A stretch of 64,000 nt of DNA from Sagittula sp. P11. Lineage in GTDB: Bacteria; Pseudomonadota; Alphaproteobacteria; Rhodobacterales; Rhodobacteraceae. The position numbers and the translations under genes were made by a program. The stretch spans positions 1 to 64,000 of the forward strand of contig NZ_CP021914.1 of the NCBI RefSeq assembly GCF_002814095.1, read 5' to 3'. The notes under the pieces are model-generated. The model saw only the letters and a program-made list of their open reading frames with translations. It searched no databases and was not told the origin of the DNA. Below, one piece after another: positions 1 to 64,000 of the stretch; within the stretch, counting starts at the first letter, position 1, and every line of letters begins with the position of its first letter.

Positions 1-647
1 TCGGCGCGGCCATGGGCCTCTTCGTGGTGCGTGTCGGGCTGTCGCATTTCATCGCGTCATTGGCTGCGATGGTGATCGTGCGGGGCCTGTGCCTTCTGAT
101 CACCAAGGGCACGCCGCTGTCGCTGTTCAGCCTGCCGCCCGAGTTCAAGTTCGTGGGGCAGGGCAGTCTTGGTGGCCTGCCGGTGGTGGTTCTGATCTTC
201 ATCGTGCTGGCGGTGGTCTTCGACTTCCTGCTGCGCCGTTCCGCGAAGTTCCGGACGATCTTCTATACCGGGTCGAACGAGAAGGCCGCCGAGTATTCCG
301 GTATCCGTACCAAGCGCGTGATCTTCTGGGTGACGGTGCTGTGTTCCACCCTGACGGGCCTCGCGGGCGTGATCTTCATGGCGCGCTTCGGCTCGGCCAC
401 GCCGCAGTTCGGCGTCGGCATGGAGCTGAACGTGATCGCCGCGGCGGTGATCGGGGGCGCCTCGCTCAAGGGCGGGCAGGGCTCGATCTTCGGCGCGGTG
501 CTTGGGGTGGCGCTTTTGTCGCTGGTGACCTCTTCTCTGATCCTGCTCGACGTGAGCGTCTACATGCAGGACATGATCAAGGGCTTCATCCTGCTTGCGG
601 CGGTCAGCTTCGACCACCTGATGAACAAGCGCGGCAAGCGGAGCTGA
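1..647 (+). CDS. Sugar ABC transporter permease (RbsC/LsrC type), C-terminal part
   Basis: This is the C-terminal part of an inner-membrane permease of the ribose/AI-2 type ABC importer family. The reading frame is open to the window edge (codons from base 3 read Gly-Ala-Ala before the first Met at 12), so the true start lies upstream. The text shows several hydrophobic segments and the family's conserved region around 'GGASLKGGQGS' near the C-terminus, which precedes the last membrane spans. About 214 residues are visible, against roughly 320-340 for the full family. It ends 2 bases before the SorC-type regulator and is probably the last transporter gene of the operon that continues into sugar kinase, dehydrogenase and aldolase genes. 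The family call is firm. The substrate (polyol, deoxypentose or AI-2-like sugar) is inferred from neighbours only. Confidence 0.88.
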   Translation, partial: GAAMGLFVVRVGLSHFIASLAAMVIVRGLCLLITKGTPLSLFSLPPEFKFVGQGSLGGLPVVVLIFIVLAVVFDFLLRRSAKFRTIFYTGSNEKAAEYSGIRTKRVIFWVTVLCSTLTGLAGVIFMARFGSATPQFGVGMELNVIAAAVIGGASLKGGQGSIFGAVLGVALLSLVTSSLILLDVSVYMQDMIKGFILLAAVSFDHLMNKRGKRS

Positions 648-649
648 TC

Positions 650-1621
650 ATGGACCAGCTTCAGGACATCGCGCAGGTGCGCCGGATCTACACCGCACTG
701 ACGCTGCATTACGTGGACGGGCTGACACAGGCCCAGGTGGCGGAACGGATGGGGCAGAGCCATTCCACCGTGAACCGGATGATCAAGGCCGGGCACGAGA
801 TGGGCATGGTCGAAATCTCGATCCGCTCGCCCTTCCAGGACCATCTGGCACTCGAACGCGAACTGGCCGAGATCTCGGGCCTGCGCGAGGTGGTGATCGA
901 ACCCACCGCCTCCGACAACCCCGAGGCGGTGCTGGCCCGGGTCGGCAGCACCGCCGCCGAGCTCTTGGTGTCGAAGCTGAAGCCCGGCATGACCGTCTGC
1001 CTGACGGGCGGCAAGGGCGTGAGCGCCTGCGTCGCCGGGCTGCGGCAGGTGGTGCCGCTGCGCGGCATGACGGCGGTGCCCGCGACCGGACTCGTGCAGG
1101 GCAAACACTATACGGATGTGAACCACGCGGCCGCCACGCTGGCCCGGGCCTTCGGCGGCGAGGCGGTGCAAATGCTCTCGCCCATGTTCGCCGAGACCGA
1201 GGAGCAGCACGCCATGATCACCGGCATGAAGACGGTCAGCCGCGTGATGGAGGCTGCCCGCGCCGCCGACGTGGCTCTGGTCGGGATCGGCGGGCTGCGC
1301 GAAAAGGCGACATCCTATTTCGACCTGCACCGTGACGTACCCGCCGAGGAAGAGGCGCTTTATGCCTCGGGTGCGGTGGCGGAACTGATGGCGCATGTGC
1401 TCGACGCGCGCGGCGAAGTCACCGACTACGTGCGCAACCGGCTGGTGGTGGCGATCTCTCCGGCGGATCTGGCCAAGGTGCCGCTCAGCATCGGCGTCGC
1501 CGCCGGGCAGGAAAAGGCCGAGGCCATCTGCGCCGTGGTTCGCGGCGGCTACATCAACACGCTTGTGACCGACGAGGTCACCGCCCGCTCCGTGTTGGCG
1601 CGCCTGAAGGAGGCCGGATGA
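650..1621 (+). CDS. SorC/LsrR-family transcriptional regulator
   Basis: A 323-residue sugar-responsive regulator. An N-terminal helix-turn-helix lies at about residues 20-48 (LTQAQVAERMGQSHSTVNR). The remaining residues form the SorC sugar-phosphate-binding domain, which in this family (LsrR, EryD, SorC) binds a phosphorylated inducer made by the operon's own kinase. The start at 650 is 2 bases after the permease stop, and the 3' end overlaps the next start by ATGA. A longer upstream extension in this frame would run through the permease gene and is not credible. Position inside the operon suggests autoregulation. EryD- or LsrR-like function is equally possible from sequence alone. Confidence 0.9.
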   Translation: MDQLQDIAQVRRIYTALTLHYVDGLTQAQVAERMGQSHSTVNRMIKAGHEMGMVEISIRSPFQDHLALERELAEISGLREVVIEPTASDNPEAVLARVGSTAAELLVSKLKPGMTVCLTGGKGVSACVAGLRQVVPLRGMTAVPATGLVQGKHYTDVNHAAATLARAFGGEAVQMLSPMFAETEEQHAMITGMKTVSRVMEAARAADVALVGIGGLREKATSYFDLHRDVPAEEEALYASGAVAELMAHVLDARGEVTDYVRNRLVVAISPADLAKVPLSIGVAAGQEKAEAICAVVRGGYINTLVTDEVTARSVLARLKEAG

Positions 1622-3336
1622 CCCTTTCCATCGTTCCCCCCATGACCCGCGTCGCGCGGCTGGATGCCATGGACGGCGCCGCGCCGAAGGTGCTGGTGAT
1701 CGGCGGCGGTATCAACGGTGCCTCCGTCTACCGCGAGCTGGCGCTGAACGGCGTGCCGGTGATGCTGGCCGAGAAGTCGGATTTCTGCGCGGGGGCGTCC
1801 TCGGCGCTCAGCCGCATGGTCCATGGCGGGTTGCGTTACCTCGAGAACGGCGAGTTCGATCTGGTGCGAGAGGCGCTCGACGAGCGTAACCGGCTGCTCA
1901 GGAACGCGCCGCATCTCGTCGGACCGCTGCGCACCATCGTGCCGATCGACAGCTGGATCTCGGGCGCGCTGAACGCGCCGCTCAGGTTCCTCGGTCTCAG
2001 CAAGGCACCGTCGCGGCGCGGCGCGCTGCCCGTCAAGCTGGGCTTGTCGTTCTACGATCTTTACACGCGCGGCAAGGGCGGTCTGCCGAAGCATGAGTTC
2101 TGGTCCTCGGGAAAGGCGAAAGCACGATTCCCCTTCCGCCCGGAGGTGCGCTGCGCGGCCACCTACTTCGACGGCCAGGTGAGTCATCCCGAACGCGTGG
2201 TCACCGAGATCTTCGAGGACGTGGCGCGGGCCGGCTGCGACGCGGTGGCGCTGAACCATCTCGAAGTCACCTCCATCGGCACCGAGGTAGCGCTGACCGA
2301 CCGTATCGGCGGACGGAAGATCACCCTGCGCCCCGAGATCGTCGTCAACGCCACCGGAGCGTGGATCGATCGGACCAACGCTCGGGCCGGGGCGAGGGAA
2401 GACATGGTGCAGGGCACCAAGGGCGCGCATCTCGTGCTCGACCATCCGGACCTGCGCGAGATGCTCGGCGACGACATGGTGTATTATGAAAACATTGACG
2501 GCCGGATCTGCATCATGTTCTGCCTGCACGGGATGGTGCTGGTCGGGTCGACAGACATCAAGGTGCCTGACCCCGACGCCGTGCGCTGCGAGGCGGATGA
2601 GCAGGCTTATATCCTCGATGGCTTGTCCTGGGTCTTTCCGGGCGTGACCGTGAAGCCGGAACAGGTGCTGCACGTCTTTGCCGGGGTGCGTCCGCTGCCG
2701 GTCAGCGGGGCAGGGACCACCGGACAGATTCCGCGCGGACATTTCAACCGCTGGACCGAAGGCGACGTGCCGGTGCTCAGCATGATCGGCGGCAAGTGGA
2801 CCACCTTCCGTGCGTTCGGCGAACTGGCGGCGGATCAGGTGATGACCCGCTTGGGCATTGCGCGCCGCACCGGAACCGAGGCGCTGCCCATCGGAGGCGG
2901 CGCAGACTACCCGGCCGACCGCGCCCTCTGGTGCGCGCAGGTGGCCGAACAATCCGGGCTTTCGTCTGACCGTGTCGCGACGCTGCTGGAACGGTACGGC
3001 ACGCTGGCCGGGGCGCTGGGACATGCCTTTGCCTCCGAACGGATGTTGTCGGGCCTGCCGGGCTACAGCGATGCCGAGATCGACTACGTCATCGCCCATG
3101 AGCAGGTCGAACGGCTTGCCGATCTGGCACTGCGACGCACGACACTGGCGCTGGCGGGTGCTCTGGACGCTGCTGCGCTCGACGTGCTCGCCGACCGCCT
3201 CGCACAGGCAAAGGGCTGGAGCCCGGCACAGCGCGCGCAGGAACTCCACAACTTCCGCGTCACGCTGGCAGAGACACACGGGGCCGACCCGAACCGGATC
3301 GGCCTGCATCGCAAAGGGGAGGTTGCGGCGCAATGA
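1618..3336 (+). CDS. GlpD-type FAD-dependent glycerol/polyol-phosphate dehydrogenase
   Basis: A 572-residue FAD dehydrogenase of the GlpD/EryB family. The N-terminal dinucleotide-binding motif GGGINGA sits at residues 29-35. It is followed by the GlpD-typical segment 'SSALSRMVHGGLRYLE', a DAO fold to about residue 400, and a C-terminal GlpD-type helical domain. Family members oxidise glycerol-3-phosphate or erythritol-4-phosphate at the membrane and pass electrons to quinone. Start and stop both overlap neighbours by ATGA, so translation is coupled to the regulator and the kinase. Beside a kinase and two aldolases, a polyol-phosphate specific to this pathway is a more likely substrate than plain glycerol-3-phosphate, but that is inference. 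Confidence 0.9.
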   Translation: MTLSIVPPMTRVARLDAMDGAAPKVLVIGGGINGASVYRELALNGVPVMLAEKSDFCAGASSALSRMVHGGLRYLENGEFDLVREALDERNRLLRNAPHLVGPLRTIVPIDSWISGALNAPLRFLGLSKAPSRRGALPVKLGLSFYDLYTRGKGGLPKHEFWSSGKAKARFPFRPEVRCAATYFDGQVSHPERVVTEIFEDVARAGCDAVALNHLEVTSIGTEVALTDRIGGRKITLRPEIVVNATGAWIDRTNARAGAREDMVQGTKGAHLVLDHPDLREMLGDDMVYYENIDGRICIMFCLHGMVLVGSTDIKVPDPDAVRCEADEQAYILDGLSWVFPGVTVKPEQVLHVFAGVRPLPVSGAGTTGQIPRGHFNRWTEGDVPVLSMIGGKWTTFRAFGELAADQVMTRLGIARRTGTEALPIGGGADYPADRALWCAQVAEQSGLSSDRVATLLERYGTLAGALGHAFASERMLSGLPGYSDAEIDYVIAHEQVERLADLALRRTTLALAGALDAAALDVLADRLAQAKGWSPAQRAQELHNFRVTLAETHGADPNRIGLHRKGEVAAQ

Positions 3337-4874
3337 CGGGGTATCTGATCGGCGTGGACGCCGGAAACACCATGGTGAAGGCCGCGCTCTTCGACCGCAC
3401 CGGGACGACGCTTGCCGTCGCCTCGCGCAGCTCGGAAACGTTGCAGCCTGCGCCCGGCTTTGTCGAACGCGCTCCCGAAGGGCTGTGGCAGGCGGCCAGC
3501 GGCGCGATCCGCGACTGTCTGCAGAAGGCAGGCGTCAGCGGGGCCGAGGTGCTTGCGGTGGGCGCAGCCGGTCATGGCAACGGGCTCTATCTGCTGGACG
3601 AAGAGGGCAGGGGGCTGATCGGAATCCAGTCGATGGACAACCGCGCCGAAGCACTCGCCACGCAGATCGCCGCAGCCAATGGTGACGAGATCATGACCCG
3701 CGCCCAATCGCGGCCCTGGCCTGCCATGACCCCTGTGCTGCTGCGCTGGATGGCCGAGAACAAGCCCGATCTGATGGCGCGGGCGCATCGCGCGCTGCTG
3801 TGCAAGGACGTGATCGTGTTTGGCCTGACCGGGCGCATGGGCTCTGACGTGTCGGACCTTGCGGGTGCGGGACTTCTGGCGCTTCCCGCACTGCAATACG
3901 ACGACGCGCTGCTGCGCCTCTACGGTATCGAAGCGCTGCGCCCGATCCTGCCGGAGCCCGCGCAAAGCGATGAAGTCGTCGGCCACGTCACCGCCGAAGC
4001 AGCGACGGCCACCGGACTTGCAGAAGGCACCCCTGTGGTGGGTGGACTTTTCGACGTGCTGGCCTCGACACTCGGGGCGGGGACATCGCGCGCAGGCGAG
4101 GCGTCGATCGTGGCGGGAAGCTGGTCGATCAACCAGATCTTTGCGACCGCGCTGCCGGAGGAGCCACGCGCGCTGCTCGCCAGTGTCCTGGGGCGCGACA
4201 CCTGGGTCAGCTGCGAATGCTCGCCAACGTCGGCGGCCAACCTCGAATGGTTCGTGCAGACCTTCCTTTCGGCCGAGGCGAAGGCCCTCGGGGAGGACCC
4301 GTTCGACCTGTGCAATCGTCTCGCCGCAGAGTCGGACCCGGCCAGAGATCTGCCGGTCTTCCATCCCTTCCTTTACGCAGGACCCGTACCCGGCGCACGT
4401 GGCGGCTTCAACGCGGTGGGCGCCTGGCACAGCCGCGCGGACATGGTGCGCGCGCTTTACGAAGGCGTGGCCTTTGGCCACCGCGCCCATTTCGAGATCC
4501 TCGATCCCGAGCGCCGCTTCCGCACGGCGACCCTTTCGGGCGGCGCGGCGAAATCGCGGTTCTGGGCGCAGATCTTTGCCGATGCGCTGGGGATGACCCT
4601 GCACCTTTCCGACTGCGTCGAAACCGGCGCGCGCGGAGCCGCCATCGCGGCGGCCATTGGCGCGGGGCTGTTCGACAGTTTCGACGAGGCGACGCGGACC
4701 ATGGCCCGTCATGTCACCCACGTTGCCCCGGACCCCGCCGCGCAGGCGCAACTGGACACGAGATACCGGCGCTGGTGCGCCTATCGCGATGCACTGGGGG
4801 CGGCTTGGGCGGCACCTCAGGTGGACGCCTGCGAGCCACACAAGACACAAGCTGAAAGGACATCACATGGCTGA
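3333..4874 (+). CDS. FGGY-family carbohydrate kinase (LyxK-like)
   Basis: A 513-residue FGGY kinase, a usual length for the family. The N-terminal phosphate-1 motif is '[15 protein letters not shown]' at about residues 7-21. A '[10 protein letters not shown]' segment lies near residue 80, '[14 protein letters not shown]' near 235, an '[11 protein letters not shown]' segment near 300, and the C-terminal adenosine-binding region '[10 protein letters not shown]' near 410. The NLEWF and GLFD segments resemble E. coli L-xylulose kinase LyxK more than LsrK as I recall those sequences. It presumably phosphorylates the imported sugar or polyol before the GlpD-type dehydrogenase acts. The start overlaps the upstream stop by ATGA and the end overlaps lsrF by 8 bases. 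Erythritol kinase is an alternative. Confidence 0.9.
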
Positions 4875-5757
4875 CCTCGACGACATCATCGACGGCAAGG
4901 ATTTCGGGCTGAACACACCCGCGAAGAATGAGCCGTTCTTCCTCAAGGGCGCGGGCGCCTATGACTGGGGCATGCAGAACCGGCTGGCGCGGATCTTCCG
5001 CCCCGACACCGGACGCACGGTCATGCTGGCCTTCGACCACGGCTATTTCCAAGGGCCGACCACCGGGCTGGAACGGGTCGACATCAACATCGCACCGCTG
5101 TTCGACCACGCCGACGTGCTGATGTGCACGCGCGGGATGTTGCGCACATCGGTGCCCGCATCCACCCGCAAGCCCATCGTCATGCGCGCCTCGGGTGGCA
5201 ACTCGATCATGTCCGAACTGTCGAACGAAACCATTGCCGTCGACATGGAAGACGCGCTGCGGATGAACGTGGCGGCGATGGCGGCGCAGGTCTACATCGG
5301 CTCGGAGTTCGAGCACAAATCCATCACCAACATCATCAACCTGATCGACCGCGGCAACCGGGTTGGAATGCCGACCCTCGCCGTCACGGGCGTGGGCAAG
5401 GACATGGCCCGCGATGCTCGCTATTTTGGCCTGGCCACCCGCATTGCCGCCGAGATCGGCGCGCAATACGTCAAAAGCTACTACGTCGAGGAAGGCTTCG
5501 AGAAGGTCTGCGCCGGTTGCCCGGTGCCGATCGTCATCGCGGGCGGCAAGAAGATCCCCGAGGACGAGGCGCTGGAAGTTGCCTGGCAGGCCATCGACCA
5601 GGGCGCGGCAGGCGTCGACATGGGACGCAACATCTTCCGTGCGGGCGATCCGGTGGCGATGATCCAGGCGGTGAGCGCCGTGGTGCACGATCTGCTGCCG
5701 TCGAAGCAGGCGTTCGAGATGTACAAGGACATCAGCACCCGCAAGGCGGCGGCATGA
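4867..5757 (+). CDS. lsrF: LsrF-type 3-hydroxy-5-phosphonooxypentane-2,4-dione thiolase
   Basis: A 296-residue DhnA-type class I aldolase fold protein. It aligns almost end to end with E. coli LsrF from memory, including the start 'MADLDDI-DGKDF', the block '[17 protein letters not shown]' at about residues 54-70, and 'AVTGVGKDM' at 172-180. The catalytic lysine of LsrF is at Lys203 here, in '[11 protein letters not shown]'. In AI-2 processing LsrF transfers an acetyl group from P-HPD to CoA, giving DHAP and acetyl-CoA. The start at 4867 has an AAAGGA ribosome-binding site 8 bases upstream; longer in-frame extensions run through the kinase. No LsrG, LsrB or LsrA is visible, so the true substrate may be a related 1-deoxy-pentulose derivative. 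Confidence 0.9.
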
Positions 5758-6947
5758 CGATGGGCGAGGCCGATACGCTGCTGGCCAGCCGTGTCGAAAG
5801 TTCCAGACAGCTCGGGGGCAACCCCGAGCTGGCGATGCATGGCGGTGGCAACACTTCGGTGAAGGTGGTGCGCGACGGGCGGCGGGTGTTGCACGTCAAG
5901 GGTTCTGGCTGGGATCTCGCCTTGATGGAGCCGCAGGGGATGCCCGCGCTCTGGCTCGATCCGCTGTTCGAGGTGCGGGACGGCCCCCGCCTCAGCGATA
6001 CCGAGATGGTGCGCTTTCTGCGCGCTAACCTGCTGGACCAGACTGCGCCCAACCCGTCGGTCGAGACGCTGCTGCACGCCTATCTGCCTGCGCGTTTTGT
6101 CGACCACGGCCATGCCTCTGCGGTGCTGGCGCTGGCCAACCGTCCCGAAGCCGAGCAGCGTGAGACGGTGCGCACGCTTTTTGGCGGCGACATCACCTTC
6201 CTGCCTTACGTCTTTCCCGGCTTCGATCTGTCGATTGCAGGGGCCAAAGTTGCCAAAGCGGAGCCGCAAGCGACCGGCATGTGGCTGGCGCAGCACGGCC
6301 TTTTCACCTGGGGCGACAGCGCCGAGGAAAGCCTGTCACAGTTCCACGAGGTGGTCGCCGTCTGCGAACGCCACCTCGCAGCGCGCGGTGCTGCGCTGAT
6401 GGCGCCGACCGGCCACGAGGGCAATACGGCCCTGAACGCGCTCCTGCCGCATCTGGCAGAGGCGCTGACGGGCGATGTCTTTGCCAGCCTTCACTGTGAT
6501 GCGCGGGGGGATGACCGGCTGGTCGCGCTCTCCGGACAGGACGGGATGGCCGATGCTGTGAGTCGTGGCACGGTGACCCCTGACCACGTCATTCGCATTA
6601 AGCCTTGGCCGCTTGTTCTGGATGCCGGTGCCGGCCTTGGCGCGGTCCGCGATGCCGTCGCGAACTTCGGTTCAGCGTATGAACAGTACTTCCGCGATCA
6701 TGAAACAGGCTCCGAAACCATGCTGGACGTTCTGCCGCGCGTCGTCTTCGTGCCGGGTGCGGGAGTGATTGGGCTGGGACGCACTGCCGCCGAAGCGCGG
6801 ATCAACGCGGACCTCGCCGAGCAGAACCTGCGCGTCGCGGCTTCTGCCCAGGCGATGGGAGGCTATGAGCCACTGCCGCGCGCAGAGCAGTTCCGCATCG
6901 AATACTGGGAGCTGGAGCAGGCGAAACTCCGCAGCAAGAAGGTCTAA
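5754..6947 (+). CDS. Class II aldolase (RhaD-type aldolase domain only)
   Basis: A 397-residue class II aldolase/adducin-fold protein. 'HGGGNTSVK' at residues 29-37 and a likely metal-binding set (Glu104, His108, His118, His120) match the aldolase half of the bifunctional rhamnulose-1-phosphate aldolase/alcohol dehydrogenase family. The C-terminal dehydrogenase half is absent, so this is a stand-alone aldolase. Such enzymes split ketose-1-phosphates to DHAP and an aldehyde using a divalent metal. The ATG at 5754 overlaps the lsrF stop; ATG 5760 is an alternative start two codons later. It is the last gene of the operon. Two different C-C cleaving enzymes side by side imply two branches or two substrates. 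Confidence 0.85.
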
Positions 6948-7013
6948 GGGACCCGGCCGCGATGATCGAACGCTCGCCGTGAACGCCCGCACCGTCTCAG
7001 GAGGGGCGGTCAC

Positions 7014-7028
7014 GGTTGAGCGTCAACC
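7014..7028. repeat. Short inverted repeat in convergent intergenic region
   Basis: GGTTGA-gcg-TCAACC, perfect 6-base arms with a 3-base loop, lies between the convergent aldolase and phosphatase genes (gap 6948-7154). No T-run follows, so a terminator role is weak. The rest of the gap shows nothing recognisable. Confidence 0.3.
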
Positions 7029-7154
7029 AGCTTTATGGTCGGACGTCGAAGCGCAAAGCACGCCCGCCCGAGCCGATCGGCGATTTCTGTCAGCCTTCGT
7101 GACCGGTGGACTTGCCCGAGTCCGAGATGAACTTCGCCTTGCCGAAACACCAGA

Positions 7155-7961
7155 TCACGGCCGGTTTGCGGTCCCGGCCAGTGCGGACAGTGCTTCGGCA
7201 TGCAGTTGGGCGCTGGCGGCCGCGATGACTTTTCCCTCGGAGGCCAAGGTCAAAGGACGACCCTCCCAATCCGTGATGACCCCGCCAGCCCCTTCGATGA
7301 CAGGCACAAGCGCCATGTAATCGTAAGGATGCAGGTTCATCTCGACCAGCAGATCGACATGGCCGGAGGCGAGCAGACCGTAGGCATAGCAATCGCCGCC
7401 GAACCGCCGCATCGCCACCTTCTTCGACAACGCTTCGAATCGCTCAAGCCCCGACGGATCGAAGCTGTCGGGACTGGTTGTGTAGAGGATCGCCTCGGAC
7501 AGGTGCTGCCGCCCGCTGGTCTGGCACGGGCTGCCGTTGAACAAGGTGGGTTTGCCACTTTGGCCGGTCCAGCGCTCGCCCGTAGGCGGGATAGAGATCA
7601 CCCCGATGTCGGGTACACCGGCGGACAGGCAGGCGATGAGCGTGCCGAAGCTGGGCATACCCGAAAGAAAGCTCTTGGTGCCGTCGATCGGGTCGATGAC
7701 CCAGACCCGGTCGGCGTCCAGCCTGGCGTCTTCGTGCTCTTCTCCCAGGATGCCATGCGCGGGGAAGGCTTCGGCGATGTGACGCCGCATCGCGGTTTCG
7801 ATGGCGCGGTCAGCCTGCGTGACGGGTGAAGCGTCTGCCTTTGACTCGATATCCAGAGGCTTGCGGAAATAGCGCATCGCCATGTCGTCGGTCGTGTCCG
7901 CCAAGGCCCCCGCGAACTCTGCCAGCCGGTCCGTCTCGGAGAGGTGGGGATGGGTCTGCAT
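7155..7961 (-). CDS. Inositol-monophosphatase-family phosphatase (HisN/SuhB-like)
   Basis: A 268-residue metal-dependent phosphomonoesterase of the IMPase superfamily. Visible metal-binding motifs are GEEHED at residues 73-78, DPIDGTKSF at 90-98, and the C-terminal 'ALVPVIEGAGGVITDWEG' block that carries the last metal aspartate region. The length is normal. The start at 7961 has a GAGGAA site about 8 bases upstream. It is transcribed divergently from an ABC importer of the 2-aminoethylphosphonate/sugar-phosphate-binding type. This suggests that it dephosphorylates an imported organophosphate in the cytoplasm. A histidinol-phosphatase (HisN) role is the main alternative, since HisN belongs to the same family, but no his genes are nearby. 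Confidence 0.88.
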   Translation of the reverse strand: MQTHPHLSETDRLAEFAGALADTTDDMAMRYFRKPLDIESKADASPVTQADRAIETAMRRHIAEAFPAHGILGEEHEDARLDADRVWVIDPIDGTKSFLSGMPSFGTLIACLSAGVPDIGVISIPPTGERWTGQSGKPTLFNGSPCQTSGRQHLSEAILYTTSPDSFDPSGLERFEALSKKVAMRRFGGDCYAYGLLASGHVDLLVEMNLHPYDYMALVPVIEGAGGVITDWEGRPLTLASEGKVIAAASAQLHAEALSALAGTANRP

Positions 7962-8165
7962 GAAAATTCCTCAGTTCCGGGGGCCGGCAGGCTGCGGGCG
8001 TCCGCTTTGAAATTTAAACGTAGACAAATGCCACAAAAACGCAAGACTACACATATTACCCCAAGCCCGGCATCGGGCGAGATAATCAGAACGGGTCTCG
8101 GAAAAGGCCCGCGGACGACCCGGGCGCAGGTCCGGACCTGGATGTGGACCAACAAGGAGATGATC
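7962..8165. promoter_or_regulatory. Divergent promoter region, phosphatase / ABC importer
   Basis: A 204-base gap between divergently transcribed genes. It contains an AT-rich stretch at about 8007-8060 that stands out from the GC-rich surroundings and is a plausible promoter and DeoR-operator zone. No clear palindrome was recognised. Confidence 0.4.
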
Positions 8166-9173
8166 ATGAAGACCTGGATTCCGACCACCGCACTGTCGCT
8201 GGCAGCCCTCGGCCTCGCCGCGCCGGTGCTGGCTGACGAACTGACTGTCTACACCGCGCTCGAAGAAGAAGAGATCGCAGCCTATGTGGAGGCCGCTCAG
8301 GCTGCCATGCCCGACACCGAAATCAACGTGCTGCGCCTGTCCACCGGCAAGCTGGGCGCACGGCTGCTGGCCGAAGCGGGCAATCCGCAGGCCGACGTGA
8401 TCTGGGGCTGGGCGGTCAGCGCCATGATGGATCCCCAGATCCTCGAGATGCTGGAACCCTACGCGGCCAAGGGGGCCGACGTGCTGCCCGAAACCTTCCG
8501 CGATGCGGACGGCAAGTGGTTTGCCCCCATCGGCTACATGGGTGCCTTCTGCGTGAACACTGCCCGGCTTGAGGAAAAGGGCCTGCCCATGCCGTCCAGC
8601 TGGGCGGACCTCGAGGATCCCGCCTTCAAGGGCGAGGTGCTGATGCCCGACCCGAACTCCTCCGGGACCGGCTACCTTCATGTGAACGCCGTGCTGCAGA
8701 GCATGGGCGAAGAGGCCGGCTGGGCGCAGCTGGAAGCCATCGACCCGAACATGGCGCAGTACACCTCCTCCGGTTCCAAGCCCTGCAAGTCGGCCCGCGT
8801 TGGTGAATACACTGTCGGTATCTCGCTGGCCTTCACCGCGATGCAGTCGATCGAGGAAGGCTACCCGCTGGCGATGGTCTTCCCCGAAGGCGGAGTCGGA
8901 TACGAGCTGGAGGCCTCTGGCCTGATGGCAAGCACGGACAATCCGGAAGGGGCGAAAGCCTTCCTTGACTGGACCATGTCGGACGAGGCCATCGGGCTCT
9001 ACCAGCAGTACAAGGCGCTGATCACCGTGCCGGGCGTCGATGCCTCTGCCGCAGCCGAGGCCGCCGGGCTTCCCGCCGATATCTCGACGATCCTCGCGGA
9101 TATCGACTTCGTGAAGGCCGCGACCGACCAGACGGCAGTGAAGGAAGAATGGAAAGAGAAGTTCGGCCGCTAA
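8166..9173 (+). CDS. ABC transporter substrate-binding protein, 2-aminoethylphosphonate/sugar-phosphate type
   Basis: A 335-residue periplasmic binding protein with a cleavable signal peptide (about residues 1-22, ending 'APVLA'). The start at 8166 is set by AAGGAGA just upstream; an in-frame ATG at 8160 overlaps that site. Features shared with the FbpA-like organophosphate binders (2-aminoethylphosphonate PhnS/AepX, hexose-phosphate AfuA) are 'LTVYTALEEEE', 'PQADVIWG', 'MPDPNSSGTGYL' and 'SSGSKPCK'. The last motif is characteristic of binders of small phosphorylated or phosphonated organics. The ATPase, a two-domain permease and a DeoR regulator follow directly. A phosphorylated polyol or sugar is favoured over a phosphonate because a phosphatase, not a phosphonatase, lies next door. 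That is inference. Confidence 0.85.
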   Translation: MKTWIPTTALSLAALGLAAPVLADELTVYTALEEEEIAAYVEAAQAAMPDTEINVLRLSTGKLGARLLAEAGNPQADVIWGWAVSAMMDPQILEMLEPYAAKGADVLPETFRDADGKWFAPIGYMGAFCVNTARLEEKGLPMPSSWADLEDPAFKGEVLMPDPNSSGTGYLHVNAVLQSMGEEAGWAQLEAIDPNMAQYTSSGSKPCKSARVGEYTVGISLAFTAMQSIEEGYPLAMVFPEGGVGYELEASGLMASTDNPEGAKAFLDWTMSDEAIGLYQQYKALITVPGVDASAAAEAAGLPADISTILADIDFVKAATDQTAVKEEWKEKFGR

Positions 9174-9182
9174 GGCCTGGCA

Positions 9183-9206
9183 TCGGGGCGGCATTGGTCG
9201 CCCCGA
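9183..9206 (+). repeat. Intercistronic hairpin after substrate-binding protein gene
   Basis: TCGGGGCG (9183-9190) and CGCCCCGA (9199-9206) form a perfect 8-base stem with an 8-base loop, 10 bases after the binding-protein stop. There is no T-tract. Such hairpins often stabilise the abundant binding-protein mRNA relative to the downstream ATPase and permease. Confidence 0.5.
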
Positions 9207-9258
9207 CCCTTTGCAGGCGGTCGCGGGCCGCCTGTACGCCCAAGGAAAGCAAGACCCA

Positions 9259-10293
9259 ATGTATCTGACCGTCCGCGACGCCACCAAGACCTATGGCACG
9301 TTCACCGCGCTCGACCGCGTTTCCATCGGGATCGACAAGGGTGAATTTGTCTGCCTGCTCGGGCCATCGGGCTGTGGAAAGACCACGCTGCTGCGGCTGA
9401 TCGCCGGTCTGACGGATCTGGACGGCGGAGAGATCACCCTCGAAGACGCGAACCTGTCACAGCTGCCCGCCCGCAAGCGCGGCTTCGGCATCGTGTTCCA
9501 GTCCTATTCCCTGTTCCCCAACATGACCGTGGCCGAGAACATCGGCTACGGGCTAAAGATCCGGGGCGCTGCGCCCGGCGACATCGCTGCGCGCGTTTCC
9601 GAACTGCTGGACCTCGTGAAGCTTCCGCAGGTCGCAGGCAAGATGCCCGGTCAGCTATCGGGCGGGCAGCAGCAGCGCATCGCACTGGCCCGGGCGATTG
9701 CCGTCGACCCGCGCGTTCTGCTGCTGGACGAGCCGCTTTCCGCACTCGACGCCAAGGTCCGCGCCGAACTGCGCGACGAGATCCGGCAGGTGCAGCGCGC
9801 CCTTGGCATTCCGACCCTGATGGTGACCCACGATCAGGAAGAGGCTCTGGCCCTTGCGGACAAGATCATCTGCATGAACCACGGCATCGTCGTGCAGGCT
9901 GGCACGCCGGAGGATCTGTACCACCGGCCTGCCACGCGGTTCGTCGCGGAGTTCATGGGCATCAGCAATCTGCTCCCGCCCGACCATGTTGCGCAGCTGT
10001 TCCCGGACCTTATGCCAACCCGGCCAGCGACGGACGTGGCGCAGCTTGCCTGCATCCGTCCGGAACAGATCGACCTCGTGCCACTGGCGGACGGCGCGGC
10101 CACGGTGCGCAGCATCAGCTTTCTCGGCAACCTGCGGCGGCTTCAGGTCGATACCGCAGTTGGCTCGTTGACCGTGGAAACCCATGGCGCGAACCCCTGC
10201 CGCGCGGGCGACCGTGTCGCGCTGACCGTTGCGCCGGACGCCTGCACATGGGTGATCGACGATGCGACCCCGCGCAAGGCAGTGACGGCATGA
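9259..10293 (+). CDS. ABC transporter ATP-binding protein (PotA/FbpC type)
   Basis: A 344-residue importer ATPase. Walker A is GPSGCGKTT at residues 35-43, the Q-loop follows 'GIVFQSYSLFP', the signature is LSGGQQQR at 133-140, and Walker B is LLLDEP at 154-159. A C-terminal TOBE-type extension covers about residues 275-340. The start at 9259 is chosen because homologues begin at this point and the upstream in-frame codons overlap the intercistronic hairpin region. The stop overlaps the permease start by ATGA. It energises uptake of the ligand of the upstream binding protein. Confidence 0.9.
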   Translation: MYLTVRDATKTYGTFTALDRVSIGIDKGEFVCLLGPSGCGKTTLLRLIAGLTDLDGGEITLEDANLSQLPARKRGFGIVFQSYSLFPNMTVAENIGYGLKIRGAAPGDIAARVSELLDLVKLPQVAGKMPGQLSGGQQQRIALARAIAVDPRVLLLDEPLSALDAKVRAELRDEIRQVQRALGIPTLMVTHDQEEALALADKIICMNHGIVVQAGTPEDLYHRPATRFVAEFMGISNLLPPDHVAQLFPDLMPTRPATDVAQLACIRPEQIDLVPLADGAATVRSISFLGNLRRLQVDTAVGSLTVETHGANPCRAGDRVALTVAPDACTWVIDDATPRKAVTA

Positions 10294-11959
10294 GTGCGTC
10301 CGACACGATACGGGTGCAGGCCAGGCGCAAGCCCCTCGATGCCGACCGCCTGCTGACCGCCGCTTGCGTCGGTCTGCCGCTTCTGGGGCTGATCCTGTTC
10401 TTTGCCTACCCGATGCTGATCGTCTTCCTGCGTTCGATCACGGTCGGCGACAGCTACGGCCTCGGCAACTATGCCGAGGTGCTTGGGTCTTCCGGGTTCT
10501 GGCGCGCGACGCAACATTCGCTGGTCATGGGGGCGGCGACCACGCTGGTCAGTGTGCTTCTGGGCTTCGTCATCGCGCATGGCCTTTATCGCTGTGCCTT
10601 TCCGGGCAAATGGCTGATCCGGGCGGTCATTGTCCTGCCGCTGCTGGCACCGTCCTTGGTTCAGGCGCTCGGGCTGATTTTCCTGCTGGGCCGCAACGGT
10701 GTCGTCAGCCGCGCGCTCGGCATCGAGATCGAGATCTACGGCTTCTGGGGTCTGCTGATCGCCAACACGCTCTATGCCTTGCCGCAGGCGGTGATGATCA
10801 TCGGTGCGGCGCTGGTGCTGCTGGATGCGCGCACCTACGAGGCAGCCGATGTGATGGGCGCCTCGCCCTGGCGGCAGTTTCGGGACCTGACGATCCCCTC
10901 GGCGCGCTTTGGTATCCTGAACGCAGGCTTCGTCTGCTTCACCATCACGATCACGGATTTCGGCAATGCGGCGGTGATCGGGGGGACTATTCGGTCTTGG
11001 CGACCGAGATCTACAGCCAGGTCATCGGCCAGCGAAATTTCAACATGGGGGCCGTGGTGGGGATCATGCTTCTGCTGCCCACGGTAATTTCCTACACCAT
11101 CGAACGTCAGGCGATGAAGCGGCAGCAGGCCGGGCAGACCACCGGACAGATGCCCTATCGCCCCGTCTTTGCGCCGTTGCGGGACCTGTCCATGGCGGCT
11201 CTGTCGCTGCTGATCTGTGCCTGTATCGTCGCGGTGATCGGCATCGTGGTCTATGCCAGCTTCGTCACGCTCTGGCCCTACAACATGGCGCTGTCGTTCA
11301 AGCATTACGACATCACGCTGGCGGGCGGGTATTCGTCGCTCTGGATGACCATCGTCATTTCGTTTGGCGCGGCGGCGGGCGGGACCGTGGCGGTGTTCTT
11401 GCTCGGGCTCGGGTTGCGGCGACTGCCGCAGGCGCTGGCCCAGCCGGTCCAGATCCTGGCCGCCATGCCGGCCGCCGTTCCGGGAATGGTGCTGGGCTTG
11501 GCTTATATCCTGACCTTCAACTCCACGGCGACACCGCTTTACCTGCTGTACGGCACCGCCGCACTGATCGGCATCGTCAATTTCTACCACTACCACACAC
11601 AGGGCTTCCTGACGGTGATGACCGGCTTTCGGCAGCTCCCCCCGGCGCTGGAGGAGGCCGCGGGCAGCCTTGGCGCCGGGCTGGGACGCACCGCCCGCGA
11701 TGTCGTCGCACCCTTCATCGCGCCGATGCTGATCTCGGTGTTCTTCTTCCTCTTCATGCGGTCCATGGTCACCCTGTCTGCCGTGGTGTTCCTGACGACA
11801 CCACAACTGAGCGTCGCCGCCGTGACGATCATGCGGCTGGACGATGCCGGGCTGACCTCGCAGGCTGCAGCCTTCTCGACCTGCGTGATGGCGGTTGTCT
11901 GCGGCGCGGTCCTGTCTATGAAAATGATCCTGGCGCTGATGCGGCGTCGCGGAGGCTGA
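10290..11959 (+). pseudogene. Two-domain ABC transporter permease (FbpB/PhnU-V fusion type), single-base frameshift
   Basis: A 2 x 6-span permease for the phosphonate/iron-type importer, expected length about 556 residues. The first frame runs from ATG 10290 to the segment 'TDFGNAAVIGG', then shifts. Homologous continuation 'DYSVLATEIYSQVIG' is in the next frame and runs intact to the stop at 11959. The break falls in a run of six G at 10980-10985; one extra G would restore a continuous gene. Both halves otherwise read as well-conserved membrane protein, with EAA-loop-like segments 'YEAADVMGASPWRQF' and 'LEEAAGSLGAG'. This is therefore either a homopolymer sequencing error or a very recent mutation. 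It ends 3 bases before the DeoR gene. Confidence 0.85.
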
Positions 11960-11962
11960 GGC

Positions 11963-12712
11963 ATGTGGGCAAAAGAGCGTCACCAGAGGATCTTGCTGAT
12001 GCTGGGGGCCAACCAGCAGGTCAGCGCGAACGACTTGGCCGAAATGCTCGGCGTCTCGCGCGAAACCGTGCGCCGCGATCTGCTCGACCTGGAAGAGGTC
12101 GGTAAGGTGGCGCGGGTGCACGGCGGGGCCGTCCTGCCCGAGCCCCGGAGCGAAGACCCGTTTCGGCAACGCATGGCAACCCAGATCCGGGCAAAGACCG
12201 AGATCGCGAAGAAAGCGGTCGGCCTTGTTCAGCCCGGCCAGACGATCATGGTGGACGCAGGCTCGACCACGGCCGTCTTCGCCCGGGAGCTTGCCAAAGT
12301 TTCCGGCGTCTCGGTGATCACCAATTCGCTGGATGTGGCCACCACGCTTCAGGCCGGGGGTCTCGATGCCGTCTTGCTGGGCGGGCGAATTGCTGCGGAT
12401 GTGCCCGCGACGGTGGGCGAACTCACCCTGTCCGAGATAAGGCGTTTCGAAGTCGACATATGTTTTTCGGCCCCGGTGGCCCTGCACCCCGCCAAAGGAT
12501 CGTTCTTCTACGACCTGCAAGAAGCAGAGATATCGATCGCGATGGCTGCTCAGGCGACACAAACGGTGGTTCTCGCCCATCATACCAAGCTGGGAGCCAC
12601 CAGCCGCGTCCGAGCGTGGGATGCGGACGGGATCGGAACACTGGTCACCAATCGCGCCGCTCCCGACGAGATGGTGGGCCAGTTTAGAGACGCTGGTATC
12701 GAAGTCATCTGA
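11963..12712 (+). CDS. DeoR/GlpR-family transcriptional regulator
   Basis: A 249-residue repressor. The N-terminal winged helix-turn-helix 'VSANDLAEMLGVSRETVRRDL' spans about residues 18-40. A DeoR C-terminal phosphosugar-sensor domain follows with 'MVDAGSTTAVFA' near residue 95, 'ITNSLDVA' and 'LLGGR'. Family members sense phosphorylated sugars or polyols such as glycerol-3-phosphate. It follows the ABC permease by 3 bases and presumably controls the importer and the divergent phosphatase. A DeoR sensor fits a phosphorylated carbohydrate as the imported substrate. Confidence 0.9.
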   Translation: MWAKERHQRILLMLGANQQVSANDLAEMLGVSRETVRRDLLDLEEVGKVARVHGGAVLPEPRSEDPFRQRMATQIRAKTEIAKKAVGLVQPGQTIMVDAGSTTAVFARELAKVSGVSVITNSLDVATTLQAGGLDAVLLGGRIAADVPATVGELTLSEIRRFEVDICFSAPVALHPAKGSFFYDLQEAEISIAMAAQATQTVVLAHHTKLGATSRVRAWDADGIGTLVTNRAAPDEMVGQFRDAGIEVI

Positions 12713-13510
12713 CGTGCTTTGTCGGTCCGTCTCTGCTGTCCGCTGCGGCGGCCGGGCCAGTCCCTGAACGCGCAGAATGGCGAGAGTTTCAAACTGACGG
12801 CGGCTAGTGAGGCGTTGCGCTTTACAGGGCTTTCGCGGCGCGTTCCGGACCACACCCTATAGGATTTCCGGACACAGGATGCCCCGGACGTCTGCACGTT
12901 GAGTATCGCATCTCCGGGCCGCTTCTCCATGGCATGATATCCACGCGCAATCGCTGAAGGAAAAGGGCGGAAACGCTCGCCTCGCCGCGTCGGCCGGCCT
13001 GCACGATCCTGTTCTTATCCTCGGCGCGGCCAAGCTTGCGCGTTTTCCGCTGGATGCCCCTGACCAACTTTTCAGCGGGTTCCTTCGATGTTCCGCAGGT
13101 CTTGTCTGTCTTCGTTCCGGAATGGCTTCGATGAACCGGAAATCGTCCGTTGCTCAAGCTCCTAAATCTGTCTGGTGGGCACTGACGTCATACAACGATC
13201 GTACCGCTTCCGACCCAGGTGCCCGGCGCTCCCTTGTTGGCGGTTCATGCGGTCGGCCGGGTCAGCGACCTGCGACCTCTCCTGAACGCCGGCATAGAGC
13301 TGAGGACTGGACAGTTGGATCCGTACTGACCCGGGCCTGCCATCAACGGTTTTGCCCGGAGGGCGAACACTTTCCTGATTCAGATTGAGAGACGGAGGTC
13401 CGTGTCTACCCTGATTCCAAGTTCGGAGCGAGATGGGACTGGCGTCTGGACGTCATCGCCCCACGGCTTCCGGGCAACGCCGGTGATTTCCGGAGAAAAG
13501 GGAGGAAAGA
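12713..13510. other. Long non-coding gap with IS remnant
   Basis: About 800 bases with no credible intact gene; small open frames here lack family features. It contains a decayed IS3 orfA fragment (12880-13090, minus strand) and, at its right end, the leader of the TRAP binding-protein gene with a GGAGG-like site just before 13511. The rest shows nothing recognisable. Confidence 0.6.
12880..13090 (-). pseudogene. Decayed IS3-family transposase orfA fragment
   Basis: On the minus strand from about 13085 downwards the translation contains 'KEPAEKLVRGIQRKTRK', then 'RAEDKNRIVQAGRRGEAS'. This follows the IS3-family OrfA block KEPAEKLV-DIRR-TRK..AE-KIRIV--GLRGE known from alphaproteobacterial elements. 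After a likely frameshift near 12950 a second frame gives 'GEAARRCDTQRAD', resembling the OrfA continuation EAGKKRLAGDTARA. No orfB or terminal repeats were found. It is an old remnant, unrelated in sequence to the intact IS at 18.7 kb. Confidence 0.55.
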
Positions 13511-14557
13511 ATGTTCAATAATCGCAAAAGCGTGCGGAGTGCTGTCGGTCGTGGTCTGTTGGGCTGTGCGGCCGCGCTGGCGTTGTCATTCGTGACAGGA
13601 CAGGCAGCTCAGGCGAAGGACTCGCTTCGTTTCACCACCAGCCTTCCGGCGCCATCTTTCATCTATGCCGATATCCTGTCGGTCTGGGCGCAGCGTGTCA
13701 TCGACGATTCCAATGGTTCGCTGGACATCCAGATGTTCCCCGCGGGAACATTGGGCCGAGATCCTGCCGCGCATCTGGATATGGCGCGCGACGGCATCGC
13801 CGACATATCGTACATCGTACTCGGCTACACGCCCGGCGCGGTGAACGAGGCCACGATCATCGAGCTGCCCGGGTCCACGCCCAGTGCGACGGCCGGATCG
13901 CTTGCTGCGACGAAGATGGTCGAAGAGGGGTTTTGGCCGGGGCAGGGCATGGAAAACGTCAAGGTTCTCGGCGCATTCTCCACCGCTCCGGCGATCCTGA
14001 CGACCGTCGACAAGGTCGACACGCTCGCGGGGGTCTCCGGCAAGAAACTGCGGGGCGCAGGTCCGACGCTGCTGGCAACCATCAACGCCATCGGCGCGAC
14101 GCCTGTCGGTGGCATCACCTCGCCCCAGATCGCAGAAAGCCTGTCGCGCGGACTGATCGATGGCACGATCAACGAGTGGGTTGCGTTGACGATCTTCGGT
14201 GTGGCCGAAACGGCAAAGAACCATCTGGACATCAACCTCGGCGCGTCGCCGATCATGGTGGTCATGAACAAGGACAAGTACGACAGTCTGCCCGAAGACA
14301 CCCGTGCGGCGATCGACAAGAATTCGGGTGAACCGTTCGCGCGCCTATGGGGCGAACAATTCGACGCTTCCATCGAAAAGTTCAGATCGGCTGCGATGAA
14401 AGATGACACGCGCAGCTTCTCGACTCTCTCGGACGAAGAACAGGCCCTTTGGGACGCAAAGCTCCAGACGGTCATCGACGCGTGGATCGCTGAAACGCCG
14501 AACGGCCAGGTCGTTTACGACGCGTTTACCGCGGCTGTGAGCGAGGCCGCCGAATAG
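13511..14557 (+). CDS. TRAP transporter substrate-binding protein (DctP type), orphan
   Basis: A 348-residue periplasmic binding protein with a signal peptide (about residues 1-35, cleavage near 'GQAAQA'). The DctP-fold pattern is clear: 'RFTTSLPAPSF' at the mature start, 'VIDDSNGSLDIQMFPAGTLG', 'LAGVSGKKLRGAG' and 'SRGLIDGTINEW'. No DctQ or DctM membrane gene is adjacent, and a strong terminator follows. It must therefore use membrane subunits encoded elsewhere or act as a sensor. The next genes encode a MarR regulator and an aromatic oxygenase operon on the other strand, so an aromatic acid ligand is a reasonable but unproven guess. Confidence 0.88.
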   Translation: MFNNRKSVRSAVGRGLLGCAAALALSFVTGQAAQAKDSLRFTTSLPAPSFIYADILSVWAQRVIDDSNGSLDIQMFPAGTLGRDPAAHLDMARDGIADISYIVLGYTPGAVNEATIIELPGSTPSATAGSLAATKMVEEGFWPGQGMENVKVLGAFSTAPAILTTVDKVDTLAGVSGKKLRGAGPTLLATINAIGATPVGGITSPQIAESLSRGLIDGTINEWVALTIFGVAETAKNHLDINLGASPIMVVMNKDKYDSLPEDTRAAIDKNSGEPFARLWGEQFDASIEKFRSAAMKDDTRSFSTLSDEEQALWDAKLQTVIDAWIAETPNGQVVYDAFTAAVSEAAE

Positions 14558-14615
14558 CCGGGTCCTCCCGTCGGTGGCATGGTCCGTAAGCGGCACGCCA
14601 TGACCACCGGACCCC

Positions 14616-14647
14616 GGGGCGGCAGAGCACATCTGCCGCCCCTTTTT
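14616..14647 (+). terminator. Rho-independent terminator after TRAP binding protein gene
   Basis: GGGGCGGCAGA (14616-14626) and TCTGCCGCCCC (14632-14642) form a perfect 11-base stem with a 5-base loop, followed directly by TTTTT (14643-14647). It lies 59 bases after the stop at 14557, so the binding protein gene forms its own transcript. Confidence 0.9.
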
Positions 14648-14704
14648 CATGAAGTTCTGCCCGGCGACCGTACCAGATTGAACAGCGTGCTGCCGGATGT
14701 CAGA

Positions 14705-15205
14705 ATGGACCGCGACCACGCATCACCCCAGAGCAGAGCCTTGAAAGCCAGCGAGATTTACGACCAACCCGGTTACCTGCTGCGCAGAACCCATCAGGTG
14801 GCGACGGCAGCGTTCAGTCAGGCGAATGCCGACGTCGATCTGACCGCCGTGCAGTTTGCAGCGCTTCTTCACATCCGGGATACACCCGGCATAGATGCCA
14901 CGCGCCTTGCCGAGGCGATATGCTTCGACCGAACCACGATCGGCCACGTGATCGGCCGGTTGGAGGCCAAGGGCCTGATCATCCGAAGAGAAGGCTCTCT
15001 GGACAAGCGCACCAAACAGTTGCGTATCACGGCCAGGGGTTCGGACCTTCTGACCAAGGTAGAGCAGCGGGTGCCGGCGATTTCGGACACGATCCTGGCG
15101 CCCCTCAACGCCGCGGAACGGCAAGAGCTGCTCAGACTGCTCACGGTTCTCGAACGGCATTTTCCGGGGCAGGGGGGCGGAGGCACCACCAAGGGCGACT
15201 CATAG
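14705..15205 (+). CDS. MarR-family transcriptional regulator
   Basis: A 166-residue MarR protein with the usual winged-helix core: 'LTAVQFAALLHIRDTPGIDATRLAEA' then 'DRTTIGHVIGRLEAKGLIIR' and the wing 'DKRTKQLRITARG'. The ATG at 14705 is preferred because the terminator at 14616-14647 excludes the longer frame opening. It is convergent with the RraA/monooxygenase/dioxygenase operon and is probably its repressor. MarR regulators commonly sense aromatic acids. The palindrome at 18598-18613 upstream of the dioxygenase gene is a candidate operator. Confidence 0.88.
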   Translation: MDRDHASPQSRALKASEIYDQPGYLLRRTHQVATAAFSQANADVDLTAVQFAALLHIRDTPGIDATRLAEAICFDRTTIGHVIGRLEAKGLIIRREGSLDKRTKQLRITARGSDLLTKVEQRVPAISDTILAPLNAAERQELLRLLTVLERHFPGQGGGGTTKGDS

Positions 15206-15219
15206 GAGTCTACTGGCGC

Positions 15220-15747
15220 TCAGACCGGGGCCGGCGGCGATTGGGTTTCGACATCGATAAAGTCGCGCGAGATCATAACCGCATCCTCGTCGCAATACGC
15301 CCAGTCCCCCGGCGCAATCCGCAACGCCCCGAACGCGATCTCTGTGCCGCGTTGTCCGTCCGTCGCAACCCATCCGCGCCGCGCCGTGGTGCCGAGCGCC
15401 TTCACACCGATGTCCACGGCATTGATCCCGACGCTGTCCCGGATCAGGCCATTTATGACGACGCCGACCCAGCCATTGTCAGCCGCAATCCCCGCAAGCC
15501 TGTCGCCCATGACTCCGACCCGCATCGAACCGCCGGCATCCACGACAAGGACCCGGCCGTTACCGGGGGTCGAGACCGCATTCAGGACCGGAGTGTGATC
15601 TTCGAAGGTCGTCAGGGTCTCGACCTGTCCCCAGAAGCTCGGGCGTTGCCCGAACGACCGGAATTGCAGCGTCGACACCTGAAGGCTTTCGGGATGCGCG
15701 TCGTAGAGGTCGGCCGTGCAGAACGGTTGTGAGCGGGGTCGGTTCAT
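15220..15747 (-). CDS. rraA: RraA-family protein (RNase E regulator-like / possible HMG aldolase)
   Basis: A 175-residue RraA-fold protein. It resembles classical RraA throughout: 'TADLYDAHPESLQV' near the start, 'GNGRVLVVDAGGSMRVG' at about residues 62-78, and 'GVVINGLIRDSVG' then 'DIGVKALG'. RraA itself inhibits RNase E. The closely related hydroxy-oxoacid aldolases use the same fold and an Arg-Asp pair like the one in 'GLIRDS'. Its start overlaps the monooxygenase stop by ATGA, so it is the last gene of an aromatic-catabolism operon. That context favours a catabolic aldolase or decarboxylase over RNA decay. Which role applies is unresolved. Confidence 0.8.
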   Translation of the reverse strand: MNRPRSQPFCTADLYDAHPESLQVSTLQFRSFGQRPSFWGQVETLTTFEDHTPVLNAVSTPGNGRVLVVDAGGSMRVGVMGDRLAGIAADNGWVGVVINGLIRDSVGINAVDIGVKALGTTARRGWVATDGQRGTEIAFGALRIAPGDWAYCDEDAVMISRDFIDVETQSPPAPV

Positions 15748-17396
15748 GAAAGCTCTTTCGTTTTGATCGTGGACTTTGCGGAAGGAGCCAGACGGCGGCC
15801 GCTGACAGTTGTCCAGACGTCCTCCGGGCGGTCTGGCAGGAGGTCGCCGCGCCAGCAGACGTGGCCGTCGGGGCGCACCAGCACGAAAGCGCATTCATAC
15901 AGGCTACGCAGGTCTTTGTCGCGGTACTGGACCACCCGGACCGGGATTCCCAGTGCGTTGCCCGCTTGGGCGAATGCGTCGGCTCCCGTGCTGTCTTCGG
16001 TGACGACCAGTGTGAAGCCATGGCCGTAGTCGTCGAGGATCGAGCGGCCGTCTGCGAACTCGAAATGCGGGGCGCGCGATCCGGGGCGCGTGGTCGGGAT
16101 ATAGACCATGTGGTCATCCGGCCCTTCGAGACTGCCGTCCTCGACGACGATCGGCGATGCACGATAGCGGTGGCCAAGCTGGATGCCGGGAGTGACGAAC
16201 TCACGCAGGCGCAGCGCGAACAGACGCTCGCGCATGGCGCTGCGGGCGGCGTCGCCGGCCTCGCTCTCCTCGTCGAGCATTGGATCAGGCTGCACCATAT
16301 GGTCTAGCACGCGGTTGTTCGCCGCTTCGTTGGTGTTGCGGATGGCGATGGGGCGCCGTTCGGCCTCGTAGGTATCGAGAAGCGCCTCGGGCGCCCAGCC
16401 CTCGCTGACGGCTGCGACCTTCCACCCGAAATCGACCGCATCCCCAAACCCTGTGTTGGCGCCGAAGCCGCCCTTGGGCCAGCGCAGGTGTGCCGCGTCG
16501 CCCAGGATAAAGGCGCGGCCTTCGCGATAGCGTTCCGCCACGACGCGGTGCCCGGACCAGGGCTGCGCCTGGATCACCTCGAAGTCGAGGTCCTCGCCGA
16601 TCACCGAGCGCACCACCTTTGCCGGGTCGAGCTGTTCGACCTCTTTGGCATAGACCGACAGCCGCCATTCACCGGCACCGTCGACCGAGGTCAGGTAAGC
16701 CCGCCTTTCATCCTTGAGCGTATGAACCTGCGCCATGCGGTGACCGAACATGGCGTCGATCCGGTCCGCCAGACCCGTGCAGCGGAAATAGGTGGCGAAG
16801 TTGTAGCCTTCGCCGAAGGTCCCGACAAAGCGGATGTCGAGCGCCTTGCGCACCGCGCTGCGGCCGCCGTCACAGGCCGCCAGCCACTTGCCGCGAACGA
16901 CGTAGCACTGACCGTCCGGCCCGGTGACCGTGCAATCGACGTGGCCGTCCGCCTGCGTGAAGGAGTCCAGTTTCGTTTGATAGCGCAGGTCGCCGCCCCG
17001 GCGTTCGGCTGCAGCGCGCAGGGCCGGGTCGAAGGCCTTCTTGGGATAGAAAAAACCGCCCTCGGGCGAGTAGGGGTCTGCCTTCGGCGCACCAGAGTTG
17101 GATGTCCCGGTGAAAAGTGCCAGCGGTTTGCCCCAGATACTGGTGCAAAAGCCCATGTTCCGCGGCATGTCCTGGGGAAAGCCGTCGCCATAGCGCAGAT
17201 CATCCGCGATACCCCACCTGCGCAGATGCTCCATCGTGCGCGAAAAGAAGTTCTCGCCCGCCGGGAACCAGACCTTCCCTTCACCCTGCTCGACAAGGAT
17301 GTAGTCCACCCCGCGATAGCCAAGTTCGTTGGCGAGGAAGAGGCCGACCGGCCCCGCTCCGATGATGACAACGGTTGTTTCGTCGATCCTGGGCAT
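15744..17396 (-). CDS. FAD-dependent aromatic monooxygenase (PHBH/MhpA type)
   Basis: A 550-residue class A flavoprotein hydroxylase. The N-terminal FAD motif is 'VVIIGAGPVGLFLANELG' at about residues 8-25. The second FAD motif is 'FILGDAAHLRWPKGGFGANTGFGDAVDFGWKV', typical of phenol, 3-hydroxyphenylpropionate and resorcinol hydroxylases, and a thioredoxin-like C-terminal domain follows. The start at 17396 has GAGGAGAG upstream; an ATG at 17411 overlapping the cupin stop is the alternative. In operon with a gentisate-dioxygenase-like cupin it may make the ring-cleavage substrate by hydroxylating a monohydroxybenzoate. The exact substrate cannot be read from the sequence. Confidence 0.88.
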   Translation of the reverse strand: MPRIDETTVVIIGAGPVGLFLANELGYRGVDYILVEQGEGKVWFPAGENFFSRTMEHLRRWGIADDLRYGDGFPQDMPRNMGFCTSIWGKPLALFTGTSNSGAPKADPYSPEGGFFYPKKAFDPALRAAAERRGGDLRYQTKLDSFTQADGHVDCTVTGPDGQCYVVRGKWLAACDGGRSAVRKALDIRFVGTFGEGYNFATYFRCTGLADRIDAMFGHRMAQVHTLKDERRAYLTSVDGAGEWRLSVYAKEVEQLDPAKVVRSVIGEDLDFEVIQAQPWSGHRVVAERYREGRAFILGDAAHLRWPKGGFGANTGFGDAVDFGWKVAAVSEGWAPEALLDTYEAERRPIAIRNTNEAANNRVLDHMVQPDPMLDEESEAGDAARSAMRERLFALRLREFVTPGIQLGHRYRASPIVVEDGSLEGPDDHMVYIPTTRPGSRAPHFEFADGRSILDDYGHGFTLVVTEDSTGADAFAQAGNALGIPVRVVQYRDKDLRSLYECAFVLVRPDGHVCWRGDLLPDRPEDVWTTVSGRRLAPSAKSTIKTKELS

Positions 17397-17407
17397 TCCG
17401 GCTCTCC

Positions 17408-18484
17408 TCATCCGCGCCGCTCGCCAACGGCTTCGCGGTAGAAGCCGAAGGCCTGAAGGATGGGGCGGTCGCTGTAGGAGAAGAGAACGGCCTCTCCGTC
17501 GATGCTCCAGTGTTCGTGCTCCATCCACGACGGTATCACGAAGGTATCGCCCTCTTGCCAGAGGATTTCCCTATCGCCGATCAGCGACCCGCCGCCGCCT
17601 TCGGCCACATGGTAGATCGTGCTGGCGGTGTGGCGGTGCGACTTCGTGTGCTCGCCATTGCGCAGCAGCTGGAGGTAGGCCGAGATGGTCGGGAGGGTGG
17701 GGCCACCGTTATGCGGGTTCACATACTGCATGATGATGCCGTCATAGGGGCTGCCCTCGTCCTCGCGCAGAGCGTGCAGGTTGGCGCGGCTGTCGGTCCA
17801 GCGGTAGTTCAGGATCGGTGACTGGCGCGGTTCCTTCGGCTGTTCCCAAGCCGGTTTCATGCCGCGCCCCCATCTGTGAAGGCTGTCCTCGGTGTTGCGG
17901 AAAATCGGCTGGGTCTGCTTGTTGCCGTCCTCGTAATCCTCGAAGAAATTCGCATCGAGCAGGTTCACGAAGGGCAGATCCAGACCGTCGAGCCAGGCCA
18001 TCGCACGGTCGGACTCGTTGCCGTGATCGTGCCATTTCCACGCGGGCGTGGTGACGAAATCGCCCTTCTTCATGATGGTACGTTCGCCGTCCACCGCCGT
18101 GTAGGCGCCTTCGCCCTCGATGATGAAGCGGTGCGCATTCGGCGAATGCTGGTGACTGTCCGCGATCTCTCCGGGCATCAGGAACTGGATGCCGCCGAAG
18201 ATCATTCCGACGGTGCGAGCGCTCTTCTTGTCATAGCTCGGGTTGATCAGCATCAGCACCCGGCGCTCGGCCTCTTGCGGGGTGATCAGATCGCCGCCAC
18301 GCAGAATCATCGGCTTGATTTCGTTCCAACGCCAGATATGCGGCACGGCGGCGACGTTTGGCTCTGTCTGGGCGGCGGCACCGAGGTTGAGCCACAGCGG
18401 GATGATGCTCATCTTGTCCAGTTCGTCGTGGAAGGTGTCGCGTTGCGCCTGAAGATCGTTCGGGCGGTCGGTCATGGTCGGCAT
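17408..18484 (-). CDS. Gentisate 1,2-dioxygenase-like bicupin
   Basis: A 358-residue protein with two cupin domains. The first contains 'ADSHQHSPNAHRFIIEGEGAYT' at about residues 108-129, supplying probable iron-binding histidines. The second contains 'HTKSHRHTASTIYHVAEGGG' near residue 280 and 'SWMEHEHWS'. Length and layout match gentisate 1,2-dioxygenase, which opens gentisate to maleylpyruvate. No maleylpyruvate isomerase or hydrolase lies nearby, so a related dihydroxylated acid (for example a salicylate- or 1-hydroxy-2-naphthoate-type substrate) is also possible. It is the first gene of the minus-strand operon. ATG 18475 is an alternative start. Confidence 0.83.
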   Translation of the reverse strand: MPTMTDRPNDLQAQRDTFHDELDKMSIIPLWLNLGAAAQTEPNVAAVPHIWRWNEIKPMILRGGDLITPQEAERRVLMLINPSYDKKSARTVGMIFGGIQFLMPGEIADSHQHSPNAHRFIIEGEGAYTAVDGERTIMKKGDFVTTPAWKWHDHGNESDRAMAWLDGLDLPFVNLLDANFFEDYEDGNKQTQPIFRNTEDSLHRWGRGMKPAWEQPKEPRQSPILNYRWTDSRANLHALREDEGSPYDGIIMQYVNPHNGGPTLPTISAYLQLLRNGEHTKSHRHTASTIYHVAEGGGGSLIGDREILWQEGDTFVIPSWMEHEHWSIDGEAVLFSYSDRPILQAFGFYREAVGERRG

Positions 18485-18597
18485 GCTGTGGCTCCGTTGG
18501 TTGTTCGACTGGGTCGGAGAACACCCGTAATCCCCATGCCCCGGCCAAGGCGCTTTGGCGCCAACGGTCGTCAGCCGACTACGCTCTCTCCATTTTC

Positions 18598-18613
18598 TGA
18601 CAGTGTGCTGTCA
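18598..18613. promoter_or_regulatory. Palindromic operator candidate upstream of dioxygenase operon
   Basis: TGACAG-tgtg-CTGTCA is a perfect 16-base palindrome 114 bases upstream of the dioxygenase start. On the minus strand its edge forms TTGACA, a good -35 hexamer, so a bound repressor would block the operon promoter. The MarR regulator at 14705 is the obvious candidate binder. Confidence 0.5.
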
Positions 18614-18673
18614 AATAATCGAACGTCAATTTCTTCGGTCGGTCTGTTCGGAGCGTGACCTGCCACTGAACTT

Positions 18674-19603
18674 TCATCCAGCCACGACCGGAGCCCGGTT
18701 AGTGTTTACGCCGGTTGGCGCAGGTTGAGCAATCGCCCGGCGCGCGGAGCTTTCATCTCGCGCAGCGGGGCGGGCGATTGCGGTGGTCAGGGTCCGCGCG
18801 TAGGCAGCCGGGGTCTGGTAATCCAAGGCCGAATGGGGGCGCTCGGTGTTGTAGTCCGTAGCCCAGGCTGCGATCACGATCCGCGCATGGGCCAGATTGC
18901 GGAACATGGTCTCGTTGAGCAGCTCGTCGCGCATCCGGCCGTTGAAGCTTTCGACGAAACCGTTCTGCATCGGCTTGCCCGGCGCGATGTAGTGCCATTC
19001 GACCCGGTGCTCGGAACACCACCGCAGGATCGCGTTACTGGTCAGCTCCGTCCCATTATCGCTGACAATCATGCCGGGCTTGCCGCGGCGCTCGATCAGG
19101 GCCGTCAGTTCACGCGCGACACGGCGCCCTGAGATCGAGGTGTCCGGGATCGCCGCCAGGCATTCCCGGGTGACGTCGTCGACCACGTTGAGCACGCGGA
19201 AGCGCTGGCCGTTGGCGAACTGGTCATGGACGAAATCCAATGACCAACGGGCGTTCGGTCGCGCCTCGACCAGGATCGGTGCCCGCGTTCCGACCGCCTT
19301 GCGCCGCGCCTTCCGCTTGCGCACCGTCAGCCCTTCTTCGCGGTAGAGCCGATAGATCCGATTGATCCCCGAGGGCTCGCCCTCGCGGCGCAGCAGCACG
19401 AACAGGCGCCGGTAGCCGAACCGCCGACGCTCGTTGGCCAGGTCCCGCAACCGGCCGCGCAGAACCGTGTCCGGCGCGCGCTGAGATCGATAGCGGATCA
19501 TCGTGCGATCCGCGCCGACGATGTGGCAGGCCCGCCGTTCCGACAGGCCATGCTCAGCCTGAAGATAGGCGACGACTTCGCGCTTCACCGCGGGCCCTAC
19601 CAC
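18674..19603 (-). CDS. IS3-family transposase OrfB (DDE integrase)
   Basis: A 309-residue transposase subunit with the IS3 rve/DDE integrase core. The catalytic block is '[15 protein letters not shown]' (first Asp), '[11 protein letters not shown]' (second Asp) and '[16 protein letters not shown]' (Glu), in the spacing usual for IS407-like members. The N-terminal HTH_21 segment '[19 protein letters not shown]' is present. It opens at a GTG at 19603 in the -1 frame relative to orfA and is normally made as an OrfAB fusion by ribosomal slippage. All catalytic residues are present, so the element may be active. Confidence 0.92.
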
Positions 19604-19863
19604 TTTTTTGAAACCAGATCCTTCATCGCCGCCAGATCCAGCATCTGTTCGGCCAGAAGCTTCTTCAACTTGGCGTTCTCATCCTCAAGCGCCTTCAGCC
19701 GCTTGGCCTCTGATACCGTCATGCCACCGAACTTGGCCTTCCAGTTGTAGAAGGTGCCTTCCGACATGCCGTGCTTGCGGCATAGATCGGCGCACTTCGC
19801 GCCGGCCTCATGCTCGGCCAGGATGCCGATGATCTGCTCGTCCGTGAATCTCGTTCGCTTCAT
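19597..19863 (-). CDS. IS3-family transposase OrfA
   Basis: An 88-residue DNA-binding subunit: '[21 protein letters not shown]' start, HTH_8 type helix-turn-helix, then a C-terminal leucine-zipper-like stretch '[18 protein letters not shown]'. It overlaps orfB by 7 bases and lies just inside the right inverted repeat. The family and group (IS407-like) are clear from memory. Confidence 0.92.
19604..19610 (-). other. Programmed -1 frameshift site between orfA and orfB
   Basis: On the minus strand the orfA end contains six A (19609 down to 19604) just before GTGGTAG, after 'gtttc'. Slipping back one base on this A-run moves ribosomes from orfA into orfB, giving the OrfAB transposase. Confidence 0.6.
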
Positions 19864-19926
19864 TGTCCGTCCTCAGGTTGGGCCGGACTCTAATCGACGG
19901 TGGAGGAAAAATCCCGTGGCAGGTCA

Positions 19927-20215
19927 CGACCTCACGCCCCAGCGCGCAGACGATGGCCCAGCCTATGTCACCATCCTTGTGGTTGGCCACCTCATGGGTT
20001 TTGCATTGCCGGTCTTCTTCGAAAGCTTTCGGGACAATCCGCTTCTCGTGGCATGCCTGTTGTCAGCGGCTTCAATCGCTCTCGCGCTCCTGATGCTGCC
20101 GCCGGTCAAGGGCATGTTCGTGGCGTTTCAATGGGCCAAGGGGATGCACGGATTTGGCAGGACCGCTTCCGGTCCCGCCATCAGCCAAGAAACGCGCTGT
20201 GCTGGAGACTGTTGA
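19927..20215 (+). pseudogene. DUF983 family protein, 5'-truncated by IS element
   Basis: The frame after the right end of the IS reads 'QRADDGPAYVTILVVGHLMG' and then two hydrophobic spans, 'LLPPVKGMFVAFQWAKGMHGFG', and a stop at 20215. This is the C-terminal two-thirds of the DUF983 membrane protein common in Rhodobacteraceae. The N-terminal zinc-ribbon part (CPxCG..C..C) is missing and is not found on the far side of the IS. There is no start codon of its own. It overlaps the convergent MocR gene by 35 bases. Confidence 0.75.
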
Positions 20216-21551
20216 CCAGGAAATAGAGGTTCGCCCGCAAGGCTTCTCGCGACAGTGATCCGCCAAGGCACAGGCGCACTTCATCTCCCGGGGTTATTCC
20301 CACGCTGAACGCGTCTGACGGCATGATGCCGATCGGGCGCCCGGCCATCCGGGCGACGACGTCGGCCCTTCCGACGCCCTCCGGCAGGGACAGCCAGACG
20401 TTGAACGCATTCTCTGCCCCCCGAAAATCGAATCCTTCGAGGACTTCGCGCGCTATGGCCTGCCGGGCCGAGGTTTCTGACCGGATGAAGCGCCGGATCT
20501 GATCGGCGGTCCCGTCCTCGATCCATTGCGTTGCAAGCGCGGTGGTGATGGGCGACGGCATCACGGCCTGCACTTTGAGCGTCTGGCCGAGCGAATAGGC
20601 CTGCTTTCCGTTGGGCGCCACCGTGTAGGCCAGGCGCAGCCCGGCGCCGATGCATTTCGCCAGCCCTCCGATATGCCATGTCAGATCCGGCGCCGACACG
20701 GCAATCGGGGCAGGGGCCTTTGCCGGGATGAAGCCGTAGGCATCGTCCTCGATCAGCTGCAGCCCGTGTTTGTTCAGCACCTCCGAGATGGCCAGCCTCC
20801 GGTCCGTGGGGATCGTGAGCGTCGTCGGGTTCTGAAGCGTCGGGTTGAGATAAAGCGCCTTGGGCCCGTGCGTCCGGATCGCGTCCGCCAGGGCGTCGGG
20901 CAAGATACCATCCTTGTCCATCTCGATTCCGACAAGGTTCAGGCCCCGCCGCGATGCGATGTTGCGGAAGCCCGGATAGGTGATCTGTTCACACAGGATG
21001 GTGTCGCCGGGCTCTGTCAGGATCGTCAGGATGGCGCAGATCGTGCTGTGCGCGCCCGGTGAAATGACCAGACGTGCGCTGCTGGGGATCATGCCGCGAA
21101 GGCTAAGCCAAGTTGACGCCGCCGCCTTGTCCTTGTCGGAGCCGGTCGAGGATTGGTAGCGCAGCAGCTGCAGAAGATTGGCAGATACGTAATCCAGTCC
21201 GGCTCGCATGTTGGCGATCAGGCCGGGGTCGGTGGGCTCCGGTGGCAGGTTCATCGACAGGTCTTCATCGGCGAGGCGCAGCGGGTCGGGACCGTTGGGG
21301 GCCTCGGTCGGTTTGGAGATGAATGTGCCGCGTCCCACGTGGCTGGTGACAAGGCCGCGGGACTGCGCCTCGCTGTAGCCGCGCGACACGGTGGTGAAGT
21401 CGATGCCCAACTGTTTCGCAAGCATCCGCTGGGGCGGCAGCCTGGTGCCCGGGGACAGTCGCCCGTCGCGGACGTCTTTTTCTATCGCGTCGGCGATTGC
21501 GATGTAGCGTGGCTTGCCGCTCGTTTCGGCCCGTGGCGTCCAGTCAGTCAT
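20181..21551 (-). CDS. MocR/GntR-type PLP-fold transcriptional regulator
   Basis: A 456-residue regulator with an N-terminal GntR winged helix (residues about 15-78, 'LPPQRMLAKQLGIDFTTVSRGY') joined to a fold-I aminotransferase domain. PLP-site residues are conserved: 'NPTLQNPTT' near 236-244, 'EDDAYGF' at 268-274 and the Schiff-base lysine Lys299 in 'GGLAKCIGAGLRLAY'. The start at 21551 is preferred; 45 upstream in-frame residues are low-complexity and untypical. It is divergent from the Nit1C cluster with a 275-base AT-rich intergenic region and is the likely regulator of that cluster. MocR proteins generally sense amino compounds or PLP. Confidence 0.9.
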   Translation of the reverse strand: MTDWTPRAETSGKPRYIAIADAIEKDVRDGRLSPGTRLPPQRMLAKQLGIDFTTVSRGYSEAQSRGLVTSHVGRGTFISKPTEAPNGPDPLRLADEDLSMNLPPEPTDPGLIANMRAGLDYVSANLLQLLRYQSSTGSDKDKAAASTWLSLRGMIPSSARLVISPGAHSTICAILTILTEPGDTILCEQITYPGFRNIASRRGLNLVGIEMDKDGILPDALADAIRTHGPKALYLNPTLQNPTTLTIPTDRRLAISEVLNKHGLQLIEDDAYGFIPAKAPAPIAVSAPDLTWHIGGLAKCIGAGLRLAYTVAPNGKQAYSLGQTLKVQAVMPSPITTALATQWIEDGTADQIRRFIRSETSARQAIAREVLEGFDFRGAENAFNVWLSLPEGVGRADVVARMAGRPIGIMPSDAFSVGITPGDEVRLCLGGSLSREALRANLYFLVNSLQHSAFLG

Positions 21552-21730
21552 GTCGTTCTCCGTTCTGAGGCGTTGATAGCCAATGATTCGGGGGAATTGA
21601 AGCGCATTGTATGGATGCGACGGATTGCGGAAGGTGCGGCAGCAGCGACAGCGAGGAGCGGATTGATTTTCCGCGGATAATTTCACCGGAAATTGCGGGC
21701 TCTGCCTAATAACACGACCTTTGGCCGCTT

Positions 21731-21768
21731 TATTGTATGCAAAAATGTAGCATAAATGAATGTTGTAT
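21731..21768. promoter_or_regulatory. Candidate MocR operator/promoter of the Nit1C cluster
   Basis: The AT-rich core of the intergenic region holds an inverted repeat TATGC-N9-GCATA (21736-21754). It also holds a direct repeat TTGTAT at 21733-21738 and 21763-21768, spaced 30 bases, about three helical turns. Spaced direct repeats are usual for MocR regulators. The 11-mer TATTGTATGCA at 21731 recurs upstream of the gene at 28765. Confidence 0.45.
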
Positions 21769-21826
21769 TGATAGATTTTTGGTAGCGAGATCAGTGTGAA
21801 GGCATCCAGTGAACAGGAGATATGGG

Positions 21827-22309
21827 ATGCCCGAAGTTACCAAAGAAGCGCATAAGGACGGCGATTTCTTCGTAAACTACGAAGAAAAGGTCTTCGAAGA
21901 CGTCAAGGCCGACGAAGGGGAGAAGGCACTTGTGACCTTCCATACGGTGGCCTTCGAAGGGTCCATCGGTTTGGTCAACATTCTGCAGGCAATTCGTCTG
22001 CAACGCAAAGGATTCGAGACCTCGATCCTGCTTTACGGCCCCGGCGTCACCCTCGGCATCCAGCGTGGTTTCCCGACACTTGGCGACGAAGCCTTCCCCG
22101 GCCACCAGAACTTTGCCGCCAATCTCAAGAAGTTCATGGCCGAGGGCGGCAAGATCTACGCCTGCCGCTTTGCCCTGCAGGCGCTCTACGGTCATGGCGA
22201 ACCCTCGCTGCTGCCCGGGATCACTCCGATTGCGCCTCAGGACGTGCTCGATTGCATCCTTCTGCACCGCAAGGACAACGCCTTCATCCTCGACACCTGG
22301 ACGGTGTGA
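21827..22309 (+). CDS. MSMEG_0572/Sll0783-family protein (Nit1C cluster)
   Basis: A 160-residue protein of the DsrE-like MSMEG_0572 family, the marker small protein of Nit1C clusters. Recognisable stretches are '[27 protein letters not shown]', '[17 protein letters not shown]' and the C-terminal '[17 protein letters not shown]'. It has no signal peptide or membrane span. The start at 21827 has AGGAGA 6 bases upstream; a GTG at 21809 in frame is less likely. It is the first gene of the operon. Homologues are described as nitrogen-starvation-responsive, and the biochemical function is unknown. Confidence 0.88.
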
Positions 22310-22381
22310 GACATGCGGAGCCGTGCCGGTCAGCGGCGCGGCTCCGATCCTTTGCTCCACGATAAGGAAGGACCAGGGACC

Positions 22382-23376
22382 ATGAGAACCGACACCATAC
22401 GCGCCGCCGCGGTGCAGATCGCGCCGGACCTGACGGGCCGTGCGGGCACCATCGAGCGGGTGCTGAATGCCATCGCCGAAGCCGCCGAGAAAGGTGCGGA
22501 GTTCATCGTCTTTCCGGAAACCTTCGTGCCTTATTACCCCTATTTCTCTTTCGTGCTGCCCCCGTGCAACAGGGCGCGGCACATCTGGAGCTCTATGATC
22601 AGGCGGTGGTCGTGCCCTCGCCGGAAACCCAGGCCGTGGCCGAGGCTGCGCGCAAGCGCGGCGTTGTCGTCGTGCTGGGCGTGAACGAGCGCGACCATGG
22701 CTCCCTTTACAACACGCAGCTCATCTTCGATGCCGACGGCAGCCTTGCGCTGAAGCGCCGCAAGATCACGCCGACTTACCATGAGCGCATGGTCTGGGGG
22801 CAGGGCGACGGGGCCGGGCTGAAGGTCGTTGAGACCAAAGTCGGCCGCGTCGGCGCTCTGGCCTGTTGGGAGCATTACAACCCGCTCGCCCGTTACGCGC
22901 TGATGACCCAGCACGAGGAAATTCACGCGGCGCATTTCCCTGGCTCTCTGGTCGGTCCGATCTTTGGCGAACAGATCGAGGTCACGATGCGCCACCACGC
23001 GCTCGAGGCGGGATGCTTTGTGGTCAACGCCACCGGCTGGCTGACCGAAGAGCAGATCCAGTCGCTGCATCCCGATCCGAAACTGCAGAAAGCCATGCGC
23101 GACGGCTGCATGACCTGCATCATCTCGCCCGAAGGTCGCCACCTCGCCCCGCCGTTGACCGAGGGCGAAGGCATCCTGATCGCCGATCTGGACATGAAGC
23201 TGATCACCAAGCGCAAGCGCATGATGGACAGCGTCGGCCACTATGCCCGGCCAGAGCTGCTGCACCTCGTGCATGACAGGCGGCCCGCCGAAACACGCGT
23301 GGCCTTTGAGGCCGCCGCCGTGCCGCACCCTCCCGCCCAAGGCGATCTCGACGAAAAGGAACCGAGCCATGTCTGA
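22382..23376 (+). pseudogene. nit1C: Branch-1 nitrilase of Nit1C cluster, single-base frameshift
   Basis: A carbon-nitrogen hydrolase, expected about 331 residues. The first frame (ATG 22382) carries the catalytic Glu46 in '[14 protein letters not shown]'. The frame then breaks in a run of five C (22559-22563); one more C joins it to the second frame, which starts '[13 protein letters not shown]'. That frame contains the catalytic lysine segment '[15 protein letters not shown]' and the nucleophile Cys in '[12 protein letters not shown]'. All triad residues survive on both sides. The break is therefore either a homopolymer error or a very recent lesion. The 3' end overlaps the radical SAM gene by 8 bases. 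Nit1C nitrilases are linked to growth on cyanide. Confidence 0.88.
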
Positions 23377-24472
23377 TGCCGACCTGATCAACGATCTGCA
23401 ATCCCACGGCATGCGGCTGGTCGACCCGCGGGCTGGCCACGAGGCGCGGCGCGGCGGGGCAGGGCCCTCGGACCACAAGGCCATCACAATCGGCGAAACG
23501 ACCGTGATGGTCCCGGTGCACACCGCGCCTGCCTTCGAGTCTCCGTTTCTGGTCGAGCCGCCGGATGCGGGCGGGGAGGCCCGTGTGACCCGTGACGGCA
23601 TCGAGATCGCCAAGGTGCGCTTTCCCACGCGGCCGAGGTTCTACGACCTGAAGACCGCAGACGGCATTCCTTACAGCCAGATCGCCGTCCTGCATTCGCG
23701 TGACGTTCTGGCGACGACCGTGCTGCAGACCTGCATCCGTTACGAAAGCCGCAAGAAGACCTGCCAGTTCTGTGCCATCGGCCAGAGCCTCGCCGCCGGG
23801 CGCACCATCGCCCACAAGACGCCCGAACAGCTTGCCGAGGTCGCCAAGGCCGCCGTCGAGCTGGACGGCGTGAAGCACATGGTGCTGACCACCGGCACGC
23901 CGAGGGGCAAGGATCGCGGTGCGGCGGTCATGGTAGACAGCGCCCGCGCCATCAAGGCCGCCGTCGACCTGCCCTTGCAGGGCCAGTGCGAGCCGCCCGA
24001 CGACGACATCTGGCACCAGCGGATGAAGGATGCCGGGATCGACGCGCTTGGCATGCATCTGGAGGCGGTCACGCAGGAGGTGCGCGAGCGGATCATGCCG
24101 GGTAAGGCCACCGTGCCGCTGGAGAAATACATGTCCAGCTTCGAGGCGGCGGTGAAGGTGTTTGGCCGCGCGCAGGTCTCCACCTACATCCTCGCCGGTC
24201 TCGGCGACACGCGAGAGGCGATCCTCGAGATGGGGCAGAAGCTGTGCGACATGGGCGTCTATCCCTTTGTCGTGCCGTTTGTGCCAATCTCGGGCACGCC
24301 GCTCGAAAGCCATCCGGCTCCGAAGCCCGAATTCATGGCCTCGATCCTGCGCCCGCTGGGCGAGATGATCGTACGCGCGGGCATCCGGTCCGAAGACATC
24401 AAGGCCGGGTGCGGCAAATGCGGCGCGTGTTCGGCCCTGTCGACCTATGAAAAGCTGAAGGTGCCGGCATGA
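23369..24472 (+). CDS. MSMEG_0568-family radical SAM protein (Nit1C cluster)
   Basis: A 367-residue radical SAM enzyme. The cluster-binding cysteines appear at Cys122, Cys132 and Cys135 ([14 protein letters not shown]), a CX9CX2C spacing instead of the standard CX3CX2C. SAM-binding features follow ('LTTGTPRG' GGE-like region near 171, 'LGMHLEAV' near 230). A further cysteine group CX2CX2C at 348-354 ('CGKCGAC') near the C-terminus could hold an auxiliary Fe-S cluster. This matches the MSMEG_0568 family, specific to Nit1C clusters, whose reaction is unknown. The start at 23369 overlaps the nitrilase end and the stop overlaps the next gene by ATGA. Confidence 0.9.
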
Positions 24473-25011
24473 TCGAGCTTGAGCCGCACCTGTTCCAATG
24501 CCCCGGCTACTACATCCGCGCGGCGTCAAAACCCTTCGAGGCGCGCGGAGCCGAGGCATTGCGCCGAAAGGTCTTCGTCGAGGAACAGGCGATCTTCAAG
24601 GACCACGACCGCGACGAGATCGACCTGGTCGCCACGCATTTGGTGGCACTGTCCACCTATGCGCACGAGGCCGATGAGGTGGTCGGCACGGTGCGCATCC
24701 ACGAGGACAGCCCGGGCCTCTGGTGGGGATCGCGGCTGGCGGTGGACTGCGATTTTCGGCAGGTCGGGCGGCTGGGGACCGAACTGATCCGCCTTGCGGT
24801 CTGCACGGCAAATGCGCGCGGCTGTCACACCTTTCTGGCGCATGTGCAGATACAGAACGTGCCGCTGTTCCGCCGGTTGAAATGGACCGTGCTGGAAGAG
24901 GTCGAACTGCACGGCGTGCCGCATGCACGCATGTCCGCCGACCTGGCGCATTATCCGCCCTGTGACGACCCGACGGCGGGCTGGTTCATGAAGCCGGGGC
25001 GGCGGGCATGA
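24469..25011 (+). CDS. GNAT-family acetyltransferase (MSMEG_0567 N-domain type, Nit1C cluster)
   Basis: A 180-residue GNAT-fold protein. Visible features are 'EALRRKVFVEEQAIFKDHDRD' (N-terminal GNAT helices) and the core 'VVGTVRIHED', followed by 'LGTELIRLAVCTANARGCHTFLAHVQIQNVPLF' containing the acetyl-CoA loop and the Asn common in GNAT site C. In some species this domain is fused to the AIR-synthase-like protein encoded next here, which supports a joint role. It overlaps both neighbours by 4 bases. It is specific to Nit1C clusters and its acceptor is unknown. Confidence 0.87.
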   Translation: MIELEPHLFQCPGYYIRAASKPFEARGAEALRRKVFVEEQAIFKDHDRDEIDLVATHLVALSTYAHEADEVVGTVRIHEDSPGLWWGSRLAVDCDFRQVGRLGTELIRLAVCTANARGCHTFLAHVQIQNVPLFRRLKWTVLEEVELHGVPHARMSADLAHYPPCDDPTAGWFMKPGRRA

Positions 25012-25982
25012 CCGAAACGCTGGCTGATATGGCCGAGGCTCTGCGCGCGCACCCGGCGATCCGGTCCAAGCTGGGGATTGCTCAGGCCGCCGGGATGCTG
25101 GGGCTGACCGCCAGCGCGCCCGGCCGCCCGGGCGACGATGCGGCGATGATCGAAACGGTGGAGGGCTTTGACCTCTTCGCGGGGGAGGGCTTCATCCCCG
25201 CCTTCGTTCAGGCCGACCCGTGGTTCGCGGGCTGGTGCGGGGTCATGGTGAACCTGTCGGATATCGCCGCGATGGGCGGTCGGGCCACGGCGCTGATCGA
25301 CCAGGTCTGGGCCCCGAATGCCGATCTTGCCGCGCCCTTGATGAAGGGGCTGCGTGATGCCGCCACGGCCTATGGCGTGCCTCTGGTAGGTGGCCATACC
25401 AACTTTGCGGCTGCCGAACTGAACCTCGCCGTGTCGGTGCTGGGCAAGGCCCGAGCACCTGTGACCAGCTTCGATGCCCTCCCCGGCGACGTGCTGCTGG
25501 CCGCCATCGACCACCGGGGCCGCTACGTGAACTTCGACAATTTCTGTGCCGCTCTCGACGCACCACACGACCGCCTGCGCGGTGATCTGGCGCTGTTGCC
25601 CTCGCTCGCCGAGGCAGGATTGCTGCGCGCTGGCAAAGACATCAGCCAGGGCGGCATCGCGGGGACTGCGCTCATGCTCTGCGAAAGCTCGGGTGTGGGT
25701 GCAGTGCTCGACCTCGACAGCATCCTGCCGCCCGCCGATGTGTCATTGCTGCGCTGGCTGCACAGCTTCCCCAGCTTCGGATTCCTGCTCTCTGTCGCGC
25801 CGGAGCACGCGGCCGAGGTCTGCCTTGCCTTCCGGGGGCGCGGCATCTGGGCCGACCCCATCGGCAGCATTACCGAAGGTTCCGACCTTCGCCTGCAACG
25901 CGACCATGAGACCGCATTGTTCTGGGACCATGCCCAGACACCATACTTGTCGCCGTCCCGAAAGGAGCGAGCCGATGCCTGA
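25008..25982 (+). CDS. AIR-synthase-related protein, Sll0787 family (Nit1C cluster)
   Basis: A 324-residue PurM/HypE/ThiL-like ATP-binding protein. The glycine-rich N-terminal region 'GDDAAMIET' (about residues 43-51), 'MVNLSDIAAMGGRATALID' and the C-terminal 'LRAGKDISQGGIAGTALML' fit the AIR-synthase superfamily, whose members phosphorylate or activate amide or carbonyl oxygens with ATP. It overlaps the GNAT gene by 4 bases and the MSMEG_0570-like gene by 8. The natural substrate is unknown. The ATP-dependent activation fold suggests that the cluster builds or modifies a nitrogen-containing product. Confidence 0.88.
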   Translation: MTETLADMAEALRAHPAIRSKLGIAQAAGMLGLTASAPGRPGDDAAMIETVEGFDLFAGEGFIPAFVQADPWFAGWCGVMVNLSDIAAMGGRATALIDQVWAPNADLAAPLMKGLRDAATAYGVPLVGGHTNFAAAELNLAVSVLGKARAPVTSFDALPGDVLLAAIDHRGRYVNFDNFCAALDAPHDRLRGDLALLPSLAEAGLLRAGKDISQGGIAGTALMLCESSGVGAVLDLDSILPPADVSLLRWLHSFPSFGFLLSVAPEHAAEVCLAFRGRGIWADPIGSITEGSDLRLQRDHETALFWDHAQTPYLSPSRKERADA

Positions 25983-26259
25983 GATGCACTGGACCCTGCG
26001 CTGGCCCGATGGCAGCGAAGAGCGCTGCTATTCCCCGTCGAGCGTCATCACCGAATTGTTCACTCCGGGGCAAAGCTACCCGCTGCCGGACTTCTTGCTG
26101 CGAGCCCGGATCGCGATGGAGCGCGCCTCTAACCGGGTCGAACGCAAATACGGCTTCGCCTGCTCTTCCGCGATGGATCAGCTCGACCGGATCGAACGGC
26201 GGGTCGCCGATTTCGAAGGGCAGCCCGACGCGCAGGTCACCTGCCTGTCGATCGCATGA
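25975..26259 (+). CDS. MSMEG_0570-family small protein (Nit1C cluster)
   Basis: A 94-residue soluble protein, 'MPEMHWTLRWPDGSEERCYSPS', then a basic helical stretch 'DFLLRARIAMERASNRVERKYGFACSSAMDQL'. It matches the MSMEG_0570 nitrogen-starvation-response family found only in Nit1C clusters. The conserved Cys in 'KYGFACSSAMDQL' is characteristic. Size and charge would suit a carrier or partner protein, but nothing is proven. The start at 25975 has AAAGGAG upstream and overlaps the previous stop by 8 bases. Confidence 0.85.
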   Translation: MPEMHWTLRWPDGSEERCYSPSSVITELFTPGQSYPLPDFLLRARIAMERASNRVERKYGFACSSAMDQLDRIERRVADFEGQPDAQVTCLSIA

Positions 26260-26273
26260 AAAGGACCGAGACC

Positions 26274-27554
26274 ATGAAAAACGCAAACATCCCGCATGTC
26301 GCTGTCGCGATTGTCGGCGGCGGTCAGGCCGGCCTTTCCGTGGCCTGTCAGCTGCAAAAGAAGGGCATCGAAAGCGTCGTCTTCGAACGCCACGAGAAAT
26401 TCCATTCCTGGCGTGTGAACCGGTGGGACAGCTTCTGCCTTGTCACGCCGAACTGGCAATGCCGTCTGCCCGGATTCCACTACGACAAGGAATTCGGCGG
26501 TACCGACCCTGACGGTTTCATGCTGCGCGAGGATATCACCACGTATCTCGACGCATTCGCCGCGACCTTCGAGCCGAACCTCTACGAACATGTCACGGTG
26601 ACCCGCATCGCGCATCATCCGCAGGGCGGGTACGTGGTCGAGACGACCATCGGCACATGGACCTGTGATCAGGTGGTGATCGCCACGGGCGGCTATGACA
26701 AGCCCATCGAGCCCGCCTATGCCGAGGCGCTGGACCCGACCATCGTGCAGATGCACTCGGTCGATTACCGCAACCCGGCGCAACTCCCGGAAGGCGACGT
26801 GCTGATCGTGGGCACCGGTCAATCCGGCGTGCAGATCATGGAGGATTTCGTAAGGGCAGGGCGGGGCGTACACCTTGCCGTCGGCCCCGCGCCGCGCAGC
26901 CCGCGCAAGTATCGCGGCCGCGACGCGACCGACTGGCTGCACGACGCCGGGCATTACAGGGTCACCATCGACACCCATCCCGACCCGGTGAAGGCGATGA
27001 CGCAGACCAACCACTACATGTCCGGCCGCGACGGCGGGAAGGAGATTGACCTGCGCAAGTGGCATGTGGATCACGGGGTCGAGCTGTATGGCTCTCTGGC
27101 GAACATGGACGGGCGCAGGCTGGAATTCCTGCCCGACCTCGCCAAGAACCTCGACGACGCCGACCGCAGCTACGTCGGCATCCGCGACCAGATCGACAGC
27201 TACATCGCCCGGACCGGCATCGACGCGCCCGAAGAGCCCCCTTTCGTCAAGGTCTGGGAGCCGGAATCCGAGCGCACGGAACTGGACATCAAGGAGGCCG
27301 GTATCGCGTCGGTCCTCTGGGCCATAGGGTTCCGTCCGGACTATTCCTGGATCGAAGTCGATGTCTTCGACGCGCGGGGCAAACCGAAGTTCCACCGCGG
27401 TGTCACGGATGTGCACGGTTTCCACTTCATCGGCCTGGGCTGGCTGAACACCTGGGGCTCGGGCCGGTTCCTGGGGATCGAGGAGGACAGCGCCTATCTT
27501 GCCAACCAGATCGCCGCGCAACTGAAGGATACCAGCAAGCGGGCGGTCGCCTGA
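26274..27554 (+). CDS. MSMEG_0569-family FAD-dependent oxidoreductase (Nit1C cluster)
   Basis: A 426-residue flavoprotein resembling Trk-type/flavin monooxygenases. The FAD site is 'VAIVGGGQAGLSVACQLQKKG' near the N-terminus with 'SWRVNRWDSFCLVTPNWQCRLPG' after it. A second dinucleotide motif 'VLIVGTGQSGVQIMEDFV' at about residue 178 should bind NAD(P)H, and an 'IGFRPDYSW' ATG-like segment lies near 360. ATG 26274 is preferred with AAAGGA upstream; ATG 26256 overlapping the previous stop is the alternative. It is the Nit1C flavoprotein, possibly hydroxylating a nitrogen or carbon of the pathway intermediate. Confidence 0.88.
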   Translation: MKNANIPHVAVAIVGGGQAGLSVACQLQKKGIESVVFERHEKFHSWRVNRWDSFCLVTPNWQCRLPGFHYDKEFGGTDPDGFMLREDITTYLDAFAATFEPNLYEHVTVTRIAHHPQGGYVVETTIGTWTCDQVVIATGGYDKPIEPAYAEALDPTIVQMHSVDYRNPAQLPEGDVLIVGTGQSGVQIMEDFVRAGRGVHLAVGPAPRSPRKYRGRDATDWLHDAGHYRVTIDTHPDPVKAMTQTNHYMSGRDGGKEIDLRKWHVDHGVELYGSLANMDGRRLEFLPDLAKNLDDADRSYVGIRDQIDSYIARTGIDAPEEPPFVKVWEPESERTELDIKEAGIASVLWAIGFRPDYSWIEVDVFDARGKPKFHRGVTDVHGFHFIGLGWLNTWGSGRFLGIEEDSAYLANQIAAQLKDTSKRAVA

Positions 27555-28354
27555 TGGCGGTCGTCGCCTTTGTGGCCCGCCCCGCGCCGGTCGAGATCTG
27601 CGCCGACCTACCGCTTGGCATGGCGCAGCTGTCGCCGGACGGGCTGTCCGAGCAATGGGTCCTGCGCTTTTGCGGCGATCAGCATTGGGCACTGATCGCC
27701 AAGGCGCTTGGCCAGCGCGAGGCGGTGTTCCACGCGGCAGACGGGCGGCCGGTCTACGCTGCGTTCTGCGCCACGTCGCTGAGTTTGCAGCCGTCCGCGT
27801 CGTTGCTGGGGCGCGATGTAAAGGTGGCATCCGTGCTGTTCGCAGTGACCGAGACGCGCACCGGGTCGCGGCACCGGCTGCTGGTCGACGGCGCGGTGAT
27901 TGCCGAATTGTCCATGATCTCGACCTTTGTCAGCCATGACACGCAAGGCTGCAACACGCGGATCTATCGCAACTCTGTCCTGGGCCAGATGCACCTGCCC
28001 CCGGCCGACCCGGCCCTGCTGGCGCTGGATCGTCAGGCGCGGGAAACGGCCCGTAGCCTGCGGGGAACCGTCGTGGCGCGGGCAACCGAGATCCATGTTG
28101 AACGCCCGGTGCCCGCGCTGGATTTCAATACCGTGGGGCTGCTGTATTTCCCGGCCTTCTCGCGCATCGCCACGACAGCCGCCCATGCGCGGGCAGGGGG
28201 CACTGGTCCAGTCCGGAAACGCGACGTCGTCTACCTCGGCAACCTCAATCAGGGCGATACCGTCCATGTCTTCGGCCACGGCCAGAAGATGCTCATGACC
28301 CGCGGCGACGGCACGCCGATAGCCGTGATCCGGACCGAAGTGGCGGCAGAATGA
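27554..28354 (+). CDS. Pnap_2097/LnmK-family biosynthetic protein (Nit1C cluster)
   Basis: A 266-residue protein with double hot-dog character, resembling the Pnap_2097 family related to the acyltransferase/decarboxylase LnmK. Recognisable stretches are 'GLSEQWVLRFCGDQHWALIA' at the start, 'HDTQGCNTRIYRNSV', 'DFNTVGLLYFPAFSRIA' and 'KRDVVYLGNLNQGDTVHV'. Its start overlaps the flavoprotein stop (TGATG), making it the last gene of the operon. LnmK acts on carrier-bound acyl groups. No acyl carrier protein or ligase is present here, so its role is open. Its presence argues that the cluster makes a product and does not only degrade nitriles. Confidence 0.8.
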   Translation: MAVVAFVARPAPVEICADLPLGMAQLSPDGLSEQWVLRFCGDQHWALIAKALGQREAVFHAADGRPVYAAFCATSLSLQPSASLLGRDVKVASVLFAVTETRTGSRHRLLVDGAVIAELSMISTFVSHDTQGCNTRIYRNSVLGQMHLPPADPALLALDRQARETARSLRGTVVARATEIHVERPVPALDFNTVGLLYFPAFSRIATTAAHARAGGTGPVRKRDVVYLGNLNQGDTVHVFGHGQKMLMTRGDGTPIAVIRTEVAAE

Positions 28355-28764
28355 AAGAAGGCAGCGCGCACCTCCGCGGTGCCGTGTCATGCCCAGGAAA
28401 TTTACTGTAGCACGCCTGCCGCCGCAACTTCACCGCGCATGACTGATCGGCACGGTGGGATTCGCCGCCGCGGTCCGCAATTCTTTTGGCCAGCCCAATC
28501 CGCTGATCGGTAAATCCGTGCGATCCATCGATCACGACAGGCGCCCCGAACTGATGATCGAAGTGCCTCGCAACGCCGGATGGAACGGCTGCCGGAGGGA
28601 GGGTAAGCGCTTGCGTCCCGGGGCCTGCGTGAAGCGATCCTTCAAGCGACGGTGCCTTGCAGAGGTGTATTCACCTTCGGTGGCCAGCGTTCATACTGAC
28701 ATATATTGTATGCAGATGGATACACAGGTATCCATTACCGTAGCCAGAGACTCGGGAGGCCGGT
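28355..28764. other. Intergenic region with promoter-like repeats
   Basis: A 410-base gap. The first 300 bases show nothing recognisable. The last 80 bases before 28765 are AT-rich with stacked repeats: CATAC-N11-GTATG (28692-28712), the 11-mer TATTGTATGCA (28704-28714) shared with the Nit1C promoter, and the palindrome at 28716-28735. Confidence 0.5.
28716..28735. promoter_or_regulatory. GntR-like palindromic operator
   Basis: ATGGATAC-acag-GTATCCAT, perfect 8-base arms, 29 bases upstream of the TTG start at 28765. The form resembles FadR-subfamily GntR operators, but no such regulator is adjacent. Confidence 0.5.
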
Positions 28765-29820
28765 TTGCGCATACATTTTCTGGATCACGTATTGCGTCGA
28801 CGGGCGCTGACCCTCGTCCTTGCGTCGATTGGAACGGCCCTGTTCTGGCTGGGCGGCCTGCCTTTGCCGTTTCTCTTCGGCCCGATGGCCTTCTGCCTGG
28901 CTGGGGCACTGGCGCATCTGCCCCTGAAGGGGTTCGGGCAGGTGTCCGTGGCGGCCCGCACGATTCTCGGCGTTGCCGTCGGTGCCTCCATCACGCCGGA
29001 CGTCATCGCCCAACTGCCCCGCATGGCTGTCTCCGTCGCGCTGATCCCGCTGTTCATTGCGGTGATCGCGCTGGTCGGTGTGCCGTTCTTCCGCAAGCTC
29101 TGGGGGTTCGACGGGCCCACCGCCTATTATGCCGCCATGCCGGGCGGCCTTCAGGACATGGTGATCTTTGGCACTGAGGCCGGGGCCAACCCGCGGGTGC
29201 TGTCACTTGTCCATGGCACGCGTGTGCTGATCATCGTGACGCTCGCCCCCTTCATCCTCGGTCACTTCTACGGCGTGGGTCTGACCAATCCCATCGGGGC
29301 GCCGGTCGCCGACCTGCCGGTGCATGAGCTGCTGATCATGGTCGCCGCCGCATGGATCGGCTGGAAGGGCGGGGAGCGCATCGGCCTGTTCGGCGCGTCG
29401 ATCCTTGGCCCGATGATCGTCACCGCAATCCTGTCCCTGACAGACGTGATCCATGCCCGCCCCCCGGCCGAAGCGATCCTCCTTGCGCAGTTCTTCATCG
29501 GCTGCGGGATCGGGGTGCAGTTCCTCGGCGTCACATGGAAGGAACTGACCCGCGTGGTCGCAGCGGGCATCGCCTACGTTATGGTATTGGCCGTGCTCGC
29601 GGCGGCCTTTTCGGGTGTCGTCACTTGGCTGGGACTGGGAGAGCCGGTTGCCGCTTTCCTTGCCTTCGCGCCCGGCGGTCAGGCCGAGATGACGGTGCTG
29701 GCCATCGTGACGGGCGCAGACCTCGGGTTTGTCATAACGCACCACCTGACCCGCATCGTCATCGTGATCGTCGGCGCGCCGGTGCTGGCAGCGATCATCG
29801 CCCGAAGACGGAAGGATTGA
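28765..29820 (+). CDS. AbrB-family integral membrane protein (PF05145-like)
   Basis: A 351-residue membrane protein with about ten hydrophobic spans in two tandem repeats. Each repeat carries the family signature: 'GFDGPTAYYAAMPGGLQDMV' near residue 112 and 'AFLAFAPGGQAEMTVLAI' near 295. This family is named AbrB or 'ammonia monooxygenase' in databases but is more likely a transporter; it often sits beside TctA-type or PrpF genes, as here. The TTG start has GGGAGG 5 bases upstream and no better ATG fits. The 3' end overlaps the convergent dehydrogenase gene by 26 bases. Confidence 0.85.
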   Translation: MRIHFLDHVLRRRALTLVLASIGTALFWLGGLPLPFLFGPMAFCLAGALAHLPLKGFGQVSVAARTILGVAVGASITPDVIAQLPRMAVSVALIPLFIAVIALVGVPFFRKLWGFDGPTAYYAAMPGGLQDMVIFGTEAGANPRVLSLVHGTRVLIIVTLAPFILGHFYGVGLTNPIGAPVADLPVHELLIMVAAAWIGWKGGERIGLFGASILGPMIVTAILSLTDVIHARPPAEAILLAQFFIGCGIGVQFLGVTWKELTRVVAAGIAYVMVLAVLAAAFSGVVTWLGLGEPVAAFLAFAPGGQAEMTVLAIVTGADLGFVITHHLTRIVIVIVGAPVLAAIIARRRKD

Positions 29821-30769
29821 CCATGTGGATCGGCGCGCCCGCGGCGTAGGCGTTCACCTGATCGAAGATGTCGGCGAACTGCTTGTCGAACTCGTCCTCG
29901 GTGACAAAGCCGATATGCGGCGTGGCGATCAGGTTGGGATGCGACAGCAGCGGGTCATGCGCGTCGGTCAGCGGCTCGGTGTCGAAGACGTCGATGGCGG
30001 CCATGCCCGGGCGGCCCGCGTTCAACCCCGCAAGCAGGGCGCCCGGAGCGATCAACCCGGCGCGGGACGTGTTCACGAGGACGGAGCGCGGCGACATCTG
30101 CGACAGGTCCTCTGCGGTAACGATGCCCCGGGTCTCCGGGGTCAGGCGCAGGTGCAGGGAGACCACGTCGCTTTCGGCGAAGAAGGCGGCCCGGCTATCC
30201 GCAACATGCTCGCCCGCAGCGCGCGCCCGGGCGCGCCCCTCGTCGGAGGCCCACCAGACCACCTCCATGCCGAAAGCGCGGGCGTAGTCCGCCACGACGC
30301 GACCGATCCGGCCATAGCCGTACAGACCCAGCGTCCGGCCGCGCAGCGTGCGGCCCACGCCCATCTGCCACCGGCCCGCCTTGACGCTGGCCATCTGCTG
30401 CGGCAACTGGCGCATCGCAGACAGGATCAGGGCGAAGGTCAGTTCGGCAGCGGCATAATTCGCGCCATCCGCGCCCTTGTTGGAGCAGAGCAGCACACCC
30501 CGGTCGGTGCAGGCCTCCACATCTACATGTGGCCAGACCCCGCGTTGGGAGATCAGTCGCAGCTTCGGCAGGCGCTCCAGCAGGCCGCGCGTGACCCGCG
30601 TGCGTTCCCGGAACAGCACGACACACTCGGCCTCGGCCAGACGGGCGGCCAGGGCCGCCTCGTCGGGTTCATGGTCGGTCCAGACAGTGACGTCATGTCC
30701 GTCGAGCAGGCGGAAGCAGGGCAGCCCCCGCAACGTGTCGAACCAGTTGTCGAGAATGTGGACCTTCAT
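29795..30769 (-). CDS. D-2-hydroxyacid dehydrogenase (SerA/PdxB superfamily)
   Basis: A 324-residue NAD-dependent dehydrogenase. The nucleotide-binding motif is 'GLYGYGRIGRVVADYARAFG' (about residues 149-168). Catalytic residues are visible as Arg in 'VNTSRAGLI', Glu in 'DVFDTEPLTD' and His in 'ATPHIGFVTE'. It is the last gene in the TTT-transporter operon, after a short protein and a universal stress protein. It probably reduces or oxidises a hydroxy- or ketoacid made from the imported carboxylate. Substrate specificity cannot be read. Confidence 0.88.
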   Translation of the reverse strand: MKVHILDNWFDTLRGLPCFRLLDGHDVTVWTDHEPDEAALAARLAEAECVVLFRERTRVTRGLLERLPKLRLISQRGVWPHVDVEACTDRGVLLCSNKGADGANYAAAELTFALILSAMRQLPQQMASVKAGRWQMGVGRTLRGRTLGLYGYGRIGRVVADYARAFGMEVVWWASDEGRARARAAGEHVADSRAAFFAESDVVSLHLRLTPETRGIVTAEDLSQMSPRSVLVNTSRAGLIAPGALLAGLNAGRPGMAAIDVFDTEPLTDAHDPLLSHPNLIATPHIGFVTEDEFDKQFADIFDQVNAYAAGAPIHMVNPSVFGR

Positions 30770-30782
30770 GTGATGTGCCCTG

Positions 30783-30944
30783 TCAGCTTTGGGGAGAGAG
30801 CGCCTTGATCGCCCGGCTGACCCGTTCGTGCAAGATCAGAAGGTCGGACTGGCCGGGACCGTCTTTGGCGATCCGCTGTGATAGGTCGCTGCGGATCTCT
30901 TCCAGATCGCGGCGCACGCGGCTCAGTTTTTCGTAATCGCTCAT
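30783..30944 (-). CDS. Small conserved-looking protein, 53 residues
   Basis: A 53-residue, highly charged, helical protein 'MSDYEKLSRVRRDLEEIRSD' ending 'VSRAIKALSPQS'. It has no cysteines, signal or membrane span and probably forms a coiled coil. It starts 10 bases after the Usp stop with GGAG upstream and ends 13 bases before the dehydrogenase start, so its position and spacing look like a real operon member. The function is not recognised. Confidence 0.6.
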   Translation of the reverse strand: MSDYEKLSRVRRDLEEIRSDLSQRIAKDGPGQSDLLILHERVSRAIKALSPQS

Positions 30945-30954
30945 TCGGGGCTCC

Positions 30955-31770
30955 TCAGTGCGACAGGAGTACGGGGATATCGATCTGCGCCAGGACCTCG
31001 GAGGTGACACCGCCAAGCAGGTCTTCACGGAACTTCGAATGCTCGAAGGCACCGAGCACAAGCAGGGAGGGCCGATGTTTCTGGCACCAGCCGAGAAGGG
31101 TAGGGGCCACGGGGTGCGACGTGGGCCATTCCTCGTGCACGGCCTCGACCCCGTGACGGGAGAGGTGGGTCATCAGGTCCTCGATCGGCCATGCGGTGCG
31201 CGGACCGACGGTCAGGACGCTGACACGTCCGTCGTCCTCGATCAGGCGCAGGCTGTCTGACAGGGCGCGCGCCGCGGCGCGGCCACCGTCCCATGCCAGC
31301 GCGGAGTGGCTGAGGCCGCCGCCGCCGTCATAGCCCGCGGGCACGACGACCACCGGGCGCCCGGACATCAGCGCGATGCGGTCCGGGTGCAGCGTCACAT
31401 GCTCGTCGTCGGTGTCGGCATGGCTGCCCACGATCAGCATGTCGTAATGCCGTGCGGCCTCGGACAGGACGTTGTCGACGCGGCCGGTGACTTCCTTCAG
31501 CTGAAGCGCGTTGGCCAACCCGAGGGCCGTGCGTTCCGTTTCGAACTTCGCTTCGATCTCGCGTAGGATGTCCGAGTTGGCCGCGTCGAGCAGCGCCCGC
31601 GCCTCCTTCGGGATCCAGCGCGACCGCTTGTCGATCACCTCGTGCGAACTGTGCGCCAGCATGGCGGTGACATGCGCGCCCAGCCGGTCCGCCAGCGACG
31701 CCGCATAGCGCAGCGCGGCGACCGAGCCGTCAGAGCCGTTGAAAGCCACGAGCAGGTTCATCATCGGCAT
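30955..31770 (-). CDS. Universal stress protein, tandem UspA domains
   Basis: A 271-residue protein with two UspA-like halves. The first begins 'LLVAFNGSDGSVAALRYAASLA' and ends 'LIVGSHADTDDE...RPVVVVPAG' near 147. The second begins 'SALAWDGGRAAARALSDSL' and ends 'LLVLGAFEHSKFREDLLGGVTS' followed by 'IPVLLSH', with a degenerate G-x2-G-x9-G(S/T) ATP motif. It lies between the PrpF-like and small-protein genes in the TTT operon. TTT operons with Usp genes occur elsewhere, but its part in uptake is unknown. Confidence 0.85.
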   Translation of the reverse strand: MPMMNLLVAFNGSDGSVAALRYAASLADRLGAHVTAMLAHSSHEVIDKRSRWIPKEARALLDAANSDILREIEAKFETERTALGLANALQLKEVTGRVDNVLSEAARHYDMLIVGSHADTDDEHVTLHPDRIALMSGRPVVVVPAGYDGGGGLSHSALAWDGGRAAARALSDSLRLIEDDGRVSVLTVGPRTAWPIEDLMTHLSRHGVEAVHEEWPTSHPVAPTLLGWCQKHRPSLLVLGAFEHSKFREDLLGGVTSEVLAQIDIPVLLSH

Positions 31771-31771
31771 G

Positions 31772-32860
31772 TCAGCGCCCTTTCCAGATCGAAGCGGGCA
31801 CGTAGATGTGCCCGTCCGCGAGCTTGCGAGCGGTGCGCAGCAGCCCGGCGGAGTTCAGCGTGAAGTGGTTGTTCATGTCGAAATCCACCAGCACCTCGAT
31901 GGTGCCGGACGCATGTTCGAGAACGACGTTGGCCGGGCTCTCGGTGGGCCGCTCCAGCAGGCCGTCCGCGACGGTGCCGGGGGTCAGCGCGCAGGAGGCG
32001 AGGCACTGCGACCCGGTCACCGCCATCGACGGGTGCGTCGTCCAGGGCATGAAGTAGCGCGTGCAGATCGTGCCACCGTCGTTGGCGGGGGCCAACAGGC
32101 CGAACTTCGGCGTGACCGATTGCGCCACGTCGCCCATGCCCATGGCCGCGCCCGCCCGAAGGCGCACGGCCTCCATCCGGGCAAAGAAGTCCCTGTTCGC
32201 GTCCAGCGCCTCGGCGCTCTCGTATCCGGTCAGGCCGAAGTCCGCAGCGCGGCCGATCACCATGGGCATGGCCACGTCCATGCAGGTGACCTCGATACCG
32301 TCGAAAGTGTCGCGCAGGTTGCCCGTGGGCAGGAACGCCCCGGTCGAGGATCCCACCACGCCCATGAAGTTGAGCGCAATCGGTGCGGCCCCCCCGGGTA
32401 CTCCGGCGATCTCCGTCTCGCCATCGTAGCGCAGTACGCCGCCGGGCGTCTGGACCCGGGCCAGCACCTTTGCCCCGGTGTTGACGGCGCGGATCCTGAT
32501 CTCCGTCTCGTTCCCGGTGGCGGTGACGAGGCCCATCTCGATCGCCGCCGGGCCGACGCCCGACAGGATGTTGCCGCAGGTGGGTTTGAAGTCGACCAGC
32601 CGGTCCGCCACCGAAACCTGGGCAAAGAAGTAGTCCACGTCCGCCCAGTCGTCGTCCGACGGCGACAGCATGGCGACCTTCGTGGTCACCGCCACGCCGC
32701 CGCCGATGCCGTCGATGTTGATCGCGTGGCCCGCGCCGACGGCGGCCATCAGAACCTCGGCCAGCGTTTCGCGGTCCTCCGGCAGGTCGGCGCGGTTGAA
32801 ATAGGGCCCGCGCGAGGTCCCGCCCCGCATGAAGACGTAGGGGATGCCTGTCTGTGTCAT
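31772..32860 (-). CDS. PrpF/4-oxalomesaconate tautomerase family isomerase
   Basis: A 362-residue PrpF-fold protein. The N-terminal signature is 'IPYVFMRGGTSRGPYFNRADLP' and the second is 'PTCGNILSGVGPAAIEMGL' at about residues 93-111, supplying the active-site cysteine; 'MAVTGSQCLASCAL' near 280 is also typical. The family includes methylaconitate isomerase PrpF and 4-oxalomesaconate tautomerase GalD. As it follows the carboxylate transporter genes in the same operon, it may tautomerise an imported unsaturated tricarboxylate. The exact substrate is open. Confidence 0.87.
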   Translation of the reverse strand: MTQTGIPYVFMRGGTSRGPYFNRADLPEDRETLAEVLMAAVGAGHAINIDGIGGGVAVTTKVAMLSPSDDDWADVDYFFAQVSVADRLVDFKPTCGNILSGVGPAAIEMGLVTATGNETEIRIRAVNTGAKVLARVQTPGGVLRYDGETEIAGVPGGAAPIALNFMGVVGSSTGAFLPTGNLRDTFDGIEVTCMDVAMPMVIGRAADFGLTGYESAEALDANRDFFARMEAVRLRAGAAMGMGDVAQSVTPKFGLLAPANDGGTICTRYFMPWTTHPSMAVTGSQCLASCALTPGTVADGLLERPTESPANVVLEHASGTIEVLVDFDMNNHFTLNSAGLLRTARKLADGHIYVPASIWKGR

Positions 32861-32878
32861 GTCATTGTCTCCCGGGGA

Positions 32879-34909
32879 TCAGTTCAGCGGCCAGGGCAGG
32901 TCGGTGACGTCCTGCAGAAGGCCCGGAGGGAAATCGCGGTTGAGTGCACCGGCCATCACGCACATCAGCGCGATGCCGCAGGCGGTCAGGATCAGCGTTT
33001 TCGGCCAGGGTGCCTGTGCCCGGACCCGCAGGAAGGTCACGAGGAACCCGGCCAGCGCGAGGATGAAGCCCAGCACGTAGGTGGCCGCGATCAGCCCGGC
33101 GAACCACGCCAGCGTGCCCCAGAGGCCGTAGGGCGCATCCGCGTCCTCACCCGCCATTTCCTTGTCGGCGAAGATGGTGTCGCCCTCGGGCCGCATCAGC
33201 ATCTGCGCCAAGAGGATCAGCAGGGCGACCAGCGTGATGCCCCCGATCACCAGCGGTACGATCTTGTCCGTCATGTTGTAGTCGGGGATCATGTTGGCGT
33301 TGATCAGCGCGGTCACGACGTAGGCCAGGATCACCAGAAGGAAGACGATCGGCGCGCGCTTCGATCCGGCCTTCACGTCGCCTTCGGCCATGATGGTCTT
33401 GGCTTGCCGAATACCCAGCACCACCGACACGACCGTGACGATCAGCAGCACGATGACGATGGGGGAGAAGATGTAGTCCATCCCTTCCTCGAACGACTTG
33501 CGGAAGCGGAACGACGCGATCTGGAAGGCCTGGTTCGAGAACTTCTCGACCGGGTTCGAGAGCACGAAGCCGATCAGGAAGGCCGGGCGCGACCAGTCGA
33601 ACCGGCGCAGGAAGATGCCGATCAGGCCGATGGCGAAGAGCGCGAGGATGTCCTCGAAGTTCTGCCCGGACTGGAAGGCCGCGAAGGCGATCAGCATGAA
33701 CAGGAACGGCGCAAGGTAGGTGAAACGAATGGTCGTCAGCTTGGCGATGCCGCCCGAGACGCCGATGCACAGCAGGGTGCCGACGACGTTGGCCAGAGCC
33801 AGCAACCACACGATGGAATAAGTGATGTCGAGGTTGTCGCGCAGCATCGCCGGGCCGACCTCGATGTCACCGGAGCCGAGCAGCGCAATGGCACCGATGA
33901 AGATCGCCATCGAGCCGGAGCCTGGGATGCCGAAGAGCAGGGTGGGGACGAGGCCGCCGCCCTCCTTGGCGTTGTTAGAGCTTTCCGGCCCGATCACGCC
34001 GCGGATCTCGCCCTTGCCGAAGTTCGACTTGTCCTTGGTGGTCTGCACCGCGTGGCCGTAGGCGATCCAGTCGACGACAGAGCCGCCGAGGCCGGGGATC
34101 ACGCCGACCAGCACGCCGATCAGCGAGCAGCGCACCGACAGCCACTTGTTGGCGAACCAGTCGCGCACGCCGTCCATCCAGCCCGCGCCGAGCGACGCGT
34201 CCTTTGCGATGGACCGGTCTTGCCGCAGGAGCGAGACGATCTCGGGCACGGCAAAGATGCCGAGTCCCACGATCACCAGCTGCAGGCCGTCCGTGAGGTA
34301 GGGAAAGTCATAGCTCGCCATACGCAGCGAGCCGCCTGCGTCGGCGACACCGATGGTGCCGATCAGCATGCCGAGGCCAGCCGCCGCCAGCCCCTTGAGC
34401 GCGACGCGGCCCGCGAGAACTGCTACCATCGAGAGGCCGAGGATGGAGATCATCAGCATTTCCGGCAGGCCAAAGGCCAGCACAAGCGGCCGCGCCACGA
34501 CGATGAAGAGCGTCAGGAACACTGCTCCGACAAGGCCGCCGAAGAGCGAGGCGGTGAAGGCCGCCGACAGCGCCCGCGCCGCCTGACCCTTGCGCGCCAG
34601 CGGGAAGCCGTCGAGCACCGTGGCCTGAGAGGCCGATGAGCCCGGGATGCCCATGAGCACCGATGAGAATGTGTCCGAGGTCGGGACCACGGCCACCATG
34701 CCGATCATCAGCGCGAGGCCGAGAACCGGTTCCATGCCGAACATGAAGGGCAGCAGCAGCGACAGCCCGGCGATGCCGCCGAGGCCGGGAAACACACCGA
34801 CTGCAAGGCCCATGACCACGCCCAGGACAAGGTATCCCAGGACGACAGGTTGCAGAATGAGAGCCCATGCGTCGGCAAGCGCCGGCAGGGCGGTCGCGAA
34901 GAGATCCAT
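32879..34909 (-). CDS. tctA: Tripartite tricarboxylate transporter, fused TctA-TctB membrane protein
   Basis: A 676-residue membrane protein. Residues about 1-500 are TctA: 'GVFPGLGGIAGLSLLLPFMFG' near 38, the paired 'GVIPGLGGSVVDWIAYGHAV' near 272, and about 12 spans. Residues about 525-676 contain four further spans in the TctB pattern, separated from TctA by the charged segment 'MAEGDVKAGSKRAP'. No separate tctB exists in the operon, so this is a TctA-TctB fusion. It would form the membrane part of a sodium- or proton-coupled carboxylate importer with the TctC protein encoded just upstream. Confidence 0.88.
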   Translation of the reverse strand: MDLFATALPALADAWALILQPVVLGYLVLGVVMGLAVGVFPGLGGIAGLSLLLPFMFGMEPVLGLALMIGMVAVVPTSDTFSSVLMGIPGSSASQATVLDGFPLARKGQAARALSAAFTASLFGGLVGAVFLTLFIVVARPLVLAFGLPEMLMISILGLSMVAVLAGRVALKGLAAAGLGMLIGTIGVADAGGSLRMASYDFPYLTDGLQLVIVGLGIFAVPEIVSLLRQDRSIAKDASLGAGWMDGVRDWFANKWLSVRCSLIGVLVGVIPGLGGSVVDWIAYGHAVQTTKDKSNFGKGEIRGVIGPESSNNAKEGGGLVPTLLFGIPGSGSMAIFIGAIALLGSGDIEVGPAMLRDNLDITYSIVWLLALANVVGTLLCIGVSGGIAKLTTIRFTYLAPFLFMLIAFAAFQSGQNFEDILALFAIGLIGIFLRRFDWSRPAFLIGFVLSNPVEKFSNQAFQIASFRFRKSFEEGMDYIFSPIVIVLLIVTVVSVVLGIRQAKTIMAEGDVKAGSKRAPIVFLLVILAYVVTALINANMIPDYNMTDKIVPLVIGGITLVALLILLAQMLMRPEGDTIFADKEMAGEDADAPYGLWGTLAWFAGLIAATYVLGFILALAGFLVTFLRVRAQAPWPKTLILTACGIALMCVMAGALNRDFPPGLLQDVTDLPWPLN

Positions 34910-34951
34910 CGCACCGTTCTTTCGGTTGAATTTTCAGGAGGTAGAAAGGCT

Positions 34952-34981
34952 GCGGGCCCCAGCCGCAGTGGCGGGGCCCGC
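34952..34981 (-). repeat. Intercistronic hairpin between tctC and tctA
   Basis: GCGGGCCCC (34952-34960) and GGGGCCCGC (34973-34981) form a perfect 9-base stem with a 12-base loop, directly after the tctC stop in transcript direction and without a T-run. It probably stabilises tctC mRNA and lowers tctA expression. Confidence 0.55.
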
Positions 34982-34992
34982 GGGGACGCCGA

Positions 34993-36069
34993 TTACTCGA
35001 TCGTCACACCGTAGGAGTCCTTGAGCCAGTCGATGACGTACTCCTTGGCCTCGGGCGTCACGGTCGTGGCTTCCTTGGTGGCCTTGACGGCACCTTCACC
35101 CACGAACATCGGGTACTCGCCAACTTCGTTCGACGAGATCTCGGCAAAGTCGGGACGGGCGCGCACGGCTTCGAAAGCGGCGACATAGGTGTCGACCACG
35201 TCCTGCGGTGTGCCCTTGGGCAGGAAGGCGATCTTCTGCGACGGGTAGCCGGAGATGAAGAAAGCCTTCCATGCGTCCCAAGCCACGCCCTCGGTCTCGC
35301 AGCCCTCGGTTGCCGCGCAGACTTCCTTGAAGGACGGCATGTCCGGGAAGGTCGGATCGCGGACGATCTGGTTGTTCTCGTCCAGCGCGCCCCAGCTCAT
35401 CATCGGCACGGCAGTTCCGGCAGCGACCAGATCCGCGGCGCCCGACAGGTAGCCGGAAGAGGTCTGGTAGTCGATGGTGGCTTCGCCACGCTCGAACATC
35501 AGGCGGCCGTCACCCCGGCCCTTGATGCCGAAGACGGGCTCGACGCTCATCCCCAGCATCTTCCAGGCCAGCAGCGGCACGAGGTCGAGACCGGTCGCGC
35601 CCTGCGAGCCGAAGATCAGGTCCACGTCCTTCAGCGCGTTGGCGGTGCCGTCGAACTTCGCGCCGTCCTCGGGGTTCAGGTAGGCCACGCCACCGGTGCC
35701 GGAGGCCATGACCGGGATCCAGTCGTTATACTCGTAGCGCACCCGCGGATCGTTGAGCAGGTAGGGGAACTGCGTCGACCCGGAGGTGCCGAACAGCAGC
35801 GTGCCGTCGTTGTGTTCCTGCTCCTGGAACCAGTTGGCGCCCTTGGTCGAGCCTGCGCCCGGCATGAACTTGACCACGACGGTCGGGTTGCCCGGCAGTT
35901 CCTGCGCCAGCAGCGGTGCAAAGAAGTTCGCCCACTTGGCCGAACCGCCGGTTTCCGAGAACGGGATGACCCATTCGATCGTCTTCCCGGAGAAGTCCAC
36001 TTCGGCCAGGGCCGGTGCCGACATGAGGGCGAGTGCAGCAACAGAGGTTGCAAGGTTCTTGATGGTCAT
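34993..36069 (-). CDS. tctC: Tripartite tricarboxylate transporter substrate-binding protein TctC
   Basis: A 358-residue periplasmic binding protein with a signal peptide at residues 1-22 ('MSAPALA' cleavage region). The mature start 'VDFSGKTIEWVIPFSETGGS' carries the TctC-type nucleating loop, and 'VVVKFMPGAGSTKGANWF' is the family's second binding loop. It is somewhat longer than the usual 320 residues. It is the first gene of the minus-strand operon and divergent from tctD. The ligand is a carboxylate by family, not identified here. Confidence 0.9.
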   Translation of the reverse strand: MTIKNLATSVAALALMSAPALAEVDFSGKTIEWVIPFSETGGSAKWANFFAPLLAQELPGNPTVVVKFMPGAGSTKGANWFQEQEHNDGTLLFGTSGSTQFPYLLNDPRVRYEYNDWIPVMASGTGGVAYLNPEDGAKFDGTANALKDVDLIFGSQGATGLDLVPLLAWKMLGMSVEPVFGIKGRGDGRLMFERGEATIDYQTSSGYLSGAADLVAAGTAVPMMSWGALDENNQIVRDPTFPDMPSFKEVCAATEGCETEGVAWDAWKAFFISGYPSQKIAFLPKGTPQDVVDTYVAAFEAVRARPDFAEISSNEVGEYPMFVGEGAVKATKEATTVTPEAKEYVIDWLKDSYGVTIE

Positions 36070-36093
36070 TGGTGTCCTCCCGTAGACCTTGAC

Positions 36094-36198
36094 CGTGCCG
36101 GATGAACCTCCGGCACGTCAGATGTTATCTTTTCAAGGGAATGATTCCCTCCTCCAACGGCTGCACCATGCCGTTCCAACCTTGCGCGAAACTTGCGC
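36094..36198. promoter_or_regulatory. Divergent tctC-tctD control region with palindromes and OmpR-type repeats
   Basis: Four structured elements lie in 105 bases: CGTGCCGGA-tgaacc-TCCGGCACG (36094-36117), AGGGAAT-g-ATTCCCT (36136-36150), AACGGC-N8-GCCGTT (36156-36175), and CTTGCGC repeated at 36181 and 36192. The last pair is spaced 11 bases, the usual half-site pitch for OmpR-family response regulators such as TctD. It lies just upstream of the tctD start. Confidence 0.6.
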
Positions 36199-36218
36199 AA
36201 CATGACAAAGAAGTAACC

Positions 36219-36890
36219 ATGCGGATCGCGGTCATAGAAGACAACGAGGCCCTGGCACACGGCATTGCATTCCGTCTGCGGGACCGGGGGCACTCGGTGG
36301 ACCTCCTTTATGACGGCGCTGAAGCCGATGCTTTCCTTGCGCAGGAAGGCGCGGACCTCGTGGTTCTGGACCTGAACCTGCCGGGCATGGACGGTCTCTC
36401 GGTCCTGCGGGCCCTGCGGCGCCGCGGGGACGGGACGCCGGTCATCCTGTTGACCGCGCGGTCCGAGACGGCGGAGCGGGTGGCGGGGCTGGACGCCGGG
36501 GCGGACGACTACCTGACCAAGCCGTTCGAGATGGACGAACTGGAAGCCCGCCTGCGCGCCATGGCCCGGCGCAAGAACATCGAGTTCGCGGCACGTGACA
36601 AGCTTGGCCCGCTGGTCTTCGACCGCACCGGGCGCCAGCTTCTGCAGGACGAACAGCCGCTCTATATCCCGCGCAAGGAAATCGCCACGCTGGAGTGCCT
36701 GCTGGAACGGCGCGGGAGGCTCGTGTCGAAGGCGCAGTTGATCAGCCACGTCTACGGTATCGGGTCGGACGCCGAGGACAGTGCGATCGAGCCGCATGTC
36801 TCGCGTCTGCGGAAACGGCTCGAACCCTTCGGCATCCGCATCAAGACAGCCCGGGGCCTGGGCTACATGCTGGAAGTCGATGGTGCATAG
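36219..36890 (+). CDS. tctD: OmpR-family response regulator TctD
   Basis: A 223-residue response regulator. The receiver domain has acidic residues at 'VIEDNE' (6-9), the phosphoacceptor Asp51 in 'VVLDLNLPGMDG' and Lys in 'YLTKPF'. The OmpR winged helix spans about 130-220 ('IEPHVSRLRKRLEPFGIRIKTARGLGYML'). The start at 36219 is where homologues begin; an earlier in-frame ATG at 36102 lies inside the palindromic control region. It overlaps tctE by 11 bases and is divergent from tctC, the standard arrangement in which TctDE turns on the transporter when the carboxylate is present. Confidence 0.92.
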   Translation: MRIAVIEDNEALAHGIAFRLRDRGHSVDLLYDGAEADAFLAQEGADLVVLDLNLPGMDGLSVLRALRRRGDGTPVILLTARSETAERVAGLDAGADDYLTKPFEMDELEARLRAMARRKNIEFAARDKLGPLVFDRTGRQLLQDEQPLYIPRKEIATLECLLERRGRLVSKAQLISHVYGIGSDAEDSAIEPHVSRLRKRLEPFGIRIKTARGLGYMLEVDGA

Positions 36891-38277
36891 TCCGCGCAGG
36901 CGGGTGACCCGCAAGGCGATGTCACTGCGGTTGCGGCTGTTCCTGGTGATCCTGCCGCCCCTGCTTGTGGTGTCCGTCCTGCTTGGCCTGTGGCGTTTCG
37001 AGGCGGCGCAGCGGACATCCGAAGAGTTGTTCGACCGCAGCCTGCTGGCGGCGGCGCTCGCGATTTCGCGGGACGTCGCGATCTCCGAAGGGGACGCCCT
37101 GTCTCCCAGCACACGCAGCTTTATCTCGGACGCGGGCGGCGGGGAGATCTTCTACCATGTCACCGGGCCGGGCGGCTATTACGTGACCGGCTATGCCTAT
37201 CCGCCACGGGCCGCCGAGACGACGGACAGCGACTTGCCCAGCTACTACTTCGCCAATTACCGGGGCGAAGAGATGCGCGTCCTGCGCATGATCGAGAACC
37301 GCACAATCGGCAACCTGTCGGGCGAGACGGTCGTGACCGTCTGGCAGCGGGTCAGTGACCGTCAGGCTTTTGCACGCGAACTGGCGCTTCGGGCGATTGC
37401 CCTGATGGCGGGCCTGATGGCGGCGCTGGCACTGGTGGTCTGGTTCGGCGTCCAGATCGGCCTGCGTCCGCTCAACGACCTCCAGGAGGCGATCCGGCAA
37501 CGGTCTCCGGATGACCTCGGTCGCATCCGCCGCCCCGTGCCCAAGGAGGTCGCGGGTGTGGTCTCGACCCTGAACCGCCTGCTTGGGCAGGTGCGGGACA
37601 GTATCGAGGTGCACCAGTCCTTCATTTCCGACGCCGCGCACCAGTTGCGGAACCCGGCTGCTGCGCTTCTGGCGCTGGCCGAGACGTTGCCCGATGTCCG
37701 CGACGAGAAGGAACGGGCTGCCCGACAGGCCGAACTCATCGCCGCCGCCCGTGTGTCCGCCCGGCTGGCGAACCAGTTGTTGTCGCTTGAGCGCCTCCGG
37801 TACGATGTCGCCGCGCCGGTCACGCGCTTCGACCTCAACGATGTGGTCGAAGACGTCTGCAGCAGCCTTGCTCCGGCGGTTCTGTCCCGCGAGATCGACT
37901 TTGCGCTGGAACGGTCGGAGGCCGCGCTGGATGTGGAAGGCGACCCCATTCTGTTGGGTGAGGCGCTTACCAATCTGGTGGAGAACGCCCTGCGCCATGG
38001 TGGCAACGGGATGACACGGATCAAGGTGGTCACCGCCCGCCGCGACGGGGAGGCGGTGATCACTGTGAAGGACGACGGGGTGGGCATCCCGCTCGATCAG
38101 GCGGAAATCGCATTCCGCCGCTTTTCGCAGCTTCAGAACGGCGAAGGAACGGGCCTCGGTCTGGCCATCGTGGAGCAGGTCATGCGCCGGCACCACGGCA
38201 GTGTGAAACTGGAAGAGGTCGAGTCAGGCACATGCGTCAGCCTTTGCGTGCCTTTGATCAAGAACAGTGACGCATGA
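36880..38277 (+). CDS. tctE: Sensor histidine kinase TctE
   Basis: A 465-residue membrane kinase. The first span is at about residues 16-37, followed by a periplasmic sensor region of about 130 residues and a second span near 165-187. The phosphoacceptor is His254 in 'SDAAHQLRNP'. ATP-binding boxes are 'NLVENALRHGG' (N), 'VKDDGVGIP' (G1) and 'GEGTGLGLAIV' (G2). The start at 36880 overlaps tctD; ATG 36919 is a possible shorter start. Family and context make it the sensor of the carboxylate taken up by TctC-TctAB. Confidence 0.92.
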   Translation: MVHSPRRRVTRKAMSLRLRLFLVILPPLLVVSVLLGLWRFEAAQRTSEELFDRSLLAAALAISRDVAISEGDALSPSTRSFISDAGGGEIFYHVTGPGGYYVTGYAYPPRAAETTDSDLPSYYFANYRGEEMRVLRMIENRTIGNLSGETVVTVWQRVSDRQAFARELALRAIALMAGLMAALALVVWFGVQIGLRPLNDLQEAIRQRSPDDLGRIRRPVPKEVAGVVSTLNRLLGQVRDSIEVHQSFISDAAHQLRNPAAALLALAETLPDVRDEKERAARQAELIAAARVSARLANQLLSLERLRYDVAAPVTRFDLNDVVEDVCSSLAPAVLSREIDFALERSEAALDVEGDPILLGEALTNLVENALRHGGNGMTRIKVVTARRDGEAVITVKDDGVGIPLDQAEIAFRRFSQLQNGEGTGLGLAIVEQVMRRHHGSVKLEEVESGTCVSLCVPLIKNSDA

Positions 38278-38570
38278 CGGAATACGGACCTGGAGGCGCT
38301 AGCGTGTAGATTGCTTCATCGGTTTGGTGGCCCGCTACGGAAAGGTGACCCACCGGAATGCGTTGTGCCGTGCCGCGGTTTAACTTGTTCTGAACGGCGT
38401 GCCCATTAGCTGGTCCGGACCGGCGCCACATGGTCGGCGCAGTCCGGGCAGCCAAGCGCGCTGAAAGGCGATCAACCCGCGACGCCAAGGGCAGTCCCTT
38501 GCCGCCCGTTGACACGACCCGCCGGATGGCCGAGCAATCACGGGCTTTTCCCTATACGGCAAGTTCTCAG

Positions 38571-39572
38571 ATGTCCGACCCCGCACCAAAGAAGTCATGT
38601 TGCGCCGCGAGCGGAGGCGCAATCACGTCGCAGGACGTCTTGATGGAACGTGCATTGGGCGTCGCCCGCGCTCCGGCGGACGTGCAAGCGCGGCTGTGGG
38701 AAGCGCTGACGGAGATCCCGGGCGGCATCTTCGACATGGGCACGCGGAAGTCCCGCTTTCCCGACGACCTCGACAGCCCGCGGCGCAAGGTGAAGCTTTC
38801 GCCTTTCCGCATGTCTCCGGTCGCGGTCACCAACGCCGAATATGCCGCGTTCGTGCAGGACACCGGCTACCGGACTGTGGCGGAGCAGGAGGGTTGGAGC
38901 TTCGTCTTCCACCTCCTGCTCGAAGATGCCGCGAAATGGCAGGAACATCCGCCGGGCCTGCCGTGGTGGCGGCAGTTGCATGGCGCTTGCTGGTCGGCGC
39001 CGGAAGGGCCGGGAAGTGACGTCTCGGATCGGCCAGACCATCCGGTGACGCATATCGCGTGGTACGACGCGCTGGCCTATGTCAACTGGGCCGGCCTTCG
39101 TCTGCCGCGCGAGGCAGAGTGGGAGCGCGCGGCGCGCGGCGGGCTGGCGCACAAGAAATTTCCCTGGGGCAACCAGCTTACGCCGGGCGGCAGCTTTGCA
39201 ATGAACACGTGGCAGGGCGCTTTTCCTGCGACCAACACGGCAGAGGATGGCTTTGTCGGGACCGCGCCTGTCAGGTCCTATGCGCCGAACGGCTACGGCA
39301 TGTACAACATGACGGGCAACGTGTGGGAATGGGTATCGGACCGCTACGGTCCGCGTCCGGCCCCGGGCCGCCTGCCGGAGGTCGATCCGACCGGTCCCGA
39401 AGATGGCGTCGCGCGGATTCAGCGAGGCGGCTCATTCCTGTGCCACATCAGCTACTGCGACCGCTACCACGTGCATTCGCGTACCCGCAACGATCCCGAC
39501 AGTTCGACCTCCAACGCGGGTTTCCGCGTCGCGGGCGGAATTCAACGCGGCGAGGGTGAAGCCTTCGGATAA
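38571..39572 (+). CDS. Formylglycine-generating enzyme (SUMF1 family)
   Basis: A 333-residue FGE-fold protein. The hallmark region 'GGSFLCHISYCDRYHVHSR' then 'DSSTSNAGFRV' keeps both copper-binding cysteines at Cys291 and Cys296, with the same spacing as the human pair. 'MGNVWEWVSD'-type calcium-site residues are present as 'MTGNVWEWV'. FGEs convert a sulfatase cysteine to formylglycine in the cytoplasm. No sulfatase is encoded in the window, so the client lies elsewhere or is not a sulfatase. ATG 38571 is preferred; ATG 38526 is an alternative. An upstream gap of 293 bases shows nothing recognisable. Confidence 0.88.
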   Translation: MSDPAPKKSCCAASGGAITSQDVLMERALGVARAPADVQARLWEALTEIPGGIFDMGTRKSRFPDDLDSPRRKVKLSPFRMSPVAVTNAEYAAFVQDTGYRTVAEQEGWSFVFHLLLEDAAKWQEHPPGLPWWRQLHGACWSAPEGPGSDVSDRPDHPVTHIAWYDALAYVNWAGLRLPREAEWERAARGGLAHKKFPWGNQLTPGGSFAMNTWQGAFPATNTAEDGFVGTAPVRSYAPNGYGMYNMTGNVWEWVSDRYGPRPAPGRLPEVDPTGPEDGVARIQRGGSFLCHISYCDRYHVHSRTRNDPDSSTSNAGFRVAGGIQRGEGEAFG

Positions 39573-39708
39573 GGTGATGCGGCCTTTATCTATGACCGGA
39601 CGCGAACGCGTCTCCAGACCTCAAGCGCCCGCCGCCGCCTTTTTCCGGAACGTATGCGGCCCCGCCGGCTTTTCCACATTTGTCGGGCACGTCAGAGACC
39701 GGCGGTGC

Positions 39709-40965
39709 TCAACGATCCAGAGCATCCCGAAGCTGGTAGTAGCGAATGCCGAGGCTGCCATAAATCGGATGCAGCGCGTGGAAGGGCAGGGCGGGGATCG
39801 TCTCGCTCAGCGGGATGGGCAGCGGTGTGCCATGCGCGAGATGTTCCGCCATGGCCTTGCCCAGCGACACCGAGAGCGCGACACCCCGCCCGTTGAAACC
39901 TGTTGCGGCAAGCAGCCCCGGCGCCGGAGCGCAAAGCCGGAGGCGGTGGTCGGGGGTCATGCCCACCCGCCCGAACCAGCGGTGCGTGATCTCGAAACCC
40001 GTTCCGAAGAGCCGGGCCAGTTCCGCCTCGATGCGCGAGAACCCTTCGGCGCTATGCGGATCGGAAAAACTGCCGCGCCCGCCCAGCATCAGACGGTTCT
40101 CCGGGCCGATGCGGAAGTAGGTGCCGACTCGGCGCGCCTCCGATACGACCTCGCCCCCGGGCAGGATGCGGGCGCGCTGTGCGGCCGTCAGGGGCGCCGT
40201 GGCGACCTGAAAGCTGTTGGCGGGCACCGTGGCACGACGCAGCCGTGGCTCGAGCTTCGCCGGGGTGTAGACGTTTGTGGCAAGGATCACCTTCTCCGCC
40301 TCTACCGTGGCGCCGCCCTCCAGCCGCGCTTGCCAAGCTTTGCCATGGCGCGTGAGCGTCGCCACCGGGCTACGCCCATGTATCCGTGCGCCCGCAGCCT
40401 CAGCCGCGCGCGCCAGACCCTGCGCCAGCTTCAGCGGATGCACCCGGCCAGCGCGTGGATCGCGCCACCCACCGGTGAAACCGCGCGCGCCGGTCGCGCG
40501 CTCCATGGCGTCCGCGTCGAGCCAATCGGCCGAGACGCCCCGGGCTTGCCATTGCGCCATGCGCGCCCGCAGCCCGGCCAGATGCACTTGCTTGCTGCCC
40601 GCCTGAATCCAGCCGTCCTGCACGGCGTCGCAGTCGATGCCGAGCCGCGCCACCAGCGCAAAGAGCACGTCGGCCGTCCCGCCGGCAAATTCGGTCGCGG
40701 CCGGCCCCCATGTTCGGTCGAGGGTGTCGGGATCGTCCTTCAGGCCGGGGATCACCTGACCGCCATTGCGTCCCGATGCGCCGAAGCCCGGATCCTCGGC
40801 TTCGAGCAGCACGACGTCGGTGCCGGCCTCGGCAAGGTGCAGCGCCGCAGACAGCCCCTGAAAGCCGCCGCCGATCACCAGCACGTCGCAGCGCCGCGAC
40901 TCGGTCAGCGGGGGCCAAAGGGGCGCGGCGGGGGCGGTCGCGCGCCAGAGGGAAGGAAAGTCCAT
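39709..40965 (-). CDS. FAD-dependent amine/amino-acid oxidoreductase (PuuB/DadA type)
   Basis: A 418-residue DAO-fold flavoprotein. The FAD motif 'VLVIGGGFQGLSAALHLAEAG' is at about residues 29-49, then 'GFGASGRNGGQVIPG' as in gamma-glutamylputrescine oxidase PuuB, and 'TGFNGRGVALSVSLGKAMAEHLA' at the C-terminus. It follows the amino-acid-type ABC genes by 14 bases in the same direction, under a PuuR-like XRE-cupin regulator. Oxidation of an imported amine, polyamine conjugate or amino acid is therefore likely. No glutamylpolyamine synthetase is present in the window. Confidence 0.87.
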   Translation of the reverse strand: MDFPSLWRATAPAAPLWPPLTESRRCDVLVIGGGFQGLSAALHLAEAGTDVVLLEAEDPGFGASGRNGGQVIPGLKDDPDTLDRTWGPAATEFAGGTADVLFALVARLGIDCDAVQDGWIQAGSKQVHLAGLRARMAQWQARGVSADWLDADAMERATGARGFTGGWRDPRAGRVHPLKLAQGLARAAEAAGARIHGRSPVATLTRHGKAWQARLEGGATVEAEKVILATNVYTPAKLEPRLRRATVPANSFQVATAPLTAAQRARILPGGEVVSEARRVGTYFRIGPENRLMLGGRGSFSDPHSAEGFSRIEAELARLFGTGFEITHRWFGRVGMTPDHRLRLCAPAPGLLAATGFNGRGVALSVSLGKAMAEHLAHGTPLPIPLSETIPALPFHALHPIYGSLGIRYYQLRDALDR

Positions 40966-40979
40966 GGCGAAGGCTCCGG

Positions 40980-41707
<728 letters not shown>

Positions 41708-41711
<4 letters not shown>

Positions 41712-42364
41712 GTCGCGGCTCCCATCTTCAGCTCCACCCGGCGCATCAGGAAGTTCAGCGGGATCGTGAGGCACAGGTAAAGCGCCGCGACCATGGTGAA
41801 GACGGTCATGTTGTCGAAGGTCGAGGAGGCCAGCATCTTGCCCTGCATGGTCAGTTCGGCAACCGAGATCACAGAGACCTGGCTGCTGTCCTTCAGAAGC
41901 ATGACCATGTTGTTGCCGTAAGGCGGAAGCGAGATGCGGAAGGCCTGAGGCAGGACGATGCGGCGCATCATCTTGCCGTGCTTCATGCCGATGGATTTCG
42001 CCGCCTCGATCTGGCCGCGGTCCACCGCCTCGATGCCGCCGCGGAAGGTTTCGCCGATGTAGCAGGAGTAGGTCAGTGCCAGTCCCACGACCCCGGCCTG
42101 GAAGGCGGTGAGGTCGAGGCCAAGCTCGGGCATGACGAAATAGATGTAGAAGAGCACGACGAGGATCGGGATACCGCGCAGGAACTCGACGATGTAGCGC
42201 GCGGGCAGGCTGAGCCAGCGGGTGCCTGAACTGCGCATCATCGCCCAGACCAGCCCCAGCGCCGAAGCGAGGACAAGTGACAGAAGGGTCACGGCAATGG
42301 TCTTCCAAAGCCCGGTCACAAGCAGCGGCAGGTATTCCTGGATTCGCTCGGAAAGGGGTAGCAT
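41708..42364 (-). CDS. Polar amino acid ABC transporter permease (HisM/GlnP type)
   Basis: A 218-residue inner-membrane protein with five predicted spans and the EAA loop '[33 protein letters not shown]' at about residues 133-165. Only one permease gene is present, so it probably acts as a homodimer. It lies between the binding-protein and ATPase genes, with a hairpin separating it from the former. Confidence 0.92.
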
Positions 42365-42388
42365 GCGGGTCTCCCGTCAGAAGGGCGC

Positions 42389-42412
42389 GGGCCCGGCGCA
42401 ATGCCCGGGCCC
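42389..42412 (-). repeat. Intercistronic hairpin after amino-acid binding-protein gene
   Basis: GGGCCCGG (42389-42396) and CCGGGCCC (42405-42412) form a perfect 8-base stem with an 8-base loop, 20 bases past the binding-protein stop and without a T-run. It probably sets the binding protein to permease expression ratio. Confidence 0.5.
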
Positions 42413-42432
42413 TGTCAGACTTGCGATGGGTT

Positions 42433-43170
42433 TCAGAGCCCATATTTGCCGAAGATCTCGTCCAGCTCGCCGCTTTCTTGCATTTCGGCGATGGCAGCGT
42501 TGACCTGCTCCAGAAGCTCCGGCTTGTCCTTCGACACGGCCAGGGCGACGTCGCCGACCCCCATCGGCGTGTAGCCGTCCACCAGCCTGACCCCCAGCGC
42601 AGGGTTCTGGGCGATCTGGTAGGCGATGATCGGCTTGTCGCCGAAGCCCGCCTTGATCCGGCCCAGCTTCACGTCACGCATGATATCGACGAGGCTGTCG
42701 TAGAGCTTCACCTCGCTGAAGATCCCCTTGGCCTGTAGCTGGTCGGCGAAAGTGGTGCCGATCTGCGCGCCGACCACCTCTCCGGAAAAATCGTCGAGCT
42801 GGTAGCTGCCTTCGTCTTCGGCCGCGACGAAGGCGGCGTCGCCGTAGCTGTAGACCGGCGTCGAAAAGTCCACGACTTCCTTGCGCTTGTCGGTGGCGAA
42901 CATCCCCGCCGAGATGATGTCGATCTTGTCGGTCTGCAGCGCCGGGATCAGCGCAGAGAACTGGTTTACGGCGAATTCGGGGGTCATGCCGATGTCTTCG
43001 GCGATGGCGGCGGCAAGGTCGACCATCGCGCCGGTCGGTTCCTGCGTGCCGGTATCGACGAAGGTGAACGGCACGCCGGTCGTGGTGACGCCGACGGTGA
43101 GATCCTCGGCGAAGGATTGGGTGGCGCAGAGCGCAAGCGCACCGGCCAGGGCAATTTTGCGGATGGTCAT
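42433..43170 (-). CDS. Polar amino acid ABC transporter substrate-binding protein
   Basis: A 245-residue SBP_bac_3 protein with a signal peptide (residues 1-22, 'ATQSFA'). The mature domain begins '[20 protein letters not shown]' and has the ligand segments '[16 protein letters not shown]' and '[24 protein letters not shown]'. These fit binders of amino acids or amines. The ATG at 43170 is preferred over the longer opening because it begins directly at the signal peptide. It is the first gene of the operon and faces the XRE-cupin regulator across a 245-base control region. Confidence 0.9.
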
Positions 43171-43236
43171 CTGTAGTTTCCCTGTTTTCTGGCGCCACAG
43201 CTTTGGACGGGGAATGTGACGCGGCTGGTTTGTGAC

Positions 43237-43410
43237 CTTCACGATAATGAAGAAATGCCAAGACGCAACCGACTTGCGAGAAAATCTTCACGCTCCTGAA
43301 ATTGGCCTGAGTTGTCGATTGTTTTTCTTCATTTTTCGTGCGGAAGCGTCTAAACAGGCGAAGGTCCGGTCGGCTAAGTGGCTGACAATGATTTCACCGG
43401 AGTGAAGATT
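43237..43410. promoter_or_regulatory. Repeated TTCAC/GTGAA boxes between ABC operon and XRE-cupin regulator
   Basis: Three related sites occur: CTTCA-cgataa-TGAAG (43237-43252), AATCTTCAC (43283-43291), and the palindrome TTCAC-cgga-GTGAA (43393-43406) that continues as GTGAAGATT (43402-43410). AATCTTCAC and GTGAAGATT are exact reverse complements. They are candidate operators for the regulator at 43416. Confidence 0.5.
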
Positions 43411-43415
43411 CGCCG

Positions 43416-44027
43416 ATGCCCCCAGTCGAAAATGAAGCAAAACTGCTCTCCGATCCGATGAGCGGAATGGATGACACCTCGCTCGGTGAGGCGGTGCGGC
43501 AGGCACGCAAGGGGCGCGGGCTGTCGCTTCAGACCGTGGCCGAGGGGGTGGGCATCTCGACGGGGCTTCTCAGCCAGATCGAACGCGGCATCTCCTCACC
43601 GTCGATCCGCAACCTTCGCGCCATCTGCGAGGTGATCGGCATTCCTTTCCTGTCCCTCTTCGCCGAGAGTGACGGCACAAGCCGCGAGGATGGCATCATC
43701 GTGCGCGAGGCGCGGCGGCGCACCGTCGATTTCGGCGACAAGGGGATGGTGAAGTCTTTCCTGACCGTCCACGATCAGGGCGCGCTGCAAGTGATGGAGA
43801 TCGTGCTCGATCCGGGCGGCAGCTCGGGCGAGGAATCCTATGCGCATGAAGGCGAGGAATGCGGCGTGGTGCTCCGCGGCAAGCTGGAGCTCTGGGTGGA
43901 CGACCACCGCTTTGTGCTGGCAGAGGGCGATGCTTTCCACTTCGAAAGCCGCCGTCCGCACCGTTTCCGCAACCTCTGCAACGAGCAGAGCCGGGTGATG
44001 TGGGTGACGACGCCTCCGGTCTGGTAG
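43416..44027 (+). CDS. XRE-family regulator with C-terminal cupin (PuuR-like)
   Basis: A 203-residue regulator. The HTH_3 domain spans about residues 24-80 ('VAEGVGISTGLLSQIERGISSPS'). A cupin domain spans about 128-198 ('HEGEECGVVLRGKLELWVDDHRFVLAEGDAFHFESRRPHRFRN' region). This layout is typical of PuuR and related regulators of amine and amino-acid catabolism. It is divergent from the ABC/oxidase operon it presumably represses. The ATG sits 5 bases after the last GTGAAGATT box, which suggests autorepression. Confidence 0.9.
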   Translation: MPPVENEAKLLSDPMSGMDDTSLGEAVRQARKGRGLSLQTVAEGVGISTGLLSQIERGISSPSIRNLRAICEVIGIPFLSLFAESDGTSREDGIIVREARRRTVDFGDKGMVKSFLTVHDQGALQVMEIVLDPGGSSGEESYAHEGEECGVVLRGKLELWVDDHRFVLAEGDAFHFESRRPHRFRNLCNEQSRVMWVTTPPVW

Positions 44028-44206
44028 GTTCGGTGGCACATCGACTGCGAGCAGCTCGCGTGCCCGAGAACCTTGGCGAAGCGCAACTCATCCGCGGGAG
44101 TTTAAGAACAAATGCGAGGCAAGGGTGAGGCGCGCCGCGCTGTCCTGATGTAAAGACGTGCTCTTTACTGCTGCCCGCTTTCTCCGGACCGGGCGCGCAC
44201 GGACCG

Positions 44207-44238
44207 AAAAAAGCGGCCCCGGTAAGTCACCGGAGCCG
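44207..44238 (-). terminator. Rho-independent terminator of PQQ dehydrogenase operon
   Basis: In minus-strand direction CGGCTCCGGT-gactt-ACCGGGGCCG (44238-44214, 9 of 10 pairs) is followed by G-C and TTTTTT (44212-44207). It lies 35 bases after the stop of the PQQ dehydrogenase gene at 44274. Confidence 0.8.
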
Positions 44239-44273
44239 TTGAAGGGCAAGCCCTAAGGTGCGGATAGTTGGCC

Positions 44274-46382
44274 TCAGTCTTCGGGCAGGGCCCAGGCGAT
44301 CACCTCGTCGCCCACGGGCGTCTCCATGAAGTGGTGGCCCATCGCCGTGACCATGACATACTGGCGGCCACCCGCTTCGTAGGTGATCGGGTTGGCCTGA
44401 CCGCCTGCCGGCAACACGGTGGACCACAGGGTCTCGCCCGTCTCGATGTCGATGGCGCGGAACAGGTTGTCCGTCGCCGCGGCGATGAAGACCAGACCGC
44501 TTGCCGTCACCACCGAGCCGCCGTTGTTCGGCGTGCCGATGTCGAAGGGCAGGAAGGACGGGATGCCGAACGGGCCATTGCGCCGGGCCGTGCCAAGCGG
44601 GCGGTCCCAGAGCGTCTCTCCCGTCTCGAGGTCGATCGCGCGGATGCCGCCATAGGGCGGACGGGTGCAGGGCACGCCCGTCCCGGTGTTGCGCCAGCCG
44701 GCGTTGACCGAGATGCCGTAGGGCGAACCCTCCTGCGGATCGGCTGCGCCCTCGGCGCCGCCCCCGGCTTTCTCCTCGCCTGTCTGACGGTTGATCGCTT
44801 TCGACGTCACCTCGTCCCGCGGCACAAGACGGTTGTAGTTCGGCACGTCGTTGTAGTTCGCGACGATGATCCCGCGTTCGGTGTCCACCGCGACGGAGCC
44901 CCAGTCAGACCCGCCGTTGTAACCCGGATACTGGATCCACGGCCTGTCCGAAGACGGCGGGGTGAAGAAGCCCTGATAATTGGCACGGCGATACTGGATG
45001 CGGCACCAGAGCTGGTCGATGGGGGTGAAGCCCCACATGTCCTTCTCTTCCAGCGCAGGTTTGCGCAGCGTGTGCCATTCGCTGATCGGCTGGGTGTCCG
45101 AGATGTAGTCAGGCTCGATCTCGCCTTTCGGCAGGTCGGTCAGTTCGCCGACCGGGGTCAGCGGCTCGCCCGTCTCGCGGTCCAGGATGTAGATGTCGCC
45201 CTGTTTCGACGGCAGCAGCACGGCGGCCGTGCCTTGGTAGTCCAGCAGCGTCGCTTGGCTGCCGAGGTCGTAATCCCACACATCGTGCCGCACGGTCTGG
45301 AAGTGCCAGACCTCCTCGCCCGTGGTGGCGTCGAGCGCGACCAGAGACGTGGCGTACTCGTTTTCCACTTCGCTCCGGTTGGAGCCGTAGTAGTCGACCG
45401 AGGAATTGCCGAGCGGCAGATAGACATAGCCCAGCTCTTCGTCCGCGACCGCCGTAGTCCACATGTTGGGCGTGCCGCGCGTATAGACCTCGCCCTCGGG
45501 CGGACCGTTGCGGTTCTGCTCAGGCGCGGCAAGATCCCATGCCCAGGCCAGCTCGCCGGTCACGGCGTCATAGCCGCGTACGACGCCTGACGGCGCGTCT
45601 TCCGCCTGACCGTCCTTCACCTGAGCGCCGGTGACGATGATCCCGCGGACGATGGCCGGTGGCGCGGTCACGGCGTACCAGCCGGGCACACGTTCGCCGA
45701 TGTCCTGCCACAGGTCGACGGTGCCGTTTTCGCCGAAGTCCTCGCAAGGCGTGCCGGTTTCCATGTCAACGGCGACCAGTTTCGCGTCGAGCGTCGCCTG
45801 GATCACGCGCGTCGCGCAGGCATCCCCCTCGGTCGTACTGGGATCGGTATAGGCAGAAACGCCCCGGCACGTGGCGCCGTAGGGGATGGCCTCGTTCGGG
45901 ACGCCCGGATCGAAGCGCCAGTTCTCCTCTCCGGTCTCGGCATTCACGGAGATCAGGATATTCATGGCGGAGCACATCAGGAGGTCGTCGCCGATCTTGA
46001 GCGGCGTGACCTCGGGCGAGTACTTCCCTTCCGCCGTGCCCTCGGGCAGGTCGCCGGTGTGGAAGGTGAAGACTTCTTCGAGCTGACTGACGTTTTCGGG
46101 AGTGATCTGGTCCAGCGGCGAATACCGGGTGGCCTGCGCGTCACCGCCCCAGAAGGGCCAGTCCGCACCGACCTGCGGTTGGGGACGCGGCGCCGCGTCC
46201 TGCCCGGCGTCTGTCTGGCCCGTCCCTTCGGATGTCTCATCAGGCGAGGTGTTATGATCTGCCGTGTCATCGACGGGTTCGGGAGTCACCGTTTCCTGCT
46301 GCGGCGCAGGGGCCTGTTGTGCCTGGAGGGGAAAAGCGCCGGCCAGAAGCGCGGCTGTTACGATTGAAAAATGGCGTGTCAT
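44274..46382 (-). CDS. PQQ-dependent dehydrogenase, periplasmic domain (Gcd-like, no membrane domain)
   Basis: A 702-residue quinoprotein. It has a signal peptide (about residues 1-21), an acidic Pro/Glu/Asp/Gln-rich linker to about residue 72, then the eight-bladed PQQ propeller from 'DWPFWGGDAQATRYSPLDQI'. Repeated tryptophan-docking stretches such as 'NAETGEENWRFDPG', 'DATTGEEVWHFQTV' and 'DLETGETLWDRPLG' and the C-terminal 'GGQANPITYEAGGRQYVMVTA' match membrane glucose dehydrogenase. The usual five N-terminal spans are absent; a separate 125-residue membrane protein upstream supplies a matching domain. The probable reaction is oxidation of an aldose or cyclic polyol in the periplasm. Confidence 0.88.
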   Translation of the reverse strand: MTRHFSIVTAALLAGAFPLQAQQAPAPQQETVTPEPVDDTADHNTSPDETSEGTGQTDAGQDAAPRPQPQVGADWPFWGGDAQATRYSPLDQITPENVSQLEEVFTFHTGDLPEGTAEGKYSPEVTPLKIGDDLLMCSAMNILISVNAETGEENWRFDPGVPNEAIPYGATCRGVSAYTDPSTTEGDACATRVIQATLDAKLVAVDMETGTPCEDFGENGTVDLWQDIGERVPGWYAVTAPPAIVRGIIVTGAQVKDGQAEDAPSGVVRGYDAVTGELAWAWDLAAPEQNRNGPPEGEVYTRGTPNMWTTAVADEELGYVYLPLGNSSVDYYGSNRSEVENEYATSLVALDATTGEEVWHFQTVRHDVWDYDLGSQATLLDYQGTAAVLLPSKQGDIYILDRETGEPLTPVGELTDLPKGEIEPDYISDTQPISEWHTLRKPALEEKDMWGFTPIDQLWCRIQYRRANYQGFFTPPSSDRPWIQYPGYNGGSDWGSVAVDTERGIIVANYNDVPNYNRLVPRDEVTSKAINRQTGEEKAGGGAEGAADPQEGSPYGISVNAGWRNTGTGVPCTRPPYGGIRAIDLETGETLWDRPLGTARRNGPFGIPSFLPFDIGTPNNGGSVVTASGLVFIAAATDNLFRAIDIETGETLWSTVLPAGGQANPITYEAGGRQYVMVTAMGHHFMETPVGDEVIAWALPED

Positions 46383-46398
46383 GAGGAACCTGCCGTTG

Positions 46399-46776
46399 TC
46401 AGAATTTCGAGGCGTGCCGAGACAGTGCGGGAATGCACAGCAGCAGGAGAACGAGGATCAGCGTGGGCGCAACGAGGCGAGGTACCTGGGCCCACCAGTC
46501 CGCGCCGACCTCCCACCATGCCCAGGCCACCGTACCGATCCAGACCGCAAGGTATGTCCAGGCCGCTTCCATCATGTACCGGTTGAGGAGAATGCCGGTC
46601 ACCAGCAGGCCCAGCCCGGCGAGCCCGTAGTACCAGCTTCCGCCAAGCAGGATGAGCCAGACACCCCCGGCGAGAATGACGGCACCGAGCAGAACGCTGA
46701 TCCAGCCCAGAAGCTTTACTCCCCATACGGTCTCGTGGCGTTCGGTGTGATCGGGCGGGGCAGTCAAATCGGACAT
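46399..46776 (-). CDS. Membrane protein resembling the N-terminal anchor domain of glucose dehydrogenase
   Basis: A 125-residue protein with about four to five hydrophobic spans: 'LLGWISVLLGAVILAGGVWL', 'YYGLAGLGLLVTGILLNRYM', 'WTYLAVWIGTVAWAWWEVG' and 'APTLILVLLLLCIPAL'. The pattern 'LLGGSWYYGLAGLGLLVTG' followed by 'WTYLAVWIGTVAWAWWEVG.DWW' is that of the quinone-interacting N-terminal domain of Gcd. It ends 16 bases before the soluble PQQ dehydrogenase gene, so the two encode a split Gcd, with this part as membrane anchor and ubiquinone site. Confidence 0.82.
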   Translation of the reverse strand: MSDLTAPPDHTERHETVWGVKLLGWISVLLGAVILAGGVWLILLGGSWYYGLAGLGLLVTGILLNRYMMEAAWTYLAVWIGTVAWAWWEVGADWWAQVPRLVAPTLILVLLLLCIPALSRHASKF

Positions 46777-47131
46777 GCGACCTCCTGTTGCTTGAGCGCG
46801 CGTTGAGGGCCAGTTGAACGAGGCCCTTTAGGGTTGAACGGCTCGCAGGCGTGTCCGTTCCGACAAACTGTGAGATTTCGTTCTTTTGCGGTGTGGGGGC
46901 GGTGCCGGCGACCGTGGGGGCAATCGCGGGCGCCAATTGCGGCGTCTTCAGCGACGGTGGCGCGAGATGGTTTTCACCTGCCCGCTCCCGGTTCCTCGCC
47001 CAACATATGAGACTGCAGTCTGGAGTTGGGTAGTCTTTTGCCGTCTGGCTGAGGTGCACTCGGTAACCTGGACCGGATGCTGCCTGGTCAGCTATTGAAC
47101 TTCATTTAAGGTTGCTCGCTGACTGCGCCAG
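46777..47131. other. Intergenic region upstream of split Gcd operon
   Basis: A 355-base gap upstream of the minus-strand Gcd operon and downstream of the YdiJ-like gene. Short open frames here have no family features. It must hold the promoter of 46776, but no clear operator or terminator was recognised. Confidence 0.5.
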
Positions 47132-49993
47132 TCACTGTGGGCTGGGCGGGCGTTCCGCCTCTAGCAATTCCGCGATCAGCCCCAGCGGATGCGTCAGGTG
47201 CCGACCGGCCAGCCGCTTTGTCTGGCTGCGGCAGGAAAAGCCCGTGGCGGCCGTCGGAATGTCGTCGGCGACGTTGTCCTTCCACGAGGTGTCGAACAGG
47301 CGGGTCGAGACTTCTTGGTGGCGCTTCTGGTGGCCGAAAAGCCCCGCCATGCCGCAGCAACCGGTCTCCGGCACTTCGAGCGTCACGCCAAGTGCTGCGA
47401 ACACACTGCGCCATGTGGCGCGGCTGCCGGGCGATGCGCTGGTTTCGGTGCAGTGGCCCAGCAGCCGTGCGCGCGGTGCAGCCGCCTTCGGGAAACTGCG
47501 CCCGGATGCGATTTCGGCGGAGAGGAACTCCTGCGGCATCTTCACGTCCGGCAGGACGATGCCGGCGCGCGCATAGTCCTGTCGCAGCATCATGGCAAAA
47601 GCCGGGTCCAGCGCTAGCAGCGGCGCGCCGGTTGCCGCGGCCTGTGTCAGCAGCGCGGCCTGCCGACTTGCCATATGGCGGAACCAGGACAAATCGCCGG
47701 CCGCCAGCGCCGCTTTGCCCGCCGGGCGCATAACAAGCATTCTTGGCACATACCCCAATGCCCGCAATCCCGCCACCGCCTGCCTCTGGGCCGCTTCGTC
47801 GAAGAGCGCGGTGAACCAGTCCTGCACGAGGATTACGGTGTCCTTCGGGAGCGGTGCTTCCAGTTCCCGGGCCGACAGATATGCCGCGTGGGGTAAAGGG
47901 CGCGCCAATCGCTCCGGCAGATCGACGAGGCCGGTAAGGCGTTGGACCAAGGGCCTCAGCGCGGGCCAGAGCGGGGCCGCCCCCGGCGCCAGCCGGACCG
48001 CCATCGGGCTCAGGCGCTCCGCCAGCAACGTCAGCCGCTCGGTCAGGCCGCGGGGGTGACGGGCGTGATAATCGGCGAGGAACTGCGACTTCATGTCGGG
48101 AATGTCGACCTGCACGGGACAGGTCGTGGCGCAGGCTTTGCAGCCGAGACAGGTGTCGAGCACGGCATAAAGGTCCGCCTCGCGCCGGGCAAGCGCATCC
48201 GGTCCCTCGTGCTGACGCGCCTCGTGCCAGGCGCGCAGCGCGTCGGCGCGGCCCTTGGGGCTGTGCCGCAGGTCTGCCGTGGCTTTGAACGACGGGCACA
48301 TGGGCACGCTTGTGGCATAAGACAGGCATTGCGCATTGCCATTGCAACGGAACGCCCGCTCCAGCCCGTCGCCCTCGGGCGCGTTGAACGGGCGGAAAGG
48401 CGTGGTGGAGATGCCCATCAGTTGCTCTGGTGGGGCGACGAGCTTGCCCGGGTTCATGCGGCCTGCCGGGTCGAACGCCGCCTTGACCCCCTGAAGCGCG
48501 CCATAGGCCTCATCCCCGATCCAGTCGCGCAGGTATGCGCCCCGGACCCCCTTGCCGTGCTCGCCCCAGAAGATCCCGCCATGCTTGCGTGTCAGGGCAA
48601 AGACCGCGTCCGACACCTCTGCAAGTGCCTTGCGGTCGTTGATGCTGTCGATGTCCAGCGCCGGCCGGACGTGCAGGCAGCCGACATCCGCATGTCCGTA
48701 GATGCCGTAGGAGAGGCCGAAGCCGTCGAGCACGGCGAGGAAGTCTTCTAGGAAAGCAGCGAGGTTCTCCGGCGGTACCACGGCATCTTCGACAAAGGCC
48801 ACCGGCCGGGCGCGGCCCTCTGTCCGGCCAAGCAGGCCCACCCCTGCGGAACGTACCGCCCAAAGCCTGCGGATCTCGTCGCGGTCCGCGGCAAGATGGG
48901 TGCCGCGCAGCCCGGGCAGGTTGTCCAGGATCCCAAGGATCGCCGCGACGCGCGCCTCGACCTCTGCCGCGTCGTCCCCGTTCACCTCGATGAAGACCGG
49001 CGCGATGCCCGGGGCGCTCAGCGCCGGGGGCAGGTCGCCCAGCAGGCCGGCCGTGGCGGCAAGGCCCTGAGTGCGCTCGTCCATCACCTCGACAGCGGTC
49101 GGGTCCCCCGCACCCAAGGGGACGGCAGCGGAAAGCGCGGCAGAGAAGCTGTCGAACCCGGCAAGGATCAGGCGCTTCTCCGCCTCGATCCGGCGCAGCC
49201 TCACGCGGATGCGGGAAATGGGCGCCAGAGTCCCCTCTGAGCCGGGAAACAGCCGCCACCATTCGAAACCCCCGCCTTCGGGGCAGGCGCGTTCCAGATC
49301 GTATCCGGTGAAGCGGCGGTTGAGGTCGGGCGTCGCTGCGACGAAGGCTGCGCGCCCGCTGCGCGCCGCCCGCTCTGCCCCGGCCAGCAGTGGCGCGGCC
49401 CAGTCGGGCGCCGGATCGCCACTGAACAGCAGGCCTTCGGGGCGCGCGATCTCCAGACCCAGCAGGTTGTCGGAGGTTTTGCCGTACACGCGCGAGCCCT
49501 TGCCCGAGGCATCGGTGCTGACCATGCCGCCGATGGTGCAGCGTGTAGAGGTCGAGGTCTCGGGCGCGAAGAACCAGCCGCTGTGCCTGATCTGAGCGTT
49601 CAGGTCGTCCAGCACCAGACCGGGTTCGACATCGGCCCATCCGTTATCCACGTTGAGATGCAGAAGCCGGTGCATGTGACGTCGGGTGTCCACCACGACA
49701 CCGTTGTTCAGCGACTGCCCGTTGGTGCCCGTCCCGCCGCCGCGGGCCGTCATGGGCACGCGCTGGAACCTTGGCCTGTCCATGACCGCGACGAGTGTGG
49801 CCATGTCGGCGGCGTCGCGGGGCGCAGCCACGAGGTCGGGACGAATCCGATAGACGGAGTTGTCGGTGGACATCGCCTCGCGCAGGGCGCTGTCCGTCTC
49901 CAGCTCCCCACGAAAACCGGCCTCACGCAGGGCTTCTGTCAGCGCGCCCAATTCTTCGGCGCTTGCCTGCCAGTTCGTGGAGGTCTCGGTCAT
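47132..49993 (-). CDS. FAD-binding and (Fe-S)-binding oxidoreductase, YdiJ/D-2-hydroxyglutarate dehydrogenase type
   Basis: A 953-residue three-part enzyme. An FAD_binding_4 domain (about 45-270) has 'TARGGGTGTNGQSLNNGVVVD' and 'TIGGMVSTDASGKGSRVYGKTSDN'. An FAD-linked oxidase C domain reaches to about 560. A C-terminal Fe-S part holds 'CNGNAQCLSYATSVPMCPS', 'CLGCKACATTCPVQVDIP' and the CCG-type 'PETGCCGMAGLFGHQ'. Architecture and length match YdiJ, a D-lactate/D-2-hydroxyglutarate-type dehydrogenase. The start at 49993 is preferred; the 88-residue upstream opening runs into the divergent LysR gene. Confidence 0.88.
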   Translation of the reverse strand: MTETSTNWQASAEELGALTEALREAGFRGELETDSALREAMSTDNSVYRIRPDLVAAPRDAADMATLVAVMDRPRFQRVPMTARGGGTGTNGQSLNNGVVVDTRRHMHRLLHLNVDNGWADVEPGLVLDDLNAQIRHSGWFFAPETSTSTRCTIGGMVSTDASGKGSRVYGKTSDNLLGLEIARPEGLLFSGDPAPDWAAPLLAGAERAARSGRAAFVAATPDLNRRFTGYDLERACPEGGGFEWWRLFPGSEGTLAPISRIRVRLRRIEAEKRLILAGFDSFSAALSAAVPLGAGDPTAVEVMDERTQGLAATAGLLGDLPPALSAPGIAPVFIEVNGDDAAEVEARVAAILGILDNLPGLRGTHLAADRDEIRRLWAVRSAGVGLLGRTEGRARPVAFVEDAVVPPENLAAFLEDFLAVLDGFGLSYGIYGHADVGCLHVRPALDIDSINDRKALAEVSDAVFALTRKHGGIFWGEHGKGVRGAYLRDWIGDEAYGALQGVKAAFDPAGRMNPGKLVAPPEQLMGISTTPFRPFNAPEGDGLERAFRCNGNAQCLSYATSVPMCPSFKATADLRHSPKGRADALRAWHEARQHEGPDALARREADLYAVLDTCLGCKACATTCPVQVDIPDMKSQFLADYHARHPRGLTERLTLLAERLSPMAVRLAPGAAPLWPALRPLVQRLTGLVDLPERLARPLPHAAYLSARELEAPLPKDTVILVQDWFTALFDEAAQRQAVAGLRALGYVPRMLVMRPAGKAALAAGDLSWFRHMASRQAALLTQAAATGAPLLALDPAFAMMLRQDYARAGIVLPDVKMPQEFLSAEIASGRSFPKAAAPRARLLGHCTETSASPGSRATWRSVFAALGVTLEVPETGCCGMAGLFGHQKRHQEVSTRLFDTSWKDNVADDIPTAATGFSCRSQTKRLAGRHLTHPLGLIAELLEAERPPSPQ

Positions 49994-50057
49994 CAGGGCG
50001 GTCTCATCGTCGGAAATCGTTGCGTTGCATCGATTAGTATCATAAATTCCGAACAAC

Positions 50058-50981
50058 ATGGAAGTTGCATCAGTCAAAATGAACATCAACTTTCGACACC
50101 TGCGCGCCTTGCATGCGGTTGCGGCGCAGGGGTCCTTCAGCGCGGCCGCCGAGACACTGGGTGTCGTTCCTTCGGCCCTGTCGGAACTTGTCCGGCAGTT
50201 GGAGTCCGACATCGGTGCGCCGCTTTTCGACCGGCGTACCCGCCCGCCATCCATCACGCCGCTGGGTCAGGACTTCCTCGACGACACCGCGCCGCTGATT
50301 GCCGGGATGGAGCGCGCGGTTGACCGGCTGCGCGCCCGCGCCGGGCTGGAAAGCGGCACGCTGCATCTTGGTGCGTCGCCCTCTGCGATCTCGGAACTGC
50401 TGGCGCCGCTGCTGTCAGACTTCCTTGCCGGACGGGCAGGCATCCGCTGCATGCTGCATGACGACATCGCCGAGCGGCTGGCAATCATGGTGGCGGAAGG
50501 GCGGCTCGACATTGCCATCGCCGGGCGCGCGCAAAGATCTCCGGACCTGCGTCAGCGTGCCATCCTGCGTGATCAGGTCGGGCTGGCCTGCCCGTCGGAC
50601 CATGGCTTTGCCGGGCGTGACAGCGTGGCGCTGGACGAGATCGACGCCGACAGCCTGATCGGGCTGGACGCGCAGACCGGTACACAGCAACTGCTGACCG
50701 ACAGCCCCGCCATCCCGCGGGACTTCCTGTCACCTCGCCTGACTGCCCATTCGACCATCGCGCAACTGTGCCTCGTGCGGGCAGGTCTGGGCGTCGCCCT
50801 GCTGCCCAGGAACGCGGTCCTGCTGTTCCGCGACCCCGACATCCGCTTCGTGCCGATTGAGGGGCTCGACCTCTGGCGCAGCCTCTACCTTCTCGAACCC
50901 GCCCGCCGCCCGCTGACGGAGGCCGCCCGCGCCTTCGTCGAGGTGCTTGAGGCTGCGGTGCCGACCCTGACAACGCCTTGA
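50058..50981 (+). CDS. LysR-family transcriptional regulator
   Basis: A 307-residue LTTR: N-terminal HTH 'FRHLRALHAVAAQGSFSAAAETLGVVPSALSELVRQLE' and a type-2 periplasmic-like effector domain. It is divergent from the YdiJ-like gene (64 bases apart) and followed after 16 bases by the gamma-glutamyltransferase homologue, so it may control either. ATG 50079 ('MNINFRHLR') is a common-looking alternative start; neither has a strong ribosome-binding site. Confidence 0.88.
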   Translation: MEVASVKMNINFRHLRALHAVAAQGSFSAAAETLGVVPSALSELVRQLESDIGAPLFDRRTRPPSITPLGQDFLDDTAPLIAGMERAVDRLRARAGLESGTLHLGASPSAISELLAPLLSDFLAGRAGIRCMLHDDIAERLAIMVAEGRLDIAIAGRAQRSPDLRQRAILRDQVGLACPSDHGFAGRDSVALDEIDADSLIGLDAQTGTQQLLTDSPAIPRDFLSPRLTAHSTIAQLCLVRAGLGVALLPRNAVLLFRDPDIRFVPIEGLDLWRSLYLLEPARRPLTEAARAFVEVLEAAVPTLTTP

Positions 50982-50997
50982 TCTCCGAGGAACAGAC

Positions 50998-52650
50998 ATG
51001 ACCGATCCGACACCTTTGCCCTTCGTCTGCCGCAAGGCCCCGGCCAGCGGTTCCGCCGGGGTTGTCGTCACCAACCACCCGCTGGGCAGCGCCGCCGGTC
51101 ACGAGATCATGGCCGCCGGGGGCAATGCGGTGGACGCCGCCGTGGCCGCGCTTCTGGCACTGACCGTGGTTGAGCCGATGATGGTCGGCATCGCGGGCGG
51201 TGGCGTGGCGCATCTGCGCACACCTGACGGGCGTCACGTGGTCTATGACTGCCTGTCGCACGCGGGCGCCTCGGCCCGGCCGGACATGTTCCGCCCGGTC
51301 TCGGACCGGCTGCCCGACTACATGGAGACGGAGGGCCGCCGCAACCTGGTGGGCCCGGCCTCCGTTGCGGTGCCGGGCAATCTGCGCGGATGGTGTGCGA
51401 TGCAGGCGGCCCACGGCGCGTTGCCGTTCGAGGACGTCATCGCCCCGGCGATCCGGCTGGCAGAGGCCGGTTTCCGCGTCACCGCCTACCTGAACGGCAC
51501 GATCCAGCGCCACGCGGAGGACCTCGCCCGCGATCCCGTGATCGCCGCGCAGTTTCTTCCGGACGGCACGCCCGCCGCACCGGGGCACCGGCTGGTGCGG
51601 GGCGACTATGCCGAAAGCCTGCGCCTGATCGCTCGCGAAGGCGACGCCGCGCTGCATGGCGGCGCGCTGGGGGCGGCGCTGGTCGAGAGGCTGGGCGACG
51701 AAGGCAGCGTTTCGCTGGAAGACCTGCGCACCTACGAGGCGCGGGAGCGAGACGCGATCTTTGGCACCTATCGCGGTTTCCAGATCGCCGGACCGCCGCC
51801 GCCTGCCTCGTCCGGGGTGCATGTCACACAGATGCTGAACATGCTGGAAGGCTACGACCTGGCCGCCATGGGTTTCGACAGTGCCGAACGGCTGCACCTG
51901 CTGGCAGAGGTGATCCGCGTGGGCTTCGAGGATCGCCGTGCGGCTTCGGGCGACCCGGACTTCGTCGATATCCCGGTCGAAAAGCTGACCTCGAAGGACT
52001 ATGCCAGCGACTGCCGCGCCCGGCTGCGCGATGTGGGCGGGGCAGGGCAGGTGCCGCCGGGCTACGAGAGCCGGAACACCACCCATGTCACCGTGGCCGA
52101 CCGCGACGGTTTCGTGGTCTCGGCCACGCACACGATCAACGGGCTGTTCGGGGCGCGGATCATGGTGCCGGGCACGGGGATCATCCCCAACAACTACATG
52201 TACAACTTCGACCCGCATCCCGGGAAGGCGCTGTCCATCGAACCGGGCAAGCGGGTGCCGACCTCCATGGCGCCGATGATGGTGCTGAAAGACGGTGCGC
52301 CGCGCTTTGCCCTGGGGCTGCCCGGCGCGCTGCGGATCTTTCCCTCGGCCATGCAGGCGATCGTCAACCTGATCGACTTCGGGATGAGCCCGCAGCAGGC
52401 GGTGGAGGCCCCCCGGATCTGGACCGAAGGTGCGCATGTCGAACTCGAACCCGACTACGCGCATCACCGCGCGGCGCTTGAGGCGAAGGGGCACGAGGTC
52501 CAGCTTGTTCCGCATATCGGCGGTGGCATGAACGCCATCGCCTTTGACCCGGACGGCGCGATGACCGGAGCCGCCTGCTGGCGCGCCGATGGCACCGTCT
52601 CCGCCATGGGGGGCGGGCTGGCGGATGCCGGTGTCTCTTTCCATATCTGA
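50998..52650 (+). CDS. Gamma-glutamyltransferase family Ntn-hydrolase
   Basis: A 550-residue GGT-fold proenzyme. The self-processing nucleophile is Thr361 in 'ESRNTTHVTVADRDG'. N-terminal 'VVTNHPLGSAAGHEIMAAGGNAVDAAVAALLALTVVEP' and C-terminal 'KRVPTSMAPMMVLKDGAP' are typical. There is no signal peptide, unlike classical periplasmic GGT, so it may be a cytoplasmic amide hydrolase or acylase relative. GGAACAG precedes the start. It is followed by an SDR gene and preceded by a LysR regulator, perhaps a small catabolic unit for gamma-glutamyl or N-acyl compounds. Confidence 0.87.
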   Translation: MTDPTPLPFVCRKAPASGSAGVVVTNHPLGSAAGHEIMAAGGNAVDAAVAALLALTVVEPMMVGIAGGGVAHLRTPDGRHVVYDCLSHAGASARPDMFRPVSDRLPDYMETEGRRNLVGPASVAVPGNLRGWCAMQAAHGALPFEDVIAPAIRLAEAGFRVTAYLNGTIQRHAEDLARDPVIAAQFLPDGTPAAPGHRLVRGDYAESLRLIAREGDAALHGGALGAALVERLGDEGSVSLEDLRTYEARERDAIFGTYRGFQIAGPPPPASSGVHVTQMLNMLEGYDLAAMGFDSAERLHLLAEVIRVGFEDRRAASGDPDFVDIPVEKLTSKDYASDCRARLRDVGGAGQVPPGYESRNTTHVTVADRDGFVVSATHTINGLFGARIMVPGTGIIPNNYMYNFDPHPGKALSIEPGKRVPTSMAPMMVLKDGAPRFALGLPGALRIFPSAMQAIVNLIDFGMSPQQAVEAPRIWTEGAHVELEPDYAHHRAALEAKGHEVQLVPHIGGGMNAIAFDPDGAMTGAACWRADGTVSAMGGGLADAGVSFHI

Positions 52651-52674
52651 CGCGACCTTATCCCTGAAAGGGAC

Positions 52675-53409
52675 ATGATGGCACAGAAGACGCTTTTGCT
52701 TACCGGGGCCAGCCGGGGTATCGGCCACGCCACCGTCAAGTTGTTCCAGGCTGCCGGCTGGCGGGTTCTGACGGTGTCCCGCACCGCCTTTGATGCGCGC
52801 TGCCCATGGCACGCGGGCACGTCCGATCACTTCCAGGGAGACCTGGCCGATCCCGCCGCCCGTGCCGACCTCGTGGCGCGGCTGCGCGAAACCCTGGTCG
52901 AGACCGGGCTCAACGCCATCGTGAACAATGCCGGGATCTCGCCCAAGGGGCCGGAGGGCCAGCGTCTGGGTGTGGCCTCCAGCAGCGACGAGATCTGGCA
53001 CCACGTCATGAACGTGAACCTGATCGGACCGGCGGCGCTGATGCGCGACCTGCTGCCGGAGCTGGAGCGCGCGCAGGGTGCGGTGGTCAACGTCGGCTCC
53101 ATCGTCGGCACGCGCGTTCATCCTTTTGCGGGCACCGCCTATGCCTGTTCCAAGGCCGCCCTTGCGACGCTGACCCGGGAGGCGGCGGCAGAGCTGGGGC
53201 CGCGCGGCGTCCGGGTGAACATGGTCACCCCGGGCGAGATCGAGACAGAAATCCTGTCACCCGGAACCGAGGACATGGCCCGCCTGATCCCGATGCGGCG
53301 GCTGGGCCAGCCGGACGAGGTCGCCCGCGTGGTGCTGTTCCTATGCTCGGGGGAGGCGTCTTACGTCAACGGGAGCTCCATCGACGTGAACGGGGGGCAG
53401 CATGTCTGA
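52675..53409 (+). CDS. Short-chain dehydrogenase/reductase (FabG-like)
   Basis: A 244-residue SDR: 'LLTGASRGIGHATVKLF' cofactor motif at about residues 6-22, 'IVNNAGISPKGP', Ser in 'NVGSIVGTRVHPF', and the catalytic 'YACSKAAL' Tyr/Lys pair. The end 'INGSSIDVNGGQ'-type segment 'YVNGSSIDVNGGQHV' is FabG-like. It lies 24 bases after the GGT homologue, probably the same transcript. The substrate cannot be told. Confidence 0.9.
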   Translation: MMAQKTLLLTGASRGIGHATVKLFQAAGWRVLTVSRTAFDARCPWHAGTSDHFQGDLADPAARADLVARLRETLVETGLNAIVNNAGISPKGPEGQRLGVASSSDEIWHHVMNVNLIGPAALMRDLLPELERAQGAVVNVGSIVGTRVHPFAGTAYACSKAALATLTREAAAELGPRGVRVNMVTPGEIETEILSPGTEDMARLIPMRRLGQPDEVARVVLFLCSGEASYVNGSSIDVNGGQHV

Positions 53410-53434
53410 TGCCACCCCTCGGCAAAGGCATCGG

Positions 53435-54367
53435 TCAGTAGCCGCGCGCCGCGTCGGCCACGTCGTTGCAGGTGCCGGTCTTCGCAAACTCCAGCAGGTT
53501 GGCGGCAATGAGGCGCCCGCCGGTGCCCGCGTCAATCTGGGAGGCGACGTGGGGCGTGACGGTGATCTTGCGGTGGTTCCAGAAGGGATGGTCCGCGGGC
53601 AGCGGTTCCTGGTGGAAGACGTCGAGCGTCGCCTGTTTAACTTGCCCGCCGTCCAGCGCCGCAAGCAGGTCCTCGTCGACCAGATGCGGGCCGCGGGCAC
53701 AGTTGATGACGCAGGCCTCTTTCGGCAGCTTGGCAAAGAGGCTGGCAGAGAGGATGCCGCGCGTCTCGTCAGTCAGCGGCAGGAGGTTCACGAGGATCTC
53801 GCACCCGTCGAGGAAGGCGTCGAGCCCCTCGGACCCGGCAAAGCAGGTCACGCCGTCGATCTCCTTCTGCGACTTCGACCAGCCGCGGGTGTCAAAGCCC
53901 AGCCCGGCCAGCGTCTGCGCCGCCGCGGCGCCGAGGTTGCCCAGACCCATCACACCCACCGTCCGGTTCGGCGCCACCGGCACGACGATGGCATGCCAGT
54001 CGGCCTCTGCCTGGGCCTGCAACTGGCGCGGCATGTCGCGGTGGTGGCGCAGGACGTGCAGGGCGACGTATTCACGCATCCGCTGTGTCAGGTCCGTGCC
54101 CACGGTGCGGATGATCGGCACACCGGCTGGCAGCTCTTTGTCGGCGAGCACGTGGTCGATCCCCGCGCCGATCGAGACGATGGCCCTGAGGTTCGGGAAC
54201 TGCGCCAGATCGCCGGTGCGCGGGCGCCAGACCACGGCGAAATCGACACCGGCGGGATCGCCCGGATCGTCCATCGAGGCGACCTCCCAACCCGGCAGGA
54301 GGCTTTGCAACATCTCGACCCACCACTGGGTCTTGTCCTCGACGGGCAGGTAGACGACGGCTTTCAT
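53435..54367 (-). CDS. Glyoxylate/hydroxypyruvate reductase A-like D-2-hydroxyacid dehydrogenase
   Basis: A 310-residue GhrA-type reductase. The NAD(P) motif 'VGVMGLGNLGAAAAQTLAGLGFDTRGWSKSQK' starts near 138. Catalytic residues are Arg in 'NCARGPHLVDEDLL', Glu in 'DVFHQEPLP' and His in 'VTPHVASQID'. The start at 54367 (MKAVVYLPVED) is preferred over an opening 9 codons upstream. It is divergent from a LysR gene 38 bases away and convergent with the SDR. Likely reaction: NAD(P)H reduction of glyoxylate, hydroxypyruvate or a related 2-ketoacid. Confidence 0.88.
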   Translation of the reverse strand: MKAVVYLPVEDKTQWWVEMLQSLLPGWEVASMDDPGDPAGVDFAVVWRPRTGDLAQFPNLRAIVSIGAGIDHVLADKELPAGVPIIRTVGTDLTQRMREYVALHVLRHHRDMPRQLQAQAEADWHAIVVPVAPNRTVGVMGLGNLGAAAAQTLAGLGFDTRGWSKSQKEIDGVTCFAGSEGLDAFLDGCEILVNLLPLTDETRGILSASLFAKLPKEACVINCARGPHLVDEDLLAALDGGQVKQATLDVFHQEPLPADHPFWNHRKITVTPHVASQIDAGTGGRLIAANLLEFAKTGTCNDVADAARGY

Positions 54368-54405
54368 GGGACTGTCCTTCTTCGATCGCATCATGGGGTA
54401 GGGGG

Positions 54406-55320
54406 ATGAATTTCAAGCAGCTGGAAGCCTTCTATTGGCTCAGCCAGATCCAGAACTATCGCCAGACCGCGCAGAGGCTGGGCCTGACGCAACCGGCGGT
54501 CTCGGCGCGGATCCAGTCGCTGGAAAACGACCTGGGCAAGACCCTGATCGACCGGACCGCGCCCAGCTTCCGGCTGACCGATCAGGGGATCGAGGTGGCC
54601 GATTTCGCGCTGCAGTTCCTGAATCTGCGCGAGACCATGAACACGCGGCTGCTCGACAAGCACAAGCAGCGGCTGGCCATCGGGCTGGCCGGCATGGCGG
54701 CGCTGACCTGGGGTCCGGTGCTGTTGCAGCGGGTGCGCGACGACCATCCGGAACTGACGCTGGACGTCTATTCCAGCTCTGACCTGCAACTGGCGCGTTT
54801 CATCGACGCGGGCACGCTGGACCTGGCCTTCACCGCCAGCGGCGACCGCGTGCCCGAGGCGGAATTCACAACCCGGTTCGCGGTCGGATGGGTGGCGCGG
54901 CCCGACCTCGTGGAGGGCGTGCCGCAGCCGATGACGCCCGAGGCGCTGCGCAACCTGCCGCTGGTGCTTTATCCCAAGACCTCTCCGATGTGGAACCCGG
55001 TGGCCGAGATCATCGAGGAGATGCGCTCGCAACGCGGGGCGCGGCACTACGGCAACTCGCTGGCGACGATGTACGAAATGCTGCGGCTGGGGTACGGCGC
55101 CTCGGCGCTGGCCCTCATCGGGGTCGAGGACGAGCTGGCGGATGGCCGGCTGGTGCAGCTGAGCGTGACCGACGAGATCCCGCCGCTCGACCTTGCCTGC
55201 ACCTATGCCAACCGGGCACGGCGCAAGCAGGTTCGCCTGGTGCTCGACCTTGCGCGCGAATGCGCGGAGGAGTGGTGTCGGAATCATCCGCGCCATGCCA
55301 CGTTCATCGAGGGGGTCTGA
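54406..55320 (+). CDS. LysR-family transcriptional regulator
   Basis: A 304-residue LTTR with HTH 'QLEAFYWLSQIQNYRQTAQRLGLTQPAVSARIQSLE' at residues 5-40 and an effector domain with 'RLAIGLAGMAALTWGPVLLQ'. It is 38 bases from the divergent GhrA-like gene and 3 bases from the convergent RraA-like gene, so it probably controls the reductase and perhaps the TRAP cluster. The unusually short sharing of space with both neighbours leaves its target uncertain. Confidence 0.9.
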   Translation: MNFKQLEAFYWLSQIQNYRQTAQRLGLTQPAVSARIQSLENDLGKTLIDRTAPSFRLTDQGIEVADFALQFLNLRETMNTRLLDKHKQRLAIGLAGMAALTWGPVLLQRVRDDHPELTLDVYSSSDLQLARFIDAGTLDLAFTASGDRVPEAEFTTRFAVGWVARPDLVEGVPQPMTPEALRNLPLVLYPKTSPMWNPVAEIIEEMRSQRGARHYGNSLATMYEMLRLGYGASALALIGVEDELADGRLVQLSVTDEIPPLDLACTYANRARRKQVRLVLDLARECAEEWCRNHPRHATFIEGV

Positions 55321-55323
55321 GGC

Positions 55324-56001
55324 TCACTGCCTCAGTTTCCCCTCGACCATCTTCGTGGCACCGGAGAGCTGACCCAGATGTGTGCCTTCGGTCACCTTTG
55401 CCTCGTTGACGCGACCGCGCTCTGTCTTCAGTTCACCTTCTTCCAGCACGGCGTCGAGGTCCTCGGGCGCGATGAACAGCACGCCGCTGTCGTCGGCCAG
55501 CACCGCGTAACCGGGCAGAACGGCGGCCCCGCCGATCGAGACCGGGACGTTGAAGCCGCCGCCGGAGTTGTAGAGCCGAGTGGTCACCGGCGAGGGTCCG
55601 CGCGACCACATGGCAAAATCCTGTTCCGCGATCTCGGCGGTGTCGGTGTGCGGACCGTCGACGCAACCGCCCTCAAGCCCGATCATCGCTGCCATGCGGG
55701 TGACGCCACCACCCCAGCAGGCGTATTTCGTGTCGCCCAGCCGGTCGACCGCGAGGAAGTAGCCCGGTCCGCACTGGCTGAGGCAATGGTGCAGCAGCGT
55801 GGAATCGTGACCCGGGATCGCCAGCGTGGCCACCGTCGCCGCCACCACCTTGCCCGGCAGCACCGACTGGATGGCGGGCGCGGCAAAACCGAAGTGGTAG
55901 AAATGCCCGATGGTGGCGGTTTCCAGTTTCGCCAGCCGGTCCAGCTTGTCCTGCGGGATCGCGGCGGGCATCGGGTTCATCTTGTAGGTCAGGTTGGTCA
56001 T
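55324..56001 (-). CDS. RraA/HMG-aldolase-like protein (4-hydroxy-4-methyl-2-oxoglutarate aldolase family)
   Basis: A 225-residue RraA-fold protein with the longer HMG/CHA aldolase layout: 'ETATIGHFYHFGFAAPAIQSVLPG' at the N-terminus, 'AVDRLGDTKYACWGGGVTRMAAMIGLEGGCVDGPHTD' in the middle and 'AVLADDSGVLFIAPEDLDAVLEEGE' late. The Arg-Asp motif of classical members is replaced by 'VDGPHTDTAEI', so aldolase activity is uncertain. It is the last gene after the TRAP transporter genes and probably handles a product of the imported acid. Confidence 0.8.
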   Translation of the reverse strand: MTNLTYKMNPMPAAIPQDKLDRLAKLETATIGHFYHFGFAAPAIQSVLPGKVVAATVATLAIPGHDSTLLHHCLSQCGPGYFLAVDRLGDTKYACWGGGVTRMAAMIGLEGGCVDGPHTDTAEIAEQDFAMWSRGPSPVTTRLYNSGGGFNVPVSIGGAAVLPGYAVLADDSGVLFIAPEDLDAVLEEGELKTERGRVNEAKVTEGTHLGQLSGATKMVEGKLRQ

Positions 56002-56010
56002 GGTCAGTCC

Positions 56011-57294
56011 TTATTGCTTGCCCAAGACGAGGTCGGGCAGGAAGGTCACGATCTGCGGCACGTAGGTCAGCAGGATCAGCACGGCGAAGAGCGGAAGAAG
56101 CATGGGCAGCACCGCCATCGTCACCTTTTCGAAGCGGACGCGGCCGACCTCCGAGACGATGTAGAGGCCGATACCCATGGGCGGGGTGGCGATACCGATC
56201 AGCAGACCGAGCTGGATGATTATGCCGAAGTGCACACGGTCGATGCCGTAGGCGTCGATCAGCGGCAGCAGCGTCGGCACGAGGATCAGCTTGGCCGGTA
56301 CGCCTTCGACGACGCAGCCGACGAGGATGATGAAGACAAGCAGAAGCGCGAGGAACACGTTGCGGTTCTCGGTCAGCGAGAAGGTCCAGTCGGCCAGTTT
56401 CTGCGGCGTCTGGTCGATGGCCAGAAGCCAGCCCATCGCGATGGAAAACGCGATGATGATCATGATGACAGAGGTCATCATGGCCGTGTCGGACAGCGCC
56501 TGCTTGAACTTGGCCAGCGTCAGCTCGCGATACCAGATGCCCAGGAAGATGCAGTAGACGCAGGCCAGCACACCGGCCTCGGTCGCGGTGACAAACCCGA
56601 AGAGGATGCTTCCGAGGATGATCGCCGGGGCCACCAGCGCGGCAAAGCCGTGGCGCGCTGTGCCGACCACCTCCCGCGGCGTGGCGCGTGGCTGGGTCGG
56701 GAATTCCTCGAAACCGGCGCGCAGCCGGACATAAAGCATTAGCGCCAGTCCGACGGTGATGCCCGGCACAAGGCCGGCCAAGAACATCCGTTCGATGCTC
56801 TGCTGGGCGAGGAAGGCATAGATCACCAGCCCGATGGACGGCGGGATGAGCGGTCCGATGACCGAAGAGGCCACGGTGATCGCGGCGGCGAAATCGGACT
56901 TGTAGCCACGTTCGCGCATCGCCTTGATCTCGATGGCGCCAAGGCCCGCGCAATCGGCGACGGCGGCGCCCGAGATACCGGCGAAGATCATAGACGACAG
57001 GATGTTGACCTGCGCCAGCCCGGCCTTGAGGTGGCCGACCAGTGCGTTGGCAAAGGCAAAGATGCGTTCGGTCACGCCGGTCGCATTCATCAGGTTCCCG
57101 GCCATGATGAAGAAGGGCACGGCGGTCAGCGAGGCCTTGTTCACCCCCTCCAGCATCTGCTGCGGGATGATCTGCATGGCCGAGGAGAAGTCGGATGTCG
57201 CGAAGGTCAGCACCGTCGCCGCGCCGATGGCGATCGACACGGGCACCCGCACGAGGATCAGCGCAATGAAGGTTCCGATCAGGATCCAGGCCAT
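56011..57294 (-). CDS. dctM: TRAP transporter large permease (DctM)
   Basis: A 427-residue membrane protein with about 12 spans. Signature stretches are 'AVPFFIMAGNLMNATGVTERIFAFANALVGHLKAGLAQVNILSSMIFAGISGAAVADCAGLG' (residues about 57-118, broken here only for description) and 'IPPSIGLVIYAFLAQQSIERMFLAGLVPG'. It is the sodium-coupled transport subunit and ends 9 bases before the RraA-like gene. It works with the DctQ and DctP proteins encoded just upstream. Confidence 0.92.
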   Translation of the reverse strand: MAWILIGTFIALILVRVPVSIAIGAATVLTFATSDFSSAMQIIPQQMLEGVNKASLTAVPFFIMAGNLMNATGVTERIFAFANALVGHLKAGLAQVNILSSMIFAGISGAAVADCAGLGAIEIKAMRERGYKSDFAAAITVASSVIGPLIPPSIGLVIYAFLAQQSIERMFLAGLVPGITVGLALMLYVRLRAGFEEFPTQPRATPREVVGTARHGFAALVAPAIILGSILFGFVTATEAGVLACVYCIFLGIWYRELTLAKFKQALSDTAMMTSVIMIIIAFSIAMGWLLAIDQTPQKLADWTFSLTENRNVFLALLLVFIILVGCVVEGVPAKLILVPTLLPLIDAYGIDRVHFGIIIQLGLLIGIATPPMGIGLYIVSEVGRVRFEKVTMAVLPMLLPLFAVLILLTYVPQIVTFLPDLVLGKQ

Positions 57295-57297
57295 GTG

Positions 57298-57861
57298 TCA
57301 GCTCTCCGGGTGGTGGTCGGCGACGTTCTCGGGCATCCCCGAGGCCATCTTGGCGAGGTCGATCAGCGCGGTGATCGCCACCAGCGCCGCCGAGATGAAG
57401 AGCGGGATCGACAGGGCCAGCCGCGGCAGCTCGAAACCGGCGGGCAGGATCGCGCCGTCATAAACCCCGCGCGAAGTGGCGATGACCTGCGGCAATTGCC
57501 AGAGCAACACGCCCGTGACCGTCAGGGTGGCGGCGTCCGACAACACCCGTGTGACCGCCATGCCGATGGGGCCGAACAGTCCGGCGATGAAGTCGACGCG
57601 CACGTCCTTCAGCCGGGCGTACATGGCAAAGAAACCGAAGAAGCTGAGCCAGATGAAGAAAACCATCGTCCACGGCCACATCCAGTAGGCCGCGAGGCTG
57701 AGCGGCCGCAGGATGATGGTCGCCACGGTCAGCCCCAGCATGACCAGCAGGCAAGCGTTGGACAGCCACAGGAAGATGCCGCCCAGATCCCAGTTCAGCC
57801 GGTCGATCCGGTTGAGGGCCCGCTGCAGCGGGCCCTCCGGCATGTAGTCGTAGGGGGTCAC
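57298..57861 (-). CDS. dctQ: TRAP transporter small permease (DctQ)
   Basis: A 187-residue four-span membrane protein, 'LSNACLLVMLGLTVATIILRP', 'MWPWTMVFFIWLSFFGFFAMYARLKDVRVDFI' and 'VTRVLSDAATLTVTGVLLWQL', typical of DctQ. It overlaps the dctP stop by ATGA and lies 3 bases from dctM, giving the standard P-Q-M order. Confidence 0.9.
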   Translation of the reverse strand: MTPYDYMPEGPLQRALNRIDRLNWDLGGIFLWLSNACLLVMLGLTVATIILRPLSLAAYWMWPWTMVFFIWLSFFGFFAMYARLKDVRVDFIAGLFGPIGMAVTRVLSDAATLTVTGVLLWQLPQVIATSRGVYDGAILPAGFELPRLALSIPLFISAALVAITALIDLAKMASGMPENVADHHPES

Positions 57862-58859
57862 TGGCTGGGTGTCCGGCTGGCCTCGACCGCGTCCATGAAG
57901 CCCTCGGGCAGTTCGCCGCTTTCGGCCATGGCGGCGTAGAAGCTCTGCATCTTCTCGACCAGAGGTGCGGTGTCGAGCACGGTGAAGGTGGCCCCGGCCT
58001 CTTCCATGCGCTTGATGCTTTCATCGGCGACGCCGAACATCACTTCCTGCGAGTAGTCGCCGGTTTCCTCGTAGGCCTTCATCAGACCTGCGCGGGTTTC
58101 CTCGTCCAGCGCCGCAAGCGCGTCCTCGTTCACCATGAAGCCGATCGACTGCCAGTATTCGTCGTGACGGGTGATGTAGGGGGCGACCTCGTTGAAGCGC
58201 ATGGATTCCACCAGCGCGATGGGGGAGTTCACCGCCTCCACGATGCTCTTGGAGATCCCCTGGTAAACCTCGGTCCAGGGCAGGGTGATGACCTCGGCGC
58301 CAAGGTGGTCCCATGTCTCGATGGCGACCTTGTTCTCGTGCATCCGGAGCTTGATGCCTTCGATGTCGGCGGCGCTTTCGATGGGCACGTTCGAGACCAT
58401 CACGCGGTAGGGTCCGCGCAGCACGCGCGTCGGGTCGCCCAGAGGCCGCACGCCGGATTGCTCGGCGGCATTGTCGAACCAGGCCGTCACGGTGTCCGAC
58501 GTCATGAAGCGCTGCCAGTGGTCGAAATCGTCGAAGGCGAATGCGGCGGCGACCCAGGCCAGCGCCGGCTCCCACTTCTTCAGGTAGCCGAAGCCTTCGG
58601 CGTAGATCTGGACGATGTTGGCCTGAAGCTGCTCAAGAACGGCGTCTTCCTTGCCGAGCTGCTCGTTCGGGAAAACGTCGATCTTCAGCTCGCCGCCGGT
58701 GTATTCCTCGGTCAGTTCTGCGAACTTGGCAAAGACCTGCCCCTCGGGGCTGTCCACCGGCATCTTGGTCGCCATGCGCCAGGTCGTTTCGGCCAGTGCG
58801 GGGCCGGCAAGCGCGAGCGCCATAGCTGTCGTCAGGGTCAGTCGCAGTGTTTTGGTCAT
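57858..58859 (-). CDS. dctP: TRAP transporter substrate-binding protein (DctP)
   Basis: A 333-residue periplasmic protein with a signal peptide (residues 1-23, 'AGPALAETTW'). The DctP pattern is 'KMPVDSPEGQVFAKFAELTEEYTGGELKIDVFPNEQLG', 'IKLRMHENKVAIETWDHLGA' and 'WTEVYQGISKSIVEAVNSPI'. The arginine-containing 'GIKLRMHEN' segment normally binds the ligand carboxylate. Unlike the orphan TRAP protein at 13511 it has its membrane partners. The cluster (creatininase-like, RraA-like) suggests an unusual organic acid, not identified. Confidence 0.92.
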   Translation of the reverse strand: MTKTLRLTLTTAMALALAGPALAETTWRMATKMPVDSPEGQVFAKFAELTEEYTGGELKIDVFPNEQLGKEDAVLEQLQANIVQIYAEGFGYLKKWEPALAWVAAAFAFDDFDHWQRFMTSDTVTAWFDNAAEQSGVRPLGDPTRVLRGPYRVMVSNVPIESAADIEGIKLRMHENKVAIETWDHLGAEVITLPWTEVYQGISKSIVEAVNSPIALVESMRFNEVAPYITRHDEYWQSIGFMVNEDALAALDEETRAGLMKAYEETGDYSQEVMFGVADESIKRMEEAGATFTVLDTAPLVEKMQSFYAAMAESGELPEGFMDAVEASRTPSQ

Positions 58860-58976
58860 CTTCGTCTCTCCATGTTGGGGGGCTGACCGACCGGTTTGCC
58901 CGGTTCGTGATGGTCCGTGGATGACGTCAGCCCTTTGGGGGTGCGGTTACGGTGTCGACCGGTCCGCGGGTGAAAC

Positions 58977-59786
58977 TCAGTCGTGCAGGCCCGGGGCTAC
59001 GTGATCGCGCACAAGCGTCGCGCCGATGGCGGCAAGCCGGGCCACCAGCTTTTCGCCGGTCTCGGCCGAGCACAGGGTCGGATCGCAGCCGAAGGCCCCG
59101 GTTTCCGTCGCTTCGAGCGCCTCGATCGGCACCTGGATCTTTGCGCCGTCGATCGACACGCTGTTGAAACCGGAAATCGCCATGCCCTTGATCGTGGCGC
59201 CTTCGGGCGCCTTGCGGATCAGGTCCGCGCGCAGGATGTCGGGGTAGAAGTGCAGGCCGACCGAGGTCAGCGGATCGCCGCCGTGGCCGGAGGATTTCGC
59301 CGCCTGCTCCTTGCCGATCAGACCCGGCAGCTCGCCGTAGGCCACCTGCCAGAGGTACATCGACGGAACGAACATCCCGGCCTTCTGGCGCCAGCGCAGC
59401 GTGACCTCGGTGATCGCGGGCACGTTGCCGCCGTGCCCGTTGACGATCATCACCTTGCGGATGCCGTGGCGGTTCAGGCAGGCGAACATGTCGTCGAGGA
59501 TGCCGCACAGCGTGGCGTGGCTGATCGAGATGCCGCCATGGCTGCTGTCGAAATAGTCGCGCCCGCCGAAAGGTATGACCGGGGCGACGAAGGTCGCGAC
59601 ACCATCGGCGCGGGCGGCCTTGGCAATCTCGACCGCCATGAGGTCGGCGGCGAGGTAGTCGCCCATCGGCGCATGGATGCCCTGATCCTCGAGAGACCCC
59701 ATCGGAAGCAGGACGACAGCCTCGGCGGTCAGGTGCTGACGCGCCTCTTCCGAGGTCAGTTCGGCCATGCGGATCTTTTCGATCAT
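58977..59786 (-). CDS. Creatininase-family protein with altered metal site
   Basis: A 269-residue creatininase-fold protein. The first metal motif, normally GSxEQHGPH, reads 'GSLEDQGIHAPMGD': Glu33 is kept, the metal-binding His becomes Gln35, and Asp43 is kept. The second motif is 'VNGHGGNVPAITE' (His118) without the extra Glu of true creatininase. The family also includes MftE-like peptidases and dehydro-inosose hydrolases. It is 117 bases upstream of dctP in the same direction. A C-N or C-C hydrolase role is possible, but creatinine itself is unlikely. The start at 59786 is preferred; the longer opening covers the next gene. Confidence 0.83.
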   Translation of the reverse strand: MIEKIRMAELTSEEARQHLTAEAVVLLPMGSLEDQGIHAPMGDYLAADLMAVEIAKAARADGVATFVAPVIPFGGRDYFDSSHGGISISHATLCGILDDMFACLNRHGIRKVMIVNGHGGNVPAITEVTLRWRQKAGMFVPSMYLWQVAYGELPGLIGKEQAAKSSGHGGDPLTSVGLHFYPDILRADLIRKAPEGATIKGMAISGFNSVSIDGAKIQVPIEALEATETGAFGCDPTLCSAETGEKLVARLAAIGATLVRDHVAPGLHD

Positions 59787-59899
59787 GAATGCGCTCCTGC
59801 GTTTTTCGTATCGCTCTTTGGCTTCAGTGAAGCCGGGTGACGGTCTGCCGTCCAATTCAAAGGGATTGTCCGGCGATAAAGAAAATTTTCGTCTTGGCG

Positions 59900-61249
59900 T
59901 CAGGGAGTTGGCGGCTGTGCGATGGCACCCTGCCGCGCCGTTGCCGTCCGTCCGCCGCCGAAACGATCCAGCCGGAAGGGCGCGGGATCGACCAGCGTCG
60001 TGCGTCCGGTGGCCAGTTCCCCCGCAAGCTGACCGGCGCCCGGACCAAGGCCGAATCCATGTCCGGAAAAACCGGTGGCGATCACCAGTCCGGGCAGGCC
60101 GGGCGCGTGGTCGATCACCGGTACACCGTCTGGCGTGACGTCGATGATGCCGCCCCAGCGCTCCAGTACCTGCACCCCGTCCAGCGCCGGAAAGGCTTGC
60201 GCGACGTCGCGCAGGGCCCTCGCCAGAATGGCGCCCTGCGGTTCCGGGTCGAGGACGCGGCATGCTTCGAACGGCGTGATTGCGTCGCCCTGCCATGTGC
60301 GCGGGGTGCGCAGGTCCTCGATCAGGCTGCCGTCCAGCGTCAGGGCAATCTCGCGCCGGTTCTTCAGCAGCCCGCGGGCAAATCGCGGCGCCTGACGCAG
60401 CACGTCCGGCGTCAACTGCACGGGCGTGCGCCCGCGGCGTGCCACGGTATAGCCGCCGTCCAGACGCGGACGGATGCCGAAGCGCCCGTTTCCGAGCGCC
60501 AGTTCCGGCCCGCCCTTCACTGGCGCAGTCCGTAGGACCGAACTTCTGATACGCACCTGCGGCAGGTCGATCCCGAGGTTGCCGCAGAACAGCCGCGACC
60601 ACGCCCCGGCGGCCAGGATCACGGCCCGGCACCGGATCACGCCGCGCTCCGTCACCACGGCAGAGACCTGTCCGGCCTCCGTTTCCAGCGTCCGTACGGC
60701 GCACCCGGTCAGCAGCACCGCGCCCTTGTCGCGGGCACCCTCCGCGAGCGCAGGGGCCGCCAGCGCCGGTTCGGCACGACCGTCGTCGGCGGTCATCAGA
60801 CCTTCGGTATCGGACAGCCGCGCCCCGGGGAAGGTTGCCGCCAGCGCGGCCTTGTCCATCCTCGCGACCGCAAGGCCGAAGCGCGCGGCCTCTGCCTCGA
60901 CACCGGCCAGCCATGCGCGTTCGCGATCCGTCCGGGCGGCGTAGACGATGCCCCCGCGGCGAAAGCCGGTGTCGCGCGCCGTTCGTTCATTAAGCCCCTG
61001 CCAGAGCTTCAGGCTTTCGATGCCCAGAGGGTATTCGGCAGCGGCACGGCCCATGCGCCGGACCCAGCCCCAGTTGCGGCCCGACTGCTCTCCGGCGATG
61101 CGGCCCTTTTCGACAAGCGCCACGCGCAGCCCCTGCTCGGCGGCCCAGAACGCGGCAGAGCAGCCGATGATGCCACCGCCGATCACCACGAGGTCGACCG
61201 CGTTGGGCAGGCGGGAGTCGCCCCGCACTTCGGTCACGACCGGGCGCAT
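59900..61249 (-). CDS. FAD-dependent oxidoreductase (DadA/sarcosine-oxidase-like DAO family)
   Basis: A 449-residue DAO-fold flavoprotein. The FAD site is 'VDLVVIGGGIIGCSAAFWAAEQG' at about residues 18-40, followed by 'GRIAGEQSGRNWGWVRRMGRA', and the C-terminus has 'GLVIATGFSGHGFGLGPGAGQLAGELATG'. Such enzymes oxidise amino acids or N-methyl amines. The start at 61249 shares one base with the SDR stop (TAATG), so it is translationally coupled to the SDR and the Dpp-type ATPases. An oligopeptide/amine importer with an oxidase suits amino-acid or opine-like catabolism. Confidence 0.87.
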   Translation of the reverse strand: MRPVVTEVRGDSRLPNAVDLVVIGGGIIGCSAAFWAAEQGLRVALVEKGRIAGEQSGRNWGWVRRMGRAAAEYPLGIESLKLWQGLNERTARDTGFRRGGIVYAARTDRERAWLAGVEAEAARFGLAVARMDKAALAATFPGARLSDTEGLMTADDGRAEPALAAPALAEGARDKGAVLLTGCAVRTLETEAGQVSAVVTERGVIRCRAVILAAGAWSRLFCGNLGIDLPQVRIRSSVLRTAPVKGGPELALGNGRFGIRPRLDGGYTVARRGRTPVQLTPDVLRQAPRFARGLLKNRREIALTLDGSLIEDLRTPRTWQGDAITPFEACRVLDPEPQGAILARALRDVAQAFPALDGVQVLERWGGIIDVTPDGVPVIDHAPGLPGLVIATGFSGHGFGLGPGAGQLAGELATGRTTLVDPAPFRLDRFGGGRTATARQGAIAQPPTP

Positions 61250-61962
61250 TACAGTCCCGGCTCGTAGCGCCAGTTCACCGCCAGTTCGGAGACGCTGGCG
61301 CTGTTGGGCAGGGTGACGATCTCGGCCACCAGGCGCCCGAGGTCTTCGGGCTGGGTGATCTCTTCGCGCGGCAGGTCGTGGCGCAGCGTCATGTCCGTGG
61401 CGGTGAAACCGGGGCAGATGGCGCAGGCACGCACGCCCTTGTCCCATCCGGCGCGGCGGGCTGCATGGGACAGCGCGACGGCGGCGTGCTTGGTCATCTG
61501 GTAGCCGGCATTCAGGCCCAGCACACGTTTGCCGGACAGCGAGGCGAGCACGATCACCCGGCCCCGTCCGGACCTGCAGAGCGCGGGCAGGGCGGCGCGG
61601 GTAAGCCGGAAGGGCGCCTTGACGTTGATGTTCAGCAGATGGTCGAGCACCTCTTCCATCTCGTCGTCGGGATGCGGCGTCTCGGGCATCAGTTCCAGCG
61701 GTCCGCCGGTGCCCGCGTTGTTGATCAGCGCGTCGATGCGGCCAAAGCGGTCCTCGACGGCGGTCACGAAGGCGCGCGCGGCCCCTGTGTCCGCCGCATC
61801 GTAGGGCACCACCAGCGGGTCGAGCGCGGCAAGCTCCGGCGGCAGGCTGTCCGGACGGCGCAGCCCCAGCGCCACCCGGTAGCCATGCGCGTGCAGCGCC
61901 TGCGCAATCGCCGCGCCGATCCCGCGATTGCCGCCGGAGATCATCGCAACCGGCGCGCTCAT
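61249..61962 (-). CDS. Short-chain dehydrogenase/reductase
   Basis: A 237-residue SDR: 'AMISGGNRGIGAAIAQALHAHG' cofactor motif from residue 6, 'ALINNAGTGGPLE', Ser in 'VLASLSGKRVLG' and catalytic 'YQMTKHAAVAL'. The end is shorter than FabG. The start at 61962 is chosen because it overlaps the upstream ATPase stop by ATGA; an opening 35 codons earlier lies in that gene. It is coupled to the flavoprotein gene downstream. The substrate is unknown. Confidence 0.88.
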   Translation of the reverse strand: MSAPVAMISGGNRGIGAAIAQALHAHGYRVALGLRRPDSLPPELAALDPLVVPYDAADTGAARAFVTAVEDRFGRIDALINNAGTGGPLELMPETPHPDDEMEEVLDHLLNINVKAPFRLTRAALPALCRSGRGRVIVLASLSGKRVLGLNAGYQMTKHAAVALSHAARRAGWDKGVRACAICPGFTATDMTLRHDLPREEITQPEDLGRLVAEIVTLPNSASVSELAVNWRYEPGL

Positions 61963-62960
61963 GAAAGGACCTCGGGCGCGGCCTTGATGCAGGACGCCGT
62001 CCAGCCCGGTCCCATGGCGCGCGCGGCGGGTACCGCTTCGGCACAGGCGTCTTCGGCCAGTGGGCATCGGGTGCGGAAGGGGCAGCCCGACGGCGGGTTG
62101 GCGGGGCTTGGCAGTTCCCCCGGCAGGATACGGGGCGCGCCGCCCTGCGTGCGGGGTTTCATGCTGGGCGTCGCGGTCAGCAGCGCGCGGGTGTACGGAT
62201 GTGCCGGGCTGGCAAACACCTGATCGGCGGGGCCTTCCTCGACGATGCGGCCAAGGTACATGACCACGATCCGCGTGCAGAGATGGCGCACCACGTGCAG
62301 GTCATGGCTGATGAACAGCATCGCCAGGTCCAGTTCGTCACGCAGGTCCATCAGCAGGTTGACCACCTGCGCCTGGATCGACACGTCGAGGGCGGAGACG
62401 GGTTCATCCGCGACGATGAAATCCGGCCGGGTCGACAGCGCACGCGCCACGGCAATCCGCTGGCGCTGGCCGCCGGAAAAGGCATGCGGGCGGCGGGCGG
62501 CGGCCTCCTGCGGGAGACCGACGAGATCGAGCAGCCGGTGCAATTCCGCCTCGACCTCGCCCGAGGGTACGAGGCGGTGGATGCGCAGCCCGTCGGTGAT
62601 CTGTGCGCCGATGGTGCGGCGCGGATCAAGCGAACCGAAGGGGTCCTGGAACACCATCTGCATGCGCCGCGAGAGCCGCCTCTTCTCTGCTGCCGAGAGG
62701 CCGGACAGGTCGCGCCCGTCGAAGGAGACGCTGCCCTCCGTCGGGCGATCCAGTCCCATCATCATGCGGCCCAGCGTGGACTTGCCGCAGCCGCTTTCGC
62801 CCACAACGCCCACCGTTTCGCCGGGCGCCAGTGTCAATGACACGTCACGCACCGCCCAGACATCGCGGCTCCGGCCGAGGATACCCTGCCGGCTGGGGAA
62901 GTTCCGGGAGAGCCCATTTGCCTCTACCAGAGGGGCGGGTTTGGCTGCCGTGTCGAACAT
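61959..62960 (-). CDS. Dipeptide/oligopeptide ABC transporter ATP-binding protein (DppF/OppF type)
   Basis: A 333-residue ATPase: Walker A 'GESGCGKSTLGRMMMGLD' near 50-67, 'MQMVFQDPFGSLDPRRTIGAQI' Q-loop, signature 'FSGGQRQRIAVARALS', Walker B 'FIVADEPVSALDVSIQAQ', and the OppF C-terminal cysteine tail 'GCPFRTRCPLAEDACAE' that binds a 4Fe-4S cluster in relatives. The start at 62960 shares a base with the stop of the partner ATPase. It powers a peptide/opine-type importer whose permeases should lie beyond the window's right edge. Confidence 0.92.
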   Translation of the reverse strand: MFDTAAKPAPLVEANGLSRNFPSRQGILGRSRDVWAVRDVSLTLAPGETVGVVGESGCGKSTLGRMMMGLDRPTEGSVSFDGRDLSGLSAAEKRRLSRRMQMVFQDPFGSLDPRRTIGAQITDGLRIHRLVPSGEVEAELHRLLDLVGLPQEAAARRPHAFSGGQRQRIAVARALSTRPDFIVADEPVSALDVSIQAQVVNLLMDLRDELDLAMLFISHDLHVVRHLCTRIVVMYLGRIVEEGPADQVFASPAHPYTRALLTATPSMKPRTQGGAPRILPGELPSPANPPSGCPFRTRCPLAEDACAEAVPAARAMGPGWTASCIKAAPEVLS

Positions 62961-63991
62961 CAGCAGACCTCCTTCCAGCGGATGCAGCGCGTGATGCGAC
63001 CGTCGTCGATGCGGCTGGCCTCCGGCGCGCGGCCCTTGCACTGCGGGGCGGCATGGTCGCAGCGCGGTGCAAAGCGGCAGCCTTCCGGCATGGCGAAGGG
63101 CGGCGGGACGCTGCCGGGAATGGCGCGCAGCCGCTCCGCCCCGCCCTCGGGGACAGAGGCGATCAGCGCGGCGGTGTAGGGGTGCTTGGGATCGGCGAAG
63201 ACTTCGGCCACCGGGCCGGTTTCGACCACTTCGCCCGCGTACATCACGACCACCCGGTCGGCCAGTTCCGAGACCACGGCAAGGTCGTGGGTCACGAAGA
63301 TCAGGCCCATCTCCGGCGTATCGGCCTTGAGCGTGCGGAACAGGTCGAGGATCTGCGCCTGGATCGTAGGGTCGAGCGCGGTTGTCGGTTCGTCCGCCAC
63401 CAGAAGGCGCGGGGTGTTCGCCACGGCCAGTGCGATCATGGCGCGCTGCCGCTGGCCGCCGGACAGTTCGTGCGGATAGGCGCGGCGGCGGCGTTCGGGA
63501 TCGGGAATGCCGACATGGCGCAACAGCTCGACCACGCGGGTCTGAACCTTGGCTTCGTCCGTGATGCCCCCGGCGCGCAGCGCCTCCGCCAGTTGGTCGC
63601 CGACCCGGTGCACCGGGTTCAGCGCGGCAGAGGCATCCTGGAAGACCATCGACACCTCGGGGCCGCGCAGGTTGCGGAAGCCTTCTTCGTCGAGGTCTGC
63701 GAGGTTCACCACCTCTCCATCGCGGGTCCGGTAGAGCATCTCGCCCGCCGTCACGCGCAGCTGGTCGGGCAGCAAACCCAGCAGCGCCAGACTGGTAAGC
63801 GTCTTGCCAGAGCCGCTTTCGCCGACCAGTGCCACCGTCTCGCCCGGCATCACGGTCAGGCCTGCGCGGCGCACGAGGTCGACCTTCGGATTGTGGCCAA
63901 CCGAAATCGCCAGATCGCGGATCTCGACCAGCGGGCCGCTCTCGGCCTGCGCCACGGGTTTAACAGCGCGTCGCCGTGCCCTGGCGCGCAT
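62960..63991 (-). CDS. Dipeptide/oligopeptide ABC transporter ATP-binding protein (DppD/OppD type)
   Basis: A 343-residue ATPase: Walker A 'GESGSGKTLTSLALLGLLP' near 55-73, 'VSMVFQDASAALNPVHRVGDQL', signature 'LSGGQRQRAMIALAVA', Walker B 'LLVADEPTTALDPTIQAQ', and the C-terminal 'GCRFAPRCDHAAPQCKG' cysteine tail. The start is uncertain: ATG 63991 gives an arginine-rich leader, while GTG 63955 (MAQAESGPLVEIRDL) fits the family better. The frame stays open to the window edge. It pairs with the DppF-type gene directly downstream. Confidence 0.88.
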   Translation of the reverse strand: MRARARRRAVKPVAQAESGPLVEIRDLAISVGHNPKVDLVRRAGLTVMPGETVALVGESGSGKTLTSLALLGLLPDQLRVTAGEMLYRTRDGEVVNLADLDEEGFRNLRGPEVSMVFQDASAALNPVHRVGDQLAEALRAGGITDEAKVQTRVVELLRHVGIPDPERRRRAYPHELSGGQRQRAMIALAVANTPRLLVADEPTTALDPTIQAQILDLFRTLKADTPEMGLIFVTHDLAVVSELADRVVVMYAGEVVETGPVAEVFADPKHPYTAALIASVPEGGAERLRAIPGSVPPPFAMPEGCRFAPRCDHAAPQCKGRAPEASRIDDGRITRCIRWKEVC

Positions 63992-64000
63992 CCACAGCGC

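Follow-up and report, generated by a model that had tools for sequence, protein, structure and literature searches.

A MocR-linked Nit1C-type gene cluster with an LnmK-like gene and a frameshifted nitrilase gene in Sagittula sp. P11

Gene content of the locus

The window, by which we mean the whole 64,000-nucleotide stretch of Sagittula sp. P11 DNA that we analyzed, carries a Nit1C-type locus at 21827-28354 on the + strand. When the gene order, strand, coordinates and overlaps were re-derived from the sequence, they agreed with the original prediction, as did the presence of a divergent MocR regulator. The Nit1C core here comprises seven genes and is followed by a Pnap_2097/LnmK-like gene:

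19916-20215, + strand: DUF983 membrane-protein gene, 3′ remnant without its 5′ end, adjoining an IS3-type transposase pair
20181-21551, − strand: MocR-type regulator, divergent from the cluster; PF00392 (GntR DNA-binding) and PF00155 (aminotransferase-like)
21606-21615, + strand: proposed operator, MocR-proximal copy, ATTGTATGGA; predicted from motif conservation
21732-21741, + strand: proposed operator, 0572-proximal copy, ATTGTATGCA (consensus of 59 gaps, tttATTGTATGNATAtTtga); predicted
21827-22309, + strand: MSMEG_0572/Sll0783 (NitB); TIGR04044, 286.4 bits, cut-off 110; predicted DsrE/YchN-like fold; Cys113
22382-23376, + strand: Nit6803-type nitrilase gene (nitC), frame-disrupted; split TIGR04048 match, one-base frameshift near 22558
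23369-24472, + strand: MSMEG_0568 radical SAM protein (NitD); TIGR04043, 609.7 bits, cut-off 304; Cx9CxxC and C-terminal CxxCxxC
24469-25011, + strand: MSMEG_0567 GNAT N-acyltransferase (NitE); TIGR04045, 220.9 bits, cut-off 68
25008-25982, + strand: sll0787 AIR-synthase-like protein (NitF), PurM/ThiL/SelD/HypE superfamily; TIGR04049, 398.6 bits, cut-off 321
25975-26259, + strand: MSMEG_0570 (NitG); TIGR04042, 127.8 bits, cut-off 80
26256-27554, + strand: MSMEG_0569 flavoprotein oxidoreductase (NitH); TIGR04046, 578.4 bits, cut-off 498
27554-28354, + strand: Pnap_2097/LnmK-like double hot-dog protein, 266 aa; TIGR04099, 201.8 bits, cut-off 125

The six core families besides the nitrilase (0572, radical SAM, GNAT, AIR-like, 0570 and flavoprotein) follow one another in that order, all above their NCBIfam cut-offs. 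The profile searches that the original prediction had proposed thus matched every family and support its assignments and its Nit1C label, the nitrilase only as a split match whose pieces lie below the cut-off. As far as the accessible text of the two reports goes, this seven-gene core, with its gene order unchanged and the same NCBIfam family at each position, is that of nitBCDEFGH in Pseudomonas pseudoalcaligenes CECT5344 and other bacteria (PMC1199592, PMC11049912). In rhizobial loci, a gene for the MSMEG_0565 glycosyltransferase (identified in L056) separates the AIR-like gene from the 0570 gene; here the latter two overlap and it is absent from that position, the only one checked. Judging from the portion of the 2005 paper available, it is not needed for the published seven-gene core (PMC1199592).

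Several residues of the core proteins are invariant: Cys 122, 132, 135, 348, 351 and 354 of NitD in 22/22 aligned sequences, Cys63 of NitG in 75/75 and Cys113 of NitB in 28/28. We considered whether MSMEG_0570 might be an unrecognized acyl carrier protein and rejected this, the GFACSSA serines being variable (76% and 57% of 75) and the cysteine invariant. NitE also matches FeeM (PF21926, 33.9 bits vs a cut-off of 27), and the PDB profile matches of NitF are ThiL, PurL, SelD, PurM and HypE. The structure model of NitB, of modest confidence (pLDDT 78.6), predicts a DsrE/DsrF-like fold bearing the conserved cysteine: among the 11 best Foldseek matches in the PDB, seven are DsrE, DsrEFH or YchN proteins, three are proteins of unknown function and one is a designed cage. 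The predicted fold resembles those of PDB 3mc3 and 1jx7, and the invariant cysteine aligns with a cysteine of 3mc3, but even this best profile match is below significance (E 0.81), and sulfur transfer by NitB is putative. A YchN-like fold had already been tentatively assigned by Podar 2005, according to the part of that paper available (PMC1199592); the fold prediction from a structure model appears to be new.

Comparisons among loci draw on 79 loci from the best 80 of 92 confirmed stretches, which lean towards close alphaproteobacterial relatives, so the fractions given here hold for that set only. Across 398 genomes of the phylum, the radical SAM family exceeded its cut-off in 16; in four of these, one being the source genome of the window, a Pnap_2097 gene lies no more than 7 kb away on the same contig, and two further genomes carry Pnap_2097 without the radical SAM family.

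The nitrilase gene is split by a frameshift

The original prediction had called the cluster complete, which is wrong because nitC is frameshifted. It consists of two overlapping frames, the first (22382-22684) matching TIGR04048 profile positions 2-63 with 86.5 bits and the second (22564-23376) positions 60-300 with 461.8 bits; neither reaches the cut-off of 502.6, so the gene does not qualify as an intact nitrilase. A codon-model scan places the frame switch at 22558, where the break adjoins a run of C. That scan yielded 121 same-strand frame switches, six of which passed a filter (upstream frame open for at least 25 bases beyond) and two of those six were strong, the second lying at a run of six G in the window. 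No intact Nit6803 nitrilase was found elsewhere in the genome, the other matches being two weak ones of ~25 bits. Both nitrilase halves are in frame in 83/83 other loci, some of which may be one organism counted via two collections, and the locus from this genome is the sole out-of-frame one among 84. Programmed frameshifting in nitC is not supported, because those 83 loci are in frame; nitC of the Sagittula sp. MA-2 plasmid p3 locus likewise reads through.

A conserved motif in the MocR gap

The MocR protein has a GntR DNA-binding domain, an aminotransferase domain and a lysine column, K in 59/59 MocR proteins passing a length filter, that we take from its motif to be the PLP lysine. Its retention fits an amino-compound signal. 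The MA-2 annotation has a gene of identical length, and a MocR gene is adjacent and divergent in 68/73 loci with at least 2 kb of upstream sequence. The nearest NCBIfam model is that of EhuR, a MocR-type regulator of ectoine use (NF052286); the two are alike in their GntR and aminotransferase-like parts, but the score of 392.5 bits lies below the cut-off of 480 and the window protein sits with Nit1C genes, and we did not retain this identity. A description of the Pseudomonas cio/nit4 system, in the portion accessible, likewise places a putative repressor of the MocR type in divergent orientation to a cyanide-tied nitrilase gene set; that regulator adjoins cio genes and Nit4 rather than Nit1C, and the likeness is one of description only (PMC8567248).

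The shared gap contains a conserved motif. ATTGNATGNA occurs in 63/71 MocR gaps (window included), vs a mean of 2.85 and a maximum of 8 in 100 resampled sets, and the exact motif occurs 3 times in the window vs 0.04 expected. The 5.58 Mb genome holds 7 copies of ATTGTATGNA, two of them in the MocR gap, and none of the reversed control. The eight gaps without the motif (L060, L074, L075, L077, L078, L084, L085 and L090) include all four betaproteobacterial ones. The original prediction had proposed 21731-21768 as MocR-bound DNA; this stretch contains one of the two conserved sites (21732-21741), and the regulator is likely to act on the gap, with binding to both sites predicted from conservation. 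Conserved regulator sites upstream of Nit1C could not be identified by Podar 2005, in the sections of that paper at hand (PMC1199592), and the conserved gap motif appears to be new here.

Four further exact copies are scattered over the rest of the genome, and two of these (L135, L137) fall within longer open frames, so the motif alone is no marker of targets. Within the window, another exact 10-base match, ATTGTATGCA at 28705, precedes an AbrB-like gene at 28765 and is kept in MA-2, which could add that gene to the MocR regulon. We think this quite unlikely: the rest of the MocR consensus is unmatched at 28705, and in Palleronia sp. LCG004 the AbrB gene lies beside a GntR gene with the palindrome TGTATCCTACTGGATACA in their gap, the window site being TGTATGCAGATGGATACA. 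We dropped the AbrB-like gene as a MocR target in favor of this GntR-type palindrome.

The LnmK-like protein

Besides its own family, this protein matches the LnmK family (TIGR04098, 176.8 bits vs a cut-off of 100). Its structure model (pLDDT 92.2) is predicted to adopt the double hot-dog fold of that family, with LnmK 4hzn as the best PDB match (E 4.3e-15). Tyr68, present in 31/31 aligned proteins (30 of 51 relatives plus the window's), is placed by profile on the tyrosine of 4hzo; we take the catalytic tyrosine of LnmK to be Tyr62. The window protein thus shares the modeled fold and the tyrosine position with the leinamycin methylmalonyl-CoA acyltransferase/decarboxylase (PDB 4hzn, 4hzo, 6x7l), but is only ~19% identical to it, is shorter, and belongs to a cluster without a carrier-protein gene. 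No carrier protein (PP-binding) match was found among the cluster proteins or the flanking proteins scanned; an LnmK gene in a polyketide-like setting (L172) has a carrier-protein gene next door. An invariant LnmK tyrosine without a carrier protein among the cluster genes appears to be new. Since the fold also resembles acyl-ACP thioesterases, the protein may instead catalyze simple hydrolysis.

The original prediction presented this gene as an addition to the cluster. The gene is there, but it also follows the cluster in 51/72 loci with enough sequence, so it is not strain-specific; the other 21/72 keep the rest without it, and it has been gained or lost several times. Both extras, the MocR gene and the LnmK-like gene, belong to the common arrangement among the loci compared, most of which are alphaproteobacterial; the original prediction understated this.

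Plasmid context and the truncated DUF983 gene

The contig is a probable plasmid: it encodes a plasmid RepA and, over 10 kb, shares 95.6% identity with plasmid p3 of Sagittula sp. MA-2. On the side of the MocR gene that faces away from the cluster, homology to MA-2 ends at 19927, within the DUF983 remnant. In tblastn searches the remnant matched a homologue at L018 from residue 61 on (E 1e-46) and one at L019 from residue 48 on (E 5e-46), the latter also matching Pfam DUF983, and MA-2 has the whole gene annotated. A DUF983 gene lies beside 20/79 loci, of which two give short matches only (L064, where the contig ends, and L068, with 31 residues); this count and that of the LnmK-like gene rest on tblastn limits, and distant copies can be missed. 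As a recurrent Nit1C neighbor, truncated in the window, the DUF983 gene appears to be new.

Proposed function and alternatives

Gene identities, the conservation of genes and motif, and the lesions in this assembly are direct observations, and by gene content the locus is a Nit1C locus; MocR binding, each step of the chemistry and the use of any substrate are inferred. We propose, with a probability of roughly 0.55, that it represents a MocR-controlled alphaproteobacterial Nit1C cluster on a probable plasmid that, when intact, releases nitrogen from a small nitrile. MocR would most likely bind the ATTGTATGNA sites in the shared gap and control both itself and the cluster. The intact pathway would most likely make or capture a small nitrile and free its nitrogen by hydrolysis, much as Pseudomonas does when it assimilates cyanide. 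NitF may use ATP to activate an amide or carbonyl, and the scaffold may be remodeled by the radical SAM and flavin enzymes. On its invariant cysteine the DsrE-like NitB may carry a persulfide or a group derived from cyanide; acyl groups may be added by the GNAT and the LnmK-like enzyme, and NitC would hydrolyze the nitrile. For the LnmK-like enzyme, the acyl donor would be a CoA thioester and, because the cluster has no carrier protein, the acceptor a small molecule; the enzyme would be optional, since close relatives lack it. Taking the assembly at face value, the nitrilase frameshift and the truncated DUF983 gene probably impair the pathway here, and with a broken nitrilase this copy may do nothing; this would not hold if the frameshift were an error of assembly.

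We give even odds to the frameshift being such an error, with the cluster intact in the organism. The homopolymer runs at nitC and at the other strong candidate in the window, the 83 in-frame loci and the nitC halves, which look to be under strong purifying selection (dN/dS 0.05 and 0.03 vs MA-2), all speak for an error, whereas 400 kb sampled elsewhere in the genome gave no equally strong candidate (in a scan checked against one known break, nitC) and the genome is given as 99.99% complete with 0.07% contamination. Somewhat short of an even chance goes to a cluster decaying on its plasmid, where the nitrilase mutation and the truncation of DUF983 beside an IS3 element would both be real and would mark recent loss of function. 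Both lesions affect parts that are whole in MA-2, and the radical SAM marker was not found in the three other genomes of the genus examined; but the other genes compared (MocR left out) keep dN/dS of 0 to 0.18 vs MA-2, with the LnmK-like gene the exception (0.40 at a dS of 0.04), so any decay would be very recent.

A different function is also conceivable, in which the cluster would synthesize an acylated small molecule that contains nitrogen, perhaps with a nitrile group or sulfur, and that serves as a signal or protectant when nitrogen is limiting, with the nitrilase tailoring or recycling the product and the LnmK-like gene altering its acyl part. The FeeM-like similarity of the GNAT, the LnmK fold and tyrosine, and the presence of radical SAM, flavoprotein and PurM-superfamily enzymes are consistent with this, three of the cluster's families bear the NCBIfam name nitrogen-starvation protein, and the 21 loci that keep the rest without the LnmK-like gene are as expected of a tailoring gene. 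We nevertheless regard it as rather unlikely: the Pseudomonas cluster is reported, in the accessible text, to be essential for cyanide assimilation (PMC11049912), the literature found, as far as its available text goes, names no Nit1C product, and an NCBIfam profile search revealed no export gene among the cluster genes. A combined literature search for a radical SAM, nitrilase and cyanide biosynthetic cluster also found nothing. Improbable in our view is the more elaborate version, in which alphaproteobacterial Nit1C would be a MocR-controlled route to an acylated sulfur- or nitrile-bearing small molecule that brings together a sulfur carrier of the DsrE type, an ATP-driven enzyme resembling HypE that forms nitriles and an LnmK that works without a carrier protein, with a terminal-oxidase-linked DUF983 membrane protein shielding respiration from released cyanide.

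Implications for Nit1C

A point against the nitrile-hydrolyzing reading that we prefer is that cyanide assimilation is known from Pseudomonas, whose regulator in the text available is the sigma-54 type activator NitA (PMC11049912) and not MocR. The locus also differs from the Pseudomonas one in the added LnmK-like gene and the frameshifted nitrilase. It is a layout of a known cluster not characterized before, damaged in this assembly. Nit1C has been known since 2005 and found in distant bacteria, with its chemistry still unsolved. That LnmK-like and DUF983 genes recur as partners limits the range of chemistry and physiology to be explained. The MocR gene and gap motif kept across the alphaproteobacterial loci compared would provide a direct handle on Nit1C, and one would expect an amino compound linked to the pathway as the ligand of MocR.

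The Nit1C cluster and its nitrilase gene, interrupted in this assembly

The eight cluster genes lie where the original prediction had placed them (21827-28354, + strand), all on one strand and with short overlaps or gaps between neighbours. Profile searches upheld the predicted families for seven of the genes, each above its family cut-off, leaving out the nitrilase, which fell below its own. The cluster is real, well known and in the alphaproteobacterial layout, and it is damaged in this assembly. As assembled, the nitrilase gene is split over two frames (22382-22684 and 22564-23376), neither of which reached the Nit6803 cut-off in the profile search, and among 84 loci for which the frames of both halves were compared, they are in frame in 83 (some of which may be the same organism drawn from two collections) and out of frame only in the window's own genome. 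The description of the cluster as "complete" is therefore incorrect for this assembly. In Sagittula sp. MA-2, a single open frame on plasmid p3 aligns with both nitrilase pieces at 98 to 99% identity.

A codon-model scan that took in the window and a further 400 kb of its genome placed a frame switch in the nitrilase at 22558. It returned six candidates, only two of which (22558 and 10980) have an upstream frame that stays open for more than 100 bases, and the other 400 kb held no frame-switch candidate of equal strength. A frameshift near 10980, adjoining a run of six G, interrupts an ABC-transporter-permease-like gene (10248-11959; named from its own sequence and the preceding ABC ATPase gene). 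Elsewhere in the genome the Nit6803 family has two matches, both weak (~25 bits). Separately, Rhizobium sp. RCAM05350 (L062) gave only partial tblastn matches for several Nit1C genes, and because of this its cluster may be disrupted or misassembled.

The genome comprises 5.58 Mb in seven contigs, and the window lies within contig 2, where a plasmid-type RepA gene scored above cut-off, which argues that this contig is probably a plasmid. The top match among plasmid records was MA-2 p3, with 95.6% identity across the full 10 kb query; its annotated genes include nitrilase, DUF983, MocR-type, Pnap_2097 and AbrB genes.

Distribution and the divergent MocR gene

Counting the window's own genome at every level, the radical SAM marker scored above cut-off in 1 of the 4 genomes from the genus, in 9 of the family's 248 and in 16 of the phylum's 398. 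Scanning with the radical SAM protein as query retrieved a set of 79 loci. Two contigs labelled as a Bifidobacterium breve MAG (L092, L093) carry a distant relative of this gene, 44% identical, possibly through contamination.

Of the 73 loci whose first gene is preceded by 2 kb or more of sequence, 68 have an adjacent, divergent MocR gene. Among the five exceptions, L036 fails the distance test because its match begins only at residue 133, L082 has MocR at a distance of 4.2 kb, and in L037, L083 and L094 no MocR was found. After filtering by length, 59 MocR proteins remained, and all of them keep the presumed PLP lysine. Two candidate operator sites lie in the gap that separates MocR from the first gene:

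21606, candidate operator site, ATTGTATGGA
21732, candidate operator site, ATTGTATGCA

Counting the window's, 63 of 71 such gaps contain the pattern ATTGNATGNA, whereas 100 resampled sets averaged 2.85 and reached 8 at most. The eight gaps that lack it include all four betaproteobacterial ones, which likely use another site. Genome-wide, ATTGTATGNA has 7 copies (reversed control, 0). The MocR gap accounts for two and position 28705 for a third; of the remaining four, two fall within longer open frames.

The copy at 28705 had made the AbrB-like gene a candidate regulon member. We rejected it because this gene's counterpart in Palleronia carries a palindromic GntR-type site and sits beside a GntR regulator. 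The sequences before the AbrB-like gene at 28705-28725 and at 3916 in comparison stretch L173 are likely GntR-type palindromes; neither the window nor comparison stretch L166 yielded the GntR gene seen in Palleronia.

The LnmK-like protein

The LnmK-like protein is confidently modeled as a double hot-dog (pLDDT 92.2), for which the seven top PDB matches are LnmK entries, followed by acyl-ACP thioesterases. A profile of 31 LnmK-like sequences (30 of the 51 homologues found, plus the window's) matched LnmK at E 3.5e-15 and aligned the invariant Tyr68 with LnmK's tyrosine; a single-sequence search reached only E 0.37. No carrier-protein domain was matched among the cluster proteins, unlike at another LnmK locus (L172), where carrier-protein, HMG-CoA-synthase-like, MbtH and thioesterase genes adjoin. 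In another comparison stretch (L170, 3613-5022), one open frame joins an LnmK-like stretch with hexapeptide and carrier-protein domains.

The gene lies 3′ of the flavoprotein gene in 51 of the 72 loci with enough sequence. On the radical SAM tree (74 rows), its presence requires 9 changes, at least 5 of them on well-supported branches, versus ~18 changes in shuffles. We read it as an old member that was probably lost several times, with gains as the alternative. Pnap_2097 scored above cut-off in 6 of 398 phylum genomes, on the Nit1C contig in 4 and not in 2.

Other cluster proteins and DUF983

The AIR-like protein matches ThiL, PurL, SelD, PurM and HypE structures. Since HypE forms a nitrile group, nitrile formation is a fair guess, no more, for this enzyme. 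The model of the first gene's protein (pLDDT 78.6) matches DsrE/YchN structures, and its Cys113 is invariant (28/28); a YchN-like fold was tentatively proposed earlier, according to the available text of Podar 2005 (PMC1199592).

A gene for a small DUF983 membrane protein neighbours the cluster in 20 of the 79 loci, two of which gave short matches, as well as in two plasmid relatives; it stands either at the MocR tail or directly 3′ of the LnmK-like gene. Clustering identified 17 members, and as a raw count 8 of these have the motif at the start or up to 250 bases upstream. Relative to MA-2, the window's copy lacks its first 50 codons and adjoins a transposase pair:

18674-19863, IS3-type transposase pair, next to the truncated DUF983 gene

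The single paper found to name DUF983 (PMC4013037) assigns it to cytochrome oxidase operons and compares it to COX4, and this placement suggests a possible link to respiration under cyanide.

Known role and uncharacterised aspects

In Pseudomonas, the available text ties Nit1C to cyanide assimilation with a sigma-54 type regulator (PMC11049912) and a different nitrilase gene set to a putative MocR repressor (PMC8567248). Among the literature matches listed, which cover few subscription journals, no title, abstract or excerpt linked Nit1C to MocR, LnmK or DUF983, and those listed for the cluster family names did not mention Pnap_2097. A four-term search on the predicted biosynthetic role matched no paper. 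The regulation and the partner genes of the alphaproteobacterial Nit1C layout are uncharacterised so far.
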